From: Ketobacter alkanivorans
GTDB taxonomy: Bacteria; Pseudomonadota; Gammaproteobacteria; Pseudomonadales; Ketobacteraceae
Direction: 5' to 3'
DNA length: 64,000 nucleotides
Assembly: GCF_002863865.1 (NCBI RefSeq)
Contig: NZ_CP022684.1
Location: 248,001-312,000, forward strand
Within the stretch, counting starts at the first letter, position 1. Each line of letters begins with the position of its first letter. Below the pieces are notes generated by a model. The model saw only the letters and a program-made list of their open reading frames with translations. It ran no database searches and had not been told where the DNA came from. This document shows, piece by piece, positions 1-64,000 of the stretch. Made by a program: the position numbers and the translations under genes.

Positions 1-879
1 TTGAATGGCCGCTTTCTCAACCGCCAGATCCACTCGGAATTCCCCCACGATAATTTGTCCTTCTACCAATAAACCGGGCGTCAATCCGCTGGAGCGGTTA
101 TCGAGTTTTACTCTCGCCAACTGATAAGGCTTGTCGAGCGCAGGAATGATGTGCTGGATCTGGCCACTGAATTCTCGCTCATCCACATCGATGTGCGCTG
201 ACTGGCCTGCCTTGACAACGGATTGTTGTGACGGATAAATGCGGAATTCCGCCCACAAGGTGTCGAAATTCGCGATGGAAAACAGCACTTGATCCTGTGT
301 CATTTCGCCGGTGTTGGCGTGGCGCTGGATAACGGTCCCACTGATAGGAGCTTGGATCGGATAGACTTTCAGGCTTTCGTTGGATTCCACTTCAGCAAGT
401 AAATCGCCTTTTTTGATGGCGTCACCGATGGTGTGCTTAACCGATTTGATCAGGCCGGAGTAACGCGCCCTCACATGGCTGATTTGTCCGGCGTCGGTGG
501 TGAGACGGCCGTAGGCAACGATACTCTGGCGCAGCAGTTGGGACGAAGCACTGGCGGTTTTGATTTCCACCTGGGCGGCCATGACATCATCAATACGGGT
601 ACTTTGTTCTTCTCCGTGTTCACCACCGTGACCATGTTCTCCCTCATGATCGTCATGATCCTTTTCATCATTGCGATGTTCTTCATCAGTATGCGTATGA
701 TCCGTTTCATTTTCGTGGTGCGCTTCGTCATCGTGAACCTCTTCGCCTTCCTGATGGCTGGTTTGGGGCGCATGATCTGCGTGTGAGTGGCTTTTTTTGT
801 CCGGTGTTTCAGCGGCAAATGCAGGGTTCTGACTCAGCCACCCCACAAGTATTGCGGATAATATCAGGGTCAATTTCAT
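1..879 (-). CDS. RND efflux periplasmic adaptor (CzcB-like), 3' end missing
   Basis: Periplasmic membrane-fusion subunit of a heavy-metal RND pump, linking the inner-membrane pump to the TolC-like protein encoded just upstream. The reading frame is open from the ATG at 879 to the left edge (293 codons), so the C-terminus is outside the window. It has an N-terminal signal peptide of about 22 residues. A very His/Asp/Glu-rich stretch follows (about residues 25-85), which probably binds metal. Then comes a biotinyl-lipoyl-like hairpin with segments such as VRARYSGLIKSV and PIQAPISGTVIQ, and the start of the beta-barrel domain. It lies 66 nt after the tolC-like gene and should be co-transcribed with it; a pump gene is expected to the left. 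The family is clear, the metal specificity (Co/Zn/Cd or Cu/Ag) is not. Confidence 0.88.
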   Translation of the reverse strand, partial: MKLTLILSAILVGWLSQNPAFAAETPDKKSHSHADHAPQTSHQEGEEVHDDEAHHENETDHTHTDEEHRNDEKDHDDHEGEHGHGGEHGEEQSTRIDDVMAAQVEIKTASASSQLLRQSIVAYGRLTTDAGQISHVRARYSGLIKSVKHTIGDAIKKGDLLAEVESNESLKVYPIQAPISGTVIQRHANTGEMTQDQVLFSIANFDTLWAEFRIYPSQQSVVKAGQSAHIDVDEREFSGQIQHIIPALDKPYQLARVKLDNRSSGLTPGLLVEGQIIVGEFRVDLAVEKAAIQ

Positions 880-945
880 ATTAAAAAATCCTGTCTGGTT
901 TGCTCGCACCGTTTCGCAAATGTTGAACAGCGCGGCGAGTAAGGT

Positions 946-2220
946 TTATTCCGTCAGCGGCTGCGCCGTAAGCTGTTCGATGACCGCTTGATTCAACAGT
1001 GCGACGGTTGCCGTCTCAATCATCTGCTGCTTGGCGTTCAGTAGCTCCTGTTGCGCAGTAATCCAGTCTTGATACTTCAAGCGTCCCCGATCATAGGCTT
1101 GGCGAGTGATCGTCAGAGCTTTTTCCAGATCGGGAATCACGCTTTGCTTCAGCTGCTGATGGGCCGCAATAAACTGCTCACGTTGCGAATAAGCACTATA
1201 AAGCCGACTATGCAGCGCCAATAACCGGTCGCTGCGCCGATACTCCAGTGCATTGCGTTCTGCCAGCGCGGATTTTACGGTACCGCTGTTACGACTTTCA
1301 TTGAACAAGGGCATGGAAAAGCCGAGCGTGAGCGCTGAGTCCCCTGTCTCCTCGAAGCGTCTAATGCCAAACTGCCAACCGAGGTCGGCACGGTTCTGAG
1401 TCTGTGCCAGACGTACTTCGGCGTCTTTCAAGCGTTGTTCAGAAGCAAAAACCATGATGGCCGGTGATTGTTGAACCGCTGTGTATAGGTCAGAAAAAGC
1501 TTGGCTCTGACCAAAAGCGAACAGATCTCCCTCGACGCTCGAGAACTCGATCTTCGTGCTTCCCCAGAAACGCGCGAGTGCGATCTTCTGCCGTTCCAGG
1601 CGTCGGCGTAAATTTTCTTGCTGGATGTTGGATTGGGTGAGCATGGCCTTAGCACGCATCACTTCAGCGTCCGATATTGCGCCACTGTGGGCGCGATTTT
1701 TGACGGTGTTGTGCAACGATTTTGAAAGTTCCACCGCTTCTGCTGCCAGTTTCAGCTCCTGTTGCGTGGACATAAGTTGAATGAAGCTGCCAGTTAACTC
1801 TCCGAGGACATCAAGGGTTTGCGCCTGTCGTTCGAGTTCTAGCGTGTTCATTCTTGCATTCGCTAAGGCAACGCGTGATTGTCGCTTGTCTCCAAGCTCG
1901 ATTACCGAAGAAAGGGCTACGGTCAGCTCAGCGCTATCGAAGCTCGATACCTCACCCGTACCCGCGAAATTCTCTAGTTCCACACCCAACTGATACGCGG
2001 GCTTCAAATCAGAGGTTTCGCGCTCCGATGCCAAGCGCTGGCTTGCAAACTCAAACTGATGCAACTGTGGATTTTGTTGCAGAGTTCTTTCAATAGCCGT
2101 TTGTAATGTCAGCGCTTGTTGTGTATTTGCTGAATAGGAGAATGACGAGATGAGTGCGCAGCTCATGGCAAGTATCAGCGCAGCACCCCATTGCTGTGGC
2201 ACTAAATAATTTTTTAACAT
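946..2220 (-). CDS. TolC family outer-membrane efflux protein (CzcC-like)
   Basis: Outer-membrane channel of a tripartite metal efflux pump. The protein has about 425 residues, normal for the CzcC group. It carries a signal peptide (hydrophobic core WGAALILAMSCALISSF) and two OEP-type repeats rich in coiled-coil helices, for example near LQTAIERTLQQNPQLHQFE and in the C-terminal part. I chose the ATG at 2220 because AAAGG lies about 7 nt upstream; an in-frame TTG at 2235 would overlap that ribosome-binding site. It is the third gene of an operon read leftwards from about 3163 and precedes the adaptor gene. Confidence 0.87.
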   Translation of the reverse strand: MLKNYLVPQQWGAALILAMSCALISSFSYSANTQQALTLQTAIERTLQQNPQLHQFEFASQRLASERETSDLKPAYQLGVELENFAGTGEVSSFDSAELTVALSSVIELGDKRQSRVALANARMNTLELERQAQTLDVLGELTGSFIQLMSTQQELKLAAEAVELSKSLHNTVKNRAHSGAISDAEVMRAKAMLTQSNIQQENLRRRLERQKIALARFWGSTKIEFSSVEGDLFAFGQSQAFSDLYTAVQQSPAIMVFASEQRLKDAEVRLAQTQNRADLGWQFGIRRFEETGDSALTLGFSMPLFNESRNSGTVKSALAERNALEYRRSDRLLALHSRLYSAYSQREQFIAAHQQLKQSVIPDLEKALTITRQAYDRGRLKYQDWITAQQELLNAKQQMIETATVALLNQAVIEQLTAQPLTE

Positions 2221-2287
2221 AGGTAAACCTTTCAACGGTTTGGCAATAAGGTTCTCTGTCCGCTTGTAGAGGACAGAGAACCACCCT

Positions 2288-2716
2288 TTATTTGGCGATA
2301 TTGCCGCTATGGGAAGGGTTTACCTCGGTTCTGGGCGGATCACGGTGAAAAGCCACTTTGACCACGGCATCCGAAGGTAATGGCTTGTCAAATACTGCGG
2401 AAAACTGTACGCCGCCTTTTTTCTTCATGGTATGGGTCAGCATGGAAGGCACGTAATCTGTCGTCGTTTCGGCGATGAGTTGACCTGATTGTGAATAAGC
2501 TGCTACATCCACATGGCCGCGGGGCAATCCCATGGGCAGGCTGGATGTCAGGCGGCCCGATACCTTGGTGGAGGCATCGGCCGAATAAGCCATCAGCTTT
2601 TGGAAGCGCCATTCCTGATCTGGCTGCGGGACAATTTCAACAGAATAGTTTTCGCCCGCCCAAGCAGACGCAATAACACAAGAACCCAATAACAGGGAGA
2701 CAAGAAATTTTTTCAT
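2288..2716 (-). CDS. Small secreted protein of the metal efflux operon, unknown function
   Basis: A protein of about 142 residues with a clear signal peptide ending near AWAGENYS, so probably periplasmic. I do not recognise a named domain. The mature part looks like a compact beta-rich fold, with segments such as VSGRLTSSLPMGLPRGHVDV and VVKVAFHRDPPRTEV. The ATG at 2716 is preceded by GAGGA at a good distance, which favours it over the TTG/ATG codons further upstream. It lies 67 nt before the TolC-like gene and 75 nt after the His/Cys-rich gene, so it likely belongs to the same metal-responsive operon. An accessory role in metal binding or pump assembly is only a guess from position. Confidence 0.7.
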   Translation of the reverse strand: MKKFLVSLLLGSCVIASAWAGENYSVEIVPQPDQEWRFQKLMAYSADASTKVSGRLTSSLPMGLPRGHVDVAAYSQSGQLIAETTTDYVPSMLTHTMKKKGGVQFSAVFDKPLPSDAVVKVAFHRDPPRTEVNPSHSGNIAK

Positions 2717-2791
2717 GGTTCGTTCCTCACAATTGAACAAGTCGATAACCGAGACAACAAGTCCGGTCGGTATTAATGCCTGAGTATTCGA

Positions 2792-3163
2792 CTAGCCAAT
2801 GGGAGGGGGGTTATCCGGTGCTCCGGCGAAAGAATGGTAGATAAAGCGGTAGTCCGAGCTCCCTTTACCTAACGTTGTGAGTTCCAGGTTATCCGGATGG
2901 CCACCCAGATATAAACACGTCATGCCATGGCAATGGCAGCAGTGATGACAATCCTGGAGAACTGAGCTGGCGGGATCGGCGGCCTTGGTTGCTTCCATGG
3001 AGGTTTTCTTGACTGAATCAGCAGGAGCTGAATCATGCTCATGATCGAAGTTTAGGTGTTCTGTTCCAGACTGATGAAATCGGTGGGCGTCCGCCATGGC
3101 AGCCACGGATTGCAACGCAATCAGTGCGGCTAACAACAAGGTTAAATAATGGCGGATGTTCAT
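2792..3163 (-). CDS. Small periplasmic His/Cys-rich protein, first gene of the metal efflux operon
   Basis: A 123-residue protein with an N-terminal signal peptide (core LTLLLAALIALQSVAAMA). The mature part is rich in His and Cys, including the cluster DCHHCCHCHGMTC near residues 91-103 and an earlier HEHD. These residues could coordinate a soft metal such as Cu, Zn or Cd, but no named domain is recognised. Proteins of this kind often accompany czc/cus-type operons. It is the promoter-proximal gene: a TATAAT-like -10 and a short palindrome lie 40-60 bp upstream. It ends in a proline-rich tail (DNPPPIG). Confidence 0.65.
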   Translation of the reverse strand: MNIRHYLTLLLAALIALQSVAAMADAHRFHQSGTEHLNFDHEHDSAPADSVKKTSMEATKAADPASSVLQDCHHCCHCHGMTCLYLGGHPDNLELTTLGKGSSDYRFIYHSFAGAPDNPPPIG

Positions 3164-3202
3164 GTGAATTGTGGAGCCCTTATGTTATTCGGTTCAAAAC
3201 AC

Positions 3203-3224
3203 TGATAGAGACTATCATATTATA
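3203..3224 (-). promoter_or_regulatory. Promoter -10 and palindromic operator of the metal efflux operon
   Basis: On the minus strand a perfect TATAAT (3219-3224) is followed by the perfect dyad TGATAG-AGA-CTATCA (3203-3217), placed where the transcription start would be. A convincing -35 was not found. The position suggests an operator for a repressor or metal sensor of the czc-like operon. The half-site shares CTAT with the CadR operator at 4189-4209 but is not the same sequence. Confidence 0.5.
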
Positions 3225-3252
3225 GAAGAATTCCCCAAATGCTCATTTTTAA

Positions 3253-4152
3253 TCAGGATTTTAGCTGCAAAATACGTCGTGCTCCGTTTAGGACAACGAC
3301 ACCAATAATGAGACCAATCAACAGATCCGGATAGCGAGAACCGGTCCAAGCCACCAATCCACCGGCAAGGATCACCCCTAGATTGGCAATCACGTCATTG
3401 GCGGAGAATATCCAGCTAGCTTTCATATGGGCACCATTATCCCGACTTTTAGCAATCAACAGCAGACAGGTCACATTGGCCACCAAGGCGACAAGGCCGA
3501 AGCTCATCATCAAAGTGGAAACCGGTTCACTACCAAATACCAATCGCCTTACCACCTCGCCCAAAGCGCCCAAGGCGAGAATGATCTGAAGCCAACCGGA
3601 AAAATGAGCTGCGCGCAACTTCATCCGCACACTGTGCCCTACGGCATACAGCGCCACGCCGTAAACGGCGGCATCAGCGAACATATCCAGGGAGTCCGCA
3701 ATCAAACCAGTGGATTGTGCCCACCAGCCAACGGTGATTTCAATGGCAAACATGATGCCATTGATTGCCAGTAGCCACTTGAGAATACCAGCTTCTCTTT
3801 CTGCCTCCTGCTTTGCGGAGGCCTGTGCACGGACGAGGGGCTCGCTGGCGACGGGCGTTGTGCTTACCAGCCTCGCGCCCAGACCGACTGATTGCATTCT
3901 TTTTTCAATAAGGTCAGCGTTATCACCATGGTAGACACGCACCTTGCGCTTGGGGGTATCGAATTCCAATGTGACTTTAGGTTCCGTACTGTCCAATGCC
4001 ATACGGATCATGCCTTCCTCTGAAGGACAGTCCATCTTGGGAACATGATACTCACTAACAAAGCCGCCATGAGCAGTATCGTGTATCTCGGCAGTCTGGG
4101 ACGTGTTCTCCGTCGCGTCACTTTGGCAATGGCCACCGCATCTGGTTGTCAT
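3253..4152 (-). CDS. Cation diffusion facilitator family metal exporter with N-terminal HMA-like domain
   Basis: Inner-membrane divalent-cation/proton antiporter that exports metals such as Cd, Zn or Pb. The 299-residue protein begins with a Cys/His-rich tail (MTTRCGGHCQ), then a ferredoxin-like HMA-type domain around VPKMDCPSEEGMIRMALD (residues 38-110). Five to six transmembrane helices follow from about residue 123. The CDF signature GLIADSLDMFADAAVYG carries the Asp residues expected in TM2, and a second site occurs in TM5 (SANDVIANLGVILAGG). The usual cytoplasmic C-terminal domain is absent, since the protein ends soon after the last helix. It is divergent from the cadR-type gene with a perfect MerR-family operator between them, which indicates induction by Cd/Pb-like metals. 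Confidence 0.9.
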   Translation of the reverse strand: MTTRCGGHCQSDATENTSQTAEIHDTAHGGFVSEYHVPKMDCPSEEGMIRMALDSTEPKVTLEFDTPKRKVRVYHGDNADLIEKRMQSVGLGARLVSTTPVASEPLVRAQASAKQEAEREAGILKWLLAINGIMFAIEITVGWWAQSTGLIADSLDMFADAAVYGVALYAVGHSVRMKLRAAHFSGWLQIILALGALGEVVRRLVFGSEPVSTLMMSFGLVALVANVTCLLLIAKSRDNGAHMKASWIFSANDVIANLGVILAGGLVAWTGSRYPDLLIGLIIGVVVLNGARRILQLKS

Positions 4153-4188
4153 AAAAAGCCCTTGTTCTATCCAAGGTGTGCAGTTTAA

Positions 4189-4209
4189 ACTCTATAGTCA
4201 CTATAGAGT
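4189..4209 (-). promoter_or_regulatory. MerR-family (CadR/PbrR-type) promoter-operator of the CDF exporter gene
   Basis: A perfect 9+3+9 inverted repeat, ACTCTATAG-TCA-CTATAGAGT, lies between the divergent exporter and regulator genes. Read on the minus strand it sits between TTGACT (-35) and TAAACT (-10) with a 19-bp spacer. This over-long spacer is the hallmark of promoters that MerR-family proteins activate by twisting DNA. The dyad closely resembles the CadR/PbrR operator type. Confidence 0.88.
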
Positions 4210-4229
4210 CAAGCGCAGAGATTGAGTAA

Positions 4230-4637
4230 ATGAAGATTGGCGAGCTGGCAAAAAGGACGGATTGCTCGGTGCAAACTATCCGTTACTATGAAAAAGAACA
4301 GTTGCTGTGCACGACTCAGCGTAGTGACGGCAATTTTCGACTTTACGATGAAGCTGCTATCGAACAGCTGCTATTTATCAAGCTCTGCCGCAACCTGGAT
4401 CTCAGTTTGTCCGAGATCCGCCAGTTACTCACATTAAAACGCTCTCCGGGCGCGCAATGTGATCAAGTCAATCGCATGATGGATGAGCACATTCAACAAG
4501 TAGAAACACGCATTCAGGAGCTGGTTGAACTGCGCAAGCATTTGAAAGTGCTTCGCCGCAGCTGCTCCAGTGAAAGGACGATCGAACAGTGCGGCATCTT
4601 GCAGACGTTAACCACTGATCAGCATAAAAATCGGTAA
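4230..4637 (+). CDS. cadR: MerR-family Cd(II)/Pb(II)-responsive regulator
   Basis: Metal-sensing transcription activator. The 135-residue protein has the MerR winged HTH at the N-terminus (MKIGELAKRTDCSVQTIRYY) and a long dimerisation helix (about residues 80-115). Cysteines at 77, 112 and 121 match the metal-binding triad of CadR/PbrR proteins; further Cys at 12, 27 and 53 are present. It lacks the His-rich tail seen in some CadR proteins, ending in DQHKNR. The gene is divergent from the CDF exporter and the perfect dyad at 4189-4209 is its likely binding site. Cd versus Pb preference cannot be decided from sequence. Confidence 0.9.
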   Translation: MKIGELAKRTDCSVQTIRYYEKEQLLCTTQRSDGNFRLYDEAAIEQLLFIKLCRNLDLSLSEIRQLLTLKRSPGAQCDQVNRMMDEHIQQVETRIQELVELRKHLKVLRRSCSSERTIEQCGILQTLTTDQHKNR

Positions 4638-4751
4638 TACTTGCGCGCTTGAAATCGGACGCCTGTGGTTTCTCGTGTTTCAATTTGGACAGTATTTAAA
4701 AAATACCAGGGAAACCAGAAGCCGTTCGTTTCTGAAAAATTGCGAGCGAAT

Positions 4752-4988
4752 TTAAGCGCCGCAACAGTCGCCTTTGCCCTTACTTTCTGGTGCGAGTTGA
4801 ATCGGCGGACAAGGCACGGAGCCATAAGAACAATATACACAGCAGTCACCCGCTTTGGGTTTCAACAAGGTTTGACACTGTTTGCACTCGTAGAACCATT
4901 GGCAGGCGTCAGTCGGCATGGTTTCCATTTTTTTATGGCCGCATTCGGGACAAGTCAACTCTGACTGCAAAATCACCTTTGGCATCAT
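4752..4988 (-). CDS. GDCCxxC domain protein of the mer module
   Basis: A small Cys-rich protein (78 residues, 11 Cys) of the GDCCVxC domain family, whose other members often carry selenocysteine and travel with mercury-resistance genes. Visible motifs are two CxxC pairs (TCPECG near residue 13, ECKQCQ near 35), the signature GDCCVYC at 48-53 and a C-terminal GDCCGA. There is no signal peptide, so it probably acts in the cytoplasm, plausibly receiving Hg(II) from MerT. The ATG at 4988 overlaps the merP stop codon by 4 nt (ATGA), showing translational coupling; ATG 4985 is an alternative. All positions here are Cys codons, with no in-frame UGA. Confidence 0.85.
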   Translation of the reverse strand: MMPKVILQSELTCPECGHKKMETMPTDACQWFYECKQCQTLLKPKAGDCCVYCSYGSVPCPPIQLAPESKGKGDCCGA

Positions 4989-5293
4989 GGTGTTTCCTTT
5001 TTTACGATGGTTGACGGATAACCGGCATTGGTGGTCGCTTCGACCAATCTGTCAACGTTGGTCAGAGAATCCTCAAAGGTCACTACGGCTTGCTTATGCT
5101 CATAACTGACCTCGGCTTTTGTCACGCCTTGGACCCTGGTCAGCGCCTTTTTAACCGTGATCGGGCACATGGCACAGTTCATGGTTGGCAGATCCAGCGT
5201 GATGGTTTGTGGCTTGGCCCAGGCCGAGAAGCTGGCGATGGTCAATGCGAGACTGAGAATGATTTTCTGTATGGTTAGCTCCAGAGTGTTCAT
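4985..5293 (-). CDS. merP: Periplasmic mercury-binding protein MerP
   Basis: Periplasmic Hg(II) scavenger that passes the ion to MerT. The 102-residue protein has a signal peptide ending near SAWAKP and one HMA fold with the metal site MNCAMC (Cys40 and Cys43), followed by PITVKKALTRVQGV, typical of MerP. Length and motif are standard. It starts with ATGA overlap at the merT stop and ends with ATGA overlap to the GDCCxxC gene, so the three genes form a tight operon controlled from the merR operator at 5682-5713. Confidence 0.93.
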   Translation of the reverse strand: MNTLELTIQKIILSLALTIASFSAWAKPQTITLDLPTMNCAMCPITVKKALTRVQGVTKAEVSYEHKQAVVTFEDSLTNVDRLVEATTNAGYPSTIVKKETP

Positions 5294-5649
5294 GCGAACA
5301 GAGGAATCCAGTAGGCACTGGTAACAAGAACCAGCGCGACGATTACCGCGATCCAGAAAACCATTTGCCGCCGTTTCCGAGTTTGCGGCACAGCGCAGGC
5401 GGTTCCCGGTTCACAGACCTCGACCGGTTGATAAACCTGCCAGCCCGCCCAACTGAACAACAACATAACAAGCATGATGAATACGGGACGGTAGGGCTCC
5501 AATACAGTCAAGTTACCGATCCAGGCCCCGCTGATACCCAGTGACAAGAGCAGGAAAGGCCCAACACAACATAGGCTCGCGCCGATGGCAGCGGTAATGC
5601 CACCGATGATAGGTAGCCTTGTGTTGGTGAATGACTCTTTTCCTGCCAT
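5290..5649 (-). CDS. merT: Mercuric ion transporter MerT
   Basis: Inner-membrane carrier bringing Hg(II) into the cytoplasm. The protein has 119 residues and three hydrophobic helices. The first helix contains the vicinal pair LCCVGPFLLL (Cys27-Cys28), and the loop between helices 2 and 3 holds VCEPGTAC (Cys79, Cys85), as in MerT. I chose the ATG at 5649 because GGAG lies 6 nt upstream; the in-frame GTG at 5661 sits within that site. No mercuric reductase gene follows within the window, which is unusual because uptake without reduction is normally harmful. Confidence 0.93.
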   Translation of the reverse strand: MAGKESFTNTRLPIIGGITAAIGASLCCVGPFLLLSLGISGAWIGNLTVLEPYRPVFIMLVMLLFSWAGWQVYQPVEVCEPGTACAVPQTRKRRQMVFWIAVIVALVLVTSAYWIPLFA

Positions 5650-5681
5650 CGCCGACTCCACTTTATTGACCTGATGAAATC

Positions 5682-5713
5682 AGTGTAAATGCCGTACCAA
5701 GGTACGGAGTCAA
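5682..5713 (-). promoter_or_regulatory. MerR-controlled promoter of merT-merP-GDCC
   Basis: On the minus strand TTGACT (5708-5713) and TACACT (5682-5687) are separated by 20 bp. The spacer contains the perfect mer dyad CCGTAC-CTTG-GTACGG (5692-5707). This is the classic MerR operator architecture. It lies between merR and merT, which are read in the same direction, so merR itself must be transcribed from further upstream. Confidence 0.9.
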
Positions 5714-5725
5714 GCCCAATGCCTT

Positions 5726-6130
5726 TTATTGACGAGGATCAGGTTGGAGGGATTCAACAATAGGACAAGCCGCATTATCAGGATTGGTCCGGCACTGTGT
5801 GACGAGTTCTTCCAACACCTGTTCCAGGCGGTGCAGATCGTTAATTTTTTCACGCACGCTGGCCAGCTTTGCTTCGGCCAGTTCCTGGACTTCCGAGCAA
5901 TGCGACTCGCCCAATGACAGCAGGTTGTTGATCTCCTCCAGCGTAAAACCCAGTTCCTGGGCACGTTTGATGAATAAAATTCCAGCCAAGGTTGCGTTTG
6001 GGTAAGTACGGTATCCCTCGGCGGGTTTGGGTGGTTGACGGATCAAACCACGGCGTTCGTAGTAGCGGATGGTTTCGACGTTGACACCTGCTGCCTTGGC
6101 TAACTGGCCAATGGTGTAGTTTTCGTTCAT
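5726..6130 (-). CDS. merR: Hg(II)-responsive regulator MerR
   Basis: Mercury-sensing activator/repressor of the merT promoter. The 134-residue protein has the HTH MNENYTIGQLAKAAGVNVET with RYYERRGLI, and cysteines at 78, 113 and 122. Their spacing (35 and 9) equals that of the Hg-binding Cys82, Cys117 and Cys126 of Tn501 MerR. Unlike the usual Tn501/Tn21 layout, merR is not divergent from merT but lies upstream in the same orientation. Its ATG overlaps the stop of the upstream AAA ATPase gene by 4 nt (ATGA), so merR is probably translated from the ATPase transcript. Confidence 0.94.
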   Translation of the reverse strand: MNENYTIGQLAKAAGVNVETIRYYERRGLIRQPPKPAEGYRTYPNATLAGILFIKRAQELGFTLEEINNLLSLGESHCSEVQELAEAKLASVREKINDLHRLEQVLEELVTQCRTNPDNAACPIVESLQPDPRQ

Positions 6131-7365
6131 GACCAGAGCGCTCCCAGCGGGACAGCATAGAGATTGTCACCAAAGGCCGTCGTGTGATCACCATCGTAGA
6201 GCAATGCACCGATTTTGCAGCGCTCTCCGGCCACACTTTGAAAGCGTTTCAAGCCGGTAAAATCCTTGGCACTCAAGGTTGCCGCAGCCTTGACCTCAAT
6301 GGCAAAACAGTCGCCCATGGCGTTTTCGATGATCACATCAACTTCCACTTTGTCCTTGTCGCGGTAGTGGTAGAAGTTCAACGGCTCCTCGATCCACACC
6401 GCCTGTTTGCGCAATTCGTTGTAGACGAATGATTCCAACACCAACCCAAAATCGCCTGGATGTTTCAGCAAACGCTCCCGATTGAGGCCCCGCACGGCGC
6501 ACATCATGCCGGTATCGACCGAGTGCAGTTTGGGCGTTTTCACCAGGCGCTTATATTCGTTGGAGTGCCAGGCCGGCAGCTGTTCCACCAGGAACAACTG
6601 CTCCAGTAAGGCCATGTATTTTTTGATGGTCAGCCGATCCAGGCCCAGTTTGCTGCCCAGCTCAGTCAGATTAACCAGCTTGCCGGCATAGAACGCGGTG
6701 AGCTTGAGCAACTTGGCCATGAGATCTGGGTGATCGATGTGGGTCAGATCGCGGATATCCCGCTGGATCAAGGTGCTCAGATACTGTTGATACCAGGCTT
6801 GACAACGCCGCTCGCTGGTCCGTTGTAAAGGCTCTGGAAAGCAACCGGTCACCAAGCGATGGAGCAGATGCTCCCGCACACGGATGTCCTGGGTGGTGGG
6901 TACGTTCTGATCCAGCAGTTTGGTCAGAAAGCCCGCTTGCCGACCCTGGATTTCGCACTCCGATAGCGTCATCAGGCGTATCGATTCCATCCGGCCTGCC
7001 AGGGAATCCGATAACCGGGGCAACAACAAAGCATTGGCGGAGCCCGTCAATAGAAACCGGCCGGGGGTACGCAGTTCGTCCACGGCCTGCTTGATGGACA
7101 CAAACAGTTCGGGAAGACGTTGTACTTCGTCGAGGGCAATCCGAGTGGGCGGCAGATTGCGGATAAACCCAACCGGATCAGCCCGGGCAATCTCAAATTG
7201 GGCCTGATCATCCAGGGTGATAAAGGTCCAGTTGTCAGCTCCCGTTTCCGTGATCAGCGTTTTCACCAAGGTGGTTTTACCGGCTTGGCGAGGGCCCATG
7301 ATGAACACCACCGGCGTATCACTCAGCGCCTCTTTGACATTGTGATCAGAATAACGTGGATACAT
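6127..7365 (-). CDS. AAA ATPase with C-terminal DUF4143 domain
   Basis: A 412-residue ATP-binding protein of the AAA_14/DUF4143 type. The N-terminal half has a Walker A GPRQAGKTTLVK (about residues 24-35), a Walker B segment RIALDEVQRL and a sensor-like LLTGSANALLLPRLSDSL. The C-terminal DUF4143 half contains a winged-helix stretch (LTELGSKLGLDRLTIKKYMA) and a nuclease-like end with DVIIENAMGDCFAIEVKAA, where the spaced D and E-x-K resemble a PD-(D/E)xK core. Biological function is unknown for the family; such genes are common on mobile DNA. Here the stop codon overlaps the merR start by 4 nt, so both are probably on one transcript. Confidence 0.85.
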   Translation of the reverse strand: MYPRYSDHNVKEALSDTPVVFIMGPRQAGKTTLVKTLITETGADNWTFITLDDQAQFEIARADPVGFIRNLPPTRIALDEVQRLPELFVSIKQAVDELRTPGRFLLTGSANALLLPRLSDSLAGRMESIRLMTLSECEIQGRQAGFLTKLLDQNVPTTQDIRVREHLLHRLVTGCFPEPLQRTSERRCQAWYQQYLSTLIQRDIRDLTHIDHPDLMAKLLKLTAFYAGKLVNLTELGSKLGLDRLTIKKYMALLEQLFLVEQLPAWHSNEYKRLVKTPKLHSVDTGMMCAVRGLNRERLLKHPGDFGLVLESFVYNELRKQAVWIEEPLNFYHYRDKDKVEVDVIIENAMGDCFAIEVKAAATLSAKDFTGLKRFQSVAGERCKIGALLYDGDHTTAFGDNLYAVPLGALWS

Positions 7366-7614
7366 GAATGGGATCCCAGCTAATTGATGGTTGAAAAACG
7401 TCTATTAGGTATTTTAATGTCGTCCATTCGTTATTACAATAGCGTCTGATTGCGAAAAGGCTGCCACACGGTCGCTTATCGAAAACTCTAATAGAAACGA
7501 GCTATAGAAATTGCCGGCGAAACTGAATACTTGGAATCCCAATGATGACCGCTAAAAACCTGTTAGCCAGACTGCGTCATCCGTTGATGCCACTATCAGC
7601 GGAAATCTAAGTCG
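7366..7614. other. Intergenic region between divergent ATPase and transposase genes
   Basis: These 249 bases must hold the promoters of the leftward ATPase-merR unit and the rightward transposase. The sequence is AT-rich near 7400-7500. I found no clear terminal inverted repeat or resolution site, and no convincing -35/-10 pair. Confidence 0.4.
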
Positions 7615-10602
7615 ATGGCAGCCATCTATCAGACAGCCTATCCTCGAATCAAGTCAGATATCACAGAAGACGAATTGGGGGATATTTATACACCTACAAC
7701 GGAAGATCAGCGATGGGCTTTGCGTCACTGTAGACGGTCAAGCGCCTCTTTTTTGGGATTATTGGTTCAATTGAAGACGACACAACGTTTGGGCCGATTC
7801 GTTGGTCTTGGCGATATTCCCAAACCGATTATCGCGCATATCAAAACCCAGTGTCGCTCGCGGGTGACACAGCAGGACCTCCATACCTATTACACATCGG
7901 GCGCGAAGGACCGCCATGTAAAGCTGATTCGACGCCATCTCAATATCAAAGCCTACGATGCCGCTAAGACATCTGCATTGGCGCAGACTTGGGCACTGGA
8001 AGCAGCGACCACCAAGGCGGCATTACCGGATATTATCAATGTCACGCTGGAATATTTGGTCAAAGAGCGATACGAACTCCCGGCGTTCAGTGTACTTGAG
8101 CGTATCTGTCAGGCGGCCAGGGCTGAAGTCAACACTCGGTATTACGATCAATTGTGTGATTTTTTAGAGTCTGAAAGTCGCCAGTGCATTAACGATATTC
8201 TTCGATCCAGCACGGGGTTAAATGGTTTTGGTTGGAGTACTCTGAAAAATGAACCCAAACGCCCGACCCCTCGTAATATCCACGCGTACATCCAATACCT
8301 GGAGTGGCTGACATCTCTGCAAACCCTTTTACCCACGGATTTGGGGTTGCCGCCGGTGAAACACCAGCAATTTATCAACGAAGCCAAGGCCCTGGATTAC
8401 GCTGAGCTGATAAAGCTCCGGCTGAATAAGCGATTTGCACTCGTCATCGTCTTAATTCGCCACCAATACGCACAAACTTTGGATAATGCCGCCGATATAT
8501 TTATCAAGCTGCTGTTAAAAATGGATCGCTCGGCGCAAAAGCTGCTGGAGAAATATCTGGCAGACCATCAAAAGCAAACCGATCATTTGATTTCTGTGCT
8601 GTCTGGGACAGTTAAGGTGTATCTGGATAAGCCCGATTCGGTGACGGCCTTTGATCCGGTACTGGGAAAGAACAGTGATCAGCTACTGCAAATGTGCGAG
8701 CAATATATGGCATTCGCAGGCAACAACTATTTGCCGTTCATGGTTCAACTCTACAAAAAACAACGATCGACCTTATATCGCACGATTGAAATACTCAACC
8801 TGGCATCGGCCACGGAAGACAAGGATTTGCTCAATGCTTTTCAGTTTATTTTGAAGCACAAACAGCGTCGCACGGAGTTCCTGTCCATTCAGAACGATCC
8901 GAACGATCCATCTTCCAGGAATGTCATCAATATTCGCTGGATTCGAGAAAGCTGGTGGAAATTAGTCACGGGAAAATCAACCAAATCAGCACAGGTGACT
9001 GAGGTTAATAAAAGCTGTTTTGAGCTGTGTGTGTTTGAACGGATCGCTGAAGAACTGAGTACCGGTGACTTGTTCGTTCCCTACAGTGAAACCTTCGATG
9101 ATTACCGGGAGCAGATGATCACCTGGGAAGAATACGAAGCGCAGTTGCCTACCTATTGCGAGGAAGTAGGGCTCGTCGCCGGTGATACAGAATTTACAAG
9201 CTCCCTGAAGAAGTCGATGGAGGAAAGCTGTTGTAAAGCTGACAGCCGATTCCCTGATGACGAACTGGTTCGCATTGAAAATGGGAATCTAATTATTGGA
9301 AAGCCAAAACCGGATCAACCATCACCAGAAGTCGAAGAAATTGGAGCGCTATTGCGCGATCGATTGGACAAAATCAATGTGCTTGATGTGATTATCAATG
9401 TTGAAAAATGGCTGAACCTGAATAAACATTTTGGGCCGTTGTCGGGTTTTGAATCACGTATCAGTGACCCAGTGTTACGTTTTGTTCTGACCATATTTTG
9501 CTATGGCACTAATATCGGCCCCACCGAAACCGTACGTTCGGTGCAGGGCATATCTCGCAAGCAAGTCGCTTGGCTTAACCTAAAGCGCACCACAGAGGCC
9601 CGTCTCGATAAAGCCATTGCGAAAATCAATAGCGAGTACAAAAAATACCGGCTCATAGAGTGTTGGGGATCAGGCAACAGTGTGTCGGCCGACGGAAAAC
9701 TTTGGGATCTCTACGAAGATAATTTGCTATCTGAATACCATATTCGGTATGGCAGCTACGGCGGCATTGCCTATTACCACGTTTCGGACACCTATATTGC
9801 ATTGTTCAGCCGGTTTATTCCCTGCGGTGTCTACGAGGCGATTTATATCCTGGACGGCCTACTCAACGATGAATCTGATTTTAATCCGGACACCGTTCAC
9901 GGCGATACACAGGCGCAATCCACACCCGTCTTTGGCCTGGCGTACCTGCTGGGCATCAAGCTCATGCCGCGTATCCGAAATATCAAAGATCTCAGCTTTT
10001 ATAAACCTGATCGCTCCATGGTGCTCAAGCATGTTCAGTCCTTGTTTAAGGAACCGATCAAGTGGGATCTCATTGAAAAGCACTATGCGGATATGATGCG
10101 AACGGCCATGTCCGTTAAAGCAGGAAAAATCACCGCCTCGACAATCCTGCGCCGGTTCGGCACCAAGAACCGGAAAAACAAGCTGTACTTTGCGTTCCGA
10201 GAGCTTGGGCGCGTGGTTAGAACCATGTTTTTGCTGGAATACATTACCGACGTTGATCTACGCAAAACAATCCAGGCAGCGACCTGTAAGAGCGAAGAGT
10301 TCAATGAGTTTGCCCGGTGGTTGTTTTTTGCTAATGGCGGGAAAATTCCCGCAAACTTAAGACACGAACAAAGCAAAATCGTGAAATACAATCATTTGCT
10401 GGCCAACTTCGCGATCCTATACAACGTAAACGCGATGACCGAGGTGTTTAATCAATTGAAGTCGGAAGGGCACAATATCACTCGCGACCACATGGCCGCA
10501 TTCTCGCCGTACCACACCGAACACTTAGGCAGATTGGGAAGTTTTGAGCTAGATCTGACCAGGCAGGTCAAGCCCATGACTTTTGAGCTTCTTGTTGATT
10601 AA
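7615..10602 (+). CDS. tnpA: Tn3-family transposase TnpA
   Basis: Replicative DDE transposase, 995 residues, full length for the Tn3 family. The N-terminal DUF4158-like region contains LRHCRRSSASFLGLLVQLKT. The C-terminal catalytic domain shows the first Asp in SADGKLWDLYEDN (after ECWGSGNSV), the second Asp in VHGDTQAQSTPVFGLAYLLG, and the Glu in TCKSEEFNEFARWLFFANGG. No internal stop or frameshift is present, so the enzyme could be active. It is convergent with the tyrosine recombinase gene 314 bp downstream and divergent from the ATPase-mer unit, which may be its passenger. The 38-bp terminal repeats expected of the family were not recognised by eye in this window, so the transposon boundaries are unknown. 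Confidence 0.95.
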   Translation: MAAIYQTAYPRIKSDITEDELGDIYTPTTEDQRWALRHCRRSSASFLGLLVQLKTTQRLGRFVGLGDIPKPIIAHIKTQCRSRVTQQDLHTYYTSGAKDRHVKLIRRHLNIKAYDAAKTSALAQTWALEAATTKAALPDIINVTLEYLVKERYELPAFSVLERICQAARAEVNTRYYDQLCDFLESESRQCINDILRSSTGLNGFGWSTLKNEPKRPTPRNIHAYIQYLEWLTSLQTLLPTDLGLPPVKHQQFINEAKALDYAELIKLRLNKRFALVIVLIRHQYAQTLDNAADIFIKLLLKMDRSAQKLLEKYLADHQKQTDHLISVLSGTVKVYLDKPDSVTAFDPVLGKNSDQLLQMCEQYMAFAGNNYLPFMVQLYKKQRSTLYRTIEILNLASATEDKDLLNAFQFILKHKQRRTEFLSIQNDPNDPSSRNVINIRWIRESWWKLVTGKSTKSAQVTEVNKSCFELCVFERIAEELSTGDLFVPYSETFDDYREQMITWEEYEAQLPTYCEEVGLVAGDTEFTSSLKKSMEESCCKADSRFPDDELVRIENGNLIIGKPKPDQPSPEVEEIGALLRDRLDKINVLDVIINVEKWLNLNKHFGPLSGFESRISDPVLRFVLTIFCYGTNIGPTETVRSVQGISRKQVAWLNLKRTTEARLDKAIAKINSEYKKYRLIECWGSGNSVSADGKLWDLYEDNLLSEYHIRYGSYGGIAYYHVSDTYIALFSRFIPCGVYEAIYILDGLLNDESDFNPDTVHGDTQAQSTPVFGLAYLLGIKLMPRIRNIKDLSFYKPDRSMVLKHVQSLFKEPIKWDLIEKHYADMMRTAMSVKAGKITASTILRRFGTKNRKNKLYFAFRELGRVVRTMFLLEYITDVDLRKTIQAATCKSEEFNEFARWLFFANGGKIPANLRHEQSKIVKYNHLLANFAILYNVNAMTEVFNQLKSEGHNITRDHMAAFSPYHTEHLGRLGSFELDLTRQVKPMTFELLVD

Positions 10603-10916
10603 TGCTTTAAATTCAAATGGTTGCATTCCAAGTGGCTAAATTCAACGCTTTTACCGGCCGGACCTCTTACAGGGATGGGCATAGAAGTGGGTTGAATCCA
10701 AAGTGTGGGATGATCTCAAAATTGTCTAAGAGATATTGATAAACGATCAAGGCGTCAGGGCAAATTGAAAACCTCCTACATCGTCAATAGAGATTGAGGG
10801 TGATTCCACTACCATTCATGTCCTCTGAGAGAGTCCAGGCGCTTTTGTACTTCGTAGAGCGCCCCGAAGTCCCCTTTCCCGATCAGGCTCAGTAATCAAC
10901 GTGTACCGCCAGTTGA
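10603..10916. other. Gap between convergent transposase and recombinase genes
   Basis: This 314-bp stretch has no supported gene. A GGCGCT/AGCGCC inverted repeat occurs at about 10837-10862, without a T-run. A short minus-strand open stretch (10809-10895) encodes a piece resembling a kinase glycine loop but is too short to call. A Tn3 terminal repeat would be expected near here and was not found. Confidence 0.35.
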
Positions 10917-11708
10917 TTAGTTATGGCCGTTAGTTGGGGAAAGGTTCTTTAGCGCATCCTCGATCATCTCTTCAGGTGGCTCTTCATATATAAGCGTGGT
11001 TGATGGATTAACGTGCCCCGCTATTTTTTGCGCTATTTTCACCGATTTTTTCTGTTTATGGATCACATTGGTGATTAGCGATCGCCGACCACTGTGAGAG
11101 CTGGCTTTTTCTATTCCAGCCCAATCACGGAGCATTAATGCCATATGCTCTTGTAACGTGTTTGGAGAATATGCGCCGCCTTTTTGGGTGATAAAAAGAG
11201 GGGAGGAGGGCTTGAGTCGTTCCTCTTTAACCAAGCGAAGATGTAAGTATTCAGACAATGCCTCTCTGAGATCAGCATCAACCATTGGTAAATCTCGAGA
11301 CTTACCACGATGTTTCTTCACTGGCGGATAAAAGTTTTCTGGATCTATTTCAGCGCCCGATTTAGCAAGCGATTCGATTTGCCGAACCAGTTTATTAAAA
11401 CTGTCTATATCGAAGCTAATCGTATGACGGTGATATTTGGATTTGGAGCGTTTCATCGCATCAGCCCCCTTTGTATAGGAAGCTGGCAAACTAAGAACCT
11501 CGTATAGATGAAAATCCGTTCCGCTAGGATTAAGTCGAGCAACTTCTTTAATCTGGAGGAGCGATATTTCCTGGGCACGAAGGCCGAGCTTAAAGCTAAT
11601 CTGCATGATGGCCGTGTTCTTTTCAGGGTATCGATGTTGTTTGATAACATCAAACAGATATCGCTGCTGCTCTACGGTAGGAACTCTGGCTTGTCCAGAC
11701 TTGGGCAT
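10917..11708 (-). CDS. Tyrosine recombinase lacking the usual N-terminal core-binding domain
   Basis: Site-specific recombinase of the phage-integrase family, 263 residues. The catalytic set is visible: Arg44 in LGLRAQEISL, His205 and Arg208 in SSHSGRRSLI, His232 in AGHVNPSTT and the nucleophile Tyr241 in TLIYEEP. The catalytic Arg lies only 44 residues from the start, so the SAM-like DNA-clamping domain normally found ahead of it is missing. The middle carries a longer insert with basic residues (KRSKSKYHRH). It may act as the cointegrate resolvase of the adjacent Tn3-family element, as TnpI does in Tn4430, or as an element integrase; the neighbouring inverted repeat at 11735-11763 is a possible site. 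No upstream in-frame ATG that would supply the missing domain is seen. Confidence 0.85.
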   Translation of the reverse strand: MPKSGQARVPTVEQQRYLFDVIKQHRYPEKNTAIMQISFKLGLRAQEISLLQIKEVARLNPSGTDFHLYEVLSLPASYTKGADAMKRSKSKYHRHTISFDIDSFNKLVRQIESLAKSGAEIDPENFYPPVKKHRGKSRDLPMVDADLREALSEYLHLRLVKEERLKPSSPLFITQKGGAYSPNTLQEHMALMLRDWAGIEKASSHSGRRSLITNVIHKQKKSVKIAQKIAGHVNPSTTLIYEEPPEEMIEDALKNLSPTNGHN

Positions 11709-11734
11709 TTTGACCTCCGAGTAGGGATAGATTA

Positions 11735-11763
11735 AATCCGTAATAATAAGATTTTAACGGATT
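11735..11763. repeat. Inverted repeat between recombinase and antitoxin genes
   Basis: AATCCGT (11735-11741) and its complement ACGGATT (11757-11763) are separated by 15 AT-rich bases. It lies 27 bp upstream of the recombinase start, in the divergent intergenic region. It could be a recombinase binding site (resolution core) or an operator for the adjacent antitoxin-like protein. Confidence 0.45.
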
Positions 11764-11785
11764 ATAGTGATTTCGATAGTGAGGT

Positions 11786-11813
11786 TTGACATAGAGTTGC
11801 AATTTTCCACAAT
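11786..11813 (+). promoter_or_regulatory. Candidate promoter of the antitoxin-like gene
   Basis: TTGACA (11786-11791) is followed after 16 bp by CACAAT (11808-11813), 45 bp ahead of the ATG at 11858. The -35 is perfect and the -10 matches four of six consensus positions. Confidence 0.45.
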
Positions 11814-11857
11814 ACAACCAATATCATGATTTATCGGGAAAAAACCGGAGATCGAAC

Positions 11858-12205
11858 ATGAAATCTGAGATCGATATCGAAGTCGCCAAGAAACTTTTCC
11901 ATAAAATCGCTAGTGAATGGAGCCTTACAGCCGCAGAGATAAACGCTTTACTCGGTGGCACTGGAGACATCGATGATCGCCAATTAACCGAAGAAGATAT
12001 ATTGAAAATTTCCACGATAGCTGGAATCTACGGAGCACTACAGACCTTGTTTGTTGACGAGAGCCAATGGCGTGGTTGGGTCAGAAAGCCAAACAGCGAT
12101 TGGAACGGGCTATCCGCTTTGGATGTGATGATCTCTGGAAAGCTTGAAGATATTCAAAAGGTTCGAAATTATCTCTCCGCCTGGGGCGAACAGCACAACC
12201 TTTAA
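11858..12205 (+). CDS. Xre/MbcA/ParS toxin-binding domain antitoxin, apparently unpaired
   Basis: A 115-residue protein of the ParS/MbcA antitoxin type (DUF2384 group). Members normally neutralise a RES-domain NAD-degrading toxin encoded just downstream. The N-terminal helical part (IDIEVAKKLFHKIASEWSLT) resembles the Xre-like DNA-binding region. The C-terminal part has the diagnostic WVRKPNSDWNGLSALDVMIS followed by GKLEDIQKVRNYLSAW. No RES toxin frame follows: the next 770 bp hold no supported gene, only a dif-like site and weak open frames. It could be a solo regulator, a remnant of a pair, or a guard antitoxin carried by the adjacent Tn3-type element. The 149-bp upstream region is shared with the divergent recombinase. 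Confidence 0.82.
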   Translation: MKSEIDIEVAKKLFHKIASEWSLTAAEINALLGGTGDIDDRQLTEEDILKISTIAGIYGALQTLFVDESQWRGWVRKPNSDWNGLSALDVMISGKLEDIQKVRNYLSAWGEQHNL

Positions 12206-12385
12206 CTCTCTAGCCACTCATACCTGATATCTAACTCTATCCCAAACCTTAGTAATAGCCATACTTGTGGATCTGGACGACGACATTACTAATTGTCTTG
12301 GAAATTCACCATTTGTTCTGGAAATCTTCACTGTTTTACTTGGTCATCCATTTGGGGCTTCTACCTGGTGTTCCCAGGATATAGC

Positions 12386-12413
12386 ATTCGGCATAATATA
12401 TATTATGTTAAAT
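12386..12413 (+). other. dif: dif-like XerCD recombination site (probable chromosome dimer resolution site)
   Basis: The 28-bp site has an 11-bp left arm ATTCGGCATAA (12386-12396), a 6-bp centre TATATA (12397-12402) and an 11-bp right arm TTATGTTAAAT (12403-12413). The right arm is identical to the XerD half of the E. coli and Pseudomonas dif sites. The left arm keeps the inner GCATAA of the XerC half but differs outside, as if the Pseudomonas arm had gained one G. The centre differs from the usual TGTATA at one base. KOPS-like octamers support a terminus: GGGAAGGG on the plus strand at 2311, and CCCTNCCC on the plus strand at 23371, 25021, 30121, 34093, 42961, 46370, 51552 and 51772, so all point at this site. 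The odd XerC arm could mean a hybrid site made by an integrated Xer-exploiting element. Confidence 0.78.
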
Positions 12414-12531
12414 TCGTCGAGCCGACAGAATGGCCCCCAATCACGATAGTCAAATGGTTACGCTCCTGACGTTGTAAGGATCGAAGGCTAATAGCCATGA
12501 ACACTCCAAGATATTATTTTGTTGTTGATGC

Positions 12532-12786
12532 TCAACCTGCACCTGGTGGACGCAATAAGGGTTTCAACAAGTATTCTGCAGCCCGTCGCAGTCCGTCACC
12601 ATCATCACCCAGTTGCCCACCAGGGCTTATTACTGCAGAGACTAACATCCGAATCAACAGCTCACCCGCAACATCCAACTCATCTTCGATCAACCAATCA
12701 AGGAATTTTGGCTGGCGCATGATGGAATCTGAATATTCGATGCCTGGCAACACGACCGAGCTGGGTAATTCGGAAGATCCCACCAA
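12532..12786 (-). other. Possible small gene or coding remnant
   Basis: An 84-codon frame opens with a GTG or TTG-type start and includes QPKFLDWLIEDELDVAGELL and ISPGGQLGDDGDGLRRAAEY. The codon choice looks like coding sequence of this genome, but there is no ribosome-binding site and I recognise no family. A longer plus-strand frame over the same bases (12497-12874) has a poor, Ser/Pro-rich translation. It could be the tail of a degraded gene beside the dif-like site. Confidence 0.22.
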
Positions 12787-12983
12787 ATTAATCTATAACC
12801 CATATTCCGGTAACGAAATCACGGCCAGCTTCGAGGTCATTTTATTTGAAGCCAGTTATCGCTTCTTTTTCTAGTGATCAGAGCCGGCGTGCGCATAGGC
12901 ATAGAGGGTAGCGTGGTCACTCCCGCAGCTTTGGCTGATTCAGCAACATTCAGCTCTTTGTAAGCATGGGTTTTCAAAAGTCG

Positions 12984-14021
12984 TTATAGCCCATGAGTAT
13001 AGTCGCGCAGATACTCCAGTGCCTGTACCCGCTTCAATTCCAAGGAGCTGAAGTACTCAGATCGGGCTCTGTCTAGTTCTACCATCCTATCTTGAGATGC
13101 CAGAGACTCTTCCACAAGAATCTGACCGCGCATAACCATCCATGCATCCACTCTGGATTGCCAATCCGAGCGTTGTTGATCCAGCTTTTCCAAGCGATCC
13201 GTAGCCGCCGAACCCACTACACTCTCCCGGATCTGGCGCAAGGCAGCAGCATCACCCTGCTCCATTTTCCATCCCTTTTTAAGTTGAGACAAAAGCTGAA
13301 GCCGGGATACCGAAGCTATCTGTTGTTTAATAGGCTCAGGCAGCGCCGCTTCGAGTTCGGCGATGGCTGCGGCCTTCTCGGTGGATGGTAGTTCTGTATT
13401 TTCTACTAACGCCAGCTTTGCCAAGGTGTATTCGTCGAATAGATCCTCTTCTTCGTAAAATGCGCGATCCACGTGAGGGCTAAGATAATGAGAGCGCAAT
13501 TCCAGAATCAGCTGCTTGTTATTGCGGAGAGTAGCAGAAGTCAATTCTCTTTCATCAGAAAATCGAAATGAATCGATCTTCATGTTACTTGGTTCATCCC
13601 CCATGGCTTCCCGTAATGCAAGATATTCCTCTAAGGCCTGTAAAGCCTGTACTGCGGCTAAATCCGGGAGCTGCCAGTTAATATAGGCTTTAATACGTCC
13701 GATGATCTGATCTTTCGGTTCTTCACCCACTGCATTCAGAAAAAAATCAAATACGCGACGTACATCGGAATTCAAAATCAGGTTACCCGCCGTATCGGGC
13801 TGCAATTCACCGTCCACCTGAATACCTTGCAAGGAGTTAGGCAATGACTCCAGTCCAGTAGTAAAAGGAGTCCGATTTATAAGGCGCCTGGTGTCCGAAC
13901 GATTGTCGCTACCGGGTTCGGGATTGAACACGATGCCCGATCCGGATTCTTGGTGGAAGATGAACAATGTAGTGCCGAAAATGACACCAAACAGTGCCGG
14001 AAATAAAAACCGCTTACGCAT
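12984..14021 (-). CDS. lif: Lipase-specific foldase (Lif, lipase chaperone)
   Basis: Membrane-anchored periplasmic chaperone that folds the partner lipase before type II secretion. The 345-residue protein has one N-terminal transmembrane anchor (LFPALFGVIFGTTLFIF). A variable linker and the long helical lipase-embracing domain follow. The family signature Rx1x2FDY is present as RRVFDFFLNAVGE, near residues 88-100. It starts 1 nt after the lipase stop codon, so the two are translationally coupled, as is usual for family I.1/I.2 lipases. Foldases are specific to their lipase, so the pair should be treated as a unit. Confidence 0.93.
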   Translation of the reverse strand: MRKRFLFPALFGVIFGTTLFIFHQESGSGIVFNPEPGSDNRSDTRRLINRTPFTTGLESLPNSLQGIQVDGELQPDTAGNLILNSDVRRVFDFFLNAVGEEPKDQIIGRIKAYINWQLPDLAAVQALQALEEYLALREAMGDEPSNMKIDSFRFSDERELTSATLRNNKQLILELRSHYLSPHVDRAFYEEEDLFDEYTLAKLALVENTELPSTEKAAAIAELEAALPEPIKQQIASVSRLQLLSQLKKGWKMEQGDAAALRQIRESVVGSAATDRLEKLDQQRSDWQSRVDAWMVMRGQILVEESLASQDRMVELDRARSEYFSSLELKRVQALEYLRDYTHGL

Positions 14022-14022
14022 G

Positions 14023-14958
14023 TCAAAGACCTTGCAGTTTCAAACGGTTCGCGTGCTGGCGAAACAGTGCTTTTGGGTTTGGATTGAACATACCGACCAT
14101 CCCGAAGAAATGATTAATCTCATCCAGGTGATTCATACGGTAATCGTCTCTGATGACTGTGCCCAGATGACTACCACAGCGTTCCACTAGTCCATCATTT
14201 TCAGTCGGGAACAGCGTTGCAGTCAGCGCAAATACATAGTCCGCAGGATCAAAGTAATTATTGAACGGCTTGGTACCGCTCCATGAATAATAACGTACCC
14301 CATCGACGACAGGTTCACCTTCACCACATTCCTCCAATGGAACGCCAGCAGGGTAATTGGCATTAAATTCTGTGGCGCCTATTGTGGATAGAGAATATAG
14401 GGTGCCACGTGGGTCTCTGGGCAGGGATATATCATTGTTTGTCTCCAGCAGTCGGTTATAGAGTGACGTCACCAATTCCATAACACCGTCTACCACAACG
14501 CCGATAACCGGTGTATCCAATGCGGAAATCACTAAGTCCACCGCTTTGGTGCCAAAGGTCGGTGAACCAATCGTGGTAACAGATGCAACCTTTTCAGGAG
14601 CAACCCCCGCAGCATAACGCACGGTCGGGCCTCCCTGACTATGACCGATTAAGTTCACTTTATCTGCACCGGTTATTGCTAGAATGGTCTCAATTTCAAC
14701 CAACAATTGCTCGCCACGCATTTCATTCAGGCCAAAAGGTGATACTTGAACGACATGAACATCAGCACCATGTTTTGCCATGTCCTGGGGAATTCCATAC
14801 CAATAGTCAATAGGGCCGATTTTATCGAAACCGAACGTTCCATGAACAAGCACAATGGGGTAACGGGTCTTGGCGTATTCGTCGGCATTTGCGATGACTG
14901 AAAAAAGAAATACAGTAAGACTCAATACGCTAAGAAACATCTGCTTTTTTGTTTTCAT
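14023..14958 (-). CDS. lip: Secreted triacylglycerol lipase (foldase-dependent, family I)
   Basis: Extracellular alpha/beta-hydrolase that hydrolyses triacylglycerols. It has a Sec signal peptide (core LSVLSLTVFLFSVIANA). The oxyanion-hole segment is VLVHGTFGFD and the nucleophile elbow is GHSQGG with Ser at about 107. The catalytic Asp is probably in TENDGLVERCG and the His in MNHLDEINHFFG. Two Cys (LEECGEG and VERCGSH) can form the conserved disulfide, and nearby Asp residues fit the calcium site. ATG 14958 has GGAG 6 nt upstream; ATG 14961 is the alternative. A 38-bp palindromic element lies 77 bp upstream, shared with the oxygenase gene at 16947. Confidence 0.94.
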   Translation of the reverse strand: MKTKKQMFLSVLSLTVFLFSVIANADEYAKTRYPIVLVHGTFGFDKIGPIDYWYGIPQDMAKHGADVHVVQVSPFGLNEMRGEQLLVEIETILAITGADKVNLIGHSQGGPTVRYAAGVAPEKVASVTTIGSPTFGTKAVDLVISALDTPVIGVVVDGVMELVTSLYNRLLETNNDISLPRDPRGTLYSLSTIGATEFNANYPAGVPLEECGEGEPVVDGVRYYSWSGTKPFNNYFDPADYVFALTATLFPTENDGLVERCGSHLGTVIRDDYRMNHLDEINHFFGMVGMFNPNPKALFRQHANRLKLQGL

Positions 14959-15034
14959 CATATGCTCCGATGTTTAGGATCCACGCTTTAACTATTGCAC
15001 AGCTCTAGAACGTTCAGCTGCATGAAGGGATACA

Positions 15035-15072
15035 ATGATAATCCGAGCTTAAGCTTGATTAAACTCGGATAT
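15035..15072. promoter_or_regulatory. Palindromic operator copy 1, upstream of lipase and tetR
   Basis: A 38-bp element with an outer 15-mer ATGATAATCCGAGCT and a right 13-mer TAAACTCGGATAT around a 10-bp variable centre. The core is ATCCGAG-N16-CTCGGAT. The 15-mer and 13-mer are identical in copy 2 (16999-17036), in the same orientation relative to the leftward gene. It lies in the 321-bp gap between the divergent lipase and TetR genes and is probably bound by that TetR. Nothing else clear is seen in the gap. Confidence 0.72.
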
Positions 15073-15279
15073 CGGATGTACTCTAGGCGGTAGCGTTTAT
15101 TCGTCTAACGTATTGTAATTAAGGGTTATATTTTGTGTTCTACAGTGAAGTTCAGCTAAGAAAGGGCTTCCAACTCCGTTCAAAACTCATGTTTTAGCAA
15201 GTTAACCATTCGGAGCGGTCATACCAGAACATTCCGTAATGTTTCTCGCTGCAAACCCGAGCAGGATGCAAGCAAACAT

Positions 15280-15900
15280 ATGACGACTGAACAAATCGAT
15301 CTAAAAATGAGGAAGATTCCGCGCCAAGCTCGCTCTAAGGCTTCTGTTGATGCGATCATTCAAGCCTGCAGACGAATACTGGTAAAGCGGGGATACGAAG
15401 CCCTCACCACTAATGAAATAGCACGTGTGGCTGGTGTCAGCGTAGGGTCATTGTACGAGTATTTTCCAGGAAAAGAGGCTGTGGTTGCCGCCATGGTAAG
15501 GGATATGGCAGACCGCTATTTCCAGACACTCAAATCTGAGATAACGGCTAAACACAATAACAGTTATGAAAACGCCATGCGCCACTGGGTTGGATTACTT
15601 TTCAACTTAGTTCAGGAAAACAAACGGCTGGTACAGGTATTGGTATTTGATGTGCCTTACAGTTTTAAAATTATTCCTTTTGATACAATTACAACCGAGT
15701 TTTTCAATATCGTGATGAAAGGAGCAGCCCGTTCACAGAATCAGTATAAGTTAGAAGTGACCCCAGAGATATTGTATCTTATCTCTACGACCACAGCAGG
15801 CACGCTCACAGGCCTTGTCTTTGCTCCATCGCCTTATGTTGATAAAGAAAGGGTTCTGGATCAGCTCGCAAACAAAATAGCAGCATGGATGACCCAATAA
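15280..15900 (+). CDS. TetR family transcriptional regulator
   Basis: Ligand-responsive DNA-binding regulator of 206 residues. The N-terminal HTH is clear: TTNEIARVAGVSVGSLYEYF (about residues 47-66) followed by PGKEAVVAAMV. The C-terminal helical ligand domain (ALTHWVG-type region from residue 85) is of the kind found in regulators of lipid or alkane genes, but the ligand cannot be deduced. It sits between the lipase-foldase operon and the MpaB-like oxygenase, each preceded by the same 38-bp palindrome. I infer that it controls both, and possibly itself, because copy 1 lies in its own upstream region. Confidence 0.88.
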   Translation: MTTEQIDLKMRKIPRQARSKASVDAIIQACRRILVKRGYEALTTNEIARVAGVSVGSLYEYFPGKEAVVAAMVRDMADRYFQTLKSEITAKHNNSYENAMRHWVGLLFNLVQENKRLVQVLVFDVPYSFKIIPFDTITTEFFNIVMKGAARSQNQYKLEVTPEILYLISTTTAGTLTGLVFAPSPYVDKERVLDQLANKIAAWMTQ

Positions 15901-15966
15901 TCCTGTCTAAGCAAGACGTGCAGGACGCTTTCTACCAATGTTAATCGCAGCATCAAAAAATAATCT

Positions 15967-16947
15967 TTATCTAACCAGGCTGGGCCTGCCGATCATTTGC
16001 TGGTTCAGCCTCTCCAGCATACGATCCCGTTTCGTATTGCCATTAATCCGCAAAATGGCTTCGTGATACGCAGGTACGTTGGCCAATTTTCTCGGCAACA
16101 GTTTGTTGATCACTTTCAAAAAACGCTGAACACGCTTGGCAGTTCTCATATTGTTGGGCGTGGCTTGAGGTTGATCCAGCATCACTTGAATTGATTGAGG
16201 CAGTGATACGCACAAAAACGTCCATACAGGGGATCGTATGGGTCGTGGCAGGGTGTTTTCCAGAAAACTTCTTATAGCGAACCCAGCATCGGTTCTACCC
16301 AGTGTGTCCGATTGGCTCACCATAGCAATATAGTCCTCCACTTCCTGCCAGGTTTGCGGATGCATGTCTTCAGGGATACCAAAGCAAAACGCGTAACGAA
16401 TGGCTTCCTGACAGAACTGATCCAGCTGCTGTGGCGTCAAAGGCTTTATCAATGCCTGATATAATTTCACTCGGCTGTAGAAGGCCGTTACATGCACCCA
16501 AAGCAATGCATTAACTTCATTTGCCTGATAGTGATTGCCTGTCAGATGACGACCAGCGGGCTGAGACAACTCACCTTGCACCCGGCTATGCACCTTGAAT
16601 AGAGCTTTGGCTTTGTTCTGCACCATATTCAAATCGCCGTAGATGAGGGACCACAAATAAGTATAGGTCAGCTGGGCGCGCTGCTTGGGATCGGACATAA
16701 TTTTGGAATGTTCAAATACAGCAGTGGCGATCCATGGGTGGCACAGCTGCATCTGCACCGATTGAACGGCACCAAGGAAGTAAACCAGCGTATGGCGATT
16801 CACCTCCCAAAAAACGGAATCCGGACCAAACAATCCAACCTTGGGATCTCTCACAAATCCGGCAATACCATTTAAAAAAGGGCTGATTTCTTCTTCGGAA
16901 AGATAGGAAGGCGCAATTACTTCATTGTTATCGTGTGGAGTCTGCAT
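15967..16947 (-). CDS. MpaB-like oxygenase family protein (DUF2236)
   Basis: A 326-residue protein of the DUF2236/MpaB family, which includes fungal MpaB' oxygenase and the bacterial latex-clearing rubber oxygenase; many members bind haem b. Family-like segments are FGPDSVFWEVNRHTLVYFLG (residues 41-60), QLCHPWIATAVFEHS with a conserved His-Pro, and the helical RHLTGNHYQANEVNALLWVH with HxA/WVH near residue 150. No signal peptide is seen. The substrate is unknown; lipids or alkanes are plausible given the lipase neighbour. It is convergent with the TetR gene (67 nt apart) and carries operator copy 2 in front of it, at 52 bp. Confidence 0.82.
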   Translation of the reverse strand: MQTPHDNNEVIAPSYLSEEEISPFLNGIAGFVRDPKVGLFGPDSVFWEVNRHTLVYFLGAVQSVQMQLCHPWIATAVFEHSKIMSDPKQRAQLTYTYLWSLIYGDLNMVQNKAKALFKVHSRVQGELSQPAGRHLTGNHYQANEVNALLWVHVTAFYSRVKLYQALIKPLTPQQLDQFCQEAIRYAFCFGIPEDMHPQTWQEVEDYIAMVSQSDTLGRTDAGFAIRSFLENTLPRPIRSPVWTFLCVSLPQSIQVMLDQPQATPNNMRTAKRVQRFLKVINKLLPRKLANVPAYHEAILRINGNTKRDRMLERLNQQMIGRPSLVR

Positions 16948-16998
16948 ACTTCAGGATCCTTGTTTTTGTACTAGGTTGGGATCTTAAATGGAAAGCAC

Positions 16999-17036
16999 AT
17001 GATAATCCGAGCTAAAAGGCCGATAAACTCGGATAT
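16999..17036. promoter_or_regulatory. Palindromic operator copy 2, upstream of the MpaB-like gene
   Basis: Same architecture as copy 1: ATGATAATCCGAGCT (16999-17013), ten variable bases, TAAACTCGGATAT (17024-17036), giving ATCCGAG-N16-CTCGGAT. The shared bases are 28 of 38. It lies 52 bp ahead of the oxygenase start. The rest of the gap to 17408 shows no gene and no other clear signal. Confidence 0.72.
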
Positions 17037-17408
17037 AAAACAAGCTTCACCCACCCTTCTATCTCCTAGTAAATAATTGATATTATTGATCTTTTCCAGC
17101 TTCAGTCAATGTCGGGCCGACACCACCAAACGCCTGTTTACAGTCTTCGTTCGGGTTTTCTCAGCCAACTATTTCAGCTGATTGAAAGGAGTATCTCGAT
17201 CATTGCTTGGCTCAAGCGGCAAACACATTCATATACCAACCTGATAGGGTACATTAGGCACAGGCTGTATCTTACTCAGATATCCGCCCATTCTAAGATT
17301 TACTTCACTCTATACTTTCCTACAAAAGCTTTATCACAATAGTCGCAAATAGATGGTAAGCTCAGGCATGGTTCCACCATCGAGATGTTGCCAGTGAACG
17401 GAGTCACT

Positions 17409-18251
17409 ATGCTAGAAACGATCAAGCTCCAAACTGTGGAAGTGTTCAATACCGTAGTGGCACTATTGCCGACTTTCGCAGGTGCATTAGCATTGTTGTT
17501 ACTTGGTTGGATTCTCGCCAGGTTCTTAAAATTGTTGACAATTCGGCTTACCGGTTCGCTCAATAACCTACTAGCGCGGCGTTTTTACGGCTCTACGTTA
17601 GAGTTCGCGCGTCTCTCCCCTTCTTTACAACGCATCCTAAGTTCCGTGGTTTTTTGGGCGACAAATATCGTTTTTGTTGCAGTGGCGGTTCGAGTGGCGG
17701 GATTCACTGGCGCAGCGGTATGGCTTGAGCGGGTAGTTGTCTATTTGCCTTCACTGATCGGTGGTGGCCTTATTATTGTTGGCGGCGTTGTTGTTGGTGG
17801 CGTTACCCGAAAATTCATCAATCATGCGGCTCTAGCGGCAGAAATTGATAACGCGGAGCTATTGGGTCGTTTTTCCCAGTTCACTTTTGTCATTGTTGGG
17901 TTGGTTATAGGGCTGGGTCAGATAGGGGTAGATGTCACGCTCCTCATTCTGCTGTTTGGCATCGTGCTTGCCGCAATATTGACAGGGTTCTCCTTAGCGT
18001 TTGGCCTGGGTGCGAAGTCGATGGTTGAGAACCTCATTGCTAATCAACATATGAAGTTAATGATAAAGCCGGGCCAGCAGATAGTTTGTGGTTCCGTGCA
18101 AGGTCGAGTGCTTGAGTTTACGCCTACTTGCGTGGTACTTGAAACCATCGAAGGGCGCACATTGATCCCGGCAAAATTATGCATGGACCAAACGCTGGAT
18201 ATCATCATTACCGAGGTGAAGGATGAGCACAACAAATCCATTCAGCCTTGA
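17409..18251 (+). CDS. Mechanosensitive ion channel family protein (MscS-type, TM-helix repeats)
   Basis: Inner-membrane channel-like protein of about 280 residues. It has several hydrophobic helices, including the conserved TM-helix repeat type LLPTFAGALALLLLGWILAR and a second LPSLIGGGLIIVGGVVVGG. The pore-lining helix is followed by a short MscS-like beta domain (IKPGQQIVCGSVQGRVLEF). The channel-lining segment AFGLGAKSMVENLIANQ is typical. I chose ATG 17409 because GGAG lies 5 nt upstream; ATG 17385 is weaker. The gene overlaps the following MgtE-like gene by 29 nt, implying a shared role in ion or osmotic homeostasis. Confidence 0.86.
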   Translation: MLETIKLQTVEVFNTVVALLPTFAGALALLLLGWILARFLKLLTIRLTGSLNNLLARRFYGSTLEFARLSPSLQRILSSVVFWATNIVFVAVAVRVAGFTGAAVWLERVVVYLPSLIGGGLIIVGGVVVGGVTRKFINHAALAAEIDNAELLGRFSQFTFVIVGLVIGLGQIGVDVTLLILLFGIVLAAILTGFSLAFGLGAKSMVENLIANQHMKLMIKPGQQIVCGSVQGRVLEFTPTCVVLETIEGRTLIPAKLCMDQTLDIIITEVKDEHNKSIQP

Positions 18252-19080
18252 TTTTTTGTTACAGAAGCCTGGTAAAGCGGCGAGAGTGATTCAAACGCTT
18301 GATTCTCGTCAGGCTGCCCTTTATCTTTCAACCGTTCCCGTACGGGTGCTTGCTCCGGTCATCGAACGTATAGAAAGCTGGCCCGCAGCTAGAATTATTG
18401 AACTGATGCCGACCGAACAAAGCAGTGCCGTTCTGTGTAAGGTTAAATTTCCCGCCGCGGCCGCTGTGTTGAGATTAGTGGATGATTCAACGCGCAATGC
18501 CCTGCTAACAAATTTGCCAACACAGTTGACTCGCACTCTTAGCCGTTCGCTAAACTACCCTGACGACACTGTTGGTGCTTGGATGGATAGGTCTGCACCT
18601 CATTTTTCGCGGGATTTGTCGGTAGCTGAATGTGTTGCGTTACTCAGGCAATTAAACCAGACATTTGAACTTGTTGTCGCTGTAGATGACAATCATGGAA
18701 TCGATGGAATCATCCCGGTCAGCGCGCTGCTCATCAGTGAACCATCCCGAACGCTTAGAGAGTTGGCTGATCGTCAATGTGCTCCTTTAGTTGCGCAAGC
18801 CCGTTTGGCGAAAGTGAAAGATGTAGAGGAGTGGCAACGTTTTAATACTCTACCGGTAAGAGGTCGCAACGGTTCTTTTCTTGGTACCTTGAGTCGTCAA
18901 ACACTTTACCATGCACTGGATAAGGACAGCCCTGCTCCATCTGTGCCGCTGCGCGACTCTTTGCTTGCGCATTTGAGCAGAGCAATGATGGCCAGCGTTT
19001 CAGGTTTGTTGTCGATTTTAGTCAATAAACGAGGAAGAGTGAGCCTAGGTGGGGATGATAATAATGAACTCAACCACTGA
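18223..19080 (+). CDS. Soluble MgtE N-domain/CBS protein without transport domain
   Basis: A 285-residue protein resembling only the cytoplasmic half of MgtE. The N-terminal helical superhelix has repeats such as LSTVPVRVLAPVIERIESW and LPTQLTRTLSRSLNYPD. After this comes the linker GAWMDRSAPHFSRDLSVAEC, equivalent to the MgtE CBS entry, and a degenerate CBS pair (VVAVDDNHGIDGIIPVSALL; LPVRGRNGSFLGTL). It lacks the five membrane helices of MgtE, with only one weak hydrophobic stretch near the end (AMMASVSGLLSILV). It sits between the channel gene (29-nt overlap) and full-length mgtE (17-nt overlap). A regulatory or heteromeric subunit is plausible; no precedent is known to me. Confidence 0.8.
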   Translation: MSTTNPFSLDFLLQKPGKAARVIQTLDSRQAALYLSTVPVRVLAPVIERIESWPAARIIELMPTEQSSAVLCKVKFPAAAAVLRLVDDSTRNALLTNLPTQLTRTLSRSLNYPDDTVGAWMDRSAPHFSRDLSVAECVALLRQLNQTFELVVAVDDNHGIDGIIPVSALLISEPSRTLRELADRQCAPLVAQARLAKVKDVEEWQRFNTLPVRGRNGSFLGTLSRQTLYHALDKDSPAPSVPLRDSLLAHLSRAMMASVSGLLSILVNKRGRVSLGGDDNNELNH

Positions 19081-20389
19081 AACTGAGGTATTAATCGATG
19101 CGGTCGATGACATATTGACGCATCGTTTTCTGCTCGATTACCCCAGAGACGCTGCGCAGATTATTGAAGAGTCAGACGTAACTGCTGTTGCGGATGTATT
19201 AAGTAATCAAGATATCTATGTTCAGCTTCCAGCGTGGCAGCAATTGGTTCCCCACGCAGCATCACGGTTGCTTGATGCAATGCCTGTGGATGTCTGCCAG
19301 AAAATACTTACCGAATTACCGCCACATTATACAGTGAAAGTGCTGGGGCAGTTCGATGAGGCGCGTCAGCAGGAGTTCTTGAACCTTTTGAGCCCTGGAA
19401 TTCAAAAGGAGTTGAATGATCTAATGAGCTACCCGAATGAGTGCGCGGGCAGGCTTATGGATACTCGTATTACGCATTTTCGCGGTGATATGACGGCCGA
19501 AAAAACCTTATCAATTTTACGTAACTCGAAATTGAAAACGGCAAGAGCGCTGTTCTTGGTGGATAATGATGGCCGTCTTACAAGTAAAGTGCATTTGCAG
19601 GATGTTGCTGTTGCTGATCCGAATACTCCACTGCATACGCTAGCGCAGCCCATTGTAACTGCAGTGCAAAGCATGGCTCCCAATGAAGAAGTCACAGAAC
19701 TATTTGAAAGCCAGCAGCTGTTAGACTTGCCAGTAGTTGATCTTGATAACCATCTTTTAGGAATCATCTATCACGCTAATCTTTTAAAGGCATCACAGCA
19801 AGAGCTTTCATCTGATCTGTTAGCAATGGTTGGTGCCAGCAGGGAAGAAAGGGCTCTGTCTACGCCTTTTTTCGCGGTAAAGAAAAGGATGCCTTGGTTA
19901 CAGATTAATTTAATCACGGCATTTATGGCTGCTTCTGTAGTAGGAATCTTCGAGAACACGATTGCTCAGTTTACTGCATTGGCTGTGTTGCTTCCGGTGG
20001 TTGCCGGCCAATCCGGTAATGCTGGTGCTCAGGCGTTAGCGGTTACCATGCGAGGCCTTGCGCTACGTGAAATCACTATTCGCCAGTGGGGTTTAGTGAT
20101 GTGGAAAGAAGTAAGCACTGGATTGATGAACGGGCTTTGCATAGCGCTTACTTGCGGAATCGGTGTTTATGTTTGGAGTCAATCATTAGGATTGGTAATT
20201 GTAATTTGTTCATCCATGATTCTTGCAATGATTGCGGCGGGATTTGCAGGAGCCTTGGTGCCTATAATGCTAGTGAGGCTTGGGCAGGATCCTGCACAAG
20301 CCTCTTCGATCATACTGACTACAGTAACGGATATCGCGGGTTTTTTCGCCTTTTTAGGCATTGCCACGTTGCTGTCTGGAATGCTTTAG
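19064..20389 (+). CDS. mgtE: Magnesium transporter MgtE
   Basis: Mg2+ channel of the inner membrane, about 441 residues. Cytosolic N domain first (about 1-130), then a CBS pair (SYPNECAGRLMDTRITHFRG, then a second CBS with SMAPNEEVTELFESQQ). The membrane domain follows from about residue 265, with five helices and the conserved AVLLPVVAGQSGNAGAQALA motif. The last helix includes TTVTDIAGFFAFLGIATLL, with the Asp expected near the pore. Three in-frame starts exist (GTG 19049, ATG 19055, ATG 19064); I prefer 19064, at a better distance from AGGTGGGG. Its stop overlaps the convergent rimK-like stop by 4 nt. Confidence 0.9.
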   Translation: MNSTTETEVLIDAVDDILTHRFLLDYPRDAAQIIEESDVTAVADVLSNQDIYVQLPAWQQLVPHAASRLLDAMPVDVCQKILTELPPHYTVKVLGQFDEARQQEFLNLLSPGIQKELNDLMSYPNECAGRLMDTRITHFRGDMTAEKTLSILRNSKLKTARALFLVDNDGRLTSKVHLQDVAVADPNTPLHTLAQPIVTAVQSMAPNEEVTELFESQQLLDLPVVDLDNHLLGIIYHANLLKASQQELSSDLLAMVGASREERALSTPFFAVKKRMPWLQINLITAFMAASVVGIFENTIAQFTALAVLLPVVAGQSGNAGAQALAVTMRGLALREITIRQWGLVMWKEVSTGLMNGLCIALTCGIGVYVWSQSLGLVIVICSSMILAMIAAGFAGALVPIMLVRLGQDPAQASSIILTTVTDIAGFFAFLGIATLLSGML

Positions 20390-21597
20390 GCATCTTCTGG
20401 GCCAGTGTCCTCAGGCAGATGAGCAGGCAAATCTGCTATATCAGGTCGGCGACGACGACGTGTTTTTGCAGGCACCAGCTCGCGCATGGATTCAAGTTTA
20501 CCAAAACAGAGTAATTTGTCTTTAGCTTCCAATGCGCGCTCTGGCTTTGGATTCGGGATGGTTTTCGCGCCCCGGTAGAGCGTGAGCACGTTAATGTCCT
20601 GCTCACGCAGTTTGGTATCTTGAATGCTGGTGCCTACGAATTTCGATCCGTCTGGTATATAGATTTCACTTACTCCGTAGCCTTTGCTTACTGTGAGTCT
20701 TTGTCGAACATCAATTTCGGGGAAGTCTACTTGGGCCGCAATGTATTCTATAACTGCGCCCGCAACGTCCAAGCCAGTGCACTTTTCGATGCCTTCCAAT
20801 CCAGGCGATGAATTGACTTCCATGATCTGAGGGCCGGTTTTACCTTCCAGCATATCTACGCCGGCTACCCTTAGGCCCATAATTTGCGCTGCGCGAACAG
20901 CTGTTTCGATATACTCATCTGGCAGGTCAACCGCTTCGGCAACGCCGCCACGATGAACGTTACTGCGAAATTCCTGGCCTTGGGCAACGCGTCTCATGGC
21001 TGCAACAACTCGATCACCAACTACAAAAGCTCTTATATCCTTACCTTTGCTTTCCGCCACAAACTTCTGAATAAGCACGTTTTGCTTTTGGCTTTGCAAT
21101 AATTCGATAATGGATTCTGCCGCTTTAACCGATTCTGCCAAAAGAACGCCGATGCCCTGAGTACCTTCGATCAATTTAATGATGACCGGTGCCCCGCCTA
21201 CTCGCTCAATGGCAGGCAAAACATCCCGTTTATCTCGGACAAATGTTGTGCGTGGAATGCCGATATGATGCCGACTTAAAATCTGCAGGCTGCGAAGTTT
21301 ATCGCGAGAATTACTGATGCCATGGGCTGTATTAGCACAGAACACATCCATTTCTTGGAATTGCCTTACAACGGCTGTTCCATAGTAGGTTATGGAAGCA
21401 CCGATACGGGGTAATACAGCATCGTAGTCATCCAGGGGCTTTTGGCGATAATAAAGATCAGGCACACCTCGCTGGAGATCAATGGCAAATTTCAACGTAT
21501 TGAGCACTTTCACATCGTGGCCACGTTGTAGAGCGGCCTCTTTAAATCGAATAGTGCTGTATGCGTTTGGCCCGCAGGACAATATGGCAAGTTTCAT
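20386..21597 (-). CDS. rimK: RimK-type ATP-grasp ligase with C-terminal TrkA-C domain
   Basis: ATP-grasp enzyme adding glutamate residues to ribosomal protein S6 in the best-known members. The N-terminal 300 residues match RimK: MKLAILSCGPNAYSTIRFKE, GAPVIIKLIEGTQGIGVLL (ATP loop) and the metal-binding QIMEVNSSPGLEGIE. Residues about 305-380 form an extra RCK_C/TrkA-C-like domain (VSEIYIPDGSKFVGTSIQDT and onward to KLLCFGKLESM). The whole protein is 403 residues against about 300 for E. coli RimK. It is the last gene of an operon with the protease-like rimB and a Cys-rich protein. The TrkA-C addition suggests allosteric control by a small ligand, which is inference. Confidence 0.88.
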   Translation of the reverse strand: MKLAILSCGPNAYSTIRFKEAALQRGHDVKVLNTLKFAIDLQRGVPDLYYRQKPLDDYDAVLPRIGASITYYGTAVVRQFQEMDVFCANTAHGISNSRDKLRSLQILSRHHIGIPRTTFVRDKRDVLPAIERVGGAPVIIKLIEGTQGIGVLLAESVKAAESIIELLQSQKQNVLIQKFVAESKGKDIRAFVVGDRVVAAMRRVAQGQEFRSNVHRGGVAEAVDLPDEYIETAVRAAQIMGLRVAGVDMLEGKTGPQIMEVNSSPGLEGIEKCTGLDVAGAVIEYIAAQVDFPEIDVRQRLTVSKGYGVSEIYIPDGSKFVGTSIQDTKLREQDINVLTLYRGAKTIPNPKPERALEAKDKLLCFGKLESMRELVPAKTRRRRRPDIADLPAHLPEDTGPEDA

Positions 21598-21616
21598 TAA
21601 TCTATGCTCCTAGCTT

Positions 21617-22060
21617 TTAATTATTTTTCGACAAAAGAAATTCATCACCTGGATCAACCAATATTCGACCGTTCATGGCTTCTCTACCCAACAGCATCAG
21701 GTTGGTCATTGTCGAGCGATCCGTTAAGGTTAGCTTAATCTTCCAGACTTTTCCGCCAAGCTGAATGTCAGTTCTGATCACTACACGCTTTTCTTTGTCT
21801 GCGGATGAACTCTTAACTATTTTTTTACCCTTTAAGGGGGCAGTGGTCGTCACGATTCTATCGACATTGTGAACGTCCGGGTGGATGTCAAACTTAACCC
21901 AAGCCTTGCCATCTTTCTCAAATTCTTCAATATTATCCACATGCAAAGACGACGTAGCTGCTCCTGTATCTACTCTCATTTGTAGATCCGTTAGGCCAAG
22001 TTCGGGTAGATCGCAGCATTCCAGCGCACCTACTACCATTTTATTTGCTTTCTTTTTCAT
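21617..22060 (-). CDS. rimB: RimB-type retropepsin-like protease (ATP-dependent zinc protease family)
   Basis: Small aspartyl-protease-like protein of about 147 residues. It has the retropepsin signature LQMRVDTGAATSSLHVDN (Asp-Thr-Gly-Ala) near residue 25, and the closing LMLLGREAMNGRILVDPG region. In Pseudomonas the RimB protein is encoded next to RimK and acts in removing S6 glutamate tags. Here it lies 20 nt upstream of rimK. Several starts are possible: ATG 22060 gives the usual family start (MKKKANKMVVGALECC), ATG 22096 adds 12 residues, and the farthest ATG 22168 would overlap the upstream gene by 32 nt. Confidence 0.82.
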   Translation of the reverse strand: MKKKANKMVVGALECCDLPELGLTDLQMRVDTGAATSSLHVDNIEEFEKDGKAWVKFDIHPDVHNVDRIVTTTAPLKGKKIVKSSSADKEKRVVIRTDIQLGGKVWKIKLTLTDRSTMTNLMLLGREAMNGRILVDPGDEFLLSKNN

Positions 22061-22136
22061 GCTGTTGTGACCTGATAAATATAGATATGGTGACATCTTG
22101 CCATACTGCGGATTGTTTAGAAACTTTGCCCGTGCA

Positions 22137-23108
22137 CTATGGTTTGATGTCCAGTCTGTTCTCGCCATTAATCAGTGTGATGCTAACAACCTTGTTGAAA
22201 TCGATTGCCTCATAGCGATTCCAGTTAGTATTAGATCGTTGTATTACTAAAGTTACGCCCTTTTCACTATCATTCTCAGCCATCCTCGTCTGATGGCTTT
22301 TTACTTCATCACAAAAATATACATTGCACACATCTGAACGCATCGCTTTGGGGAGTGCGCAGCCGGATTCTGTTTGATTGATGCAGGAATGATCGATGCT
22401 GTGATCAGGAATGTGGGAAAGATAGCTGTTCAGTATTGATTGGGCCGTTAGATCTGGGTCTTTATCCATTAGCCGCCTGATGGTTACCGCGCTGATAAAA
22501 CCGTGGTCTCCACCGGTTGAGCAACAACCGCCTTTGCATAGTCCGCATAGTGTATCGGAGGCAGCACTGATATGGGGATGAGACTGCAAGAACTCGTCTT
22601 GTTGTTTTAAGCGTTCGTGGGCATCGTAGTGCTGATCTCTAACGGCATCATCCGCGTTGCTGTACTGAACGGCCTCCTCTATGGTTTCTTCCAAGTGCTT
22701 TTGATACTGGGCTTTTCGTGCAGAGGATAGCGGCACTGTATGTGCCAGGCCCGTGGGTATCATAACCAGTTTGATTTGTTCAGGTGGGATGGATTTATCT
22801 GTGTTGATATAGGCATCCAATATCTTCTGATTATCGAGGGCTTCGTGGGCATCAATACTGTCGGCATGACGTTTGTCATGCTCTTCTTTAGCTTTTCGTT
22901 CTAATATTAACTTTTTCCGAAACTCAAAATGTGGTTTATACAATGTAGGATTCATTGTGAATCGTTGATTGTAAAGCTGTTTGCACTCGAAGTTCTGACA
23001 TACGGTACTGGCATGATTGAAGTCAGTTTGATGGGTGATCTCACAGCAACAGACTTCACACTGTGCAGTCTGTCCAGACGGTTGGTTGGAAATATTGAAA
23101 TTAACCAT
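22137..23108 (-). CDS. Cys-rich protein of unknown function upstream of rimB-rimK
   Basis: A 323-residue soluble protein without signal peptide or membrane helix. Three cysteine groups stand out. Near the N-terminus is QCEVCCCEITHQTDFNH with a later VCQNFEC. In the middle is CGLCKGGCCSTGGDHGFISA (residues about 185-205). Then comes DHSCINQTESGCALPKAMRS followed by DVCNVYFCDE. The middle and late groups resemble the cysteine-cluster family related to YkgJ, which is thought to bind zinc or iron. The segment between is helical and charged. It is the first gene of the rimB-rimK operon, in the position occupied by the small RimA in Pseudomonas, but no similarity to RimA is visible. Substrate or partner is unknown. 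Confidence 0.75.
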   Translation of the reverse strand: MVNFNISNQPSGQTAQCEVCCCEITHQTDFNHASTVCQNFECKQLYNQRFTMNPTLYKPHFEFRKKLILERKAKEEHDKRHADSIDAHEALDNQKILDAYINTDKSIPPEQIKLVMIPTGLAHTVPLSSARKAQYQKHLEETIEEAVQYSNADDAVRDQHYDAHERLKQQDEFLQSHPHISAASDTLCGLCKGGCCSTGGDHGFISAVTIRRLMDKDPDLTAQSILNSYLSHIPDHSIDHSCINQTESGCALPKAMRSDVCNVYFCDEVKSHQTRMAENDSEKGVTLVIQRSNTNWNRYEAIDFNKVVSITLINGENRLDIKP

Positions 23109-23240
23109 GCTTATCTGCTCTATCTTTGTCGAGTAACTAAGCGTTTACCTCATCTGGATCAATAACTTGGTGATTGATGAGAGCTAATCTCTAGGGGCAT
23201 CGCGGTACAGCTGAAACGAGTATAAAACGGGTGGTTGCTA

Positions 23241-24395
23241 ATGGAAAACAGATTTGTGCGAGTGATTGATTATCCTTTTCGAATATTCTTCCTCTCTGCT
23301 GGGTGTTGGGCCGTTTTGGTTATTCCATTGTGGGTGTTGGGTGTGACGGGAGCAGCGTCGCTGCCCACTGCCCTGCCCTTATTAAGTTGGCATCAGCACG
23401 AAATGTTATTTGGGTTTCTAAACCCGGCGATTGCTGGCTTTTTATTGACGGCGGTTTGTGTCTGGACAGGCACAGATCGGACCCACGGCACACCTCTGTT
23501 GATATTGTGGCTGCTATGGTTGTGCGGTCGGCTGGTGATGCTGTTCGATCTGGGGCTGCCTCCATTTGTGGTGGTGGCCATAAATTTACTGTTCTTGCCC
23601 ATGGTGATTCTGGATGCCGGGCGCCGTGTATGGCAGGTTCGCCAAAGACGACAGTATGTCCTATTGGGTGCACTAGCGATGGTGTGGGCGGCAGAATGCG
23701 GCTTGTTGTTGTTCCCTATGGGTGGTTTCGATAAAAGTGCCATGATCATTATTTTTGCCGTTATGGCGGTGATTGGTGGCAGAATCACGCCTGGATTTTC
23801 TGCTGGCTGGTTGCGTCAGCGGGGTGGTAATGCCGATGCCGTGTACAGCAGCACGGTGCTGGATCTTATTGCGTTGATCGCTACTTTGGCGCTGGGCGTG
23901 TTGTTGCTTACGCCTTGGGATCTTGTCATTTTGGTCTGTGCGGTTGCCTGTGGCTTGCTGCATCTGGTCAGAATTGTGTTATGGCGCGGCTGGCTGGTAA
24001 GGAGCGAGCCACTGTTGTGGATATTGCATCTGGCATTACTTTGGATTCCCATTTCGTTGTTTATGTTGGCACTGGGTATTGCTGGATGGATACCGGCAAA
24101 CTTGTGGCTACATGGTGGCGGCATCGGCGCCATAGCCACACTAATACTGGGGGTTATGTCCCGCGTGTCTCTTGGCCATACTGGTCGTCCACTGGTGCTG
24201 CCTCAGGGGATGGTTTCTGCCTTTGTGCTCATTCAGTTGTGCGTTTTGGTTAGGATTGTGACTGGGCTGGGCGCTGTCGATTGGCGCCTGGGCATTAGCA
24301 TTACGGCGTTGTTATGGGTGATTCCATTTGCGTTATTTGTGTGGCGATACGCTTCGGTTCTGACTTCTGCCAGGGCCGATGGCAAACCGGGCTGA
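23241..24395 (+). CDS. nnrS: NnrS family membrane protein
   Basis: Inner-membrane haem- and copper-associated protein linked to nitric oxide or nitrosative stress in other bacteria. The protein has 384 residues and about twelve hydrophobic helices, as the family requires. Conserved family segments are LSWHQHEMLFGFLNPAIAGF (His-x-His region) and IIFAVMAVIGGRITPGFSAG, plus ATLILGVMSRVSLGHTGRPL near the end. ATG 23241 is preceded by a TTG in frame at 23235 that I do not favour. No denitrification genes are adjacent. Confidence 0.9.
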   Translation: MENRFVRVIDYPFRIFFLSAGCWAVLVIPLWVLGVTGAASLPTALPLLSWHQHEMLFGFLNPAIAGFLLTAVCVWTGTDRTHGTPLLILWLLWLCGRLVMLFDLGLPPFVVVAINLLFLPMVILDAGRRVWQVRQRRQYVLLGALAMVWAAECGLLLFPMGGFDKSAMIIIFAVMAVIGGRITPGFSAGWLRQRGGNADAVYSSTVLDLIALIATLALGVLLLTPWDLVILVCAVACGLLHLVRIVLWRGWLVRSEPLLWILHLALLWIPISLFMLALGIAGWIPANLWLHGGGIGAIATLILGVMSRVSLGHTGRPLVLPQGMVSAFVLIQLCVLVRIVTGLGAVDWRLGISITALLWVIPFALFVWRYASVLTSARADGKPG

Positions 24396-24475
24396 TGTTG
24401 TCGTTACATTGATAGTAATCAATAAGTTGGTTTTGGGTTGATATAACCTATGAGTAACATTTAGGAGGAGTTTTC

Positions 24476-24712
24476 ATGACGATTGATCTTCAGGCGAAGA
24501 AGGCCGAGTTATTGAGTAAAAGAGAGGAGCTATTGAATCGGCTGGATGCGATTAAAAAGGATTACGCCAATGGCCTGTCGGCCGATTCTGAGGAGCAGGC
24601 TTTACAGCTTGAAAACGCTGAGGTTCTGGCTGAGATAAGCCGGGTAACCAATGAGGACTTGCAGAAGGTAACGCAGGCAATCGAGCGTATCGAACATGAG
24701 CTTGCTCAATAA
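24476..24712 (+). CDS. Small coiled-coil protein, unknown function
   Basis: A 78-residue acidic, almost entirely helical protein (LLSKREELLNRLDAIKKDY and EVLAEISRVTNEDLQKVTQA) that should form a coiled coil. It resembles the N-terminal coiled-coil part of DksA/TraR proteins but has no Cys4 zinc motif. A near-perfect ribosome-binding site (TAGGAGGAG) lies 6 nt ahead of the ATG, suggesting strong translation. It follows nnrS by 80 bp and ends 16 bp before the convergent cyclase gene. Function is not known. Confidence 0.75.
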   Translation: MTIDLQAKKAELLSKREELLNRLDAIKKDYANGLSADSEEQALQLENAEVLAEISRVTNEDLQKVTQAIERIEHELAQ

Positions 24713-24727
24713 GGCTCCTCAACTGGG

Positions 24728-25678
24728 TTAATGCTGATCTATTTTGTATCCCAGCAGGTTCACCTCTTGAGCCTGCTGTACAGTGGTACCAATGGCGATC
24801 TTGCCAGTACCGTGCAGAGCCGCTTCCCTTCGATGGAGTCTGATTGAGGTTCCATCGCCCTCGCGCTTGCCACGTTGGGCTTCTACGTAGGTTCCGTTTG
24901 TGCTGTGATCGGTCAGAATAGCTTCACCCCAGCGAAATTCAATGCGCGCATGAGTCCGCGAAGCTAGCGCACTGTCGATTACGAGATCGCAGTGGGTTTC
25001 CCGTCCGATGATGAATGCCCCCTGCCCGGCTGCTAATTCATACACTTTACCCCGATAATAAATTTGCAAACTCAGTGGTTGGCTTTCTAATTGGGTGAGC
25101 TGAGTCATCTGTGTGGCATTGATCATGGACGTGGAGTCTTCACGGTCCCACACGATTTCCTGCACTCGAATGGGCTTTGATTTGCCTTTGACTCGAGCGG
25201 TCTGATAGGGGCGCAACTGAAATTCCTGCTGCGTAGCTAATCCGGATACGGTGGTATCTGTGGCTATAATTCGACCTGATTCGCACAGCGCAGCCACCCG
25301 TGCAGCCACGTTCACGGTGTCGCCGAATGGGTGCCCTTCGTCATATTCAATGGGGCCGTAATGGAATCCAATGCGAATTTTAATAAAGTGATCGTGAGCA
25401 ACGGGGGTTTGAAAGAAATGCTGCTGCATATCGATAGCGGCCAATGCAGCGTCTTCTATTTTAGCAAACATGATCATCGCCTCGTCACCAATGGTTTCAA
25501 CCAAATGGCCGTTATGTTGAGAGGCGTGGTGGACAATGCGGTTCAGGCTTTCGCTGATGCAATCATGGGCATCGGTATCACCCAGGTTCTCGTAGAGCTG
25601 GGTACTGCCTGAAACATCAGCAAACATGATGACAATGTGATCTGGCAGATCTTGATTCAAGTGATTGGCCCACAGCAA
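24728..25678 (-). CDS. Class III adenylate/guanylate cyclase with C-terminal FHA domain
   Basis: A 316-residue soluble protein. Residues about 13-180 form a class III nucleotide cyclase domain: IVIMFADVSGSTQLYENLGD (first metal Asp), ETIGDEAMIMFAKIED (second metal Asp), GFHYGPIEYDEGHPFGDTVN and VAARVAALCESGRI. Residues about 205-300 form an FHA phosphothreonine-binding domain with FIIGRETHCDLVIDSALASR, THARIEFR and TDHSTNGTYV. It could make cAMP and respond to phosphorylated partners. The only in-frame start that keeps the first beta strand is TTG 25678, as a stop codon lies seven codons further up. It is divergent from hisI, 57 bp apart. Confidence 0.86.
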   Translation of the reverse strand: MLWANHLNQDLPDHIVIMFADVSGSTQLYENLGDTDAHDCISESLNRIVHHASQHNGHLVETIGDEAMIMFAKIEDAALAAIDMQQHFFQTPVAHDHFIKIRIGFHYGPIEYDEGHPFGDTVNVAARVAALCESGRIIATDTTVSGLATQQEFQLRPYQTARVKGKSKPIRVQEIVWDREDSTSMINATQMTQLTQLESQPLSLQIYYRGKVYELAAGQGAFIIGRETHCDLVIDSALASRTHARIEFRWGEAILTDHSTNGTYVEAQRGKREGDGTSIRLHRREAALHGTGKIAIGTTVQQAQEVNLLGYKIDQH

Positions 25679-25735
25679 TGGATGTACGGTATGATTCTAA
25701 GTATACAAAACATTCGAGCCCTGTAAAAAAACACT

Positions 25736-26170
25736 ATGAATAGATTTAAAGCGTTAGAAAAAAGTGAGGTTGGATTTCGGACACCTTTGGATGAAATGAT
25801 GCGCCATATCAAGTTCAACGATCAAGGGTTGATTCCAGCGGTGGCGCAACAATTCGACACCAAGGAAGTGTTGATGATGGCCTGGATGAATAGAGATGCG
25901 TTACAAGAGACCCTTGATACGGGGCGTGTGTGCTATTGGTCGCGGTCCCGAGGCGGCTTGTGGCGCAAAGGTGAAAGCAGCGGGCAGATTCAACTGTTGA
26001 AGACGCTGGCTTTGGATTGCGATGGCGATACTGTTTTGATGCAGGTAGATCAGAAGGGGCCGGCTTGTCATACCGGTCGACGAAGTTGTTTCTTTTACCA
26101 GGTGGATGGCAGTGAGATCACTGTTAACGCCGATGTGTTGATTTCCCCGGATGAGCTGTACAAAAAATAA
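25736..26170 (+). CDS. hisI: Phosphoribosyl-AMP cyclohydrolase
   Basis: Histidine biosynthesis enzyme opening the purine ring of PR-AMP, cytoplasmic and zinc-dependent. The 144-residue protein is the monofunctional HisI type, without a HisE domain. Family motifs are VLMMAWMNRDALQETLDTGR, CYWSRSRGGLWRKGESSG and the metal site LDCDGDTVLMQVDQKGPACH with TGRRSCFF. It is a stand-alone gene, not in a his operon, followed by a bidirectional terminator and facing ppsA. Confidence 0.95.
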   Translation: MNRFKALEKSEVGFRTPLDEMMRHIKFNDQGLIPAVAQQFDTKEVLMMAWMNRDALQETLDTGRVCYWSRSRGGLWRKGESSGQIQLLKTLALDCDGDTVLMQVDQKGPACHTGRRSCFFYQVDGSEITVNADVLISPDELYKK

Positions 26171-26194
26171 GCTTATGTCGATCTACATGTCGAT

Positions 26195-26229
26195 AAAAAA
26201 GGGGAGCAATCATGCTCCCCTTCTCTTTT
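26195..26229. terminator. Bidirectional intrinsic terminator between hisI and ppsA
   Basis: A perfect 8-bp stem GGGGAGCA/TGCTCCCC (26201-26208 and 26213-26220) with a 4-nt loop. It is preceded by six A and followed by TTCTCTTTT, so it works in both directions for the convergent genes. Confidence 0.85.
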
Positions 26230-26249
26230 CCTGTTGCGCTTACTGCTGA

Positions 26250-28616
26250 TCAGGTATGGTTTTCAGCCAGATAGAACCATGTATCCAACACTGAATCAGG
26301 ATTCAGAGATACGCTGTTGATACCAATATCCATCAGCCAACGCGCCAGATCAGGATGATCGGATGGGCCCTGGCCACAAATCCCCACATATTTATCGGCC
26401 TTGATACAGGCCTCTATGGCTTTCTGCAGCAACGCTTTTACTGCCGGATCACGCTCATCAAACAAGTGGGAGACAATGCCAGAGTCACGATCCAGGCCCA
26501 GCGTTAGCTGTGTCAGGTCGTTCGAGCCGATGGAGAAGCCATCGAAATGCTCCAGAAACTGCTCAGCCAGCAATGCATTGGTGGGCAGTTCGCACATCAT
26601 GATGACGCGCAATCCGTTCTCACCGCGTTTGAGGCCGTTTTCTTCCAGCAGTTTAATGACCTGTTCGGCTTCACCCACTGTGCGTACGAAGGGCACCATC
26701 AGTTCGACGTTATCCAGCCCCATTTCTTCACGCACTTTTTTCATGGCACGACATTCAAGCTCGAAGCAATCGCGGAAGCTTTCGGAAATGTAACGGGATG
26801 CACCGCGGAAGCCCAGCATGGGGTTTTCTTCTTCCGGCTCGTACAATTTGCCGCCAATCAGGTTGGCATACTCGTTGGATTTAAAGTCCGAAAGACGCAC
26901 GATGACTTTCTTGGGATAGAAAGACGCGGCCAACGTGGAAACACCTTCAACCAGCTTTTCGATATAGAACTCAACCGGCCCGGCATAGCCTGAAGTACGG
27001 CGTTGCACGGCTTGCTTCACATCTTTTGGCAGTGTTTCATAGTTCAGCAGTGCTTTCGGGTGCACACCGATCATACGATTGATGATGAATTCCAGTCGGG
27101 CCAAGCCGATACCGGCGTTTGGCAGAGCCTGGAAGTCAAAGGCACGATCAGGATTGCCCACGTTCATCATGATCTTGAACGGTAGGTCTGGCATGGATTC
27201 AATGGAATTCTTCTGAACATCGAACACCAGTTTACCGTCATACACCAAACCGGTATCACCTTCAGCGCAGGATACAGTAACTTCCTGGCCTTCTTGCAGA
27301 ATGTCTGTGGCATCACCACAGCCCACTACCGCTGGGATACCAAGCTCACGGGCGATGATGGCCGCGTGACAGGTACGGCCACCACGATTGGTGACGATGG
27401 CTGAAGCACGCTTCATGATCGGCTCCCAGTCGGGGTCGGTCATGTCTGTTACCAACACATCGCCAGGCAGAACTTTGTCCATCTCACGCAGGCTGGTAAC
27501 CAGTTTCACACTACCGCTGCCAATTCGGTGCCCGATGGAGCGGCCTTCCACCACAACCTTGCCAGTTTCTTTCAGCAGGTAGCGCTCCATCACGTTGGTC
27601 TGACGGCTTTTTACTGTCTCAGGGCGAGCCTGAACGATGTACAGCTTGCCGTCATCACCGTCACGTGCCCATTCCACATCAACCGGGTGGTCATAGTGCT
27701 TTTCGATGATCATGCACTGTTTAGCCAGCGCTTGAACTTCGTCATCGGTAATAGAAAAACGCTGACGATCTTCTTTTTCCACATCCACCGTTTCAACGGA
27801 CTTGGTGGTGGTGTTTGCGCTGCCGTAAATCATTTTTACCGCTTTGCTACCCAGGTTTCGGCGCAGGATCGAAGGTCTACCCGCTGCCAGCGTGGGTTTG
27901 TGTACATAGAATTCATCAGGGTTAACCTGGCCTTGCACAACGGTTTCACCCAGCCCGTAGGCTGCAGTGATGAACACAACGTCGCGGAAACCGGACTCGG
28001 TATCCAGTGAGAACATGACGCCGCTGGAGCCGGTTTCGCTGCGCACCATGCGTTGAATGCCTGCAGACAGGGCAACATGGCGATGCTCGAAGCCTTGGTG
28101 TACTCGATAGGAAATAGCGCGATCGTTGTACAGTGATGCAAATACTTCTTTTACCGCATGGAGAACGTTATCGACACCATGGATGTTGAGGAAGGTTTCC
28201 TGCTGGCCTGCAAATGATGCATCAGGAAGATCTTCTGCTGTGGCGGATGAGCGAATCGCCACAGACATGTGCTCATTGCCGTCTTGCAATTTGGAATAAG
28301 CTTCCTTGATGGCGCTTTCCAGTGCGGGCTGCAATGGCGTGTTAATGATGGATTCGCGAATCTCTTTACCGACTTCGGCAAGCTGGTTCACGTCATTAAC
28401 ATCGAGCTTGTCGAGGGCATCGTTGATCTTTTTATTAAGTCCGCTTTGCTCCAGGAACTCGCGGTAGGCTTGGGCTGTGGTGGCAAAGCCACCCGGTACA
28501 GATACACCCGCACCAGACAGGTTACTGATCATTTCACCGAGAGAGGCGTTTTTACCACCTACTTTCTCGACATCGTTCTTGGACAGTTCCTGGAACCAGA
28601 TTACATAATCGCTCAA
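26250..28616 (-). CDS. ppsA: Phosphoenolpyruvate synthase
   Basis: Gluconeogenic enzyme making PEP from pyruvate and ATP with AMP and Pi as products; 788 residues, normal length. Domains are an N-terminal ATP-grasp ([39 protein letters not shown]), the swivelling phosphohistidine domain with catalytic His in [15 protein letters not shown] (residue about 422), and the C-terminal TIM barrel with [20 protein letters not shown] and [19 protein letters not shown]. The start codon is TTG at 28616, with GGGAG 8 nt upstream; no ATG fits better. It is divergent from the ppsR-type regulator gene. Confidence 0.96.
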
Positions 28617-28894
28617 GGTCGTTCTCCCTACCTTGTAAAATGTGGAATCTAGGCACTTTTGGTGCCTGGCCTAAAACAAGCACAGTACAGTGCCCGCTCC
28701 GTTAGCGCGACCGGTCGTTCGCTGCCGAAATGAGCAGGAATAATGTACTGAGAAGGTACTCTCAGCCATTAGCAGCCGCGCGGCGTTTCTTTTTGAGACG
28801 CAAGATTCTACTAAAAAAGGCAATAAATTACTCGTTCTAAATGGGGTTTCACGTTAAATTATTGCGACGATTTTGCCAAGCCCAGGAAGCACTT

Positions 28895-29713
28895 ATGAAG
28901 CGTACGGTATTTTTTATTTCAGATGGCACAGGGATTACAGCAGAGACCCTCGGGCACTCTCTCCTGGCCCAGTTTGATACCGTCGATTTCGATCAAATTA
29001 CCATTCCTTATGTGAAGGATGAGGAAAAGGTGCGGGATGCTGTGTCCCGAATTAATAAGGCAGCCATGTCGGACGATATGCCACCTTTGGTGTTCAGCAC
29101 GGTCATTAACGACGATATTCGCGTCATGCTGAGCCAAAGCAAGGCATTCATGCTGGATATCTTCTCCAGCTTTCTGAAGCCGCTTGAAGGCGCGCTAGGG
29201 GCTGAATCCTCGTATTCTGTGGGTAAATCGCACTCTATAGTGGATGATCAGAGCTACAAGGTGAGAATTGACTCGGTTCACTATGCTTTAGACAACGACG
29301 ACGGTGCCCGAACCCGGCATTATGATATGGCCGATGTGATTTTGATTGGTGTGTCCCGCAGTGGTAAAACGCCGACCTGTCTGTATCTGGCCCTGCAGTT
29401 CGGCATTAAGGCGGCCAATTATCCGCTAACCGAAGACGATCTGGATGACCTTAATTTACCCAAGGCGTTGCGCGAGCATCGCAGCAAGCTGTTTGGCCTG
29501 AGCATCGAGCCCGAGCGCCTTGCTGCCATCCGCACCGAACGCAAACCTAATAGTCGTTACGCCTCGATCAACCAATGTGAAAGCGAAGTTCGCGGTGCCG
29601 AGGCTATCTTTAACCGGTTTGGAATCCCCTACGTAAACAGTACCCACGCTTCTATTGAAGAGATTTCCACGAAGGTAATTGAAGCAGCTGGCATCAAGCG
29701 TAGATTAGCTTAA
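28895..29713 (+). CDS. ppsR: PEP synthase kinase/pyrophosphorylase regulator
   Basis: Bifunctional regulator that inactivates PpsA by ADP-dependent phosphorylation and restores it by Pi-dependent dephosphorylation (DUF299 family). 272 residues; [20 protein letters not shown] begins the family-typical N-terminus. The ADP-binding loop is [20 protein letters not shown] near residue 150. ATG 28895 is favoured: AGGAAG lies 5 nt upstream, and the upstream ATG 28841 lacks both. It is divergent from ppsA across 278 bp, the conserved arrangement. That gap contains no other supported gene. Confidence 0.94.
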
Positions 29714-29755
29714 AATCAATTACTTAAAGATCATACCTGAAGCTGATTCTATATA

Positions 29756-31093
29756 ATGAAACCTGATAGAGCGCTGTTGTTTTGCGAACTACCCTACGGA
29801 AATTCACTGGATCGCTTTGCGCAAATACGTCCATTGGGGCATGCAGTACTACTGGATAGTGGCGACAGTTACCAGGATCATATTGACGTCTACACTGCTG
29901 CGCCAGTGCGCACTTGTGTGTTGAATGCACAAAATCAGGATCTACCACAAGCCCTATCGGACTTACGCCACCAACTGAAGGCTTACGAGGTTAAGGCGCG
30001 TCCAAACCATCCTGCCCCTGGTTGGTTTGGTGTCTGGAGCTATGATTTAGGTGAAATTACAGAATCCATTCGAATCAAGCGTGATGATTCAGACTTGCCG
30101 CTGCTGTGGATGGGGTTTTACCCTGCCCTGATTGTCAGCAATCATCGCACCAGGCAGACGCAGCTGGTCACATTAGAGGGCTTCGAAGCCCAGGGCGAAC
30201 AATTGAAGGCGGCATACCTGTCTGCGACTCCCGAGCCGCCGCACGCCTCTCCAGCCGATATTGCATTCAGCCTTGTTGACGAGTTCGTCGGCGACATGCC
30301 ACCGGCCGTGTACCGCCAACTGTTTTCTCAGGTGCAGGAATATATCTGCAGTGGAGATTGTTATCAGATCAATCTTGCGCAACGTTTTCAGGCGCCATTC
30401 ACGGGTTCCCCTTGGCAGGCCTACCGCAAGCTGCGTCAACAGCAGACAGCCCCGATGGGTGGATACATCGAAACTGAGCAATGGGCGTTGTTGAGCCTTT
30501 CACCTGAGCGTTTCATTCGTTGTACCGACCGTTCGGTGGAAGCAAAGCCGATTAAGGGCACTCGACCACGCAGTGCCGATATGACGATGGATGCGCAGCT
30601 CAAATACGACTTGCAACACAGCGACAAGGATCGTGCTGAAAACCTGATGATCGTGGATTTGTTGCGTAACGATCTGGGGCGCACCTGCGAGATTGGCTCG
30701 GTGCGGGTTGATAAGCTTTTTGATATCGAAAGTTTCAGTGCGGTACATCATATGGTTAGCACCATTACTGGCACCTTAAAACCGGATCTGGATGTGTTGG
30801 ATCTTCTGGTGGGTGCGTTTCCTGGTGGCTCTATCACTGGAGCCCCCAAACGTCGGGCTATGGAGGTGATCGAAGAGCTTGAACCCAACGGGCGTGGGCT
30901 TTATTGCGGCAGTTTATTGTATGTCGACGTGTGCGGCCGCATGGATTCGAGCATTCTGATTAGATCTTTGGTGGCGCGACAGGGAATGATCAGTTGCTCA
31001 GGCGGCGGCGGAGTCGTGGCTGACTCCACCTGTGATGCCGAGTATCAAGAGATCCAGGACAAGATTGGAAACCTTCTTAAGTCCCTTCAGTAA
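29756..31093 (+). CDS. pabB: Aminodeoxychorismate synthase component I
   Basis: Converts chorismate and glutamine-derived ammonia to 4-amino-4-deoxychorismate for folate synthesis. The 445-residue protein has the TrpE/PabB N domain and the chorismate-binding domain, with KPIKGTRPRSADM (the PIKGT nucleophile Lys of PabB), DRAENLMIVDLLRNDLGRTC, GGSITGAPKRRAMEVIEELE and GLYCGSLLYVDVCGRMD. PIKGT rather than the anthranilate synthase PIAGT supports PabB. It lies 42 bp after ppsR and faces thrH, 9 bp away. The partner PabA is not in the window. Confidence 0.95.
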   Translation: MKPDRALLFCELPYGNSLDRFAQIRPLGHAVLLDSGDSYQDHIDVYTAAPVRTCVLNAQNQDLPQALSDLRHQLKAYEVKARPNHPAPGWFGVWSYDLGEITESIRIKRDDSDLPLLWMGFYPALIVSNHRTRQTQLVTLEGFEAQGEQLKAAYLSATPEPPHASPADIAFSLVDEFVGDMPPAVYRQLFSQVQEYICSGDCYQINLAQRFQAPFTGSPWQAYRKLRQQQTAPMGGYIETEQWALLSLSPERFIRCTDRSVEAKPIKGTRPRSADMTMDAQLKYDLQHSDKDRAENLMIVDLLRNDLGRTCEIGSVRVDKLFDIESFSAVHHMVSTITGTLKPDLDVLDLLVGAFPGGSITGAPKRRAMEVIEELEPNGRGLYCGSLLYVDVCGRMDSSILIRSLVARQGMISCSGGGGVVADSTCDAEYQEIQDKIGNLLKSLQ

Positions 31094-31102
31094 TGCATTG
31101 AA

Positions 31103-31720
31103 TTATAAGGCCAAATCCCTGTTGGAAGCCTTAATGAACTCCAGCTTCAGCTCTTCATAAGTATGAACCGCCGGGAACTGGGGAAACTCCTCAATCACAT
31201 TCTTGGGGGCTTTAAACAGAATGCCGGCTTCTGCCTCACTCAGCATGGTCGTGTCGTTGTAAGAATCCCCTGCCGCTATGCAGCGGTAATTCAAGGAATG
31301 AAATGCTTTCACAGAGGAGCGTTTCGGGTCGGCCTGCCGTAGCTTGTAATCTACAATGCGACCGTCCTCAGCCACCTCAAGGCGATGACAGAACAGGGTC
31401 GGCCAGCGCAATTGGCGCATCAAAGGCTGCGCAAACTCGTAGAAAGTATCTGACAGAATGACTACCTGAAAGCGCTCCCGGAGCCAATCCACAAACTCCA
31501 GTGCACCGTCCATCGGCCCCAGGGAATCGATCACTTCCTGAATTTCATTCAACCCCAGTTTATGCTCGTTCAATATAGAAAGGCGCTGTTTCATCAGCAC
31601 ATCGTAATCGGGAATGTCGCGGGTGGTGGCTTTAAGTGCTTCTATACCGGTTTTCTCGGCAAAATTGATCCAAATTTCCGGTACCAGAACCCCTTCCAGG
31701 TCAAGACATGCAATTTCCAC
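31103..31720 (-). CDS. thrH: Phosphoserine phosphatase/homoserine phosphotransferase ThrH
   Basis: HAD-family enzyme of 205 residues found in Pseudomonas-type bacteria, with phosphoserine phosphatase activity and phosphotransfer to homoserine. The nucleophile motif is LDLEGVLVPEIW, in which Glu takes the place of the second Asp of DxDxT, as is typical of ThrH. Later motifs are VVILSDTFYEF (motif II), DPKRSSVKAF (motif III Lys) and AAGDSYNDTTMLSEAEAGI (motif IV). Its presence is a useful marker for the Pseudomonadales. Confidence 0.93.
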   Translation of the reverse strand: MEIACLDLEGVLVPEIWINFAEKTGIEALKATTRDIPDYDVLMKQRLSILNEHKLGLNEIQEVIDSLGPMDGALEFVDWLRERFQVVILSDTFYEFAQPLMRQLRWPTLFCHRLEVAEDGRIVDYKLRQADPKRSSVKAFHSLNYRCIAAGDSYNDTTMLSEAEAGILFKAPKNVIEEFPQFPAVHTYEELKLEFIKASNRDLAL

Positions 31721-31958
31721 AACGTTCTCCAGTTAACGAGTTGATCTGAGGTTTTTCGCTGGCCGCAACTCTAGCGATATTCGAGTCCGCTTGCAATGTG
31801 CACTGATTGATACACAAGGGCACTTTCAGACGGTTTTTATATTCTATCCGGTTATATATCAGTTTCATTCTTATATTTCGGTCTGTTCACTTTCTTTGCT
31901 AGAATACGCGCCCTCCGAGAGGTATGACGAATCAAGAGCAGTGAGTAGAGAGGCAAGC

Positions 31959-32693
31959 ATGAGTTTAACCCAAGCAGACGCGCAAGCATGGAACAGTGAT
32001 CTGGAATCCAAGAGCCCCCAGGAAATTCTGGCAGCCGCTTTGGATAAGTTTGATGATAACCTGGCAATTTCCTTCAGCGGCGCTGAAGACGTTGTATTGG
32101 TTGATATGGCTGCCAAACTTGGCAAGCCGTTCCGTGTATTCACGCTGGATACCGGCCGCCTGCACCCGGAAACGTATCGTTTTCTGGAAAAGGTTCGAAC
32201 TCACTACGGCATCAAGATCGAGGCAACCTTCCCTGAAGTGGCCCAGGTTGAAAAGCTGATCGAAGAGAAAGGCATGTTCAGCTTCTATCAGGATGATCAC
32301 AAAGAGTGCTGTGCGATTCGCAAGGTTGGCCCTCTGCGCCGCAAACTGTCTACGTTGAGCGCATGGGTAACCGGCCAGCGCAAGGATCAAAGCCCTGGTA
32401 CTCGTGTGGATATTCCTGTGATCCAGATTGATGGTGCATTCTCCACCGAATCCAATCAGTTGATTAAATTCAACCCTCTGGCAAACTGGAGTTCCGAGGA
32501 AGTGTGGGCCTACATCCGCACCAATGAAGTTCCTTATAATGAACTGCATGAAAAAGGTTTCACCAGTATCGGCTGTGAGCCATGCACGCGAGCAGTTCTG
32601 CCTAACCAGCATGAGCGTGAAGGTCGCTGGTGGTGGGAAGAAGCAACCGCCAAAGAGTGTGGCTTGCACGCCATTAATGTCGATAAAAAGTAG
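31959..32693 (+). CDS. cysH: Thioredoxin-dependent adenylylsulfate reductase (4Fe-4S CysH)
   Basis: Reduces activated sulfate to sulfite in assimilation. The start is [11 protein letters not shown] at 31959, giving 244 residues. The PP-loop-like segment [18 protein letters not shown] is followed by [20 protein letters not shown]. Four cysteines of an iron-sulfur cluster are visible as [14 protein letters not shown] and [11 protein letters not shown]. These make it an APS-using enzyme rather than a PAPS-only reductase. The redox-active C-terminal Cys is in [10 protein letters not shown]. The gene with a CKKC motif follows after 12 nt. Longer in-frame starts (31791) have no support. Confidence 0.94.
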
Positions 32694-32705
32694 CGAGATA
32701 GAGCG

Positions 32706-33041
32706 ATGAAAATTACTCTGGTTAAGAAAATTCTAGCGGATGGCTCACCCTGCAAGAAATGCGGGGAGGTAATCGGCCGACTGGAAGATTCAGGCCAAAT
32801 CGATCGAATCAACGAAATTCTGGTGGCCGATGAGCGTGACCCTACAAGCGCCGGCATGTTATTGGCTGCTGAGCTGAACGTTGATCGTGCCCCCTTCTTT
32901 GTGGTGGATTATGATGATGGTCGCCAGAGTGTTTACACGGTTTACTTCAAGTTTGTGAAGGAAGTGCTGGATCAGCAGACAGAAGAGAAAGATGAATTAA
33001 AAGAAATCCTGCATAACAACCCGGATCTCGATTTTCTCTGA
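32706..33041 (+). CDS. Thioredoxin/glutaredoxin-like CxxC protein encoded next to cysH
   Basis: A 111-residue soluble protein. The CxxC motif DGSPCKKCGEVIGRLEDSG lies at residues about 16-19, then the adjacent strand RAPFFVVDYDDGRQSVYTVY with a conserved Pro that resembles the cis-Pro of thioredoxin folds. The C-terminus is acidic and helical. It starts 12 nt after cysH and ends in a shared bidirectional terminator. A dedicated redox partner of the APS reductase is likely but not proven; members of this conserved family are usually annotated as hypothetical. Confidence 0.72.
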   Translation: MKITLVKKILADGSPCKKCGEVIGRLEDSGQIDRINEILVADERDPTSAGMLLAAELNVDRAPFFVVDYDDGRQSVYTVYFKFVKEVLDQQTEEKDELKEILHNNPDLDFL

Positions 33042-33063
33042 TATCCGCCTTTGTTTTGGCAAT

Positions 33064-33101
33064 AAAAAGGCCCTGTAGAAGTATATCTACAGGGCCTTTT
33101 T
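33064..33101. terminator. Bidirectional terminator between the cysH operon and cysB
   Basis: The stem runs AAAAAGGCCCTGTAGA (33064-33079) against TCTACAGGGCCTTTTT (33086-33101) with a 6-nt loop. Perfect pairing and the A/T flanks allow termination in both directions. Confidence 0.9.
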
Positions 33102-33114
33102 GCTGAGGAGCTGG

Positions 33115-34110
<996 letters not shown>

Positions 34111-34260
34111 TTATTTGGCTTCGGGGTTATAACAATATGAAAATATATTCCTTTGCAGAATAGGACAGAATCGTTAAATTTACCAACCTCAAAACTTCAG
34201 ATTGTTAAATAATTTTCTGTTATCGCCATTTCAACTTAGAAGAGATTGTCGGCATCGTCT

Positions 34261-35046
34261 ATGGATATCGTAGTTTATATACTGGCGGGAGCCGCTGTTG
34301 GTTTTGCTGTAGGGGTTACCGGTGTTGGCGGTGGCTCATTAATGACCCCTCTTTTATTACTGTTCGGCTTTCCGCCTCATGTTGCCATCGGTACTGATCT
34401 TCTTTATGCCTCCATCACCAAATCGGGTGGCGTCTTTGTCCATAAACGTCAAGGCACCATACGCTGGAACATCGTATTTACACTGTTTGCCGGTAGCCTG
34501 CCTGCCAGTTTAGCAACCATTTATGTCCTGCATACCTACTTTCAGGATTCGGAATCTTACGGGCACGTGCTGACCTCCATGCTTGGAGTAATGCTTATAC
34601 TCACTTCCATCGTGCTGTTGTTTCGTAAGAAGATAATTGCTGAGTCTCATGATCATGAGGCCACAGGCTTTCTGGCTCATTTGCAAAGGCACTCCCCCCG
34701 CTATACCTGGGTCATGGGAATTGCCTTGGGCATTATGGTTACTTTGTCTTCGGTAGGAGCCGGGGCATTTGGGGCTGCTATCTTGCTGCTGTTATACCCT
34801 CGTATGCCGTCCATACATGTGGTTGGCACTGATCTCGCCCACGCCGTTCCGTTAACGCTGGTGGCGGGTACAGGGCATTTACTGTTGGGAAATGTCGATT
34901 TTTATCTGCTGGGGTCGCTGTTGATTGGCTCACTGCCTGCTATTTATATAGGTACCAAAGTGGCTACCCGCCTTCCTGAGAAGTTTTTACAGCCCATGCT
35001 GGCAAGTATGTTGTTGTTATTGGGGGTTAAATACGCGTTTTTTTGA
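34261..35046 (+). CDS. TauE/SafE family anion (sulfite) exporter
   Basis: Inner-membrane permease of about 261 residues with eight predicted helices. The family repeat is seen at GVTGVGGGSLMTPLLLLFGF and later at SSVGAGAFGAAILLLLYPRM. The motif PHVAIGTDLLYASITKSGGVFV with HKRQG in the first loop is conserved. It may export sulfite or a related sulfonate, fitting its place next to cysB. I prefer ATG 34261 over the TTG at 34246. The last 20 bp overlap the convergent universal stress gene. Confidence 0.85.
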   Translation: MDIVVYILAGAAVGFAVGVTGVGGGSLMTPLLLLFGFPPHVAIGTDLLYASITKSGGVFVHKRQGTIRWNIVFTLFAGSLPASLATIYVLHTYFQDSESYGHVLTSMLGVMLILTSIVLLFRKKIIAESHDHEATGFLAHLQRHSPRYTWVMGIALGIMVTLSSVGAGAFGAAILLLLYPRMPSIHVVGTDLAHAVPLTLVAGTGHLLLGNVDFYLLGSLLIGSLPAIYIGTKVATRLPEKFLQPMLASMLLLLGVKYAFF

Positions 35047-35551
35047 GGCGAGGCCGGGTTTGGCTCTCCCTCATCATAGTAGTAGGCACTAAATAGATTG
35101 GCACTTGAGACAACTGCAGCACTTTGGTTGCGACCGATCCTATCGCGGTGCTCCTGTTTGAGTGGCCGCCATGGGTGCCCATCACGATCAGATCGGCATC
35201 AATTTTCTCCGCTGTATCTAAAATCACTTGGCAGGCGTCACCGTCATAGACCTGCACATCACATATACACTCTGTAGACCCCTTGAAGTCAATAAAGTCC
35301 TCTTCGAACGCCTGCCTGACACGGGCTCTGATGGTGGTCATCACAGCCTCGTAACCATGGTGTTTCAACGCAGCCTTATCTTTCTGCGGCACATAGGTTT
35401 CCAACAACGCCCCTGCAAACACACTAACAGGCTCTACCGCATGCACCACGGTAACCTGGGCATTGTGCCTGCTCGCAAGCTCACACACATGCTCCAGAAT
35501 GAAAGGGCCAAACAAGCCGAGATCGGCAGCATAGAGGATGTTATTTAACAT
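35027..35551 (-). CDS. Universal stress protein (UspA family)
   Basis: Small stress-response protein of 174 residues. The Usp fold is seen in NILYAADLGLFGPFILEHV at the N-terminus, and the ATP-binding signature is GTHGGHSNRSTAIGSVATKV, with LQLSQVPIYLV closing the fold, matching G-2x-G-9x-G(S/T). A C-terminal basic tail (RPRLKKTRI) is extra. It overlaps the tauE-like gene end by 20 bp on the other strand. The 281 bp between this gene and the next (35552-35832) holds no supported feature. Confidence 0.87.
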   Translation of the reverse strand: MLNNILYAADLGLFGPFILEHVCELASRHNAQVTVVHAVEPVSVFAGALLETYVPQKDKAALKHHGYEAVMTTIRARVRQAFEEDFIDFKGSTECICDVQVYDGDACQVILDTAEKIDADLIVMGTHGGHSNRSTAIGSVATKVLQLSQVPIYLVPTTMMRESQTRPRLKKTRI

Positions 35552-35832
35552 TAATTAACAGAACTTCAACGGCGAAATGTATGTTTATTGACCATCTTTA
35601 GATCATAGCAGGTGACGTCGTTTTTGCCTGTTATGCGCACAGTAAATAATAAAGAAGGGGTAACTAAATTCGGTTAGGTGAGATGCAGTAAACGCAGACA
35701 ATACTTCTGATCAAAATAGCGACTTACTGCTCATTCTGGAAATTACAAATTGGTTTAGTTTGAGATGCTTAACTACTTTTAAGGTACGAAAACGCCGCAT
35801 TTTTCATTAACGTATTAGGTAGTCGTTGCTGT

Positions 35833-36309
35833 ATGAAATTCATCGGATTTTGGAACAGGGTTATTGCGCTTGCCGGAAGCATCTTATGTATTGCCTCCAC
35901 AAGCGTCTTGTCTGCAGAATCGCACCATCTTGGCGTAAAGCTAACGGACGAACAAAGTCGTTTGTTGAATGGTTATCATCAGCCCGCACTTGCTAACTTC
36001 GATATGAACAGTCTGTCAACGCGATCCGTTTCTGCTGTTCCCCTGATCAGTTTGACATTTACTGCTGAAACAAACCTTATGAAAGGAAACGCTTTTGAAT
36101 TAGGCGCAAACTACAGTTCTTGGACGCTGAATTCAAACTCCGCTCAAATCGACGTTGTTTCGGTCGGTACCTCATTCACTTTGCATGCGCCGATTCAACA
36201 GGCGATGGACTTTTCCAAATCAATTCGCGAAAAGGTGGAGCTCTGCCCTGAAAAGCTGCTCGACAAGCTCGTGGTTGATGGCGCTGTTGCAATCAACTAT
36301 AGCTGGTAG
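35833..36309 (+). CDS. Secreted protein of unknown function
   Basis: A 158-residue protein with an N-terminal signal peptide (core VIALAGSILCIASTSVLSA). The mature protein is beta-prone, with LGVKLTDEQSRLLNGYHQPA and a central stretch SAVPLISLTFTAETNLMKGN. Two Cys are present but one is in the signal region, so no disulfide is implied. No domain recognised. It is a single gene, convergent with the 5'-nucleotidase gene (6 bp apart), and ends in INYSW, a typical outer-membrane-like aromatic C-terminus. Confidence 0.65.
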   Translation: MKFIGFWNRVIALAGSILCIASTSVLSAESHHLGVKLTDEQSRLLNGYHQPALANFDMNSLSTRSVSAVPLISLTFTAETNLMKGNAFELGANYSSWTLNSNSAQIDVVSVGTSFTLHAPIQQAMDFSKSIREKVELCPEKLLDKLVVDGAVAINYSW

Positions 36310-36315
36310 AGCGCT

Positions 36316-37230
36316 CTATTCCTGCGGCTTGTTTGCCACCCCATGGGGAACATGCCCCGCTGCAACGTGTTCACTTGCAGAGACGCAATGCCCTTCCTGA
36401 TCATCAAAGAAAACATCCGCCCCAAACGCTTTAAGAAACGCGCCTTTATCAAGCCCGCCAAGAAACAGTGATTCGTCTATTCGAATATTCCAGTTCCTAA
36501 GTGTGCGCACAACTCGCTCATGGGCTGGTGCTGAACGCGCGGTAACTAACGCTGTGCGTATAGGGCAACTTTCTTCAGAGAACTGTGACTGCAGATTGTG
36601 TAATGCTTGTAGAAACGGCTTAAATGGGCCGCCGCGCATGGGGGTTTTCGCTGCTGCACGCTCTGAGGCTGTGAATGCCGCGAGCCCCTGTGTTTGATAA
36701 ATCTGTTCGGATTCGTCAGAGAACAATACCGCGTCACCATCGAAGGCGATTTTTAACTCAGCCGCAAGATTTTTTGTTGTGGCTCTGCTTGGGGAGATAA
36801 TACTGGCAGCGGCATAACCCAGATCTAGTGCAGCACGAACATCTCCGGGGTTTGTAGACAGAAACAGATGCGCACCGAATGCCTCAACATATTGATAAGG
36901 GCTTTTGCCGCCAGAAAAAGCAGCACGGGTAATCGGCAGGCCCCAATGTTCAATTGAGTTGAATACCCGCAACCCAGTATCAGCCGAGTTACGTGAAAGC
37001 AATATTACCTCTACTCCACTGTTGCTGTTCACCATATCATTGATCGCCAGAAGCTTTCTTACCAGCGGGAATGCTTCCCCAGCTTCGAGTGGCGTGTCTT
37101 CTTGCTCGATCTGATATTGACGATAGGCTTCCAGCCCTTGCTCGTTGAATATGCGATGACTTTCTGACAAATCAAACAGAGCGCTGGATGATGTTGCGAT
37201 AACCAGTTTTCCGTCGAAGGTGATAGGCAT
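36316..37230 (-). CDS. 5'-nucleotidase (cytosolic NT5C1-like family)
   Basis: A 304-residue HAD-superfamily nucleotidase of the NT5C1/5_nucleotid family. Characteristic stretches are VIATSSSALFDLSESHRIF at the N-terminus, VEVILLSRNSADTGLRVFNS, the acidic FDGDAVLFSDESEQIYQTQG and LVTARSAPAHERVVRTLRNW. The final FLGGLDKGAFLKAFGADVFF with DDQEGHC is the fourth motif. It probably dephosphorylates nucleoside monophosphates. It overlaps the addA-like gene by 1 nt (TAATG), so it is the last gene of that operon, which is an unusual pairing for DNA repair genes. Confidence 0.84.
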   Translation of the reverse strand: MPITFDGKLVIATSSSALFDLSESHRIFNEQGLEAYRQYQIEQEDTPLEAGEAFPLVRKLLAINDMVNSNSGVEVILLSRNSADTGLRVFNSIEHWGLPITRAAFSGGKSPYQYVEAFGAHLFLSTNPGDVRAALDLGYAAASIISPSRATTKNLAAELKIAFDGDAVLFSDESEQIYQTQGLAAFTASERAAAKTPMRGGPFKPFLQALHNLQSQFSEESCPIRTALVTARSAPAHERVVRTLRNWNIRIDESLFLGGLDKGAFLKAFGADVFFDDQEGHCVSASEHVAAGHVPHGVANKPQE

Positions 37231-40200
37231 TAGAGGGTTACCTCCTGGAGATGATCGATCAGTGGAAAGTAGAGGAACAATTTGGTGGGTGATGCTTCCA
37301 TTGCATAAAGTGCTTGGTGATAACCTGCTAACTGCGCGCGATAATGGGCCACTTCCTGATTAATAAAAGCATCTGTATCGCCTTCGGGCTCCGATAATTT
37401 ATAGTCAATTATAAATCGCGTTTCGTTTTCAATAAACGTTCGATCAATAATAATATTCTTCGAAACGGTCTGAAGAGGATTTGAACTGTCTTCACTTTGA
37501 TAAATAAGTGACAGCTCGGCCTGATCCTGAGTACGGGTTTTGCCGAATAACCAACGGCCATTATCTGAAGATTGCACATTGACAATAGCCCTTGTAACGA
37601 TGTCGAGGGCTGCTTCAAGGGAGGATTCCATAACTCCCATGCGAATAAGCTCCTGCCGCCAGGAATGAGCGCAGCGTTCTGGTGAGAGTGAAGCATACAG
37701 GGAGGGGTTATTGCTAAGCTGCTCAAATAGCCGATGGGTTAATATACCTGCAAGGCGTCTATGCTGCTGGCCGGTTTCTTGTTCAGATTCCCCGATAACT
37801 GAGACATCCACAGGTTGATGAATAGCTGAATGGTCGCTTTGGCCGAGCATATTTATAAAATCATCTGAGGTGATGCGGAAAGGCCTCTTCGGTGAATCCA
37901 ATTCCGATAGAGTGCAGGTATGGACGTTGCTGTCAATAACATCTCGAATGGGAAACAGCAGTGCCAGAAGGCTGTTGGTTTCTGGCTTTTTGAAATCGCC
38001 ATCTTTTTTTTCCACGCAGGCACTCAGGTATAGTTTGCGTTTTGCTCTTGTGCAGGCAACGTATAATAGCCGTGCGGCTTCGTTCAGCGCTCGTTGTTTC
38101 TTTAGTTTCCATAAGTAATCGTACACCGAACCAGTGGACTGCAGTGTTCTGCTTTCCAGTGGTGCCAAAAACAGTTCCTGCTCCTCACTGGCGATGGCTG
38201 TCTGCTTATCCAACAGAATGAGCGGTTTGTCGTCGCCTCTGGGCTTGCGATTAAGTTGCGGTAAAAAAACAACATCAAATTCCAGGCCTTTTGATTTGTG
38301 CATGGTCATCACTTGAACAACCCGCTGATCTTCTGGGTACACTTCGGGTGGCACAAAGAAATCGGTTAGCTTGCGCTGCAATGCGTTGAAGTCGGGCGTG
38401 TCCGCTATGGTGTTAATAGAATCAAGCAGCGCAAAAAACAGATCGATCGATTCAAGTTCTGCAGCATTGTTTGCCGTGGCGGGCAAACCAAGCCCAAGAA
38501 CCAATTCTCTTAGAGATTGTTGCCAGGAATAACGATGTCGATCACCATAAGCTTTAACAAACAACCCATGCAGGTGCTGCAGCTTATGCTGTACCGGTGC
38601 CTCAAAGTGAACACTCCATTGATCAGAATTCGATAGGATCTGCAATGCCTGCCAGGGGGTAGCCGCAACGCTCGCCACACGCTGAAGATCTATCAAGGAT
38701 ATACCGCACCATGGGCCGCGCATTAAGGCAAACCACGCTGTTTTATCATTCGGAGAAAGATAAGCCCTGGCCACTGACATCAGATCTGTGATCATCTGGC
38801 TATGGGCCAATGATTCAATATCCACTGCCTGATAGGCGATGCCTGCGGATTTCAGTTCCGCAACGATTGGGGCGACGTGAGCTTTTCCTTTAGCGAGGAT
38901 CGCGATGGAATCAGATGCATTAGTCTTGGCAATGGTATCTGCAATCCATCGAGCTTCATCTTTGGTTGCGCATGCCTTCTGCTTCTCTTCATGGCTAAAA
39001 AATTCAAGCGCAACGATATCCTCATCTTTTGCAGTACGATTTGCCTTAGACTGCGAATAAGTAACAGCGCCCTTTCGAGTATCAGCCCGGCTGGGAAATA
39101 CCCGTGAGAAAACATTGTTGACCCAGGATATGATGGTTTCAGATGAGCGAAAGTTGGTCGATAAAACCAAAGGCGTAATCGGCACCTGGCCAAGCCGCTG
39201 CTGATACCAAAGCCGTATAAATAGGCCCACGTCTGCCTTCCGAAAAGCATAGATCGACTGCATAGGGTCACCCACCAAGAACAACGTGCGACCATCTCCT
39301 TGCTCCCAGCCAGCAGTCAGTTTATCCAGTAGTTCAACCTGGATGAAGGATGTGTCCTGAAATTCATCAACCAGTATATGGCTGATTCTGTTATCCAGTA
39401 TTAATGTGAGGTCAGATGGGTCGTCTGCACTGCCCAATGTTGCCAATGCGGCTAACGCAATTTCGCTAAAGTCGACACGATGCTGAGATTGAAACTCCAG
39501 TTTAAGATGCGCTGCGGCGAAGCGCATAATCAGCACAAGATCTTCCAACAGTTGCCATTGAGATTCTGTGAGGGATTCGTCGGGCAAATTGATAAAATCC
39601 TGAATCGCAGTCAGTCCGGGTGATCCGCTTCTATGAATTTGCTCGATTAACGCTTTAGCACGTTCTTTGTATAATTTGTTTTCTTTCTTTTCTGCTGCGT
39701 TATCTCCGGTTGGAAAACCACCATTTTTATCCAGCCGAGAGCGTGGCTCAAGTTTTGCCGTGAGCAATAGTTTTAGCTGCTCCTTTTGGTGCTGGGCTGA
39801 GCTTGCCTTCGCTGTTAACAGCGAATGTTCAATCTGTTGCAAGCGTAGCTGGTTTTCGGCAAAGACAGCAAGGCTGTCTAATTCGGGAAAAAAATCGGGG
39901 TTAAAGGCTTCTTTGACTGCAGCGAGGGCATCTTGATTCAGGTTTCGAAGTGAATGTTCCAGCAGTAACCGGAATTGGATCATGTTCCCATGAATATTGG
40001 TAACGTCGCTGATCCAGTGATCCCGTTGTGAGAGCATTTGACTAACCAGTGAGCTGAGCTTGCTGAACTGATTGTCCAACTGCCCAAGAACCCTGCGCAA
40101 TGCGCTACCTAGGTCGTCGTCTTGGTCAAGAGATGCTAATAATGCACGGCTAGCGTTCTGATAAAGTTCGCTGGCATCTTCTGCTACAGTGAATTGAACA

Positions 40201-40607
40201 CCCAGGCCGGAACCAAGTGGTCGGTTCCGCACAATGCCATTACAGAAGCTATCAATGGTGAGCAAACGCAGTCTACTTTGATTTTGCTTCAATCCCCATG
40301 ACCTTTCTACATCCCGTTGCAGCACGCTCCGACCCAGATAGTAGAACTGCTGATCGTACGCACTTTCGGGTGGCGTGGCGTGACTTGCCAGCTCGAGTGC
40401 CTCCATCACCCTCACCCGCATTTCCGCTGCGGCCTTTTTAGTAAAGGTGATAGCAAGTATTTCTTCAGGGTTGTCAACGATCGTAAGTAAACGCAGAATG
40501 CGCAGCGTCAATACGCCGGTTTTACCGGACCCTGCTGGAGCCTGTACGATGAAACTCTCACCAACATCCAGAGCCTGCTCCCGCTCTTTATGGTCATTCA
40601 TCGTCAT
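37230..40607 (-). CDS. UvrD/AddA-like helicase-nuclease
   Basis: Superfamily 1A helicase subunit of about 1125 residues, paired with the AddB-like gene in a TIGR03623-type two-gene repair system. Motifs in order: Walker A FIVQAPAGSGKTGVLTLRIL near the N-terminus, LLTIDSFCNGI, the DExx box ILVDEFQDTSFIQ, GDPMQSIYAFRKADVGLFIR, MTMHKSKGLEFDVVFLPQ and LLYVACTRAKRKLYLS. The C-terminal RecB-like nuclease has RFIIDYKLSEPEGD. The ATG at 40607 has AAGGAG 7 nt upstream and overlaps the end of the addB-like gene by 14 nt. An upstream longer start (40661) would overlap more and lacks support. Confidence 0.9.
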   Translation of the reverse strand: MTMNDHKEREQALDVGESFIVQAPAGSGKTGVLTLRILRLLTIVDNPEEILAITFTKKAAAEMRVRVMEALELASHATPPESAYDQQFYYLGRSVLQRDVERSWGLKQNQSRLRLLTIDSFCNGIVRNRPLGSGLGVQFTVAEDASELYQNASRALLASLDQDDDLGSALRRVLGQLDNQFSKLSSLVSQMLSQRDHWISDVTNIHGNMIQFRLLLEHSLRNLNQDALAAVKEAFNPDFFPELDSLAVFAENQLRLQQIEHSLLTAKASSAQHQKEQLKLLLTAKLEPRSRLDKNGGFPTGDNAAEKKENKLYKERAKALIEQIHRSGSPGLTAIQDFINLPDESLTESQWQLLEDLVLIMRFAAAHLKLEFQSQHRVDFSEIALAALATLGSADDPSDLTLILDNRISHILVDEFQDTSFIQVELLDKLTAGWEQGDGRTLFLVGDPMQSIYAFRKADVGLFIRLWYQQRLGQVPITPLVLSTNFRSSETIISWVNNVFSRVFPSRADTRKGAVTYSQSKANRTAKDEDIVALEFFSHEEKQKACATKDEARWIADTIAKTNASDSIAILAKGKAHVAPIVAELKSAGIAYQAVDIESLAHSQMITDLMSVARAYLSPNDKTAWFALMRGPWCGISLIDLQRVASVAATPWQALQILSNSDQWSVHFEAPVQHKLQHLHGLFVKAYGDRHRYSWQQSLRELVLGLGLPATANNAAELESIDLFFALLDSINTIADTPDFNALQRKLTDFFVPPEVYPEDQRVVQVMTMHKSKGLEFDVVFLPQLNRKPRGDDKPLILLDKQTAIASEEQELFLAPLESRTLQSTGSVYDYLWKLKKQRALNEAARLLYVACTRAKRKLYLSACVEKKDGDFKKPETNSLLALLFPIRDVIDSNVHTCTLSELDSPKRPFRITSDDFINMLGQSDHSAIHQPVDVSVIGESEQETGQQHRRLAGILTHRLFEQLSNNPSLYASLSPERCAHSWRQELIRMGVMESSLEAALDIVTRAIVNVQSSDNGRWLFGKTRTQDQAELSLIYQSEDSSNPLQTVSKNIIIDRTFIENETRFIIDYKLSEPEGDTDAFINQEVAHYRAQLAGYHQALYAMEASPTKLFLYFPLIDHLQEVTL

Positions 40608-43266
40608 GATTGTGCTCCTTGATCCGACATACTGGCCCAAGATGGCAAAATTGACACACACTATCTGATAGGGGTGCTACACGCGCAACCCCTTGCTGAT
40701 ACTCGATAGCAATCGCCTCAAGGCTTAACTTCCAGGCAGAAACCTGTTCTTCCCACCCCTCCTCTGGGTTTTTCACTGTACGCAGGGCGCTGGCGCTAAA
40801 CGCAGTTGTTGTGGACTGCAGGCCATGCCATTCGGCTTTGTCCGGGCGCACGATGCCAAAGTAAATGCCCGTGGTGTTGGTGGGATCCAGTAAAGCATAA
40901 AGCGGCAACTGGGGTTCCTCTGGCCGCTCACCCAACAGGGATGAGGTTGTTTTCAGCCCTGTTTTGTAATCAATAATGATACGGCTGCCATCCTCAAGCA
41001 CGTCAATTCTGTCTGCCGTTAGGGAAAGCTCCAAACCGGCGAGAGAGATCTTTTGACGCTTTTCAAGTTTATCTACAACAAAATTGGATCGGCTGCTTTC
41101 TGCGCTCAGCAGCCATTGGGAAACTGCATTAAACGTTCTTTCCCGCTCTAAAGCGTAAAGAGCCTCAGGCTGTAAAAACACATCCTGCTTAAAACGAATC
41201 AGCTCTTTCTCTATTAACTCATGCAAAAACTCGCTTAACCGTAATTCGTTGGACAGCAGATGTTGTAGCGCTGAATAATTTTCCACTTGTTCCCAGAAGG
41301 CTTCTAATACCCGATGCACCAATGTGCCTCGGTCACTGGCTTTAACGCCGTCTTGTAAGTCGTCTTCTTGTTTTATACCAAGCCTATATTCTGCATAAGC
41401 TTTAAAGGGACAGAGTGACTGAGCTTTTATCAAGCCGCTGCCGCCCTTGCTATGAGTCTCGGAAAGCGGTACACCGACCTCGTCGGCCGCTACACTCAGC
41501 ACGGCAGACCGGTGCTCATATAATCGTTGCTCCCGCGACTGTGCATTCAATGAGGTTGCTTGCGCGTTTGTGGCAGGCAGATCCTCCAGGAGTGGCGACA
41601 GCAGAAGTTGCGAATCCCCCTGAAATTGCCCCCAACTAAACACAACCTGCGGTGCACAACGGCGAAAGCCCTCTAAAATCGATTTTGCATACTGCAATTC
41701 ACGATCAGGGCCTGATCCCGGCATATTATATTTACGCAAAGTTTGGCGGGGCAGTGCCGGGTTTGAGGTTGCGGCTTGTGGCCATTGCTGACTTTCACAT
41801 TCGCACACCCATAGCCCGTCAAAATTCAGAGAGGCCGCCTCCAATACACCCATAATCTGGATGGGCGCTGTGTCTGTTTGTGGCTGGAATGTGGTGTTCT
41901 TCAGCTGGGTGAACAGCTCCTGGGTGAAATCACTGAAGCTGAGGTTGTCTAAGAAGCCCTCTAGCTCCACCATGGATTGAAGTGTTTCCTGAAGTCGCTG
42001 ATTTACCTGGTAGGTTTCGCTATCCAGAGTAAACTCGCTTAGCCAACCCAACTGTTTTAAGGTTTGCTGCAGCCACTGCAACCATTGTGACACGCTTTTC
42101 TTGAATCGGACTTGGCTGAGTGATGCGTCGGCAAGCGATAACGGTGCTTCACTCTGTTCTTGGTTTTCTCCACGCCCGGAGTTAAAAGCATGCCATTGCT
42201 GCTGTACTTGCAGCCAACTTAGCTGTGGCCGGTTGTTGCTGCGCAACCAACACACGAAGCTGTCTCTGAGTTCAAACTGGCGGATACCACCTTTTACAAA
42301 CGGGCTTTTGATCAGCACGGCCCATTCATTCAAGAGTAAGGCGTTATGCATCGCTCTAAGCAACAGTTGTAAATGGCTGATTATGGGGTAGCTGGATAGC
42401 GGACGCCCCGCAGTAATGTTGATAGCGTTCTGCCATGCAGCAGGGAGACTGCCGGGGTTGGCGTGGGCCAAATCGTGACAAAGCTTTTCGAGATGGCTGC
42501 GCTGTTGTTGCAGGTTGGGTATAACAATCGCAAACAGCCCCTGCGGGTTGTTATGATATTGATTGATGGCCCACAGTAATGCCTGTTTAAACTGTAATTG
42601 GTGGTCTGGCAGGCCGATAGTGTGAGCATTGAGCGGGTGAGTGGCCGCGCCAGAAAAGTGTACGGAGGCTCCGTGACGCTCAAATAATTTGCCAATGCTG
42701 AGCAACTGCGGTTCAGACAGATCATTGAACCCGTGCAGGAACACCCTGTCGTAAGACTTAAGATGGTTATGGCTTTCGCGCAAAAGCAACGCAGCCAACC
42801 CGGCAGCATCAACCCAGTTCTGTGCCTGTAATTCCGCAAGATACGCTTCGTGAGTGCATGCGAATACGCGGTTTTCCTCGGTTTCACCCTGGTTCCAGTC
42901 TTCGTTTCGTAGCTGCCAGCGGCAGGCAAGGCTGCGCGCTTGAATACAAAGCTGCACCATCCCTTCCCGATCTGTGCCCTCCTCCATGTTCCGCGCCAGG
43001 TGTTTTTGCCAGATCAACCGGCTCTGCTGTGGAGACAGCAAGCGCGGTAACGGGTTATCGCCCGTATGGATCAGTGCAAGAGCATCGTATTGCTCCAACA
43101 GCCAACTATCCACGGGCATCGCTTTCAAGCTATTCCACGCACGCTTGCCTGAGCCTAACATCAGCTCATTGCAATCCCTTTGCAGCCAGGCGGACAGGCG
43201 GCGGTTAGGTGTGAGTATGAGGTCGTTTGCCCCAATTCTTTGCAGATCAAGTGTCGTCAGCGTCAC
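40594..43266 (-). CDS. AddB-like nuclease with PD-(D/E)xK domain and Fe-S cluster motif
   Basis: An 890-residue partner of the AddA-like helicase. The N-terminal two thirds has a degenerate helicase fold, beginning NDLILTPNRRLSAWLQRDCN. The C-terminal third is a PD-(D/E)xK nuclease: SLTADRIDVLEDGSRIIIDY then KTG. It carries a cysteine in AQSLCPFKAYAEYRL and a cluster VCQFCHLGPVC at the end, four Cys as in AddB iron-sulfur nucleases. The start codon is GTG at 43266, with AAAGG 6 nt upstream. The genes would process double-strand breaks for recombination. RecBCD itself is not in the window, so whether it is replaced is unknown. Confidence 0.88.
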   Translation of the reverse strand: MTLTTLDLQRIGANDLILTPNRRLSAWLQRDCNELMLGSGKRAWNSLKAMPVDSWLLEQYDALALIHTGDNPLPRLLSPQQSRLIWQKHLARNMEEGTDREGMVQLCIQARSLACRWQLRNEDWNQGETEENRVFACTHEAYLAELQAQNWVDAAGLAALLLRESHNHLKSYDRVFLHGFNDLSEPQLLSIGKLFERHGASVHFSGAATHPLNAHTIGLPDHQLQFKQALLWAINQYHNNPQGLFAIVIPNLQQQRSHLEKLCHDLAHANPGSLPAAWQNAINITAGRPLSSYPIISHLQLLLRAMHNALLLNEWAVLIKSPFVKGGIRQFELRDSFVCWLRSNNRPQLSWLQVQQQWHAFNSGRGENQEQSEAPLSLADASLSQVRFKKSVSQWLQWLQQTLKQLGWLSEFTLDSETYQVNQRLQETLQSMVELEGFLDNLSFSDFTQELFTQLKNTTFQPQTDTAPIQIMGVLEAASLNFDGLWVCECESQQWPQAATSNPALPRQTLRKYNMPGSGPDRELQYAKSILEGFRRCAPQVVFSWGQFQGDSQLLLSPLLEDLPATNAQATSLNAQSREQRLYEHRSAVLSVAADEVGVPLSETHSKGGSGLIKAQSLCPFKAYAEYRLGIKQEDDLQDGVKASDRGTLVHRVLEAFWEQVENYSALQHLLSNELRLSEFLHELIEKELIRFKQDVFLQPEALYALERERTFNAVSQWLLSAESSRSNFVVDKLEKRQKISLAGLELSLTADRIDVLEDGSRIIIDYKTGLKTTSSLLGERPEEPQLPLYALLDPTNTTGIYFGIVRPDKAEWHGLQSTTTAFSASALRTVKNPEEGWEEQVSAWKLSLEAIAIEYQQGVARVAPLSDSVCQFCHLGPVCRIKEHNHDDE

Positions 43267-43435
43267 CGGTACCTTTAACCGTTAAAATGAACCGTTAATA
43301 TGGGAAAACTATCAGATTTATGAAGATATTTTTCGAATTCTGATGGTGTAAGTATGCAACTGCAGCGTCGATTGGGCTAGAATCGACCCTCAGCCCATGA
43401 TACCTGAAAGCTAGATTAAATAGGATTCAAAAACG

Positions 43436-44503
43436 ATGTCACAGAATAGTGTCGACAATTTAAATGTCGCCTCACAGGAGTTGTTGATAACCCCTGGTCA
43501 ATTGAAAGCCGAAATCCCCCTGACTGATAAAGCCCGCGATGTGGTTGTTAAAGGTCGTGAGGACGTGCGCAACATTCTTGACCGTAAGGATCACCGCTTG
43601 TTTGTAGTGGTAGGCCCCTGCTCTATTCATGACGTCGATGCCGCTAAAGATTATGCGCAAAGGCTGCAAAAGCTTGCGGCTGAAGTATCTGACACGATTT
43701 TGCTCATAATGCGGGTGTATTTTGAAAAGCCACGTACGACTGTTGGGTGGAAGGGCTTGATTAATGACCCTTACTTGAATGATACCTTCAAGATTCAGGA
43801 TGGTCTGCACATAGCGCGTAAATTGCTGGTGGATTTGTCCGAGATCGGGCTGCCCCTTGCCACTGAGGCGCTGGATCCTATTTCACCGCAGTATCTCCAG
43901 GATTTGATCAGTTGGTCAGCCATTGGTGCGCGCACCACTGAGTCTCAAACACACCGGGAAATGTCTAGCGGCTTGTCTTCTGCTGTGGGCTTTAAGAACG
44001 GAACAGACGGCTCTATGACTGTTGCTGTGAACGCGTTGCAGTCGGTTCTCAGCCCCCATAGCTTTCTGGGTATCAATCAGGAAGGTCAGGTAGCCATCAT
44101 CAACACCAAGGGAAATGCCTATGGCCATGTGGTGTTGCGCGGTGGTGGCGGCAAGCCCAATTACGATTCAGTGAGCGTCGCTCTGGCTGAGAAGGAACTT
44201 GCCAAAGAAAAGCTATCTCAGAATATTATGGTGGATTGCAGTCACGCCAACTCCAATAAAGATCCCGGCCTGCAGCCTTTGGTAATGGAAAACGTCACCA
44301 ACCAGATCCTGGAAGGCAACAAGTCCATCGTTGGCTTGATGGTGGAAAGCCACATTAATTGGGGCGCGCAAAAGATCACTGAAGATCATAGCCAAATGCA
44401 ATACGGCGTATCGGTAACGGATGCTTGTATCGATTGGGAAACCACTGAATCCAGTATCCGTAAGATGCGTGAAAAGCTTAAAGACGTGTTGCCCAGTCGT
44501 TAA
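43436..44503 (+). CDS. 3-Deoxy-7-phosphoheptulonate synthase (class I DAHP synthase)
   Basis: First enzyme of the shikimate pathway, condensing PEP with erythrose 4-phosphate. The 355-residue protein has the class I signatures FVVVGPCSIHDVDAAKDYAQ, ILLIMRVYFEKPRTTVGWKG, SAIGARTTESQTHREMSSGL and IMVDCSHANSNKD. It belongs to the AroF/AroG/AroH type. Which aromatic amino acid inhibits it cannot be seen. A terminator follows at 44523. A likely -10 (TAGAAT) lies about 60 bp upstream. Confidence 0.94.
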   Translation: MSQNSVDNLNVASQELLITPGQLKAEIPLTDKARDVVVKGREDVRNILDRKDHRLFVVVGPCSIHDVDAAKDYAQRLQKLAAEVSDTILLIMRVYFEKPRTTVGWKGLINDPYLNDTFKIQDGLHIARKLLVDLSEIGLPLATEALDPISPQYLQDLISWSAIGARTTESQTHREMSSGLSSAVGFKNGTDGSMTVAVNALQSVLSPHSFLGINQEGQVAIINTKGNAYGHVVLRGGGGKPNYDSVSVALAEKELAKEKLSQNIMVDCSHANSNKDPGLQPLVMENVTNQILEGNKSIVGLMVESHINWGAQKITEDHSQMQYGVSVTDACIDWETTESSIRKMREKLKDVLPSR

Positions 44504-44522
44504 TCGCGCCGCAACATATGAT

Positions 44523-44551
44523 AAAAAAGGCCCGTATTAAGGGCCTTTTTT
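44523..44551. terminator. Bidirectional terminator between the DAHP synthase gene and nfuA
   Basis: The stem AAAAAAGGCCC (44523-44533) pairs with GGGCCTTTTTT (44541-44551) around a 7-nt loop. It serves both convergent genes. Confidence 0.88.
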
Positions 44552-44584
44552 ATGCGTGGGCTACAAGCTTTCGAGCGTCTGCCG

Positions 44585-45181
44585 CTATTTAAAGTAGGCG
44601 TTGTCCGTCACGCTGTGGTCCGTTTCATCGGTGACACGCTTCAGCTGGGGGATTTTCTCCAACAGCGTCTTTTCAATACCTTCTTTCAAAGTAACATCGA
44701 CCATTCCACAGCCTTGGCAGCCGCCGCCAAACTTGAGAACAGCAACCGTATCGTCTTCCACCAAGCCAATTAACTGAACGTTTCCGCCATGGGATGCCAG
44801 CTGAGGATTGATTTCACTATACAGGTAGTAGTTTATTTTTTGCTCAATGCTGGCGTCGTCATCGATCTGGGGTACTTTAGATTTGGGTGCGCGGAAGGTC
44901 AGTTGCCCCCCCATGCGATCTTTAGCATAGTCAATAACAGCATCTTCCAGAAAAGGAAGGCTTTCTGCATCGATATACGCGCTAAATCCCTCAAACGGTA
45001 ATTTGGTGTCAGTAGCGTCCTCTTCTCCGCTGGCGCAGTATGCCATGCAGCACTCCGCATGGGGCGTTCCCGGTCGTTCTACAAATATACGTACACCCAT
45101 CCCTTCGCTGTCTTGCTTTGCGAGCAGCCCAATCAAATACTCCTGGGCGGATGGGGTCACAGTAATTGAACTATTTGACAT
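44585..45181 (-). CDS. nfuA: Fe-S biogenesis protein NfuA
   Basis: Carrier of 4Fe-4S clusters to target proteins. 198 residues in two domains: an A-type scaffold-like N domain ([26 protein letters not shown]) and the Nfu domain with the cluster-binding CxxC in [20 protein letters not shown]. The ATG at 45181 begins [10 protein letters not shown], the family-typical start; longer frames to 45307 are not supported. It faces the DAHP synthase gene and is followed by a terminator. Confidence 0.94.
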
Positions 45182-45409
45182 GGTTGAACCTTTAATTCGA
45201 GGTGCTTCTAATTCAAAGTGCATCTGTAGCATAGCGTTTTGATGATCTAAAACCAAGTACTGCGCTCGGGTATTCATGGTGCGGATGAAGAAAACCGCAG
45301 CCAACATGAAAAATAATCAACCTAACGATACCGATGCAATGTAGACATTCTGGTACACTATCGCCCTTTGAATTCCGCACATTGTATATTCTAAGAGCCT
45401 GATTTTAAG

Positions 45410-48400
45410 ATGAAAAACCTAGAAGACCGTCTTGTAAGCCTTAATTCTGCCCTCGCTCAGCGCATCCTTATTCTGGATGGTGCCATGGGGACAATGATCC
45501 AAGCCTACCAGCTTCAGGAGCAGGACTACAGGGGCGATCGCTTCATCGAACATGGCGAAGATCTCAAGGGAAACAACGATTTACTGTCGCTCACCCGGCC
45601 AGATGTGATAGCGGCTATTCACAAAGCCTACCTGGACGTGGGTGCGGATATTATCGAAACCAACACGTTCAATTCAACTGCTGTTTCACAGGCAGACTAC
45701 AACCTGGAAGAGATCGTTTACGAATTAAACAAGATCGGCGCTGAACTGGCTCGCCAGGCTTGCGATGAAAAGACTGCGGAGAATCCGGATAAGCCTCGTT
45801 TTGTTGCAGGTGTGTTAGGGCCAACCAGTCGTACTTGCTCTATCTCTCCTGACGTGAACCGCCCTGAATATCGAAATGTTACGTTTGATTTGCTGGTTGA
45901 AAATTATACAGAAGCAACTCGAGGACTGGTTGACGGTGGTGCGGACATCATCTTAATCGAAACCGTGTTCGATACCCTCAATTGCCGAGCTGCGATCTTC
46001 GCGGTGCGTCGTTTTTTCCGAGACAATGGCATAGAGCTGCCCATCATGATTTCGGGAACGATTACCGATGCCAGCGGCCGTACTCTGTCGGGGCAAACAA
46101 CAGAAGCATTTTACAACTCGATCATTCACGCCAACCCTATCAGTATCGGGCTGAACTGTGCCCTGGGTGCCGAGCAGCTGCGCCCTTATATAGAGGAATT
46201 GTCCCGTGTGGCCAGTTGCCGGGTCAGCGCGCACCCGAACGCAGGTTTACCCAATGAGTTTGGTGCCTACGACCAGACCCCTGAGGAAATGGCCGAGATC
46301 GTAAAGGAGTTCGCCAGCAGTGGGTTTATCAATATTATCGGCGGGTGCTGCGGTACCTCCCCTGCCCACATTGAAGCCATTGCCAAAGCGATGGATGGTC
46401 TTGCCCCGCGCACGATTCCCAAGATCAAACCTGCGTTGCGTCTTTCCGGCCTGGAACCGTTTACGGTTGATGAGCATTCCCTGTTTGTGAATGTTGGTGA
46501 GCGCACCAATGTGACGGGGTCGGCCAAGTTTCGTCGCCTGATAAAAGAGGAGCAATTCGAAGAGGCCCTTCAGGTTGCTCGTGATCAAGTGGAAAATGGT
46601 GCCCAGATCATCGACATCAACATGGATGAAGGCATGTTGGATTCCGAGGGAGCGATGATCACCTTTCTGAACCTGATTGGCTCCGAGCCGGAAATCAGTC
46701 GTGTGCCGATCATGCTGGATTCTTCCAAGTGGGAAATCATCGAGCAAGGCCTGAAGCGAATTCAGGGCAAGGGGGTCGTGAACTCGATCAGCCTGAAAGA
46801 AGGTGAAGCCGAGTTCCTGGAAAAGGCCCGTTTATGCATGGAATATGGTGCAGCGGTTGTGGTCATGGCATTCGATGAGGTGGGCCAGGCAGATACCGTT
46901 CAACGTAAGCGTGAGATAACCAAGCGATCCTATGATCTGTTGGTTGGCATCGGGTTTCCGCCCCAGGACATAATTTTTGATCCTAACGTATTTGCGGTGG
47001 CCACCGGCATTGATGAACATAACAATTATGCTGTGGATTTCATCGAGGCCTGCGCTTATATCAAAGAGAATTTGCCCTACGCGCTCACCTCCGGCGGGAT
47101 CAGTAATGTGTCGTTTTCATTTCGAGGTAACGACCCCGTACGAGAGGCCATACATACTGTGTTCCTGTATCACGCCATCAAGGCTGGCCTGACCATGGGT
47201 ATCGTTAACGCAGGCCAGCTGGGAATATACGAAGACATCCCGGCCGATCTGCGCGAGCGAGTGGAAGACGTGATTCTGAATCGACGGGATGACGGAACCG
47301 ATCGTTTGCTAGAGATCGCAGAACAATTCCGCGGGGAAGGCGGACAAAAAGTCAAAGAGGATGAAGCCTGGAGGGATCTGCCGGTAACCAAGCGCCTTGA
47401 GCATGCTTTGGTAAAAGGTATCACCACACACATCATTGCGGACACAGAGGAAGCGCGCCTGCAAGCCAAGCGCCCTATTGAAGTGATCGAAGGCCCATTG
47501 ATGGATGGCATGAACGTGGTTGGTGACTTGTTCGGTCAGGGCAAAATGTTCTTGCCGCAAGTGGTGAAAAGCGCACGCGTGATGAAGCAGTCAGTGGCCC
47601 ATCTGATTCCCTATATAGAGGCCGAAAAGGATGAGCACACCAAAGCCAAGGGCAAGATCCTGATGGCGACCGTTAAAGGTGATGTGCATGATATTGGTAA
47701 AAACATCGTAGGCGTTGTGCTGCAATGCAATAATTTCGAGGTCATAGACCTGGGTGTAATGGTGCCTTGCGATAAGATTTTGGCGGAGGCAAAAAAACAC
47801 GATGTTGACATTATTGGCCTCAGTGGATTGATCACGCCATCGCTGGATGAAATGGTGCATGTGGCTAAAGAAATGCAACGGCTGGATATTAATTTACCGC
47901 TGTTAATTGGCGGTGCCACCACGTCGAAAGCACACACAGCCGTTAAAATCGACCCTCAGTTCGACAAGGCTCCTGTCGTATACGTGGCGGACGCCTCTCG
48001 GAGTGTGAATATCGCTTCTAACCTGTTGAATGAAGTCCAGCGCAATGAACTGCATGCCAAGGTAAAAGAAGAATATGAGGTCATTCGTGAGCGCAACGCT
48101 AAACGCGGTAACCGCACCAAGTTGCTTAGCTATAATGCCGCCAAGGCCAATGCACATAAAATTGACTGGGATGCATATACCCCACCCAAACCAACGTTTA
48201 CCGGTGTTAAGGTCTTTCGAGATTATCCTTTACAGGAACTGGTAGATCGAATCGACTGGACGCCATTCTTCATTTCGTGGGAATTGTCAGGAAAGTATCC
48301 CAAGATTCTGGAAGATAAAGTGGTGGGAGAAGAAGCCACCAAGCTGTTTGCCGATGCGCAAGCCATGCTGCAGCAAATCATTGCAGAAAAATGGCTTAGC

Positions 48401-49096
48401 CCCCGAGCAGTAATAGGCTTCTGGCCTGCGCAACGTATCGGTACTGATGATGTTGCGCTATTAAATGAAGACGGCTCCGAGCTGGCAGTACTGCATCATC
48501 TGCGCCAGCAAACAGATAAAGCCAACGATAGCCCCAACTTTTGCCTGGCAGACTACGTAGCGCCCGCTGGCAGCAAGCGTGACTATGTCGGCGGCTTTGT
48601 TGTGACCGCAGGGCACGGTGTCGAGGAGAAAGTAGCTGAGTTTGAAGCCAACCATGATGATTACAACGCCATTTTGTTGAAATCTCTGGCTGATCGCCTG
48701 GCAGAAGCATTAGCCGAGCGTATGCACGAACGGGTTCGTAAAGAATTTTGGGGCTACGCCAACGACGAGCAGCTCAGTAATGACCAATTGATTAAAGAGC
48801 AATATAAAGGCATCCGCCCCGCGCCTGGCTACCCTGCCTGCCCGGATCATACTGAAAAGGAAACTTTATTTAACCTGCTGGACGCAACCGAAAATACCGA
48901 TGTCACCCTTACTGAACATTTTGCCATGTTCCCAACGGCAGCAGTCAGTGGTTGGTATTTTTCTTACCCGGACTCCCGCTACTATGCAGTAGGCAAAATC
49001 AATCGAGATCAGGTGGAAGACTATGCCGATCGCAAGGGTATGACGTTAGCAGAAGCTGAGCGTTGGCTAAGCCCCAATCTTGGGTATGAGCCATAA
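45410..49096 (+). CDS. metH: Cobalamin-dependent methionine synthase
   Basis: Transfers a methyl group from methyltetrahydrofolate to homocysteine through methylcobalamin. 1228 residues, full length with all four modules. The homocysteine module has a zinc site with Cys in SIGLNCALG and [14 protein letters not shown]. The folate module has [19 protein letters not shown]. The B12 module has [17 protein letters not shown] (His ligand), with [11 protein letters not shown]. The activation domain has [15 protein letters not shown] near the end. No cobalamin riboswitch was recognised in the upstream 100 bp. The MATE exporter gene follows after only 5 nt. Confidence 0.97.
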
Positions 49097-49101
49097 AGAT
49101 C

Positions 49102-50439
49102 GTGACGCAATATTGGCCAACAGGGGCGCGCCTGCAGCAAATAATGGTGCTGGCGCTGCCCATTATGGCCGGTATGCTATCCCAAAGCATTCTGAATATC
49201 GTCGATACGTGGATGGTGTCCAGTTTAGGCAGTGATGCTTTGGCCGCCGTGGGCATGGCCAGTAACACCAACTACCTGGCTTCCGCTGCTGTGATTGGCT
49301 TGGGCGCAGGGGTGCAGGCTATGGTGGCGCGCCGCCGCGGTGAAAACAACGAAACCGCCATGGCCCTGCCCCTGAATGCAGGCTTGAGCATTGCATTGTT
49401 GATGGCGTTGCCTTTGTTCCTGGTGTTTTACCTCGGCGCAGCTCCTCTTATGGCATTCCTGATTGATGATCCGTTGGTCGCGCCGATTGCTGCAGATTAT
49501 TTTGGCATCCGCATTGTTGGGATCTTCGCACTGGGCATGAATTTCAGCTTTCGCGGCTACTGGAATGGCGTCAATCGCTCTACGGTATATATGCGTACCT
49601 TGATCGTAATGCATGTCTGCAATGTGGTGCTCAGTTACGGCTTCATATTTGGCGCTTTCGGCTTTCCCGAACTTGGCGTTTACGGTGCCGGCCTCGGTAC
49701 ATCGTTGGCACTTTATATTGCCAGCGTTCTCTATTTAATACAGTGTTGGATGTACTCAAGAGGGCATGGGTTTCTGGCCGTTATGCCGCGCTGGCCACAG
49801 ATTCGTGACACCTTGAAATTGGCGCTGCCCAACTCCATCCAACAGGTGTTTTTCGCCGGCGGCCTTACCATGCTGTTTTGGATCATTGCCCGGGTAGGCA
49901 CTCCAGAGCTGGCCGTTGGCCACGTATTGATCACCATCATCTTGTTTCTGATTCTGCCCTCAATGGGACTGGGAATGGCAGCCACCTCCCTTGTGAGTCA
50001 GGCTCTAGGGCGTGGCGATGCAGAAGATGCTCATCGCTGGGGCGTTAACATAACTCTTTTAGGCATGGTACTGCTATGGGTGATTGCTCTGCCCTTGGTT
50101 GTGGTGCCCGATTTGATTTTGAGCACTTTTTTCCATGAGCCCGAATTGATCGATTTGGCCAGAGCCCCCCTACAGATTACCGGGTTGTTTATTGGCCTGG
50201 ACGCCTGCGGCATTATCCTTTCTCAGGCACTGCTGGGTGCGGGTGCCAGTAGCGCTGTAATGAAAATCAGTATCATTCTTCAATGGGCGTTCTTTATACC
50301 GGCAGCATTCATTGTGGGTCCGGTTCTGGGATACGGGTTGCTTGGAATTTGGCTGTTTCAATTGATTCAGAGGTTGCTGCAGGCCATTATAATGGCCAGG
50401 CAGTGGAAGTCGCGGACCTGGGCGACCATCAAGATATAG
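49102..50439 (+). CDS. MATE family multidrug exporter
   Basis: Inner-membrane cation-coupled exporter of 445 residues with twelve hydrophobic helices in two similar halves. Family segments are LALPIMAGMLSQSILNIVD near the N-terminus and LALPNSIQQVFFAGGLTML at the second half. NorM/DinF type is likely, drug substrates not inferable. It starts with GTG at 49102, 5 nt after the metH stop, so it is coupled to metH, an unusual functional pairing. The DUF2970 gene follows after 17 nt. Confidence 0.9.
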   Translation: MTQYWPTGARLQQIMVLALPIMAGMLSQSILNIVDTWMVSSLGSDALAAVGMASNTNYLASAAVIGLGAGVQAMVARRRGENNETAMALPLNAGLSIALLMALPLFLVFYLGAAPLMAFLIDDPLVAPIAADYFGIRIVGIFALGMNFSFRGYWNGVNRSTVYMRTLIVMHVCNVVLSYGFIFGAFGFPELGVYGAGLGTSLALYIASVLYLIQCWMYSRGHGFLAVMPRWPQIRDTLKLALPNSIQQVFFAGGLTMLFWIIARVGTPELAVGHVLITIILFLILPSMGLGMAATSLVSQALGRGDAEDAHRWGVNITLLGMVLLWVIALPLVVVPDLILSTFFHEPELIDLARAPLQITGLFIGLDACGIILSQALLGAGASSAVMKISIILQWAFFIPAAFIVGPVLGYGLLGIWLFQLIQRLLQAIIMARQWKSRTWATIKI

Positions 50440-50456
50440 GATATCTGGAGGGTTAA

Positions 50457-50702
50457 ATGACTGAAAAACCTGACAATAGTACTGGCGCGCCAGATAGCAA
50501 TAGCGCCGACCGAGGCTTTTGGGGGTTGGTGCAGAGTACGCTGGCCGCAATTTTTGGCATTCAGAGCGATAAAAACCGCCAACAAGACTTTAAGAAAGGT
50601 GATGCCTCTCAGTTTATCACCATGGGCATCATTGCCGTTGTTGGCATTGTGATCACCATGATCGTAGTGGTGAATAGTGTCCTGGATTCCGCTGCCAAAT
50701 GA
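50457..50702 (+). CDS. DUF2970 domain small membrane protein
   Basis: An 81-residue protein with one C-terminal transmembrane helix (IIAVVGIVITMIVVVNSVL). The DUF2970 family motif is QSTLAAIFGIQSDKNRQQD. The function of the family is unknown. The ATG has GGAGGG about 5 nt upstream and lies 17 nt after the MATE gene, completing a metH-MATE-DUF2970 operon. Confidence 0.86.
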   Translation: MTEKPDNSTGAPDSNSADRGFWGLVQSTLAAIFGIQSDKNRQQDFKKGDASQFITMGIIAVVGIVITMIVVVNSVLDSAAK

Positions 50703-50722
50703 CCCGCAGATTGCTTGCGGGT
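50702..50722 (+). terminator. Weak hairpin after the DUF2970 gene
   Basis: ACCCGCA (50702-50708) pairs with TGCGGGT (50716-50722). There is no T-run after the stem, so an intrinsic terminator is only possible; the hairpin overlaps the stop codon. Confidence 0.3.
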
Positions 50723-50893
50723 AATGCTCGTTATTCATAAATCGATATATTGATATTTCAAAATATTCCTTTTATGAATAAAGCCATACTGGTAACCTGC
50801 ACGCCTCAAAATCCCATGACCCCTGTTTAATTCGGCTTAAGCCATATTTTTCATGTGGTTACGCACCGTCAAACGCAGTAAACGAACTTAGTT

Positions 50894-52546
50894 ATGTACG
50901 CATATACAGAATACGATCAGCAGTTGCTGAAAGAACGGGTTGCCCAGTATCGCAATCAAACCGAACGTTATCTCGGCGGCAAGCTGTCCGATGAAGAGTT
51001 TCTGGCCTTGAGGCTGCAGAACGGCTTGTACGTACAGCGCCACGCGCCAATGTTGCGGGTTGCTATTCCCTACGGCATGCTGAACAGTGCTCAGGTTCGG
51101 GTTCTGGCTGAAATCTCCCGTGATTTCGATAAGGGCTATGCACATTTCAGCACCCGACAGAACATCCAGTACAACTGGCCTGCTTTGGAGCTGGTTCCAG
51201 ACATTCTGGATAAACTGGCGTCGGTGCAAATGCACGCCATTCAAACCAGTGGCAACTGCATTCGCAACGTAACCACAGATCAGTTCGCCGGTGTGGCTAC
51301 GGACGAGATCGAAGATCCTCGCCCTTACTGCGAAATCATTCGTCAGTGGAGCACATTCCACCCTGAGTTTGCCTACCTGCCTCGCAAGTTCAAAATTGCC
51401 GTGAACGCCGCCGAATCCGATCGCGCCGCTATCAAGTTCCATGATATTGGAGTTGAGATCGTGCGCGATGCCGCAGGCAACACCGCTTTTGATATATGGG
51501 TTGGTGGTGGTTTGGGTCGTACACCGATTGTGGCAGAAAAAATCATCAGTGCCCTGCCCCGCAAATATCTGCTCTCCTACTTGGAGGCTGTGTTGCGGGT
51601 TTATAACCGTTATGGTCGCCGTGACAACAAATACAAAGCCCGTATCAAAATTTTAGTGAAAGCACTCGGCGTAGATGCATTCCGTGAAAAAGTTGATGCT
51701 GAGTGGCAGCAAATGAAAGATTCAGAAATGGATCTTCCGGACGCTGAAATCGAACGCATGAAAGGGTTCTTCCCTGCCCCGGCCTATCAATCTCTGGCAG
51801 ATAACCCTGCAGAAATGGTGGAAGCCAGAGCAGAAAATCTAGGATTCGACGCCTGGATCAAGCGCAACTGCACCGCACACAAGCAGTCGGGTTATATGGC
51901 CGTGACCCTATCGCTGAAGGCAACCTCCATTGCCCCCGGTGATGTGACAACTGAAGAGCTATCCGCCATCGCTGACTTGGCTGATCAATTCAGCTTCGGT
52001 GAAATACGCAGCACCCACAAGCAGAACGTGGTATTGGCCGATGTGCGACAGGATCAGTTGTTTGATCTTTGGCAACAATTGAAAGCACTTGGCTTCGCAA
52101 CCGCTAACATCGGCTGCCTGACTGACGTAATCTGTTGCCCAGGTGGTGACTTCTGCTCATTGGCAAATGCCAAGTCGATTCCTATTGCAGAGCAGATCCA
52201 GCGTCGTTTTGACGATTTGGATTATCTCTATGACTTGGGTGAGATCGAGCTGAACATCTCTGGCTGTATGAACGCCTGTGGTCATCATCATATTGGCAAC
52301 ATAGGCATCCTGGGTGTGGACAAGAAAGGTGAAGAATACTACCAGGTATCATTGGGTGGTAATTCCGGGCGCGACGCCAAGATCGGTAAAATCGTCGGCC
52401 CTTCATTCTTCGAGAACGATATTGCCGACGTTATTACCAAAATAATTGACGTTTATGTCGAGAAACGTATCGAGGGTGAGTCTTTCCAATCTACTTATGA
52501 GCGGGTCGGAATGGCTCCATTCAAGGAGCGTGTCTATGCCGCGTAA
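50894..52546 (+). CDS. cysI: Sulfite/nitrite reductase, sirohaem Fe-S type (CysI)
   Basis: Assimilatory reduction of sulfite to sulfide in the cytoplasm; 550 residues. The two half-domains are seen as FSTRQNIQYNWPALELVPD and FSFGEIRSTHKQNVVLADVR. The sirohaem/4Fe-4S cysteines are in LTDVICCPGGDFCSLANAKS and LNISGCMNACGHHHIGNIG. A substrate-specific label (sulfite rather than nitrite) follows from its DUF934 partner and the cys genes in the window. The DUF934 gene starts inside its last 11 nt. Confidence 0.92.
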   Translation: MYAYTEYDQQLLKERVAQYRNQTERYLGGKLSDEEFLALRLQNGLYVQRHAPMLRVAIPYGMLNSAQVRVLAEISRDFDKGYAHFSTRQNIQYNWPALELVPDILDKLASVQMHAIQTSGNCIRNVTTDQFAGVATDEIEDPRPYCEIIRQWSTFHPEFAYLPRKFKIAVNAAESDRAAIKFHDIGVEIVRDAAGNTAFDIWVGGGLGRTPIVAEKIISALPRKYLLSYLEAVLRVYNRYGRRDNKYKARIKILVKALGVDAFREKVDAEWQQMKDSEMDLPDAEIERMKGFFPAPAYQSLADNPAEMVEARAENLGFDAWIKRNCTAHKQSGYMAVTLSLKATSIAPGDVTTEELSAIADLADQFSFGEIRSTHKQNVVLADVRQDQLFDLWQQLKALGFATANIGCLTDVICCPGGDFCSLANAKSIPIAEQIQRRFDDLDYLYDLGEIELNISGCMNACGHHHIGNIGILGVDKKGEEYYQVSLGGNSGRDAKIGKIVGPSFFENDIADVITKIIDVYVEKRIEGESFQSTYERVGMAPFKERVYAA

Positions 52547-53027
52547 AATCATCAAAGATCGAGAGATTGTTGAAGATACTTATACTCTGGTGACCGAAGC
52601 TGGTCAGTTACCCGATGTTGGCGATGCACTTATTGACGCAGCCATATGGGAAGAGCTTCAACCTCAGTTGGCAGGCCGCACTGGCAAGATTGGCATAAAA
52701 GTTACAGGCGATACTGAAATCGATCAGTTGCCCGCCAATGTGCAAGAGCTGGATCTTATTGCCATTGAGTTTCCAGTGTTCCGCGATGGTCGTGGCTATT
52801 CACTGGCTCGCATCATCCGTGAGCGCTTGGGCTATGGCGGTGAGCTACGGGCCTGCGGTGATGTATTGCGGGATCAGCTGTTCTATCTGCAGCGCTGTGG
52901 CTTCAGTAGCTTTGAGACGCGAGAAGATCGCTGCATCGAGGACGCACTGAACGGATTAACCGACTTCACCGTGACGTATCAGGCTGATGCATTCGAGAAG
53001 CGCCCTATTTACCAGCGACGTTCATGA
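52536..53027 (+). CDS. DUF934 protein paired with CysI
   Basis: A 163-residue protein of the DUF934 family, encoded next to sulfite reductase in many proteobacteria and thought to serve as its accessory or electron-transfer partner, though direct evidence is limited. Family segments are LIAIEFPVFRDGRGYSLARI and RERLGYGGELRACGDVLRDQ. The ATG at 52536 has AAGGAG 7 nt upstream and overlaps cysI by 11 nt. A terminator follows at 53061. Confidence 0.88.
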   Translation: MPRKIIKDREIVEDTYTLVTEAGQLPDVGDALIDAAIWEELQPQLAGRTGKIGIKVTGDTEIDQLPANVQELDLIAIEFPVFRDGRGYSLARIIRERLGYGGELRACGDVLRDQLFYLQRCGFSSFETREDRCIEDALNGLTDFTVTYQADAFEKRPIYQRRS

Positions 53028-53060
53028 TGTCGAGTGTTCGAAAGCAGTGTTAAAATGAGA

Positions 53061-53086
53061 AGCCGCCAATTGTGCGGCTTTTCTTT
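53061..53086 (+). terminator. Intrinsic terminator after the cysI operon
   Basis: AGCCGC (53061-53066) pairs with GCGGCT (53074-53079), followed by TTTCTTTT. Confidence 0.78.
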
Positions 53087-53144
53087 TGGGAGAAAACCGA
53101 CAACAGTATGGTCTTAGATCGTATCTGAATTGTGGAGACAGATA

Positions 53145-54191
53145 ATGCATGAACAAGTAAAAGACTATTATGGCAAGACCCTTCAAAGCAGCGACGATCT
53201 GCAGACCAGCGCATGTTGTACCGACAGCGATCTGCCTGATTATCTGAAGCCCATACTGTCAAAAATCCACGATGAAGTGATGACCCGTTATTACGGCTGC
53301 GGCCTGATTGCTCCCGATGTATTGGAGGGTATGAAAATCCTCGATTTGGGCAGCGGCTCTGGCCGTGATTGTTATGCATTGTCTGCCCTAGTAGGCGAAG
53401 ACGGTTTTGTGGTGGGCGTTGATATGACCGACGAGCAGCTCGCCGTGGCAGATGCCCACAAGGAATACCATGCACAGCAGTTTGGTTTTAAGCAACCTAA
53501 CGTGCGTTTTCTAAAAGGCTATATTGAAAAACTGGATGAACTTGATCTGCCAGATGCTTCATTCGACATCATCATATCCAATTGCGTGATTAACCTGTCT
53601 CCTGACAAAGAGGCAGTACTGAAGCAGGCTCATCGTCTGTTGAAACCCGGCGGCGAAATGTACTTTTCGGACGTTTACTCCAATAAACGGGTTCCTGAAC
53701 ATTTGGTGTCTGATCCACTGCTGTATGGCGAATGCCTCAGCGGTGCATTGTATTGGAATGACTTCGTTAACCTGGCCAAGCGCTGCGGATTTGCCGATCC
53801 GCGCTTGGTGGAAGATCGACCTCTTACCATTGATAACCCGGCAATTGAACAACGTATCGGCCATATTGAATTTTTCAGTGCTACCTACAGACTGTTCAAA
53901 ATTGAACAGCTGGAACCGGCTTGTGAAGATTATGGCCAGGCGGTTATTTATAAAGGCTCCATCCCGCATCAACCCAATCACTTTGTGCTGGATAAGCACC
54001 ACTTTATTGAAACCGGCAAGGTGTTCCCGGTTTGTGGTAATACCTATCGCATGCTGAATGACACTCGCTTCAGCGCACATTTTGAGTTCATCGGTAACTG
54101 GGATAATCACTATGGTATTTTCGAAGGTTGCGGCACCTCTCTTCCCTTCGATCAGTACGTAGTGGAATCCAGCGGCGGAGGTTGTTGCTAA
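53145..54191 (+). CDS. arsM: Arsenite methyltransferase (ArsM-like)
   Basis: SAM-dependent methyltransferase that converts As(III) to methylated arsenicals. 348 residues with the SAM-binding loop KILDLGSGSGRDCYALSALV near residue 70 and the acidic VVGVDMTDEQL. The arsenic-binding cysteines lie in SNCVINLSPDK (Cys147) and YGECLSGALYW (Cys197), 50 residues apart as in characterised ArsM; more Cys occur at 24-25 and 52. The C-terminal GGGCC adds a Cys pair. ATG 53145 begins MHEQVKDYYG, the expected start. No arsR or arsB is adjacent. Confidence 0.9.
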   Translation: MHEQVKDYYGKTLQSSDDLQTSACCTDSDLPDYLKPILSKIHDEVMTRYYGCGLIAPDVLEGMKILDLGSGSGRDCYALSALVGEDGFVVGVDMTDEQLAVADAHKEYHAQQFGFKQPNVRFLKGYIEKLDELDLPDASFDIIISNCVINLSPDKEAVLKQAHRLLKPGGEMYFSDVYSNKRVPEHLVSDPLLYGECLSGALYWNDFVNLAKRCGFADPRLVEDRPLTIDNPAIEQRIGHIEFFSATYRLFKIEQLEPACEDYGQAVIYKGSIPHQPNHFVLDKHHFIETGKVFPVCGNTYRMLNDTRFSAHFEFIGNWDNHYGIFEGCGTSLPFDQYVVESSGGGCC

Positions 54192-54253
54192 AAATGACGC
54201 CCCTCAGCTAATTCAATTTGCTAAACTGATAGAAATGTCTGGGGGTTGTTTCC

Positions 54254-55420
54254 ATGGGTTCTGAGTCCATCGTTTTTTCGATATTCCTGATTTTCAGTGG
54301 CGCTGCGGTGATTTCTTCCTTCGCCTTGCTCACACGGCAACCCTTGATTGTTGGCTACATTGTGCTGGGTGGGTTGTTTGGCCCTTTCGGCCTGGATTTG
54401 GTGTCTGACAGTAAAATTCTCGAGCAGATCAGCCACATTGGCATCATATTCCTGCTGTTTCTATTGGGGCTGGATCTACAGCCCAGAAACTTTGGTAAGT
54501 TGATTGGTCGCAGTGCATTTGTCACCATCACCAGTGGGGTGATTCTATGCGTACTGGGCACGCTGATCTGTCGGCAGTTTCAATTCAGCTGGCTTGAATC
54601 CGGGTTGATTGGCATATCCCTCATGTTCTCCAGTACCATTATTGGTATTAAGCTGCTGCCCACCACCATGCTGCATCATAAGCATACCGGTGAGGTGTTG
54701 ATCGCGATCTTGTTGATACAGGATATTCTCGCCATCATTACCTTGATATTGCTTTCTGGTACTGACCATATTGGTGACGTTGGCGCATGGCTTGGGGTTG
54801 GGATATCGTTACCCGGGTTATTGATTGGTGCTCGCTATACCGTACGCTGGATCATATTGCCGCTACTGACCAGGTTCGATCGTTTCCACGAATATATTTT
54901 TCTGTTGGCCATCGGCTGGTGCCTTGGGGTGGCGGAACTGGCTCAAGCCTTGGGTTTATCACTGGAAATCGGAGCCTTTATTGCGGGAATCAGCCTTGCT
55001 AACAGTCCGATTGCGCAATACATCGCCACTAACCTGAAGCCATTGCGTGATTTTTTCCTGATATTATTCTTCTTCTCCATCGGCGCTGGGTTCAATTTAG
55101 GGCTAATCGAACAGATTTGGCTGCCCAGTATCCTGATCACTGCGCTGGTATTGGTGTTGAAGCCGGTGCTGCACGCCAAATTACTGAGTGTGACAGGGGA
55201 ATCGAAGTCTCTTTCCTGGGAGGCAGGTTTCAGGCTAGGTCAAACCAGCGAATTCTCTTTGTTGATTGCCTTTATCGCCAGTGCGCAGGGTTTGATCGGG
55301 GTGGTAGCAGCTCATGTGATTCAAGCTACCGCCATTCTGACATTTTTGATATCCACTTATATTGTGGTGTTCCGCTTTCCCACACCCATCGCTATATCCG
55401 ACCGGTTGCGCAGAGACTAG
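54254..55420 (+). CDS. Cation/proton antiporter (KefB/CPA2-like, no TrkA domain)
   Basis: Inner-membrane monovalent cation:proton antiporter of about 388 residues with twelve hydrophobic helices. Family motifs are LIVGYIVLGGLFGPFGLDL and the ion-site region ILLIQDILAIITLILLSG with the conserved QD pair. The GLSLEIGAFIAGISLANSP segment is typical of the KefB/YbaL group. Unlike KefB it ends after the membrane domain, without a TrkA-N domain. Its end overlaps the convergent oxidoreductase gene by 4 nt. The role, K+ or Na+ export, is not clear. Confidence 0.86.
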   Translation: MGSESIVFSIFLIFSGAAVISSFALLTRQPLIVGYIVLGGLFGPFGLDLVSDSKILEQISHIGIIFLLFLLGLDLQPRNFGKLIGRSAFVTITSGVILCVLGTLICRQFQFSWLESGLIGISLMFSSTIIGIKLLPTTMLHHKHTGEVLIAILLIQDILAIITLILLSGTDHIGDVGAWLGVGISLPGLLIGARYTVRWIILPLLTRFDRFHEYIFLLAIGWCLGVAELAQALGLSLEIGAFIAGISLANSPIAQYIATNLKPLRDFFLILFFFSIGAGFNLGLIEQIWLPSILITALVLVLKPVLHAKLLSVTGESKSLSWEAGFRLGQTSEFSLLIAFIASAQGLIGVVAAHVIQATAILTFLISTYIVVFRFPTPIAISDRLRRD

Positions 55421-56418
55421 ATTTTTACCAGATAGCGCCCGGTATGCTGGCCTTTTAGCACCTGGGCGATGGCCTCGGGTAGTTGTTCCAGGCCGATTGT
55501 CTGGGTGGTTTTCTGCTTGAATTCGCCAAAGTTCGGGAACAGCCATTGCTTACCGATCATGTTCCAGATGTCTTGTTTAACGTCCAGGGGTAACTCCACT
55601 GAATCAACACCCAGCAGATTCACGCCTCGCAGTATGAAAGGAAATACGCTGGTGTTCAGATCATTACCGGCAACCATGCCGCAGCATGCTACGCTGCCAC
55701 CGTACTGGATCGATTTGAGCAGGTTACCCAACACTGCGCCCCCCACCGTATCAACGGCAGCGGCCCATTGGGGTTTGTTCATGGGGCGATTAGCGTTTTC
55801 CAAAAGGGTTTCACGCTGCACAACGCTGCTGGCACCAGCGGCTTTCAGCAGCTCTTCGTGACCAGTCTTGCCAGTGCTGGCAACTACCGTAAATCCAAGG
55901 TTGTGCAACAACCACACCGCAATGATACCAACACCACCGGTGGCACCTGTCACCAGGACTGGCCCCTGCTCCGGCGAAATTCCCACTTGCAGTAATGTGT
56001 CCACGCTCATGGCTGCGGTAAACCCTGCGGTACCAAAGGCCATGGCGTTTTCTGCGCTAAGGTTATCAGGGCGATAAACCACCCAGTTGGCAGGCACCCG
56101 AATCCGACCTGCAAAACCGCCAGAAGTGTTCATCCCCAGGTCGTATCCTGTGACGATAACGGCATCACCGGGTTTATAGTGTGAGTCGGTGGAAGACACT
56201 ACCGTTCCCGCTGCATCAATACCGGGTACATGAGGGTATTTTCTGGTAACGCCACGGTTGCCAGAGGCAGACAACGCGTCTTTATAGTTCAATGACGAAT
56301 ATTCAACATCTATTACTACATCCCCAGCAGGCAGCTCTTCTGTTTTACGCTCAACAATAGAATGATCGAAGCCTGAATCGGATTCGGTAACCAGAAATGC
56401 TTTGAATGTGTTCGTCAT
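55417..56418 (-). CDS. YhdH/AcuI-family NADPH-dependent quinone oxidoreductase-like protein
   Basis: Medium-chain dehydrogenase/reductase of 333 residues related to YhdH and AcuI (acrylyl-CoA reductase). The N-terminal GroES-like domain has DVEYSSLNYKDALSASGNRG and the Rossmann loop has VLVTGATGGVGIIAVWLL. It lacks the structural zinc Cys cluster of alcohol dehydrogenases. The ATG at 56418 has AAGGAG 7 nt upstream and lies 10 nt after sohB, so both may be co-transcribed. Confidence 0.88.
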   Translation of the reverse strand: MTNTFKAFLVTESDSGFDHSIVERKTEELPAGDVVIDVEYSSLNYKDALSASGNRGVTRKYPHVPGIDAAGTVVSSTDSHYKPGDAVIVTGYDLGMNTSGGFAGRIRVPANWVVYRPDNLSAENAMAFGTAGFTAAMSVDTLLQVGISPEQGPVLVTGATGGVGIIAVWLLHNLGFTVVASTGKTGHEELLKAAGASSVVQRETLLENANRPMNKPQWAAAVDTVGGAVLGNLLKSIQYGGSVACCGMVAGNDLNTSVFPFILRGVNLLGVDSVELPLDVKQDIWNMIGKQWLFPNFGEFKQKTTQTIGLEQLPEAIAQVLKGQHTGRYLVKI

Positions 56419-56428
56419 TTGAATCTCC

Positions 56429-57469
56429 TTATACCAGGCTCTTGCCACGTGAGGTAAGTGATCCCATTAGTCGGGTGAGCGACTTGGTGAGGGCACCTTC
56501 CATTGCGAACCCCAGACGGTCTGCCATGGTCTTCTTCATCTCATACGAGACTTCGTAGATGTCGCAATCCTTGCTGGCGGCATATAAATAATCATCGCTG
56601 GTTTGAATGTCGTCGATCAGGCCTTTTTCCAAGCATTGATTGCCATACCAATGCTCTCCGGTTGCAACGGTGTCGACGTCCAATGATGGGCGGTTGCGTT
56701 TGATCAGCTCTTTAAACAAAACGTGGGTTTCTTCGATTTCCTCAACGAATTTCTTTTTGCCTTCGTCGGTATTCTCACCCAGCATGGTCACAGTGCGTTT
56801 GAATTCGCCAGCGGTATAAATATCGTAGTCGACATCGTATTTACGAAGAATGCGATTGAAGTTCGGCAGTTCGGCGACGACTCCGATGGAACCAAGTATG
56901 GCAAAGGGTGCCGCGATTATCTTATTGGCGGTGCATGCCATCATGTAGCCACCGCTGGCAGCCACTTTATCGACGCACACTGTTAACGGGATCTCTCTTT
57001 GGCGAAAGCGCTCTAACTGTGAGGATGCCAGTCCATAGGAATGTACTTGCCCGCCTGGGCTTTCCAGACGGAGCACCACCTCGTCCTGGCGTTCAACCAT
57101 CGTCAGCACGGCGGTAATTTCGTTGGCAAAATGCTCTACACCAGAGGCTTTGACATCACCATCAAAATCCAGCACAAAAATACGCTTTCGACGTGGTTCA
57201 TCCTTGATTTTTTTCTTGGCCTTTTCTTCCTTTTTGCGTGCTTTTTCAAGCTCTTTCAGCTCGTGCTTGTCCAGCAGGTAATGGCGCAGGGTGTCTTGAA
57301 GATCATCGAAAAAATCATTGAGAGGCGTAACCATTATTTCGCCTTTGTGGTCACGTCGCTGCCGGGATTGTGCACTGGCTGCCGCCACACTGATGATCAT
57401 GATGATGGCGATAACGACGGTTACGGCCTTGGCAAGAAAAAGGCCGTATTCAGACAAAAATTCGATCAC
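56429..57469 (-). CDS. sohB: SohB signal-peptide peptidase-like membrane protease
   Basis: Inner-membrane serine protease of the S49 family, 346 residues. One N-terminal helix (GLFLAKAVTVVIAIIMIISV) is followed by a charged Lys-rich linker (LEKARKKEEKAKKKIKDE). The catalytic domain has a Ser in CVDKVAASGGYMMACTANKI (AASGGY) and a Lys in YTAGEFKRTVTMLG. It has one protease domain, as in SohB rather than the double SppA. It lies 10 nt upstream of the YhdH-like gene. Confidence 0.9.
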   Translation of the reverse strand: MIEFLSEYGLFLAKAVTVVIAIIMIISVAAASAQSRQRRDHKGEIMVTPLNDFFDDLQDTLRHYLLDKHELKELEKARKKEEKAKKKIKDEPRRKRIFVLDFDGDVKASGVEHFANEITAVLTMVERQDEVVLRLESPGGQVHSYGLASSQLERFRQREIPLTVCVDKVAASGGYMMACTANKIIAAPFAILGSIGVVAELPNFNRILRKYDVDYDIYTAGEFKRTVTMLGENTDEGKKKFVEEIEETHVLFKELIKRNRPSLDVDTVATGEHWYGNQCLEKGLIDDIQTSDDYLYAASKDCDIYEVSYEMKKTMADRLGFAMEGALTKSLTRLMGSLTSRGKSLV

Positions 57470-57547
57470 GTAAAAACCTCGTAGCTAGGATGGATCCTGA
57501 ATGTTATTCGAGGCCATAAGATACCGCAAAGGCAATGGGAATCCTAC

Positions 57548-58204
57548 CTATTCCCATTCTTTGATGGCAATGATTGCACGGTCGTTTTCCGGGCGTGCAA
57601 TCAGGCCGTTGTTGGTGAGCTGGATGGTAAACAAGGCACCATCGGCCATGGGGAGAAAGGTGGCGCTGCCATATTCAGCATCAAACCACGCAAAGTGATT
57701 GGACAGGCTATCCAGCGCATTCCACAGATCGAAGCCTACATCAGGATTGCTGAGAGCGTAGATGCTGCGGGGCTTGGTGCGCTCGTCCTCAAGTGTGAAG
57801 TAGCGGCCCTGAATGCGATCCAACTTATAACCAGGACGCCCGCCCAAGGTTGCGAGTAGCCCTTTCCACTTGATTACTCGGGCATCCACTTGCCAAAGGT
57901 CACCGCTGATCTCGAATGGCATTTCCGAGCCACTGGAGGACATGACGACGTTGGCCTTGTAAAACTGGTTATCGAGCTTGTCAAAACTGATGGTGGCCAC
58001 TGTGACTTCTTTGTCCACAGGCCGATATGCGTTTACGTTCAGGGCGGTCAGGCCCATGATGATAGAAAGAGTGAGAAAGAGGAATCCTGCTGTGCCTTTG
58101 ATCCAGCCCAGAATCCAATCCTTGCGTAATAACATGAACAGAGCGATCACCAGCAAGATAAGGCTGAAGATGGCAAACGGCGCTGTGATCCATTGATATT
58201 GCAT
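57548..58204 (-). CDS. Conserved membrane-anchored protein of unknown function
   Basis: A 218-residue protein with two N-terminal hydrophobic helices (IFSLILLVIALFMLL; TAGFLFLTLSIIMGLTALNV) and a soluble part probably facing the periplasm, with VDARVIKWKGLLATLGGRPG. Similar proteins in Pseudomonas are often labelled cation/multidrug efflux pump, but no transport domain is visible here. It lies between sohB and nudC, a common gammaproteobacterial order, and has no clear catalytic motif. Confidence 0.72.
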   Translation of the reverse strand: MQYQWITAPFAIFSLILLVIALFMLLRKDWILGWIKGTAGFLFLTLSIIMGLTALNVNAYRPVDKEVTVATISFDKLDNQFYKANVVMSSSGSEMPFEISGDLWQVDARVIKWKGLLATLGGRPGYKLDRIQGRYFTLEDERTKPRSIYALSNPDVGFDLWNALDSLSNHFAWFDAEYGSATFLPMADGALFTIQLTNNGLIARPENDRAIIAIKEWE

Positions 58205-58229
58205 AGAGTGATTCCGTTGTAATTAGCCG

Positions 58230-59048
58230 TCAGGTTGACATTGTTGCCAGATATTGTGCAATTAGCTCATGGGAAATTGAGCCTCGCGGTGGGATAGATG
58301 GCAGGTCATTGATGTTCCACCACCCCGCCTCTTCGATTTCATCATCCTCTAGGATAATGTCGCCACCTGCGTATTCAGCATGAAACCCAATCATGAGTGA
58401 ATGGGGGAAAGGCCACGGTTGGCTGCCTTTGTATTCCAAATTCTTAACCCGTACCCCCACCTCTTCTTGTATCTCACGATGCACAGCCATTTCGAGGGTT
58501 TCACCCGCCTCCACAAACCCTGCGAGGGTTGAGAACATGCCCTGGGGGAAATTCGGTGATCGAGCTAACAGTATCTCAGTGCCTTTGGTCACCAACACGA
58601 TGATGCAAGGCGAAATACGGGGGTACTGGGTGTGGCCACAGCTAGGACACAGTTTGGCCCTATCCCTGTCGTGATGCACTGTTTCTGTGCCGCAGCGGCC
58701 ACAAAAGCGGTGGTTGGTATCCCAATCCAGAACCTGTCGCGCTTTACCGGCGATCATAAACAGATTCGGGTCGACCATCATGGCCACGCGACGTAGGTCG
58801 TGCAGCATGTAGTTGGGTGGCAACGGGCCCTCACATTCCAGCGTAACGGCATAGCAGGGGCTGCTTTGCAGTTGGCCTAAATAATGGGGGCTACGATGGG
58901 GAATGCCCAGCAGTGAGAAACGGTCAATCTGCGGCACCATCAACCCATACTGATCCTGCACCATCAAAAGCCTGCCTTTATGAAATGCAAACCATATGGC
59001 TTCGCCTTCGTGATCGTCGGGGGCAATGACTCCGGGTACAAAATCCAT
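58230..59048 (-). CDS. nudC: NAD(H) pyrophosphatase NudC (RNA deNADding enzyme)
   Basis: Nudix hydrolase that cleaves NAD(H) and removes NAD caps from RNA. The protein has about 272 residues. The zinc ribbon has CGRCGTETVHHDRD and LCPSCGHTQYPRISPC. The Nudix box is GFVEAGETLEMAVHR with REIQEEVG, and the NudC signature SQPWPFPHSLM follows. I chose ATG 59048; the in-frame TTG at 59057 adds three residues and overlaps less well with the upstream fimL stop. Confidence 0.92.
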   Translation of the reverse strand: MDFVPGVIAPDDHEGEAIWFAFHKGRLLMVQDQYGLMVPQIDRFSLLGIPHRSPHYLGQLQSSPCYAVTLECEGPLPPNYMLHDLRRVAMMVDPNLFMIAGKARQVLDWDTNHRFCGRCGTETVHHDRDRAKLCPSCGHTQYPRISPCIIVLVTKGTEILLARSPNFPQGMFSTLAGFVEAGETLEMAVHREIQEEVGVRVKNLEYKGSQPWPFPHSLMIGFHAEYAGGDIILEDDEIEEAGWWNINDLPSIPPRGSISHELIAQYLATMST

Positions 59049-59060
59049 TACATTCAACCG

Positions 59061-60773
59061 TTATGCCGCTTTAACCGGATAACCCAGTTCCTGCATGCTT
59101 TCTTCCGCTACTTCCATGATGCCTTCGCCGATGGGCTTATCGTCCTCCATGCCTTCGAGGAAATAGTCCACGCTGGTGATGGCATCGGCCAGGGTTTCCA
59201 TTAAGGCTGTTGTAGGGGGCGCACTGCGATCTCGGATCAATTGATTCTCGATGAAGGCTTCGCAGGCTTCAACCACCGCGGCAGCTCGATGCAGCTGTAA
59301 AAACAATAAGCCGCCCCATACGGACTTAAGAGTGACCGGTACGTTGTTGAGGTGCATGCCATCCCAGTTAGAGTCCATAAATGAGGTGATGGCTCGCTTG
59401 GCTAGGGATAACCCGGCCCGTGCCTCTCCGACGACGACGCGACGGGCATCATCAAGCTGGGTGACTGAAATGCCGTCAGACATGGCTTCTTCGGCTTTAC
59501 TGCTGTACAGACTGCTATCTGGGCCGCGACGTGGCGACAGGGTGGCCACGCTGTTTTCTACGTACAGCAAGGCATCCGCCACCCGGTTGAACTCATCGGA
59601 CTCGGCGTCAACGTCTTCGGCTTTCCAATTGCGCACGATGTCTGCCTTCTCTTTGAACAAGCCAGCGGCTTTGCTCAGGCCGAGCATAATCAGGGTATTT
59701 CCCACCTTTCTCATGGCTTCAGCGATGGATTCGAAGCCTTCGTCATCGGTGGAGGCACCACGTGCACCCAAATCCAGCGAGTCTTTAATGTGATTCAATT
59801 CTTCGGTCAGGGCCTCAGCGACTGAGCGAATTACGGTGCCACCAGGGCCGCGCAGTATTTCCTGCTCCTGACGCAGATTGGCATCGGTCAGTCCGCCTGT
59901 TTCCAGTTTAAACAGATCCATCACCTCTTTGAGATGATCGCCAACCGGGCCAGCCAGGGATGCGATGTAAACGCACTCCTGAACGGTGGGTTTGGGGGGC
60001 TCTTTGTTAAGCGCAGACTCCCCCAGATGAATGACGTTTTTAATTTGCCGATCCACCAAACCCAAAAGCGATTTGCGCGCTACGTTCAGTTCCACAGCCT
60101 CTTTGCCGATTGCTTCGAGCACGGCAAGGGTTAACCACCACAGCTTGGATATGGGAGCGTTTCCGGTTAGAGCGTCGATACGGGAAACCGCGCGGGACAT
60201 CATTTTGGCGTTGGCCGAAACACTTTCGTTACGCAATATGCCTAACAATCCAACCTGATACATATGACGCAAGCGTCGACCGGATGTTTGCAGTTGTTCC
60301 ATGTCCGGTGCTGCCGCAGCGCCTTTCGATGGGCGTGGTGGATTCTCCCCCAAATCAAAAAATACGCTTTCGGTGATCATGGGGCGATTGAGAAAAAACC
60401 GAACTTCGTTGATGGTGGGTATCAGCAATACTGGCAATGCCTGCTTTTTGACCTCAACGTATTCAAGGTAATGAACCAGCACCATAATGGCGTTGCTGAT
60501 AGCAGCCAGTTCCGGTTCATTATTTTTGTCGTGATGAGCCAGTATTTTATGCCCAAGCAGCTCAAGCTCTTCTGACAGAATGGCAGAGCCTGGCAGGTTT
60601 ATGAGTTTGAACACGCCCTTTATGAGAGCAAATTGCTCAATTGCCGCTTTTAAACGGGCTTCGTTCTCGGGTTCCTCAACGAACTGCTCAAGATTGGATT
60701 CTGCAATAGACAGTGATTCATCAATCTGTTCTTTGACCAGGTTTAGTGAGGCTGAACCTTCAATTGTTAGCAT
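59061..60773 (-). CDS. fimL: FimL-like protein (twitching motility and cAMP control)
   Basis: A 570-residue soluble protein resembling the N-terminal part of the chemotaxis-type kinase ChpA but lacking kinase and receiver domains. Two degenerate Hpt-like helical domains are visible (LNLVKEQIDESLSIAESNLE; LIKGVFKLINLPGSAILSEE). No conserved phosphorylatable His is visible. In P. aeruginosa FimL, encoded next to nudC, stimulates cAMP production for type IV pilus function and Vfr signalling. The same gene order here supports the call. It is read leftwards into nudC, 12 nt apart. Confidence 0.82.
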   Translation of the reverse strand: MLTIEGSASLNLVKEQIDESLSIAESNLEQFVEEPENEARLKAAIEQFALIKGVFKLINLPGSAILSEELELLGHKILAHHDKNNEPELAAISNAIMVLVHYLEYVEVKKQALPVLLIPTINEVRFFLNRPMITESVFFDLGENPPRPSKGAAAAPDMEQLQTSGRRLRHMYQVGLLGILRNESVSANAKMMSRAVSRIDALTGNAPISKLWWLTLAVLEAIGKEAVELNVARKSLLGLVDRQIKNVIHLGESALNKEPPKPTVQECVYIASLAGPVGDHLKEVMDLFKLETGGLTDANLRQEQEILRGPGGTVIRSVAEALTEELNHIKDSLDLGARGASTDDEGFESIAEAMRKVGNTLIMLGLSKAAGLFKEKADIVRNWKAEDVDAESDEFNRVADALLYVENSVATLSPRRGPDSSLYSSKAEEAMSDGISVTQLDDARRVVVGEARAGLSLAKRAITSFMDSNWDGMHLNNVPVTLKSVWGGLLFLQLHRAAAVVEACEAFIENQLIRDRSAPPTTALMETLADAITSVDYFLEGMEDDKPIGEGIMEVAEESMQELGYPVKAA

Positions 60774-61044
60774 GCTGACACCGTTCTTGTTCTTAAAAGC
60801 GGACTCAATGGATCAGGCTGCTTTAAAGGCACACCTAACCTAAGAATGTTTACACAGGGCTTATCTCATTATAGTTTCTTTTTCTTGTTTTACTTCAATG
60901 AGATAAAGCCACCCCGACCGCATGTTACTGGGGTTGTTTAGGTGGAGCGTGAATAAACACAGCTAACCTATTGTTTAAATGTATCTTTTAATTGAGATTT
61001 GGACAACTTAAACAATAGAACCACCGCACAGAACCGGAAAAATA

Positions 61045-61758
61045 TTAGTGCTTGAGCCAGACGCAGTTTCCACCGCTGATCTTGTCGAGGCTCTGCAGCC
61101 TTTCTTCGTGTAACACCAATTCTTCAGGGGTGGCTTGGAGCACCCGCAAGGGGGGCCTGTCCGTTGGCAGACGTTTGATGGCTGCCCCGGTTATTCCGCC
61201 CTCTTCCCCGCCATCACCGGTGGATAGGATTAGGTTGGTCTGGCCACCGGTCATGCCGAGGTAAACGTCAGCCAATATCTCGGCATCCAGCAGTGCGCCG
61301 TGCAGATCCCGGTGGGAGTTGTCTATTTCGTAGCGTTTACAGAGAGCATCCAGACTGTTGCGCTGGCCCGGATGCATCTTTCTGGCCATCAGCAGCGTAT
61401 CAAGAACCGTACAGTGATCCTCAGTTTTGCCCAGCTGCGGCCCTACCAGCCGAAACTCATGATCCATAAAGCCCACGTCAAATGCGGCATTATGGATGAC
61501 TAATTGAGCACCCTTGATGTAATCGAGAAACTCCTGCGCGATGTCTTTGAAGCGAGGTTTGTCCACCAGGAACTCATTGGTGATACCGTGCACTTCGATT
61601 GCGCCGTCGTCTATCTCTCGATCGGGTTGCAAATAGCGGTGGAAGTTGTTCCCGGTCAGGCGGCGGTTGACCATTTCCACGCAGCCGATTTCAATGATTC
61701 GGTGACCTTCAGCAGGCTCCAGGCCTGTGGTTTCAGTATCCAGTACTATCTGTCTCAT
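61045..61758 (-). CDS. dnaQ: DNA polymerase III epsilon subunit (proofreading exonuclease)
   Basis: 3'-5' exonuclease of the replicative polymerase, 237 residues. DEDD motifs: RQIVLDTETTGLEPAEGHR, VIHNAAFDVGFMDHEF and DNSHRDLHGALLDAEILADVY. The C-terminal polymerase-binding tail follows. It starts 3 nt after the rnhA stop, in the same orientation. The 271-bp gap before fimL (60774-61044) contains no supported gene. Confidence 0.95.
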   Translation of the reverse strand: MRQIVLDTETTGLEPAEGHRIIEIGCVEMVNRRLTGNNFHRYLQPDREIDDGAIEVHGITNEFLVDKPRFKDIAQEFLDYIKGAQLVIHNAAFDVGFMDHEFRLVGPQLGKTEDHCTVLDTLLMARKMHPGQRNSLDALCKRYEIDNSHRDLHGALLDAEILADVYLGMTGGQTNLILSTGDGGEEGGITGAAIKRLPTDRPPLRVLQATPEELVLHEERLQSLDKISGGNCVWLKH

Positions 61759-61761
61759 AAC

Positions 61762-62202
61762 CTAACGCCCTAACATTTCATCGATGGCCTGATTTGCCAG
61801 TTGATCCACTATTTCGTTCTCTCGATGACCGCTGTGCCCTTTTACCCAATGCCACTCCACTTCATGCTGCTGGCGAACAGCATCCAGTGACTGCCAGAGG
61901 TCGGCATTTTTCACCGGTTGTTTGCTGGCATTCTTCCAGCCTTTCTTTTTCCAGCCATGTATCCATTCGGTAATACCTTTGCGCACGTATTGAGAGTCCG
62001 TTGTGAGGCTGACCTTGCAGGGGCGCTTCAAGCTTTTCAGGCCTTCTAACGCGGCCGTTAACTCCATGCGGTTGTTAGTGGTGTCTTTTTCTGCGCCTTT
62101 CAGGCTTTTTTCAACGCCGTTAAAACGCAACAGAACACCCCAGCCACCTGGCCCTGGGTTTCCCTTGCAGGCACCATCGGTGAATATTTCTACAAAATCC
62201 AT
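61762..62202 (-). CDS. rnhA: Ribonuclease HI
   Basis: Degrades the RNA strand of RNA-DNA hybrids. 146 residues; catalytic residues in [51 protein letters not shown] and the C-terminal [18 protein letters not shown] 62202 has GGAG about 6 nt upstream and shares one base with the stop of the methyltransferase gene (TAATG). Confidence 0.95.
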
Positions 62203-63020
62203 TATGACTCCGAACTGCTTCCCGGGTTGCACTGGTGTCGTGTGGACGGCTTGGCGATTCCCGCTATGGGGATGTTAACCAAGGTGTCCTTCACGGTACG
62301 GAAGCGGGGTTTGATTGGGGTAAGGGTTGAAACCTGTTTGACCGCCACAAGGACGTAAACGCCGCCGCGCTGTTGCCAGATGCGCTGCCCAAGATAGGCG
62401 ATCCAGTTAAACAGCTTGCGAGTGCGGCGATTGGCGGTGGGCAGGCCGAACGCTGTGCTCTCGTATCCTTCGACGTGGAAATCCAGCAGCTTCAGCCAGT
62501 CTGACAGGCGATAGGGGCTAATAAAGTTGCCACTCCAGGGCATGCCTGCGGTTTGCATCAGAAAGAAACGACCCAACCCCCAGATACTCCACGGATTAAA
62601 GCCGACAATGACAATACGCCCGCCGGGAATCACCGCACGGGAAATCTCCCGCAGAGCACGATGAGGCGAGCTATCGAAATCCAGGCTATGGTGCAAAATT
62701 GCTACATCCACACTTTCTGTCGCCAGCGCCAGTTCATCCAAACGGCTGCATACACAACGATATTGATCATGGTGTTGCGGCTTTTCACTGACGTAAAGTT
62801 TGTTGTGAATGGTGCTCGTGCCCGCTAGCCAATGGGGTCTGCCAATACCGGTCTGCACTAAATGATAGCCAAACATGGAGGGCAGCACCCGATCAAGGAT
62901 GTCCTGCTCCTCTTCGAGCAGTTCCTGACCCAGCTCTGATTCAAACCATTTGGTGAGCAGCGGATGAACCGATGCACCATGCACCTGTTGAAACGGCTTG
63001 AATAGTCTGGGTAAACTCAT
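62202..63020 (-). CDS. SAM-dependent methyltransferase, unknown substrate
   Basis: A 272-residue class I methyltransferase-fold protein with [20 protein letters not shown] (motif III-like) and [20 protein letters not shown]. The glycine-rich SAM loop is weak: [12 protein letters not shown] precedes it without a clear ExGxGxG. The gene between rnhA and gloB is conserved in Pseudomonas under this loose name. It is the first gene of a rightwards-to-left operon with rnhA and dnaQ, and is divergent from gloB. Confidence 0.8.
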
Positions 63021-63106
63021 AGTCTCTCGGCTGTCCTGCTATGGCTCGTTCAGTGGCTGGATGAGTAGGCTAAATAAAACAATCAAACATCAGGTTACCA
63101 TAATCC

Positions 63107-63886
63107 ATGCTGACTCTTCATCCGTTACCCGTGTTTACTGATAACTATATATGGTGTCTTCATGACAACCAAACTGCCTATGTAGTGGACCCAGGGCAAG
63201 CCGATTCGGTACTGGACTATCTAAAGGATCGCTCGCTCGATTTGAAAGGGATCTTGATTACCCATCATCACTGGGATCATGTATCCGGTATTGCCCCTCT
63301 TGTGGCGGCTTATCCCGGCATACCCGTTTGGGGCCCGGCGACAGAAACCATTCCTGGCTGCACTCAACCGCTGTCTGGTGGTGACACCATTGAGCTGGCA
63401 TGGGGAATCACATTTGGGGTAATCGATGTGCCGGGCCATACCTTGGGCCACATTGCCTACTACGCTAAAGAAACACCCAAAGGCCCCCTGCTGTTTTGTG
63501 GTGACACTCTGTTCTCCTCAGGTTGCGGACGGCTGTTCGAAGGCACGCCTGAACAAATGCATGACTCACTTCAGACTCTGGCGGCATTGCCGGTTGAGAC
63601 CACCGTTTGCTGCACCCATGAATACACCACCGCCAACCTCAAATTCGCGCAAGCGGTGGAGCCCGACAACGAAGACGTGGCCAAGCGTATAAAAGAGGTC
63701 ATGAAGTTGCGTGATCAAAATTTGCCCAGCTTGCCATCCTCTATTGGTCTGGAGCTGAAGGTGAACCCCTTTCTTCGAGCAGATAAAGAGTCGGTATTGC
63801 GGACTTTACAATCAAAATGCGGAGAGCGTCCCGCCAATGTCCTGGCCAGTTTTGCTACACTGCGACAGTGGAAAGACAATTTCTAA
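63107..63886 (+). CDS. gloB: Hydroxyacylglutathione hydrolase (glyoxalase II)
   Basis: Hydrolyses S-lactoylglutathione in methylglyoxal detoxification. 259 residues of the metallo-beta-lactamase fold: the dinuclear metal motif ITHHHWDHVSG at about residue 52, IDVPGHTLGHIAYYAKE with the next His, FCGDTLFSSGCGRLFEGTPE and CCTHEYTTANLKFAQAVEP. Normal length for the family. It is divergent from the methyltransferase gene, 86 bp apart. Confidence 0.95.
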   Translation: MLTLHPLPVFTDNYIWCLHDNQTAYVVDPGQADSVLDYLKDRSLDLKGILITHHHWDHVSGIAPLVAAYPGIPVWGPATETIPGCTQPLSGGDTIELAWGITFGVIDVPGHTLGHIAYYAKETPKGPLLFCGDTLFSSGCGRLFEGTPEQMHDSLQTLAALPVETTVCCTHEYTTANLKFAQAVEPDNEDVAKRIKEVMKLRDQNLPSLPSSIGLELKVNPFLRADKESVLRTLQSKCGERPANVLASFATLRQWKDNF

Positions 63887-63970
63887 CGCTTTTCACCGAA
63901 TTGTTCTAGGTAGGCACTGTCCATACAATACCCGCCTAACCTATTGGCATCATGACTTCCGGAATCCTAC

Positions 63971-64000
63971 GTGTTGAGTTCGTCTAAATTGCTGTTCAGG
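63971..64000 (+). CDS. Possible start of a downstream gene, truncated by the window edge
   Basis: An open frame begins with GTG 63971 or TTG 63974 and runs to the edge as SSSKLLFR. It could be the start of the membrane-bound lytic transglycosylase gene that often follows gloB in Pseudomonas-type genomes. No ribosome-binding site is clear, so support is weak. Confidence 0.22.
   Translation, partial: MLSSSKLLFR

Follow-up and report, generated by a model that had tools for sequence, protein, structure and literature searches.

A TetR-family regulator and its probable operators at a lipase-foldase operon and an MPAB-type oxygenase gene in Ketobacter alkanivorans

Two similar 38-bp elements in the genome of Ketobacter alkanivorans are probably operators of TetR1, the TetR-family regulator encoded between the two gene units that they precede. 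TetR1 would repress the promoters of a lipase-foldase operon and of an MPAB/DUF2236 oxygenase gene until a ligand releases it, and the lipase operon would have been recruited to an older module. We give this reading, which is built on sequence comparison, a probability of about three in four. Coordinates below refer to the window, the whole stretch of 64,000 nucleotides that was analysed (positions 248,001 to 312,000 of NZ_CP022684.1), unless a contig or locus is named.

Two elements between the genes of the cluster

Both elements have the form ATGATAATCCGAGCT-N10-TAAACTCGGATAT, and 30 of their 38 bases are identical. An earlier note on this DNA had described them as near-identical, equally oriented and sharing the core ATCCGAG-N16-CTCGGAT, which is indeed exact in both (15041-15070 and 17005-17034). 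The distances to the start codons had to be corrected from 77 and 52 bp to 73 bp for the lipase and 51 bp for the DUF2236 oxygenase. The features of the cluster are the following:

12984..14021, minus strand: lipase-specific foldase (lipase secretion chaperone), 345 aa; Lipase_chap PF03280, 1.8e-32
14023..14961, minus strand: family I.1-type lipase, 312 aa; alpha/beta hydrolase PF00561, 1.3e-17
15035..15040, minus strand: putative -10 box TATCAT of the lipase-foldase promoter, suggested by the conserved TAnnAT
15035..15072, plus strand: candidate operator 1, between the lipase (minus strand) and TetR (plus strand) genes, 35.7 bits on the operator model; half-sites ATCCGAG 15041-15047, weak middle CTTGAT 15054-15059, CTCGGAT 15064-15070
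15280..15900, plus strand: TetR1, TetR-family regulator, 206 aa, candidate repressor; TetR_N PF00440, 2.3e-15
15967..16947, minus strand: MPAB1, candidate MPAB/Lcp-type (DUF2236) haem oxygenase, 326 aa; MPAB_Lcp_cat PF09995, 2.2e-34
16999..17004, minus strand: putative -10 box TATCAT of the MPAB gene promoter, suggested by the conserved TAnnAT
16999..17036, plus strand: candidate operator 2, same orientation as operator 1, upstream of the MPAB/DUF2236 gene, 35.5 bits on the operator model; first half-site 17005-17011, weak middle GGCCGA 17018-17023, third 17028-17034

The exact core occurs twice in the 4,914,503-base genome, both times in the window, while 0.018 occurrences are expected by chance. 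Nine further places in the 4.91-Mb genome match it with two mismatches. At up to three mismatches, the pattern is not clearly commoner in the whole genome than its reversed counterpart used as control (98 versus 87 forward places). Thus, the specificity resides in the near-exact copies, and the search at three mismatches is uninformative on further targets.

The gene identities proposed in the note agree with the Pfam matches (Lipase_chap, alpha/beta hydrolase, TetR_N and MPAB_Lcp_cat). The predicted structure of TetR1 (pLDDT 85.9) has the TetR fold, with an N-terminal TetR_N helix-turn-helix and a modelled all-helical ligand domain, and the TetR recognition region is nearly invariant across 27 homologues. 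The N-terminus of the lipase resembles a signal peptide by eye. The foldase gene is located directly downstream of the lipase gene, and its product matches NF002334 at 3e-66 with 223.8 bits, under the curated cut-off of 285.

MPAB1 carries R90-x3-T94 and H120, the latter invariant in 8 aligned MPABs. According to the accessible portions of PMC5522427 and PMC6311187, R-x3-T and His residues hold the haem in Lcp; the His of MPAB1 follows the Thr by 26 residues, compared with 30 in Lcp (PMC5522427, same portion). The structure model of MPAB1 is poor (mean pLDDT 55.9) and gives no more than a hint, its best fold matches being the t-anethole oxygenase 8s1j and the Lcp 5o1l, both weak (E 0.02-0.2). 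At the sequence level, MPAB1 has no match among solved structures up to E 0.1. It is one of a numerous kind, with 13 MPAB/DUF2236 matches at E<=1e-10 in the 4.9-Mb genome.

Just left of the lipase cluster, at 7615-12205, the window contains genes for a Tn3-family transposase (PF01526) and a phage-type integrase (PF00589). A gene with an Xre/MbcA/ParS-type antitoxin domain (PF09722) is located in the same region.

The element accompanies TetR homologues

Before aligning anything, we scanned 73 loci with TetR homologues for the pattern of the earlier note, allowing spacers of 14-18. Among the 16 closest loci (L034-L048 and L050; 38-72% identity), 13 have the element at up to two mismatches, always with a spacer of 16 and mostly just upstream of tetR. 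The chance expectation, derived from 11 distinct places at up to two mismatches in the own genome, is about 0.02 per 8.6-kb locus. In L042 and L050 the copy that precedes tetR has diverged further. No element precedes the tetR of L036, but at a distance of 2.3 kb on the same contig (G008:C17) an MPAB gene has a 22.8-bit site in its upstream region. That homologues elsewhere carry the element beside their own genes argues that TetR1 is very probably the regulator acting on the two elements, as the note had supposed from its place between the two units.

The distance from the operator core to the tetR start is 209 bp for TetR1, 161 bp for L034 and 12-27 bp for the six other relatives measured. 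The 209 bp make autoregulation by TetR1 unsure. Operator 1 is kept in the genome of L034 (G001; PAPM01000023.1), the other genome found with the whole cluster, and by eye the operators are the best-conserved non-coding stretches upstream of genes between this genome and that of the window. Among 171 plasmid records, the best match to TetR1 was 32% identical over most of the protein (Ensifer).

Alignment of 21 operators without gaps revealed three half-sites in the relatives, ATCCGAG-N6-CTCGGA-N4-CTCGGAT. The third is the best conserved, with ACTCGG in all 21. The middle half-site has decayed in the window, where each copy matches 3 of 6 bases, and this is why a simple palindrome had been seen at first. 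The elements themselves are real, but what had been proposed as a 38-bp palindrome corresponds to the two outer half-sites of an operator that has three.

Operators in the genome, the family and the order

R1, the operator model, is a sequence model built from the 21 operators. In the 4.91-Mb genome it found three strong sites with 39.1, 35.7 and 35.5 bits, the next match having 13.2 bits. The third site (C1:3201541) lies between a second MPAB gene (MPAB2) and a second TetR gene (TetR2, C1:3201616). The small dedicated regulon that had been proposed is therefore small, but with this neighbourhood it may not be private to TetR1. The second TetR-operator-MPAB unit (L139:4618-6252; G000:C1, approximately 3200617-3202251) adjoins an SDR-like gene.

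The third site between TetR2 and MPAB2 raises the possibility of a two-repressor network, in which all three operators are under the paralogue TetR2, acting by itself or jointly with TetR1. The 42% identity of TetR1 and TetR2 and the near-invariant recognition region shared by the aligned TetRs are in line with this. However, half-site 1 of the TetR2 type (ACTAAG, ACCAAG or ACTGAG) differs from that of the window operators, and the TetR2-type middle half-site is slightly better (4 of 6 bases, versus 3 of 6 in the window). Further, two genomes with a TetR2-type and no TetR1-type regulator at E<=1e-20 (G003 and G005) have lipase homologues without a strong operator. We consider such a network unlikely, and control of both window operators by TetR1 remains the preferred reading.

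In the 15 genomes of the family, 17 sites reach at least 22 bits. The left-hand genes at these sites comprise 14 for an MPAB, 2 for a lipase and 1 for an SDR; in G012 and G014 only the location of the Pfam match, approximately 460 bp from the operator and within a 417-aa open frame, supports the MPAB call. Ten of the 15 genomes contain a strong operator, and the same 10 contain a TetR at E<=1e-20. This co-occurrence arises partly by construction: the operators behind the model were themselves collected next to TetR genes, which ties the model to the presence of a TetR, and neighbouring genomes are not independent of each other either. G004, G006, G007, G009 and G013 have neither a strong operator nor a TetR at E<=1e-20 (G007 is 54% and G013 87% complete). 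A lipase faces the operator in only 2 of the 15 genomes. Operators are present at both the lipase and the oxygenase, which the note had joined in one regulon, but the oxygenase is the more constant partner. Other lipase-foldase pairs exist in the family, one of them in the window genome (L124), and no strong operator was found beside any of these.

At the level of the order (390 genomes), R1 gave 22 matches at E<=0.001 in 15 genomes, namely the 17 of the own family and 5 of family f43. The latter match Alcanivorax loci, and all 5 are located between an SDR and a TetR gene. A TetR of this group is encoded within 1.5 kb of 21 of the 22 matches, and at 2.3 kb in the case of G008:C17. G022 and G039, which are outside the family, have a TetR at E<=1e-20 but are not among the genomes with an R1 match. 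Besides the genome of the window, R1 matched one other among 369 genomes of the class, G701; this 23.1-bit site falls within a cyclase-like open frame, the 3 kb inspected contain no TetR, and the match was counted as false.

Several further loci deserve mention. Weak operator-like sites of 21.3 bits (L133:3291-3334, G001:C27) and 17.2 bits (G003:C8:52586-52611) are situated between a diverged TetR gene and an MPAB gene, and by eye both adjoin genes resembling SDR and P450. In G039, the region upstream of a 30%-identical TetR (L027:1350-1505) contains CCTGAG, CTCGGT and CTCGGT with a 5-base second spacer, and was missed by R1. Loci L131 and L132 (G008:C17:70000-104424) combine a cholesterol oxidase-type gene (PF09129) with a TetR of this subfamily, and there are five MPAB matches on the contig. 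This cluster is a hint that points to sterol- or isoprenoid-like substrates.

Operators and putative promoters

On the strand of the leftward gene, half-site 1 is flanked by TAnnAT in 19 and by TAnnnT in all 21 operators. Positions of the TAnnnT type are the best conserved ones in -10 boxes of sigma-70 promoters. The asymmetric ATGATA extension of the element is best interpreted as a -10 box that serves the leftward gene, and the conserved TAnnAT suggests that the palindromic operator overlaps the promoter of the neighbouring gene. The -35 region of the putative lipase promoter is weak by eye (TTTAAT at 17 bp), and a scan with the sigma-70 consensus called no promoter at either operator, the -35 boxes being weak.

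Weak -35 boxes and uncalled sigma-70 promoters are also encountered at activator-dependent promoters, and both copies of the element are oriented alike relative to their genes. This would fit if the binder were an activator, or belonged to a different regulator family, and the TetR were only a neighbour. We regard it as very unlikely, because in other genomes, too, the element goes together with homologous TetR genes, and because its place on the putative -10 region is unusual for an activator. Chance or mobile repeats or leader RNA hairpins, suggested by the inverted repeats and by the Tn3-type transposase and integrase approximately 3-7 kb away, were rejected on copy number and position as extremely unlikely, since many copies were sought and no other exact copy exists in the genome, the 16-base spacing is kept in other genera, and the element lies upstream of the inferred transcription start.

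History of the regulon and the wider TetR family

In a tree of 33 TetR proteins, TetR1 pairs with the TetR of L034 (100/100). The sister of this pair is L035, whose target is an SDR (95/91), followed by L036 with an MPAB target (96/92). Since the next relatives target SDR and MPAB, the lipase is best read as a derived target. On this sequence-based view the regulon would be centred on MPAB oxygenases, and recruitment of the lipase-foldase operon to an older TetR-operator-MPAB/SDR module is the best reading. MPAB1 is only about 20-23% identical to the MPAB2 group, which indicates that oxygenases of different subfamilies came under the same kind of operator.

The 25 loci L049-L073 (24 more distant ones and L050) were analysed for a three-half-site element with a 7-base second spacer, located within 150 bp upstream of the tetR match and scoring at least 15 of 19. 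It was present in 13 of them and in 10 of 2404 control windows; the count is not a blind test, since the half-sites and the spacer were chosen after some of these loci had been viewed. From the control, the tetR region was excluded on only one of the strands, a bias that acts against the claim. Left-hand genes at the four Pfam-scanned loci encode cytochrome P450 (L062 and L065), a GST-like protein (L064) and a molybdopterin oxidoreductase (L049). By their titles, L059 is from Sorangium and L060 from Polyangiaceae. R2, the model with spacing 7, gave no match at E<=1e-4 when run against the 390 order-level genomes, and in the genome of the window nothing scored better than E 0.2; this is a weak result, since no genome known to hold such a site is among those searched.

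A tentative possibility is that this TetR subfamily senses an oxidisable hydrophobic compound (an isoprenoid, a sterol or an unsaturated lipid) and has its own three-half-site code. The code would have been kept in Ketobacter-like bacteria, in Alcanivorax and, with a second spacer longer by three bases, in other Gammaproteobacteria, Sorangium and Polyangiaceae. The enzyme under control would have been swapped among MPAB oxygenases, SDRs, cytochromes P450, GST-like proteins and molybdopterin oxidoreductases, and the lipase would have been wired in in the lineage of the window.

Proposed mechanism and known systems

According to the preferred reading, TetR1 would bind the inverted half-sites ATCCGAG/CTCGGAT, perhaps as two dimers like QacR. 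Bound TetR1 would cover both core promoters, that of the lipase-foldase operon and that of the MPAB gene, where half-site 1 directly adjoins the putative -10 box, and RNA polymerase would thereby be excluded. A ligand, plausibly a lipid, an isoprenoid or a steroid-like compound, would free TetR1 from the operators, upon which secreted lipase, foldase and oxygenase would be made together. As for the compound involved, a lipid or isoprenoid that bears an alkene and is set free by the lipase would be a reasonable guess, but no more. This guess draws on Lcp, which cleaves the double bonds of polyisoprene (PMC5522427, available part), and on anethole oxygenase, which in the accessible part of PMC3774712 oxidises trans-anethole to p-anisaldehyde and is called a flavoprotein.

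For a single TetR dimer, a core of 30 bp is long. QacR binds its 28-bp operator as two dimers (PMC6018408, in the portion available), and the window operators resemble it in being long with widely spaced arms; by this analogy the two-dimer mode may perhaps apply here. In contrast to QacR, the relatives of the window operator have a third, asymmetric half-site. Of the known regulators for fatty acyl-CoA and sterols, FadR (Bacillus), DesT and KstR share the overall TetR fold with TetR1, and KstR, FadR and Mce3R show a loose sequence kinship with it. However, identity in the fold matches is approximately 15-20%, and the NCBIfam models match far below their cut-offs.

TetR-type local repressors are a known kind of regulator. 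In actinobacteria, LcpR regulators control genes of rubber oxygenases (Lcp, DUF2236) via palindromic operators, as stated in the accessible part of PMC7413915. The likeness to the system described here lies in a regulator with palindromic operators on DUF2236 oxygenase genes, and in the DUF2236/MPAB domain and the R-x3-T and His residues of MPAB1. The LcpRVH2 palindrome lcp2 contains ACTCGG, as does half-site 3. Identity of the operators was rejected, since on the operator profile the LcpRVH2 palindromes given there score no better than shuffles (64 and 83 of 300 reach them). The two systems differ in that Lcp is a secreted actinobacterial rubber oxygenase, for which that part of PMC7413915 describes no lipase partner.

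The lipase belongs with the LipA type of Pseudomonas aeruginosa: its nearest solved structure is the lactonizing lipase 1ex9 of this species (E 1.2e-84), and lipase and foldase genes are adjacent. The TetR-type operator at the window lipase sets it apart; P. aeruginosa LipA is controlled by other systems. Among the literature matches listed, subscription papers aside, neither the operator nor a TetR-lipase-MPAB regulon is described; PMC11229326, in its accessible part, concerns the SorC family. As far as these matches show, the operator, the link of the subfamily to MPAB oxygenases and the wiring of the lipase-foldase operon are new.

The identification of this operator is important for several reasons. 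MPAB/DUF2236 oxygenases are numerous in these bacteria, and a TetR with a defined operator offers a direct route to the substrate of MPAB1 via the inducer. Further, the case shows how a regulator and its operator are kept while the target enzyme is exchanged. Last, if the subfamily is indeed a sensor of an oxidisable hydrophobic compound, the release of an ester and the oxidative cleavage of one and the same substrate would be induced together in the lineage of the window.
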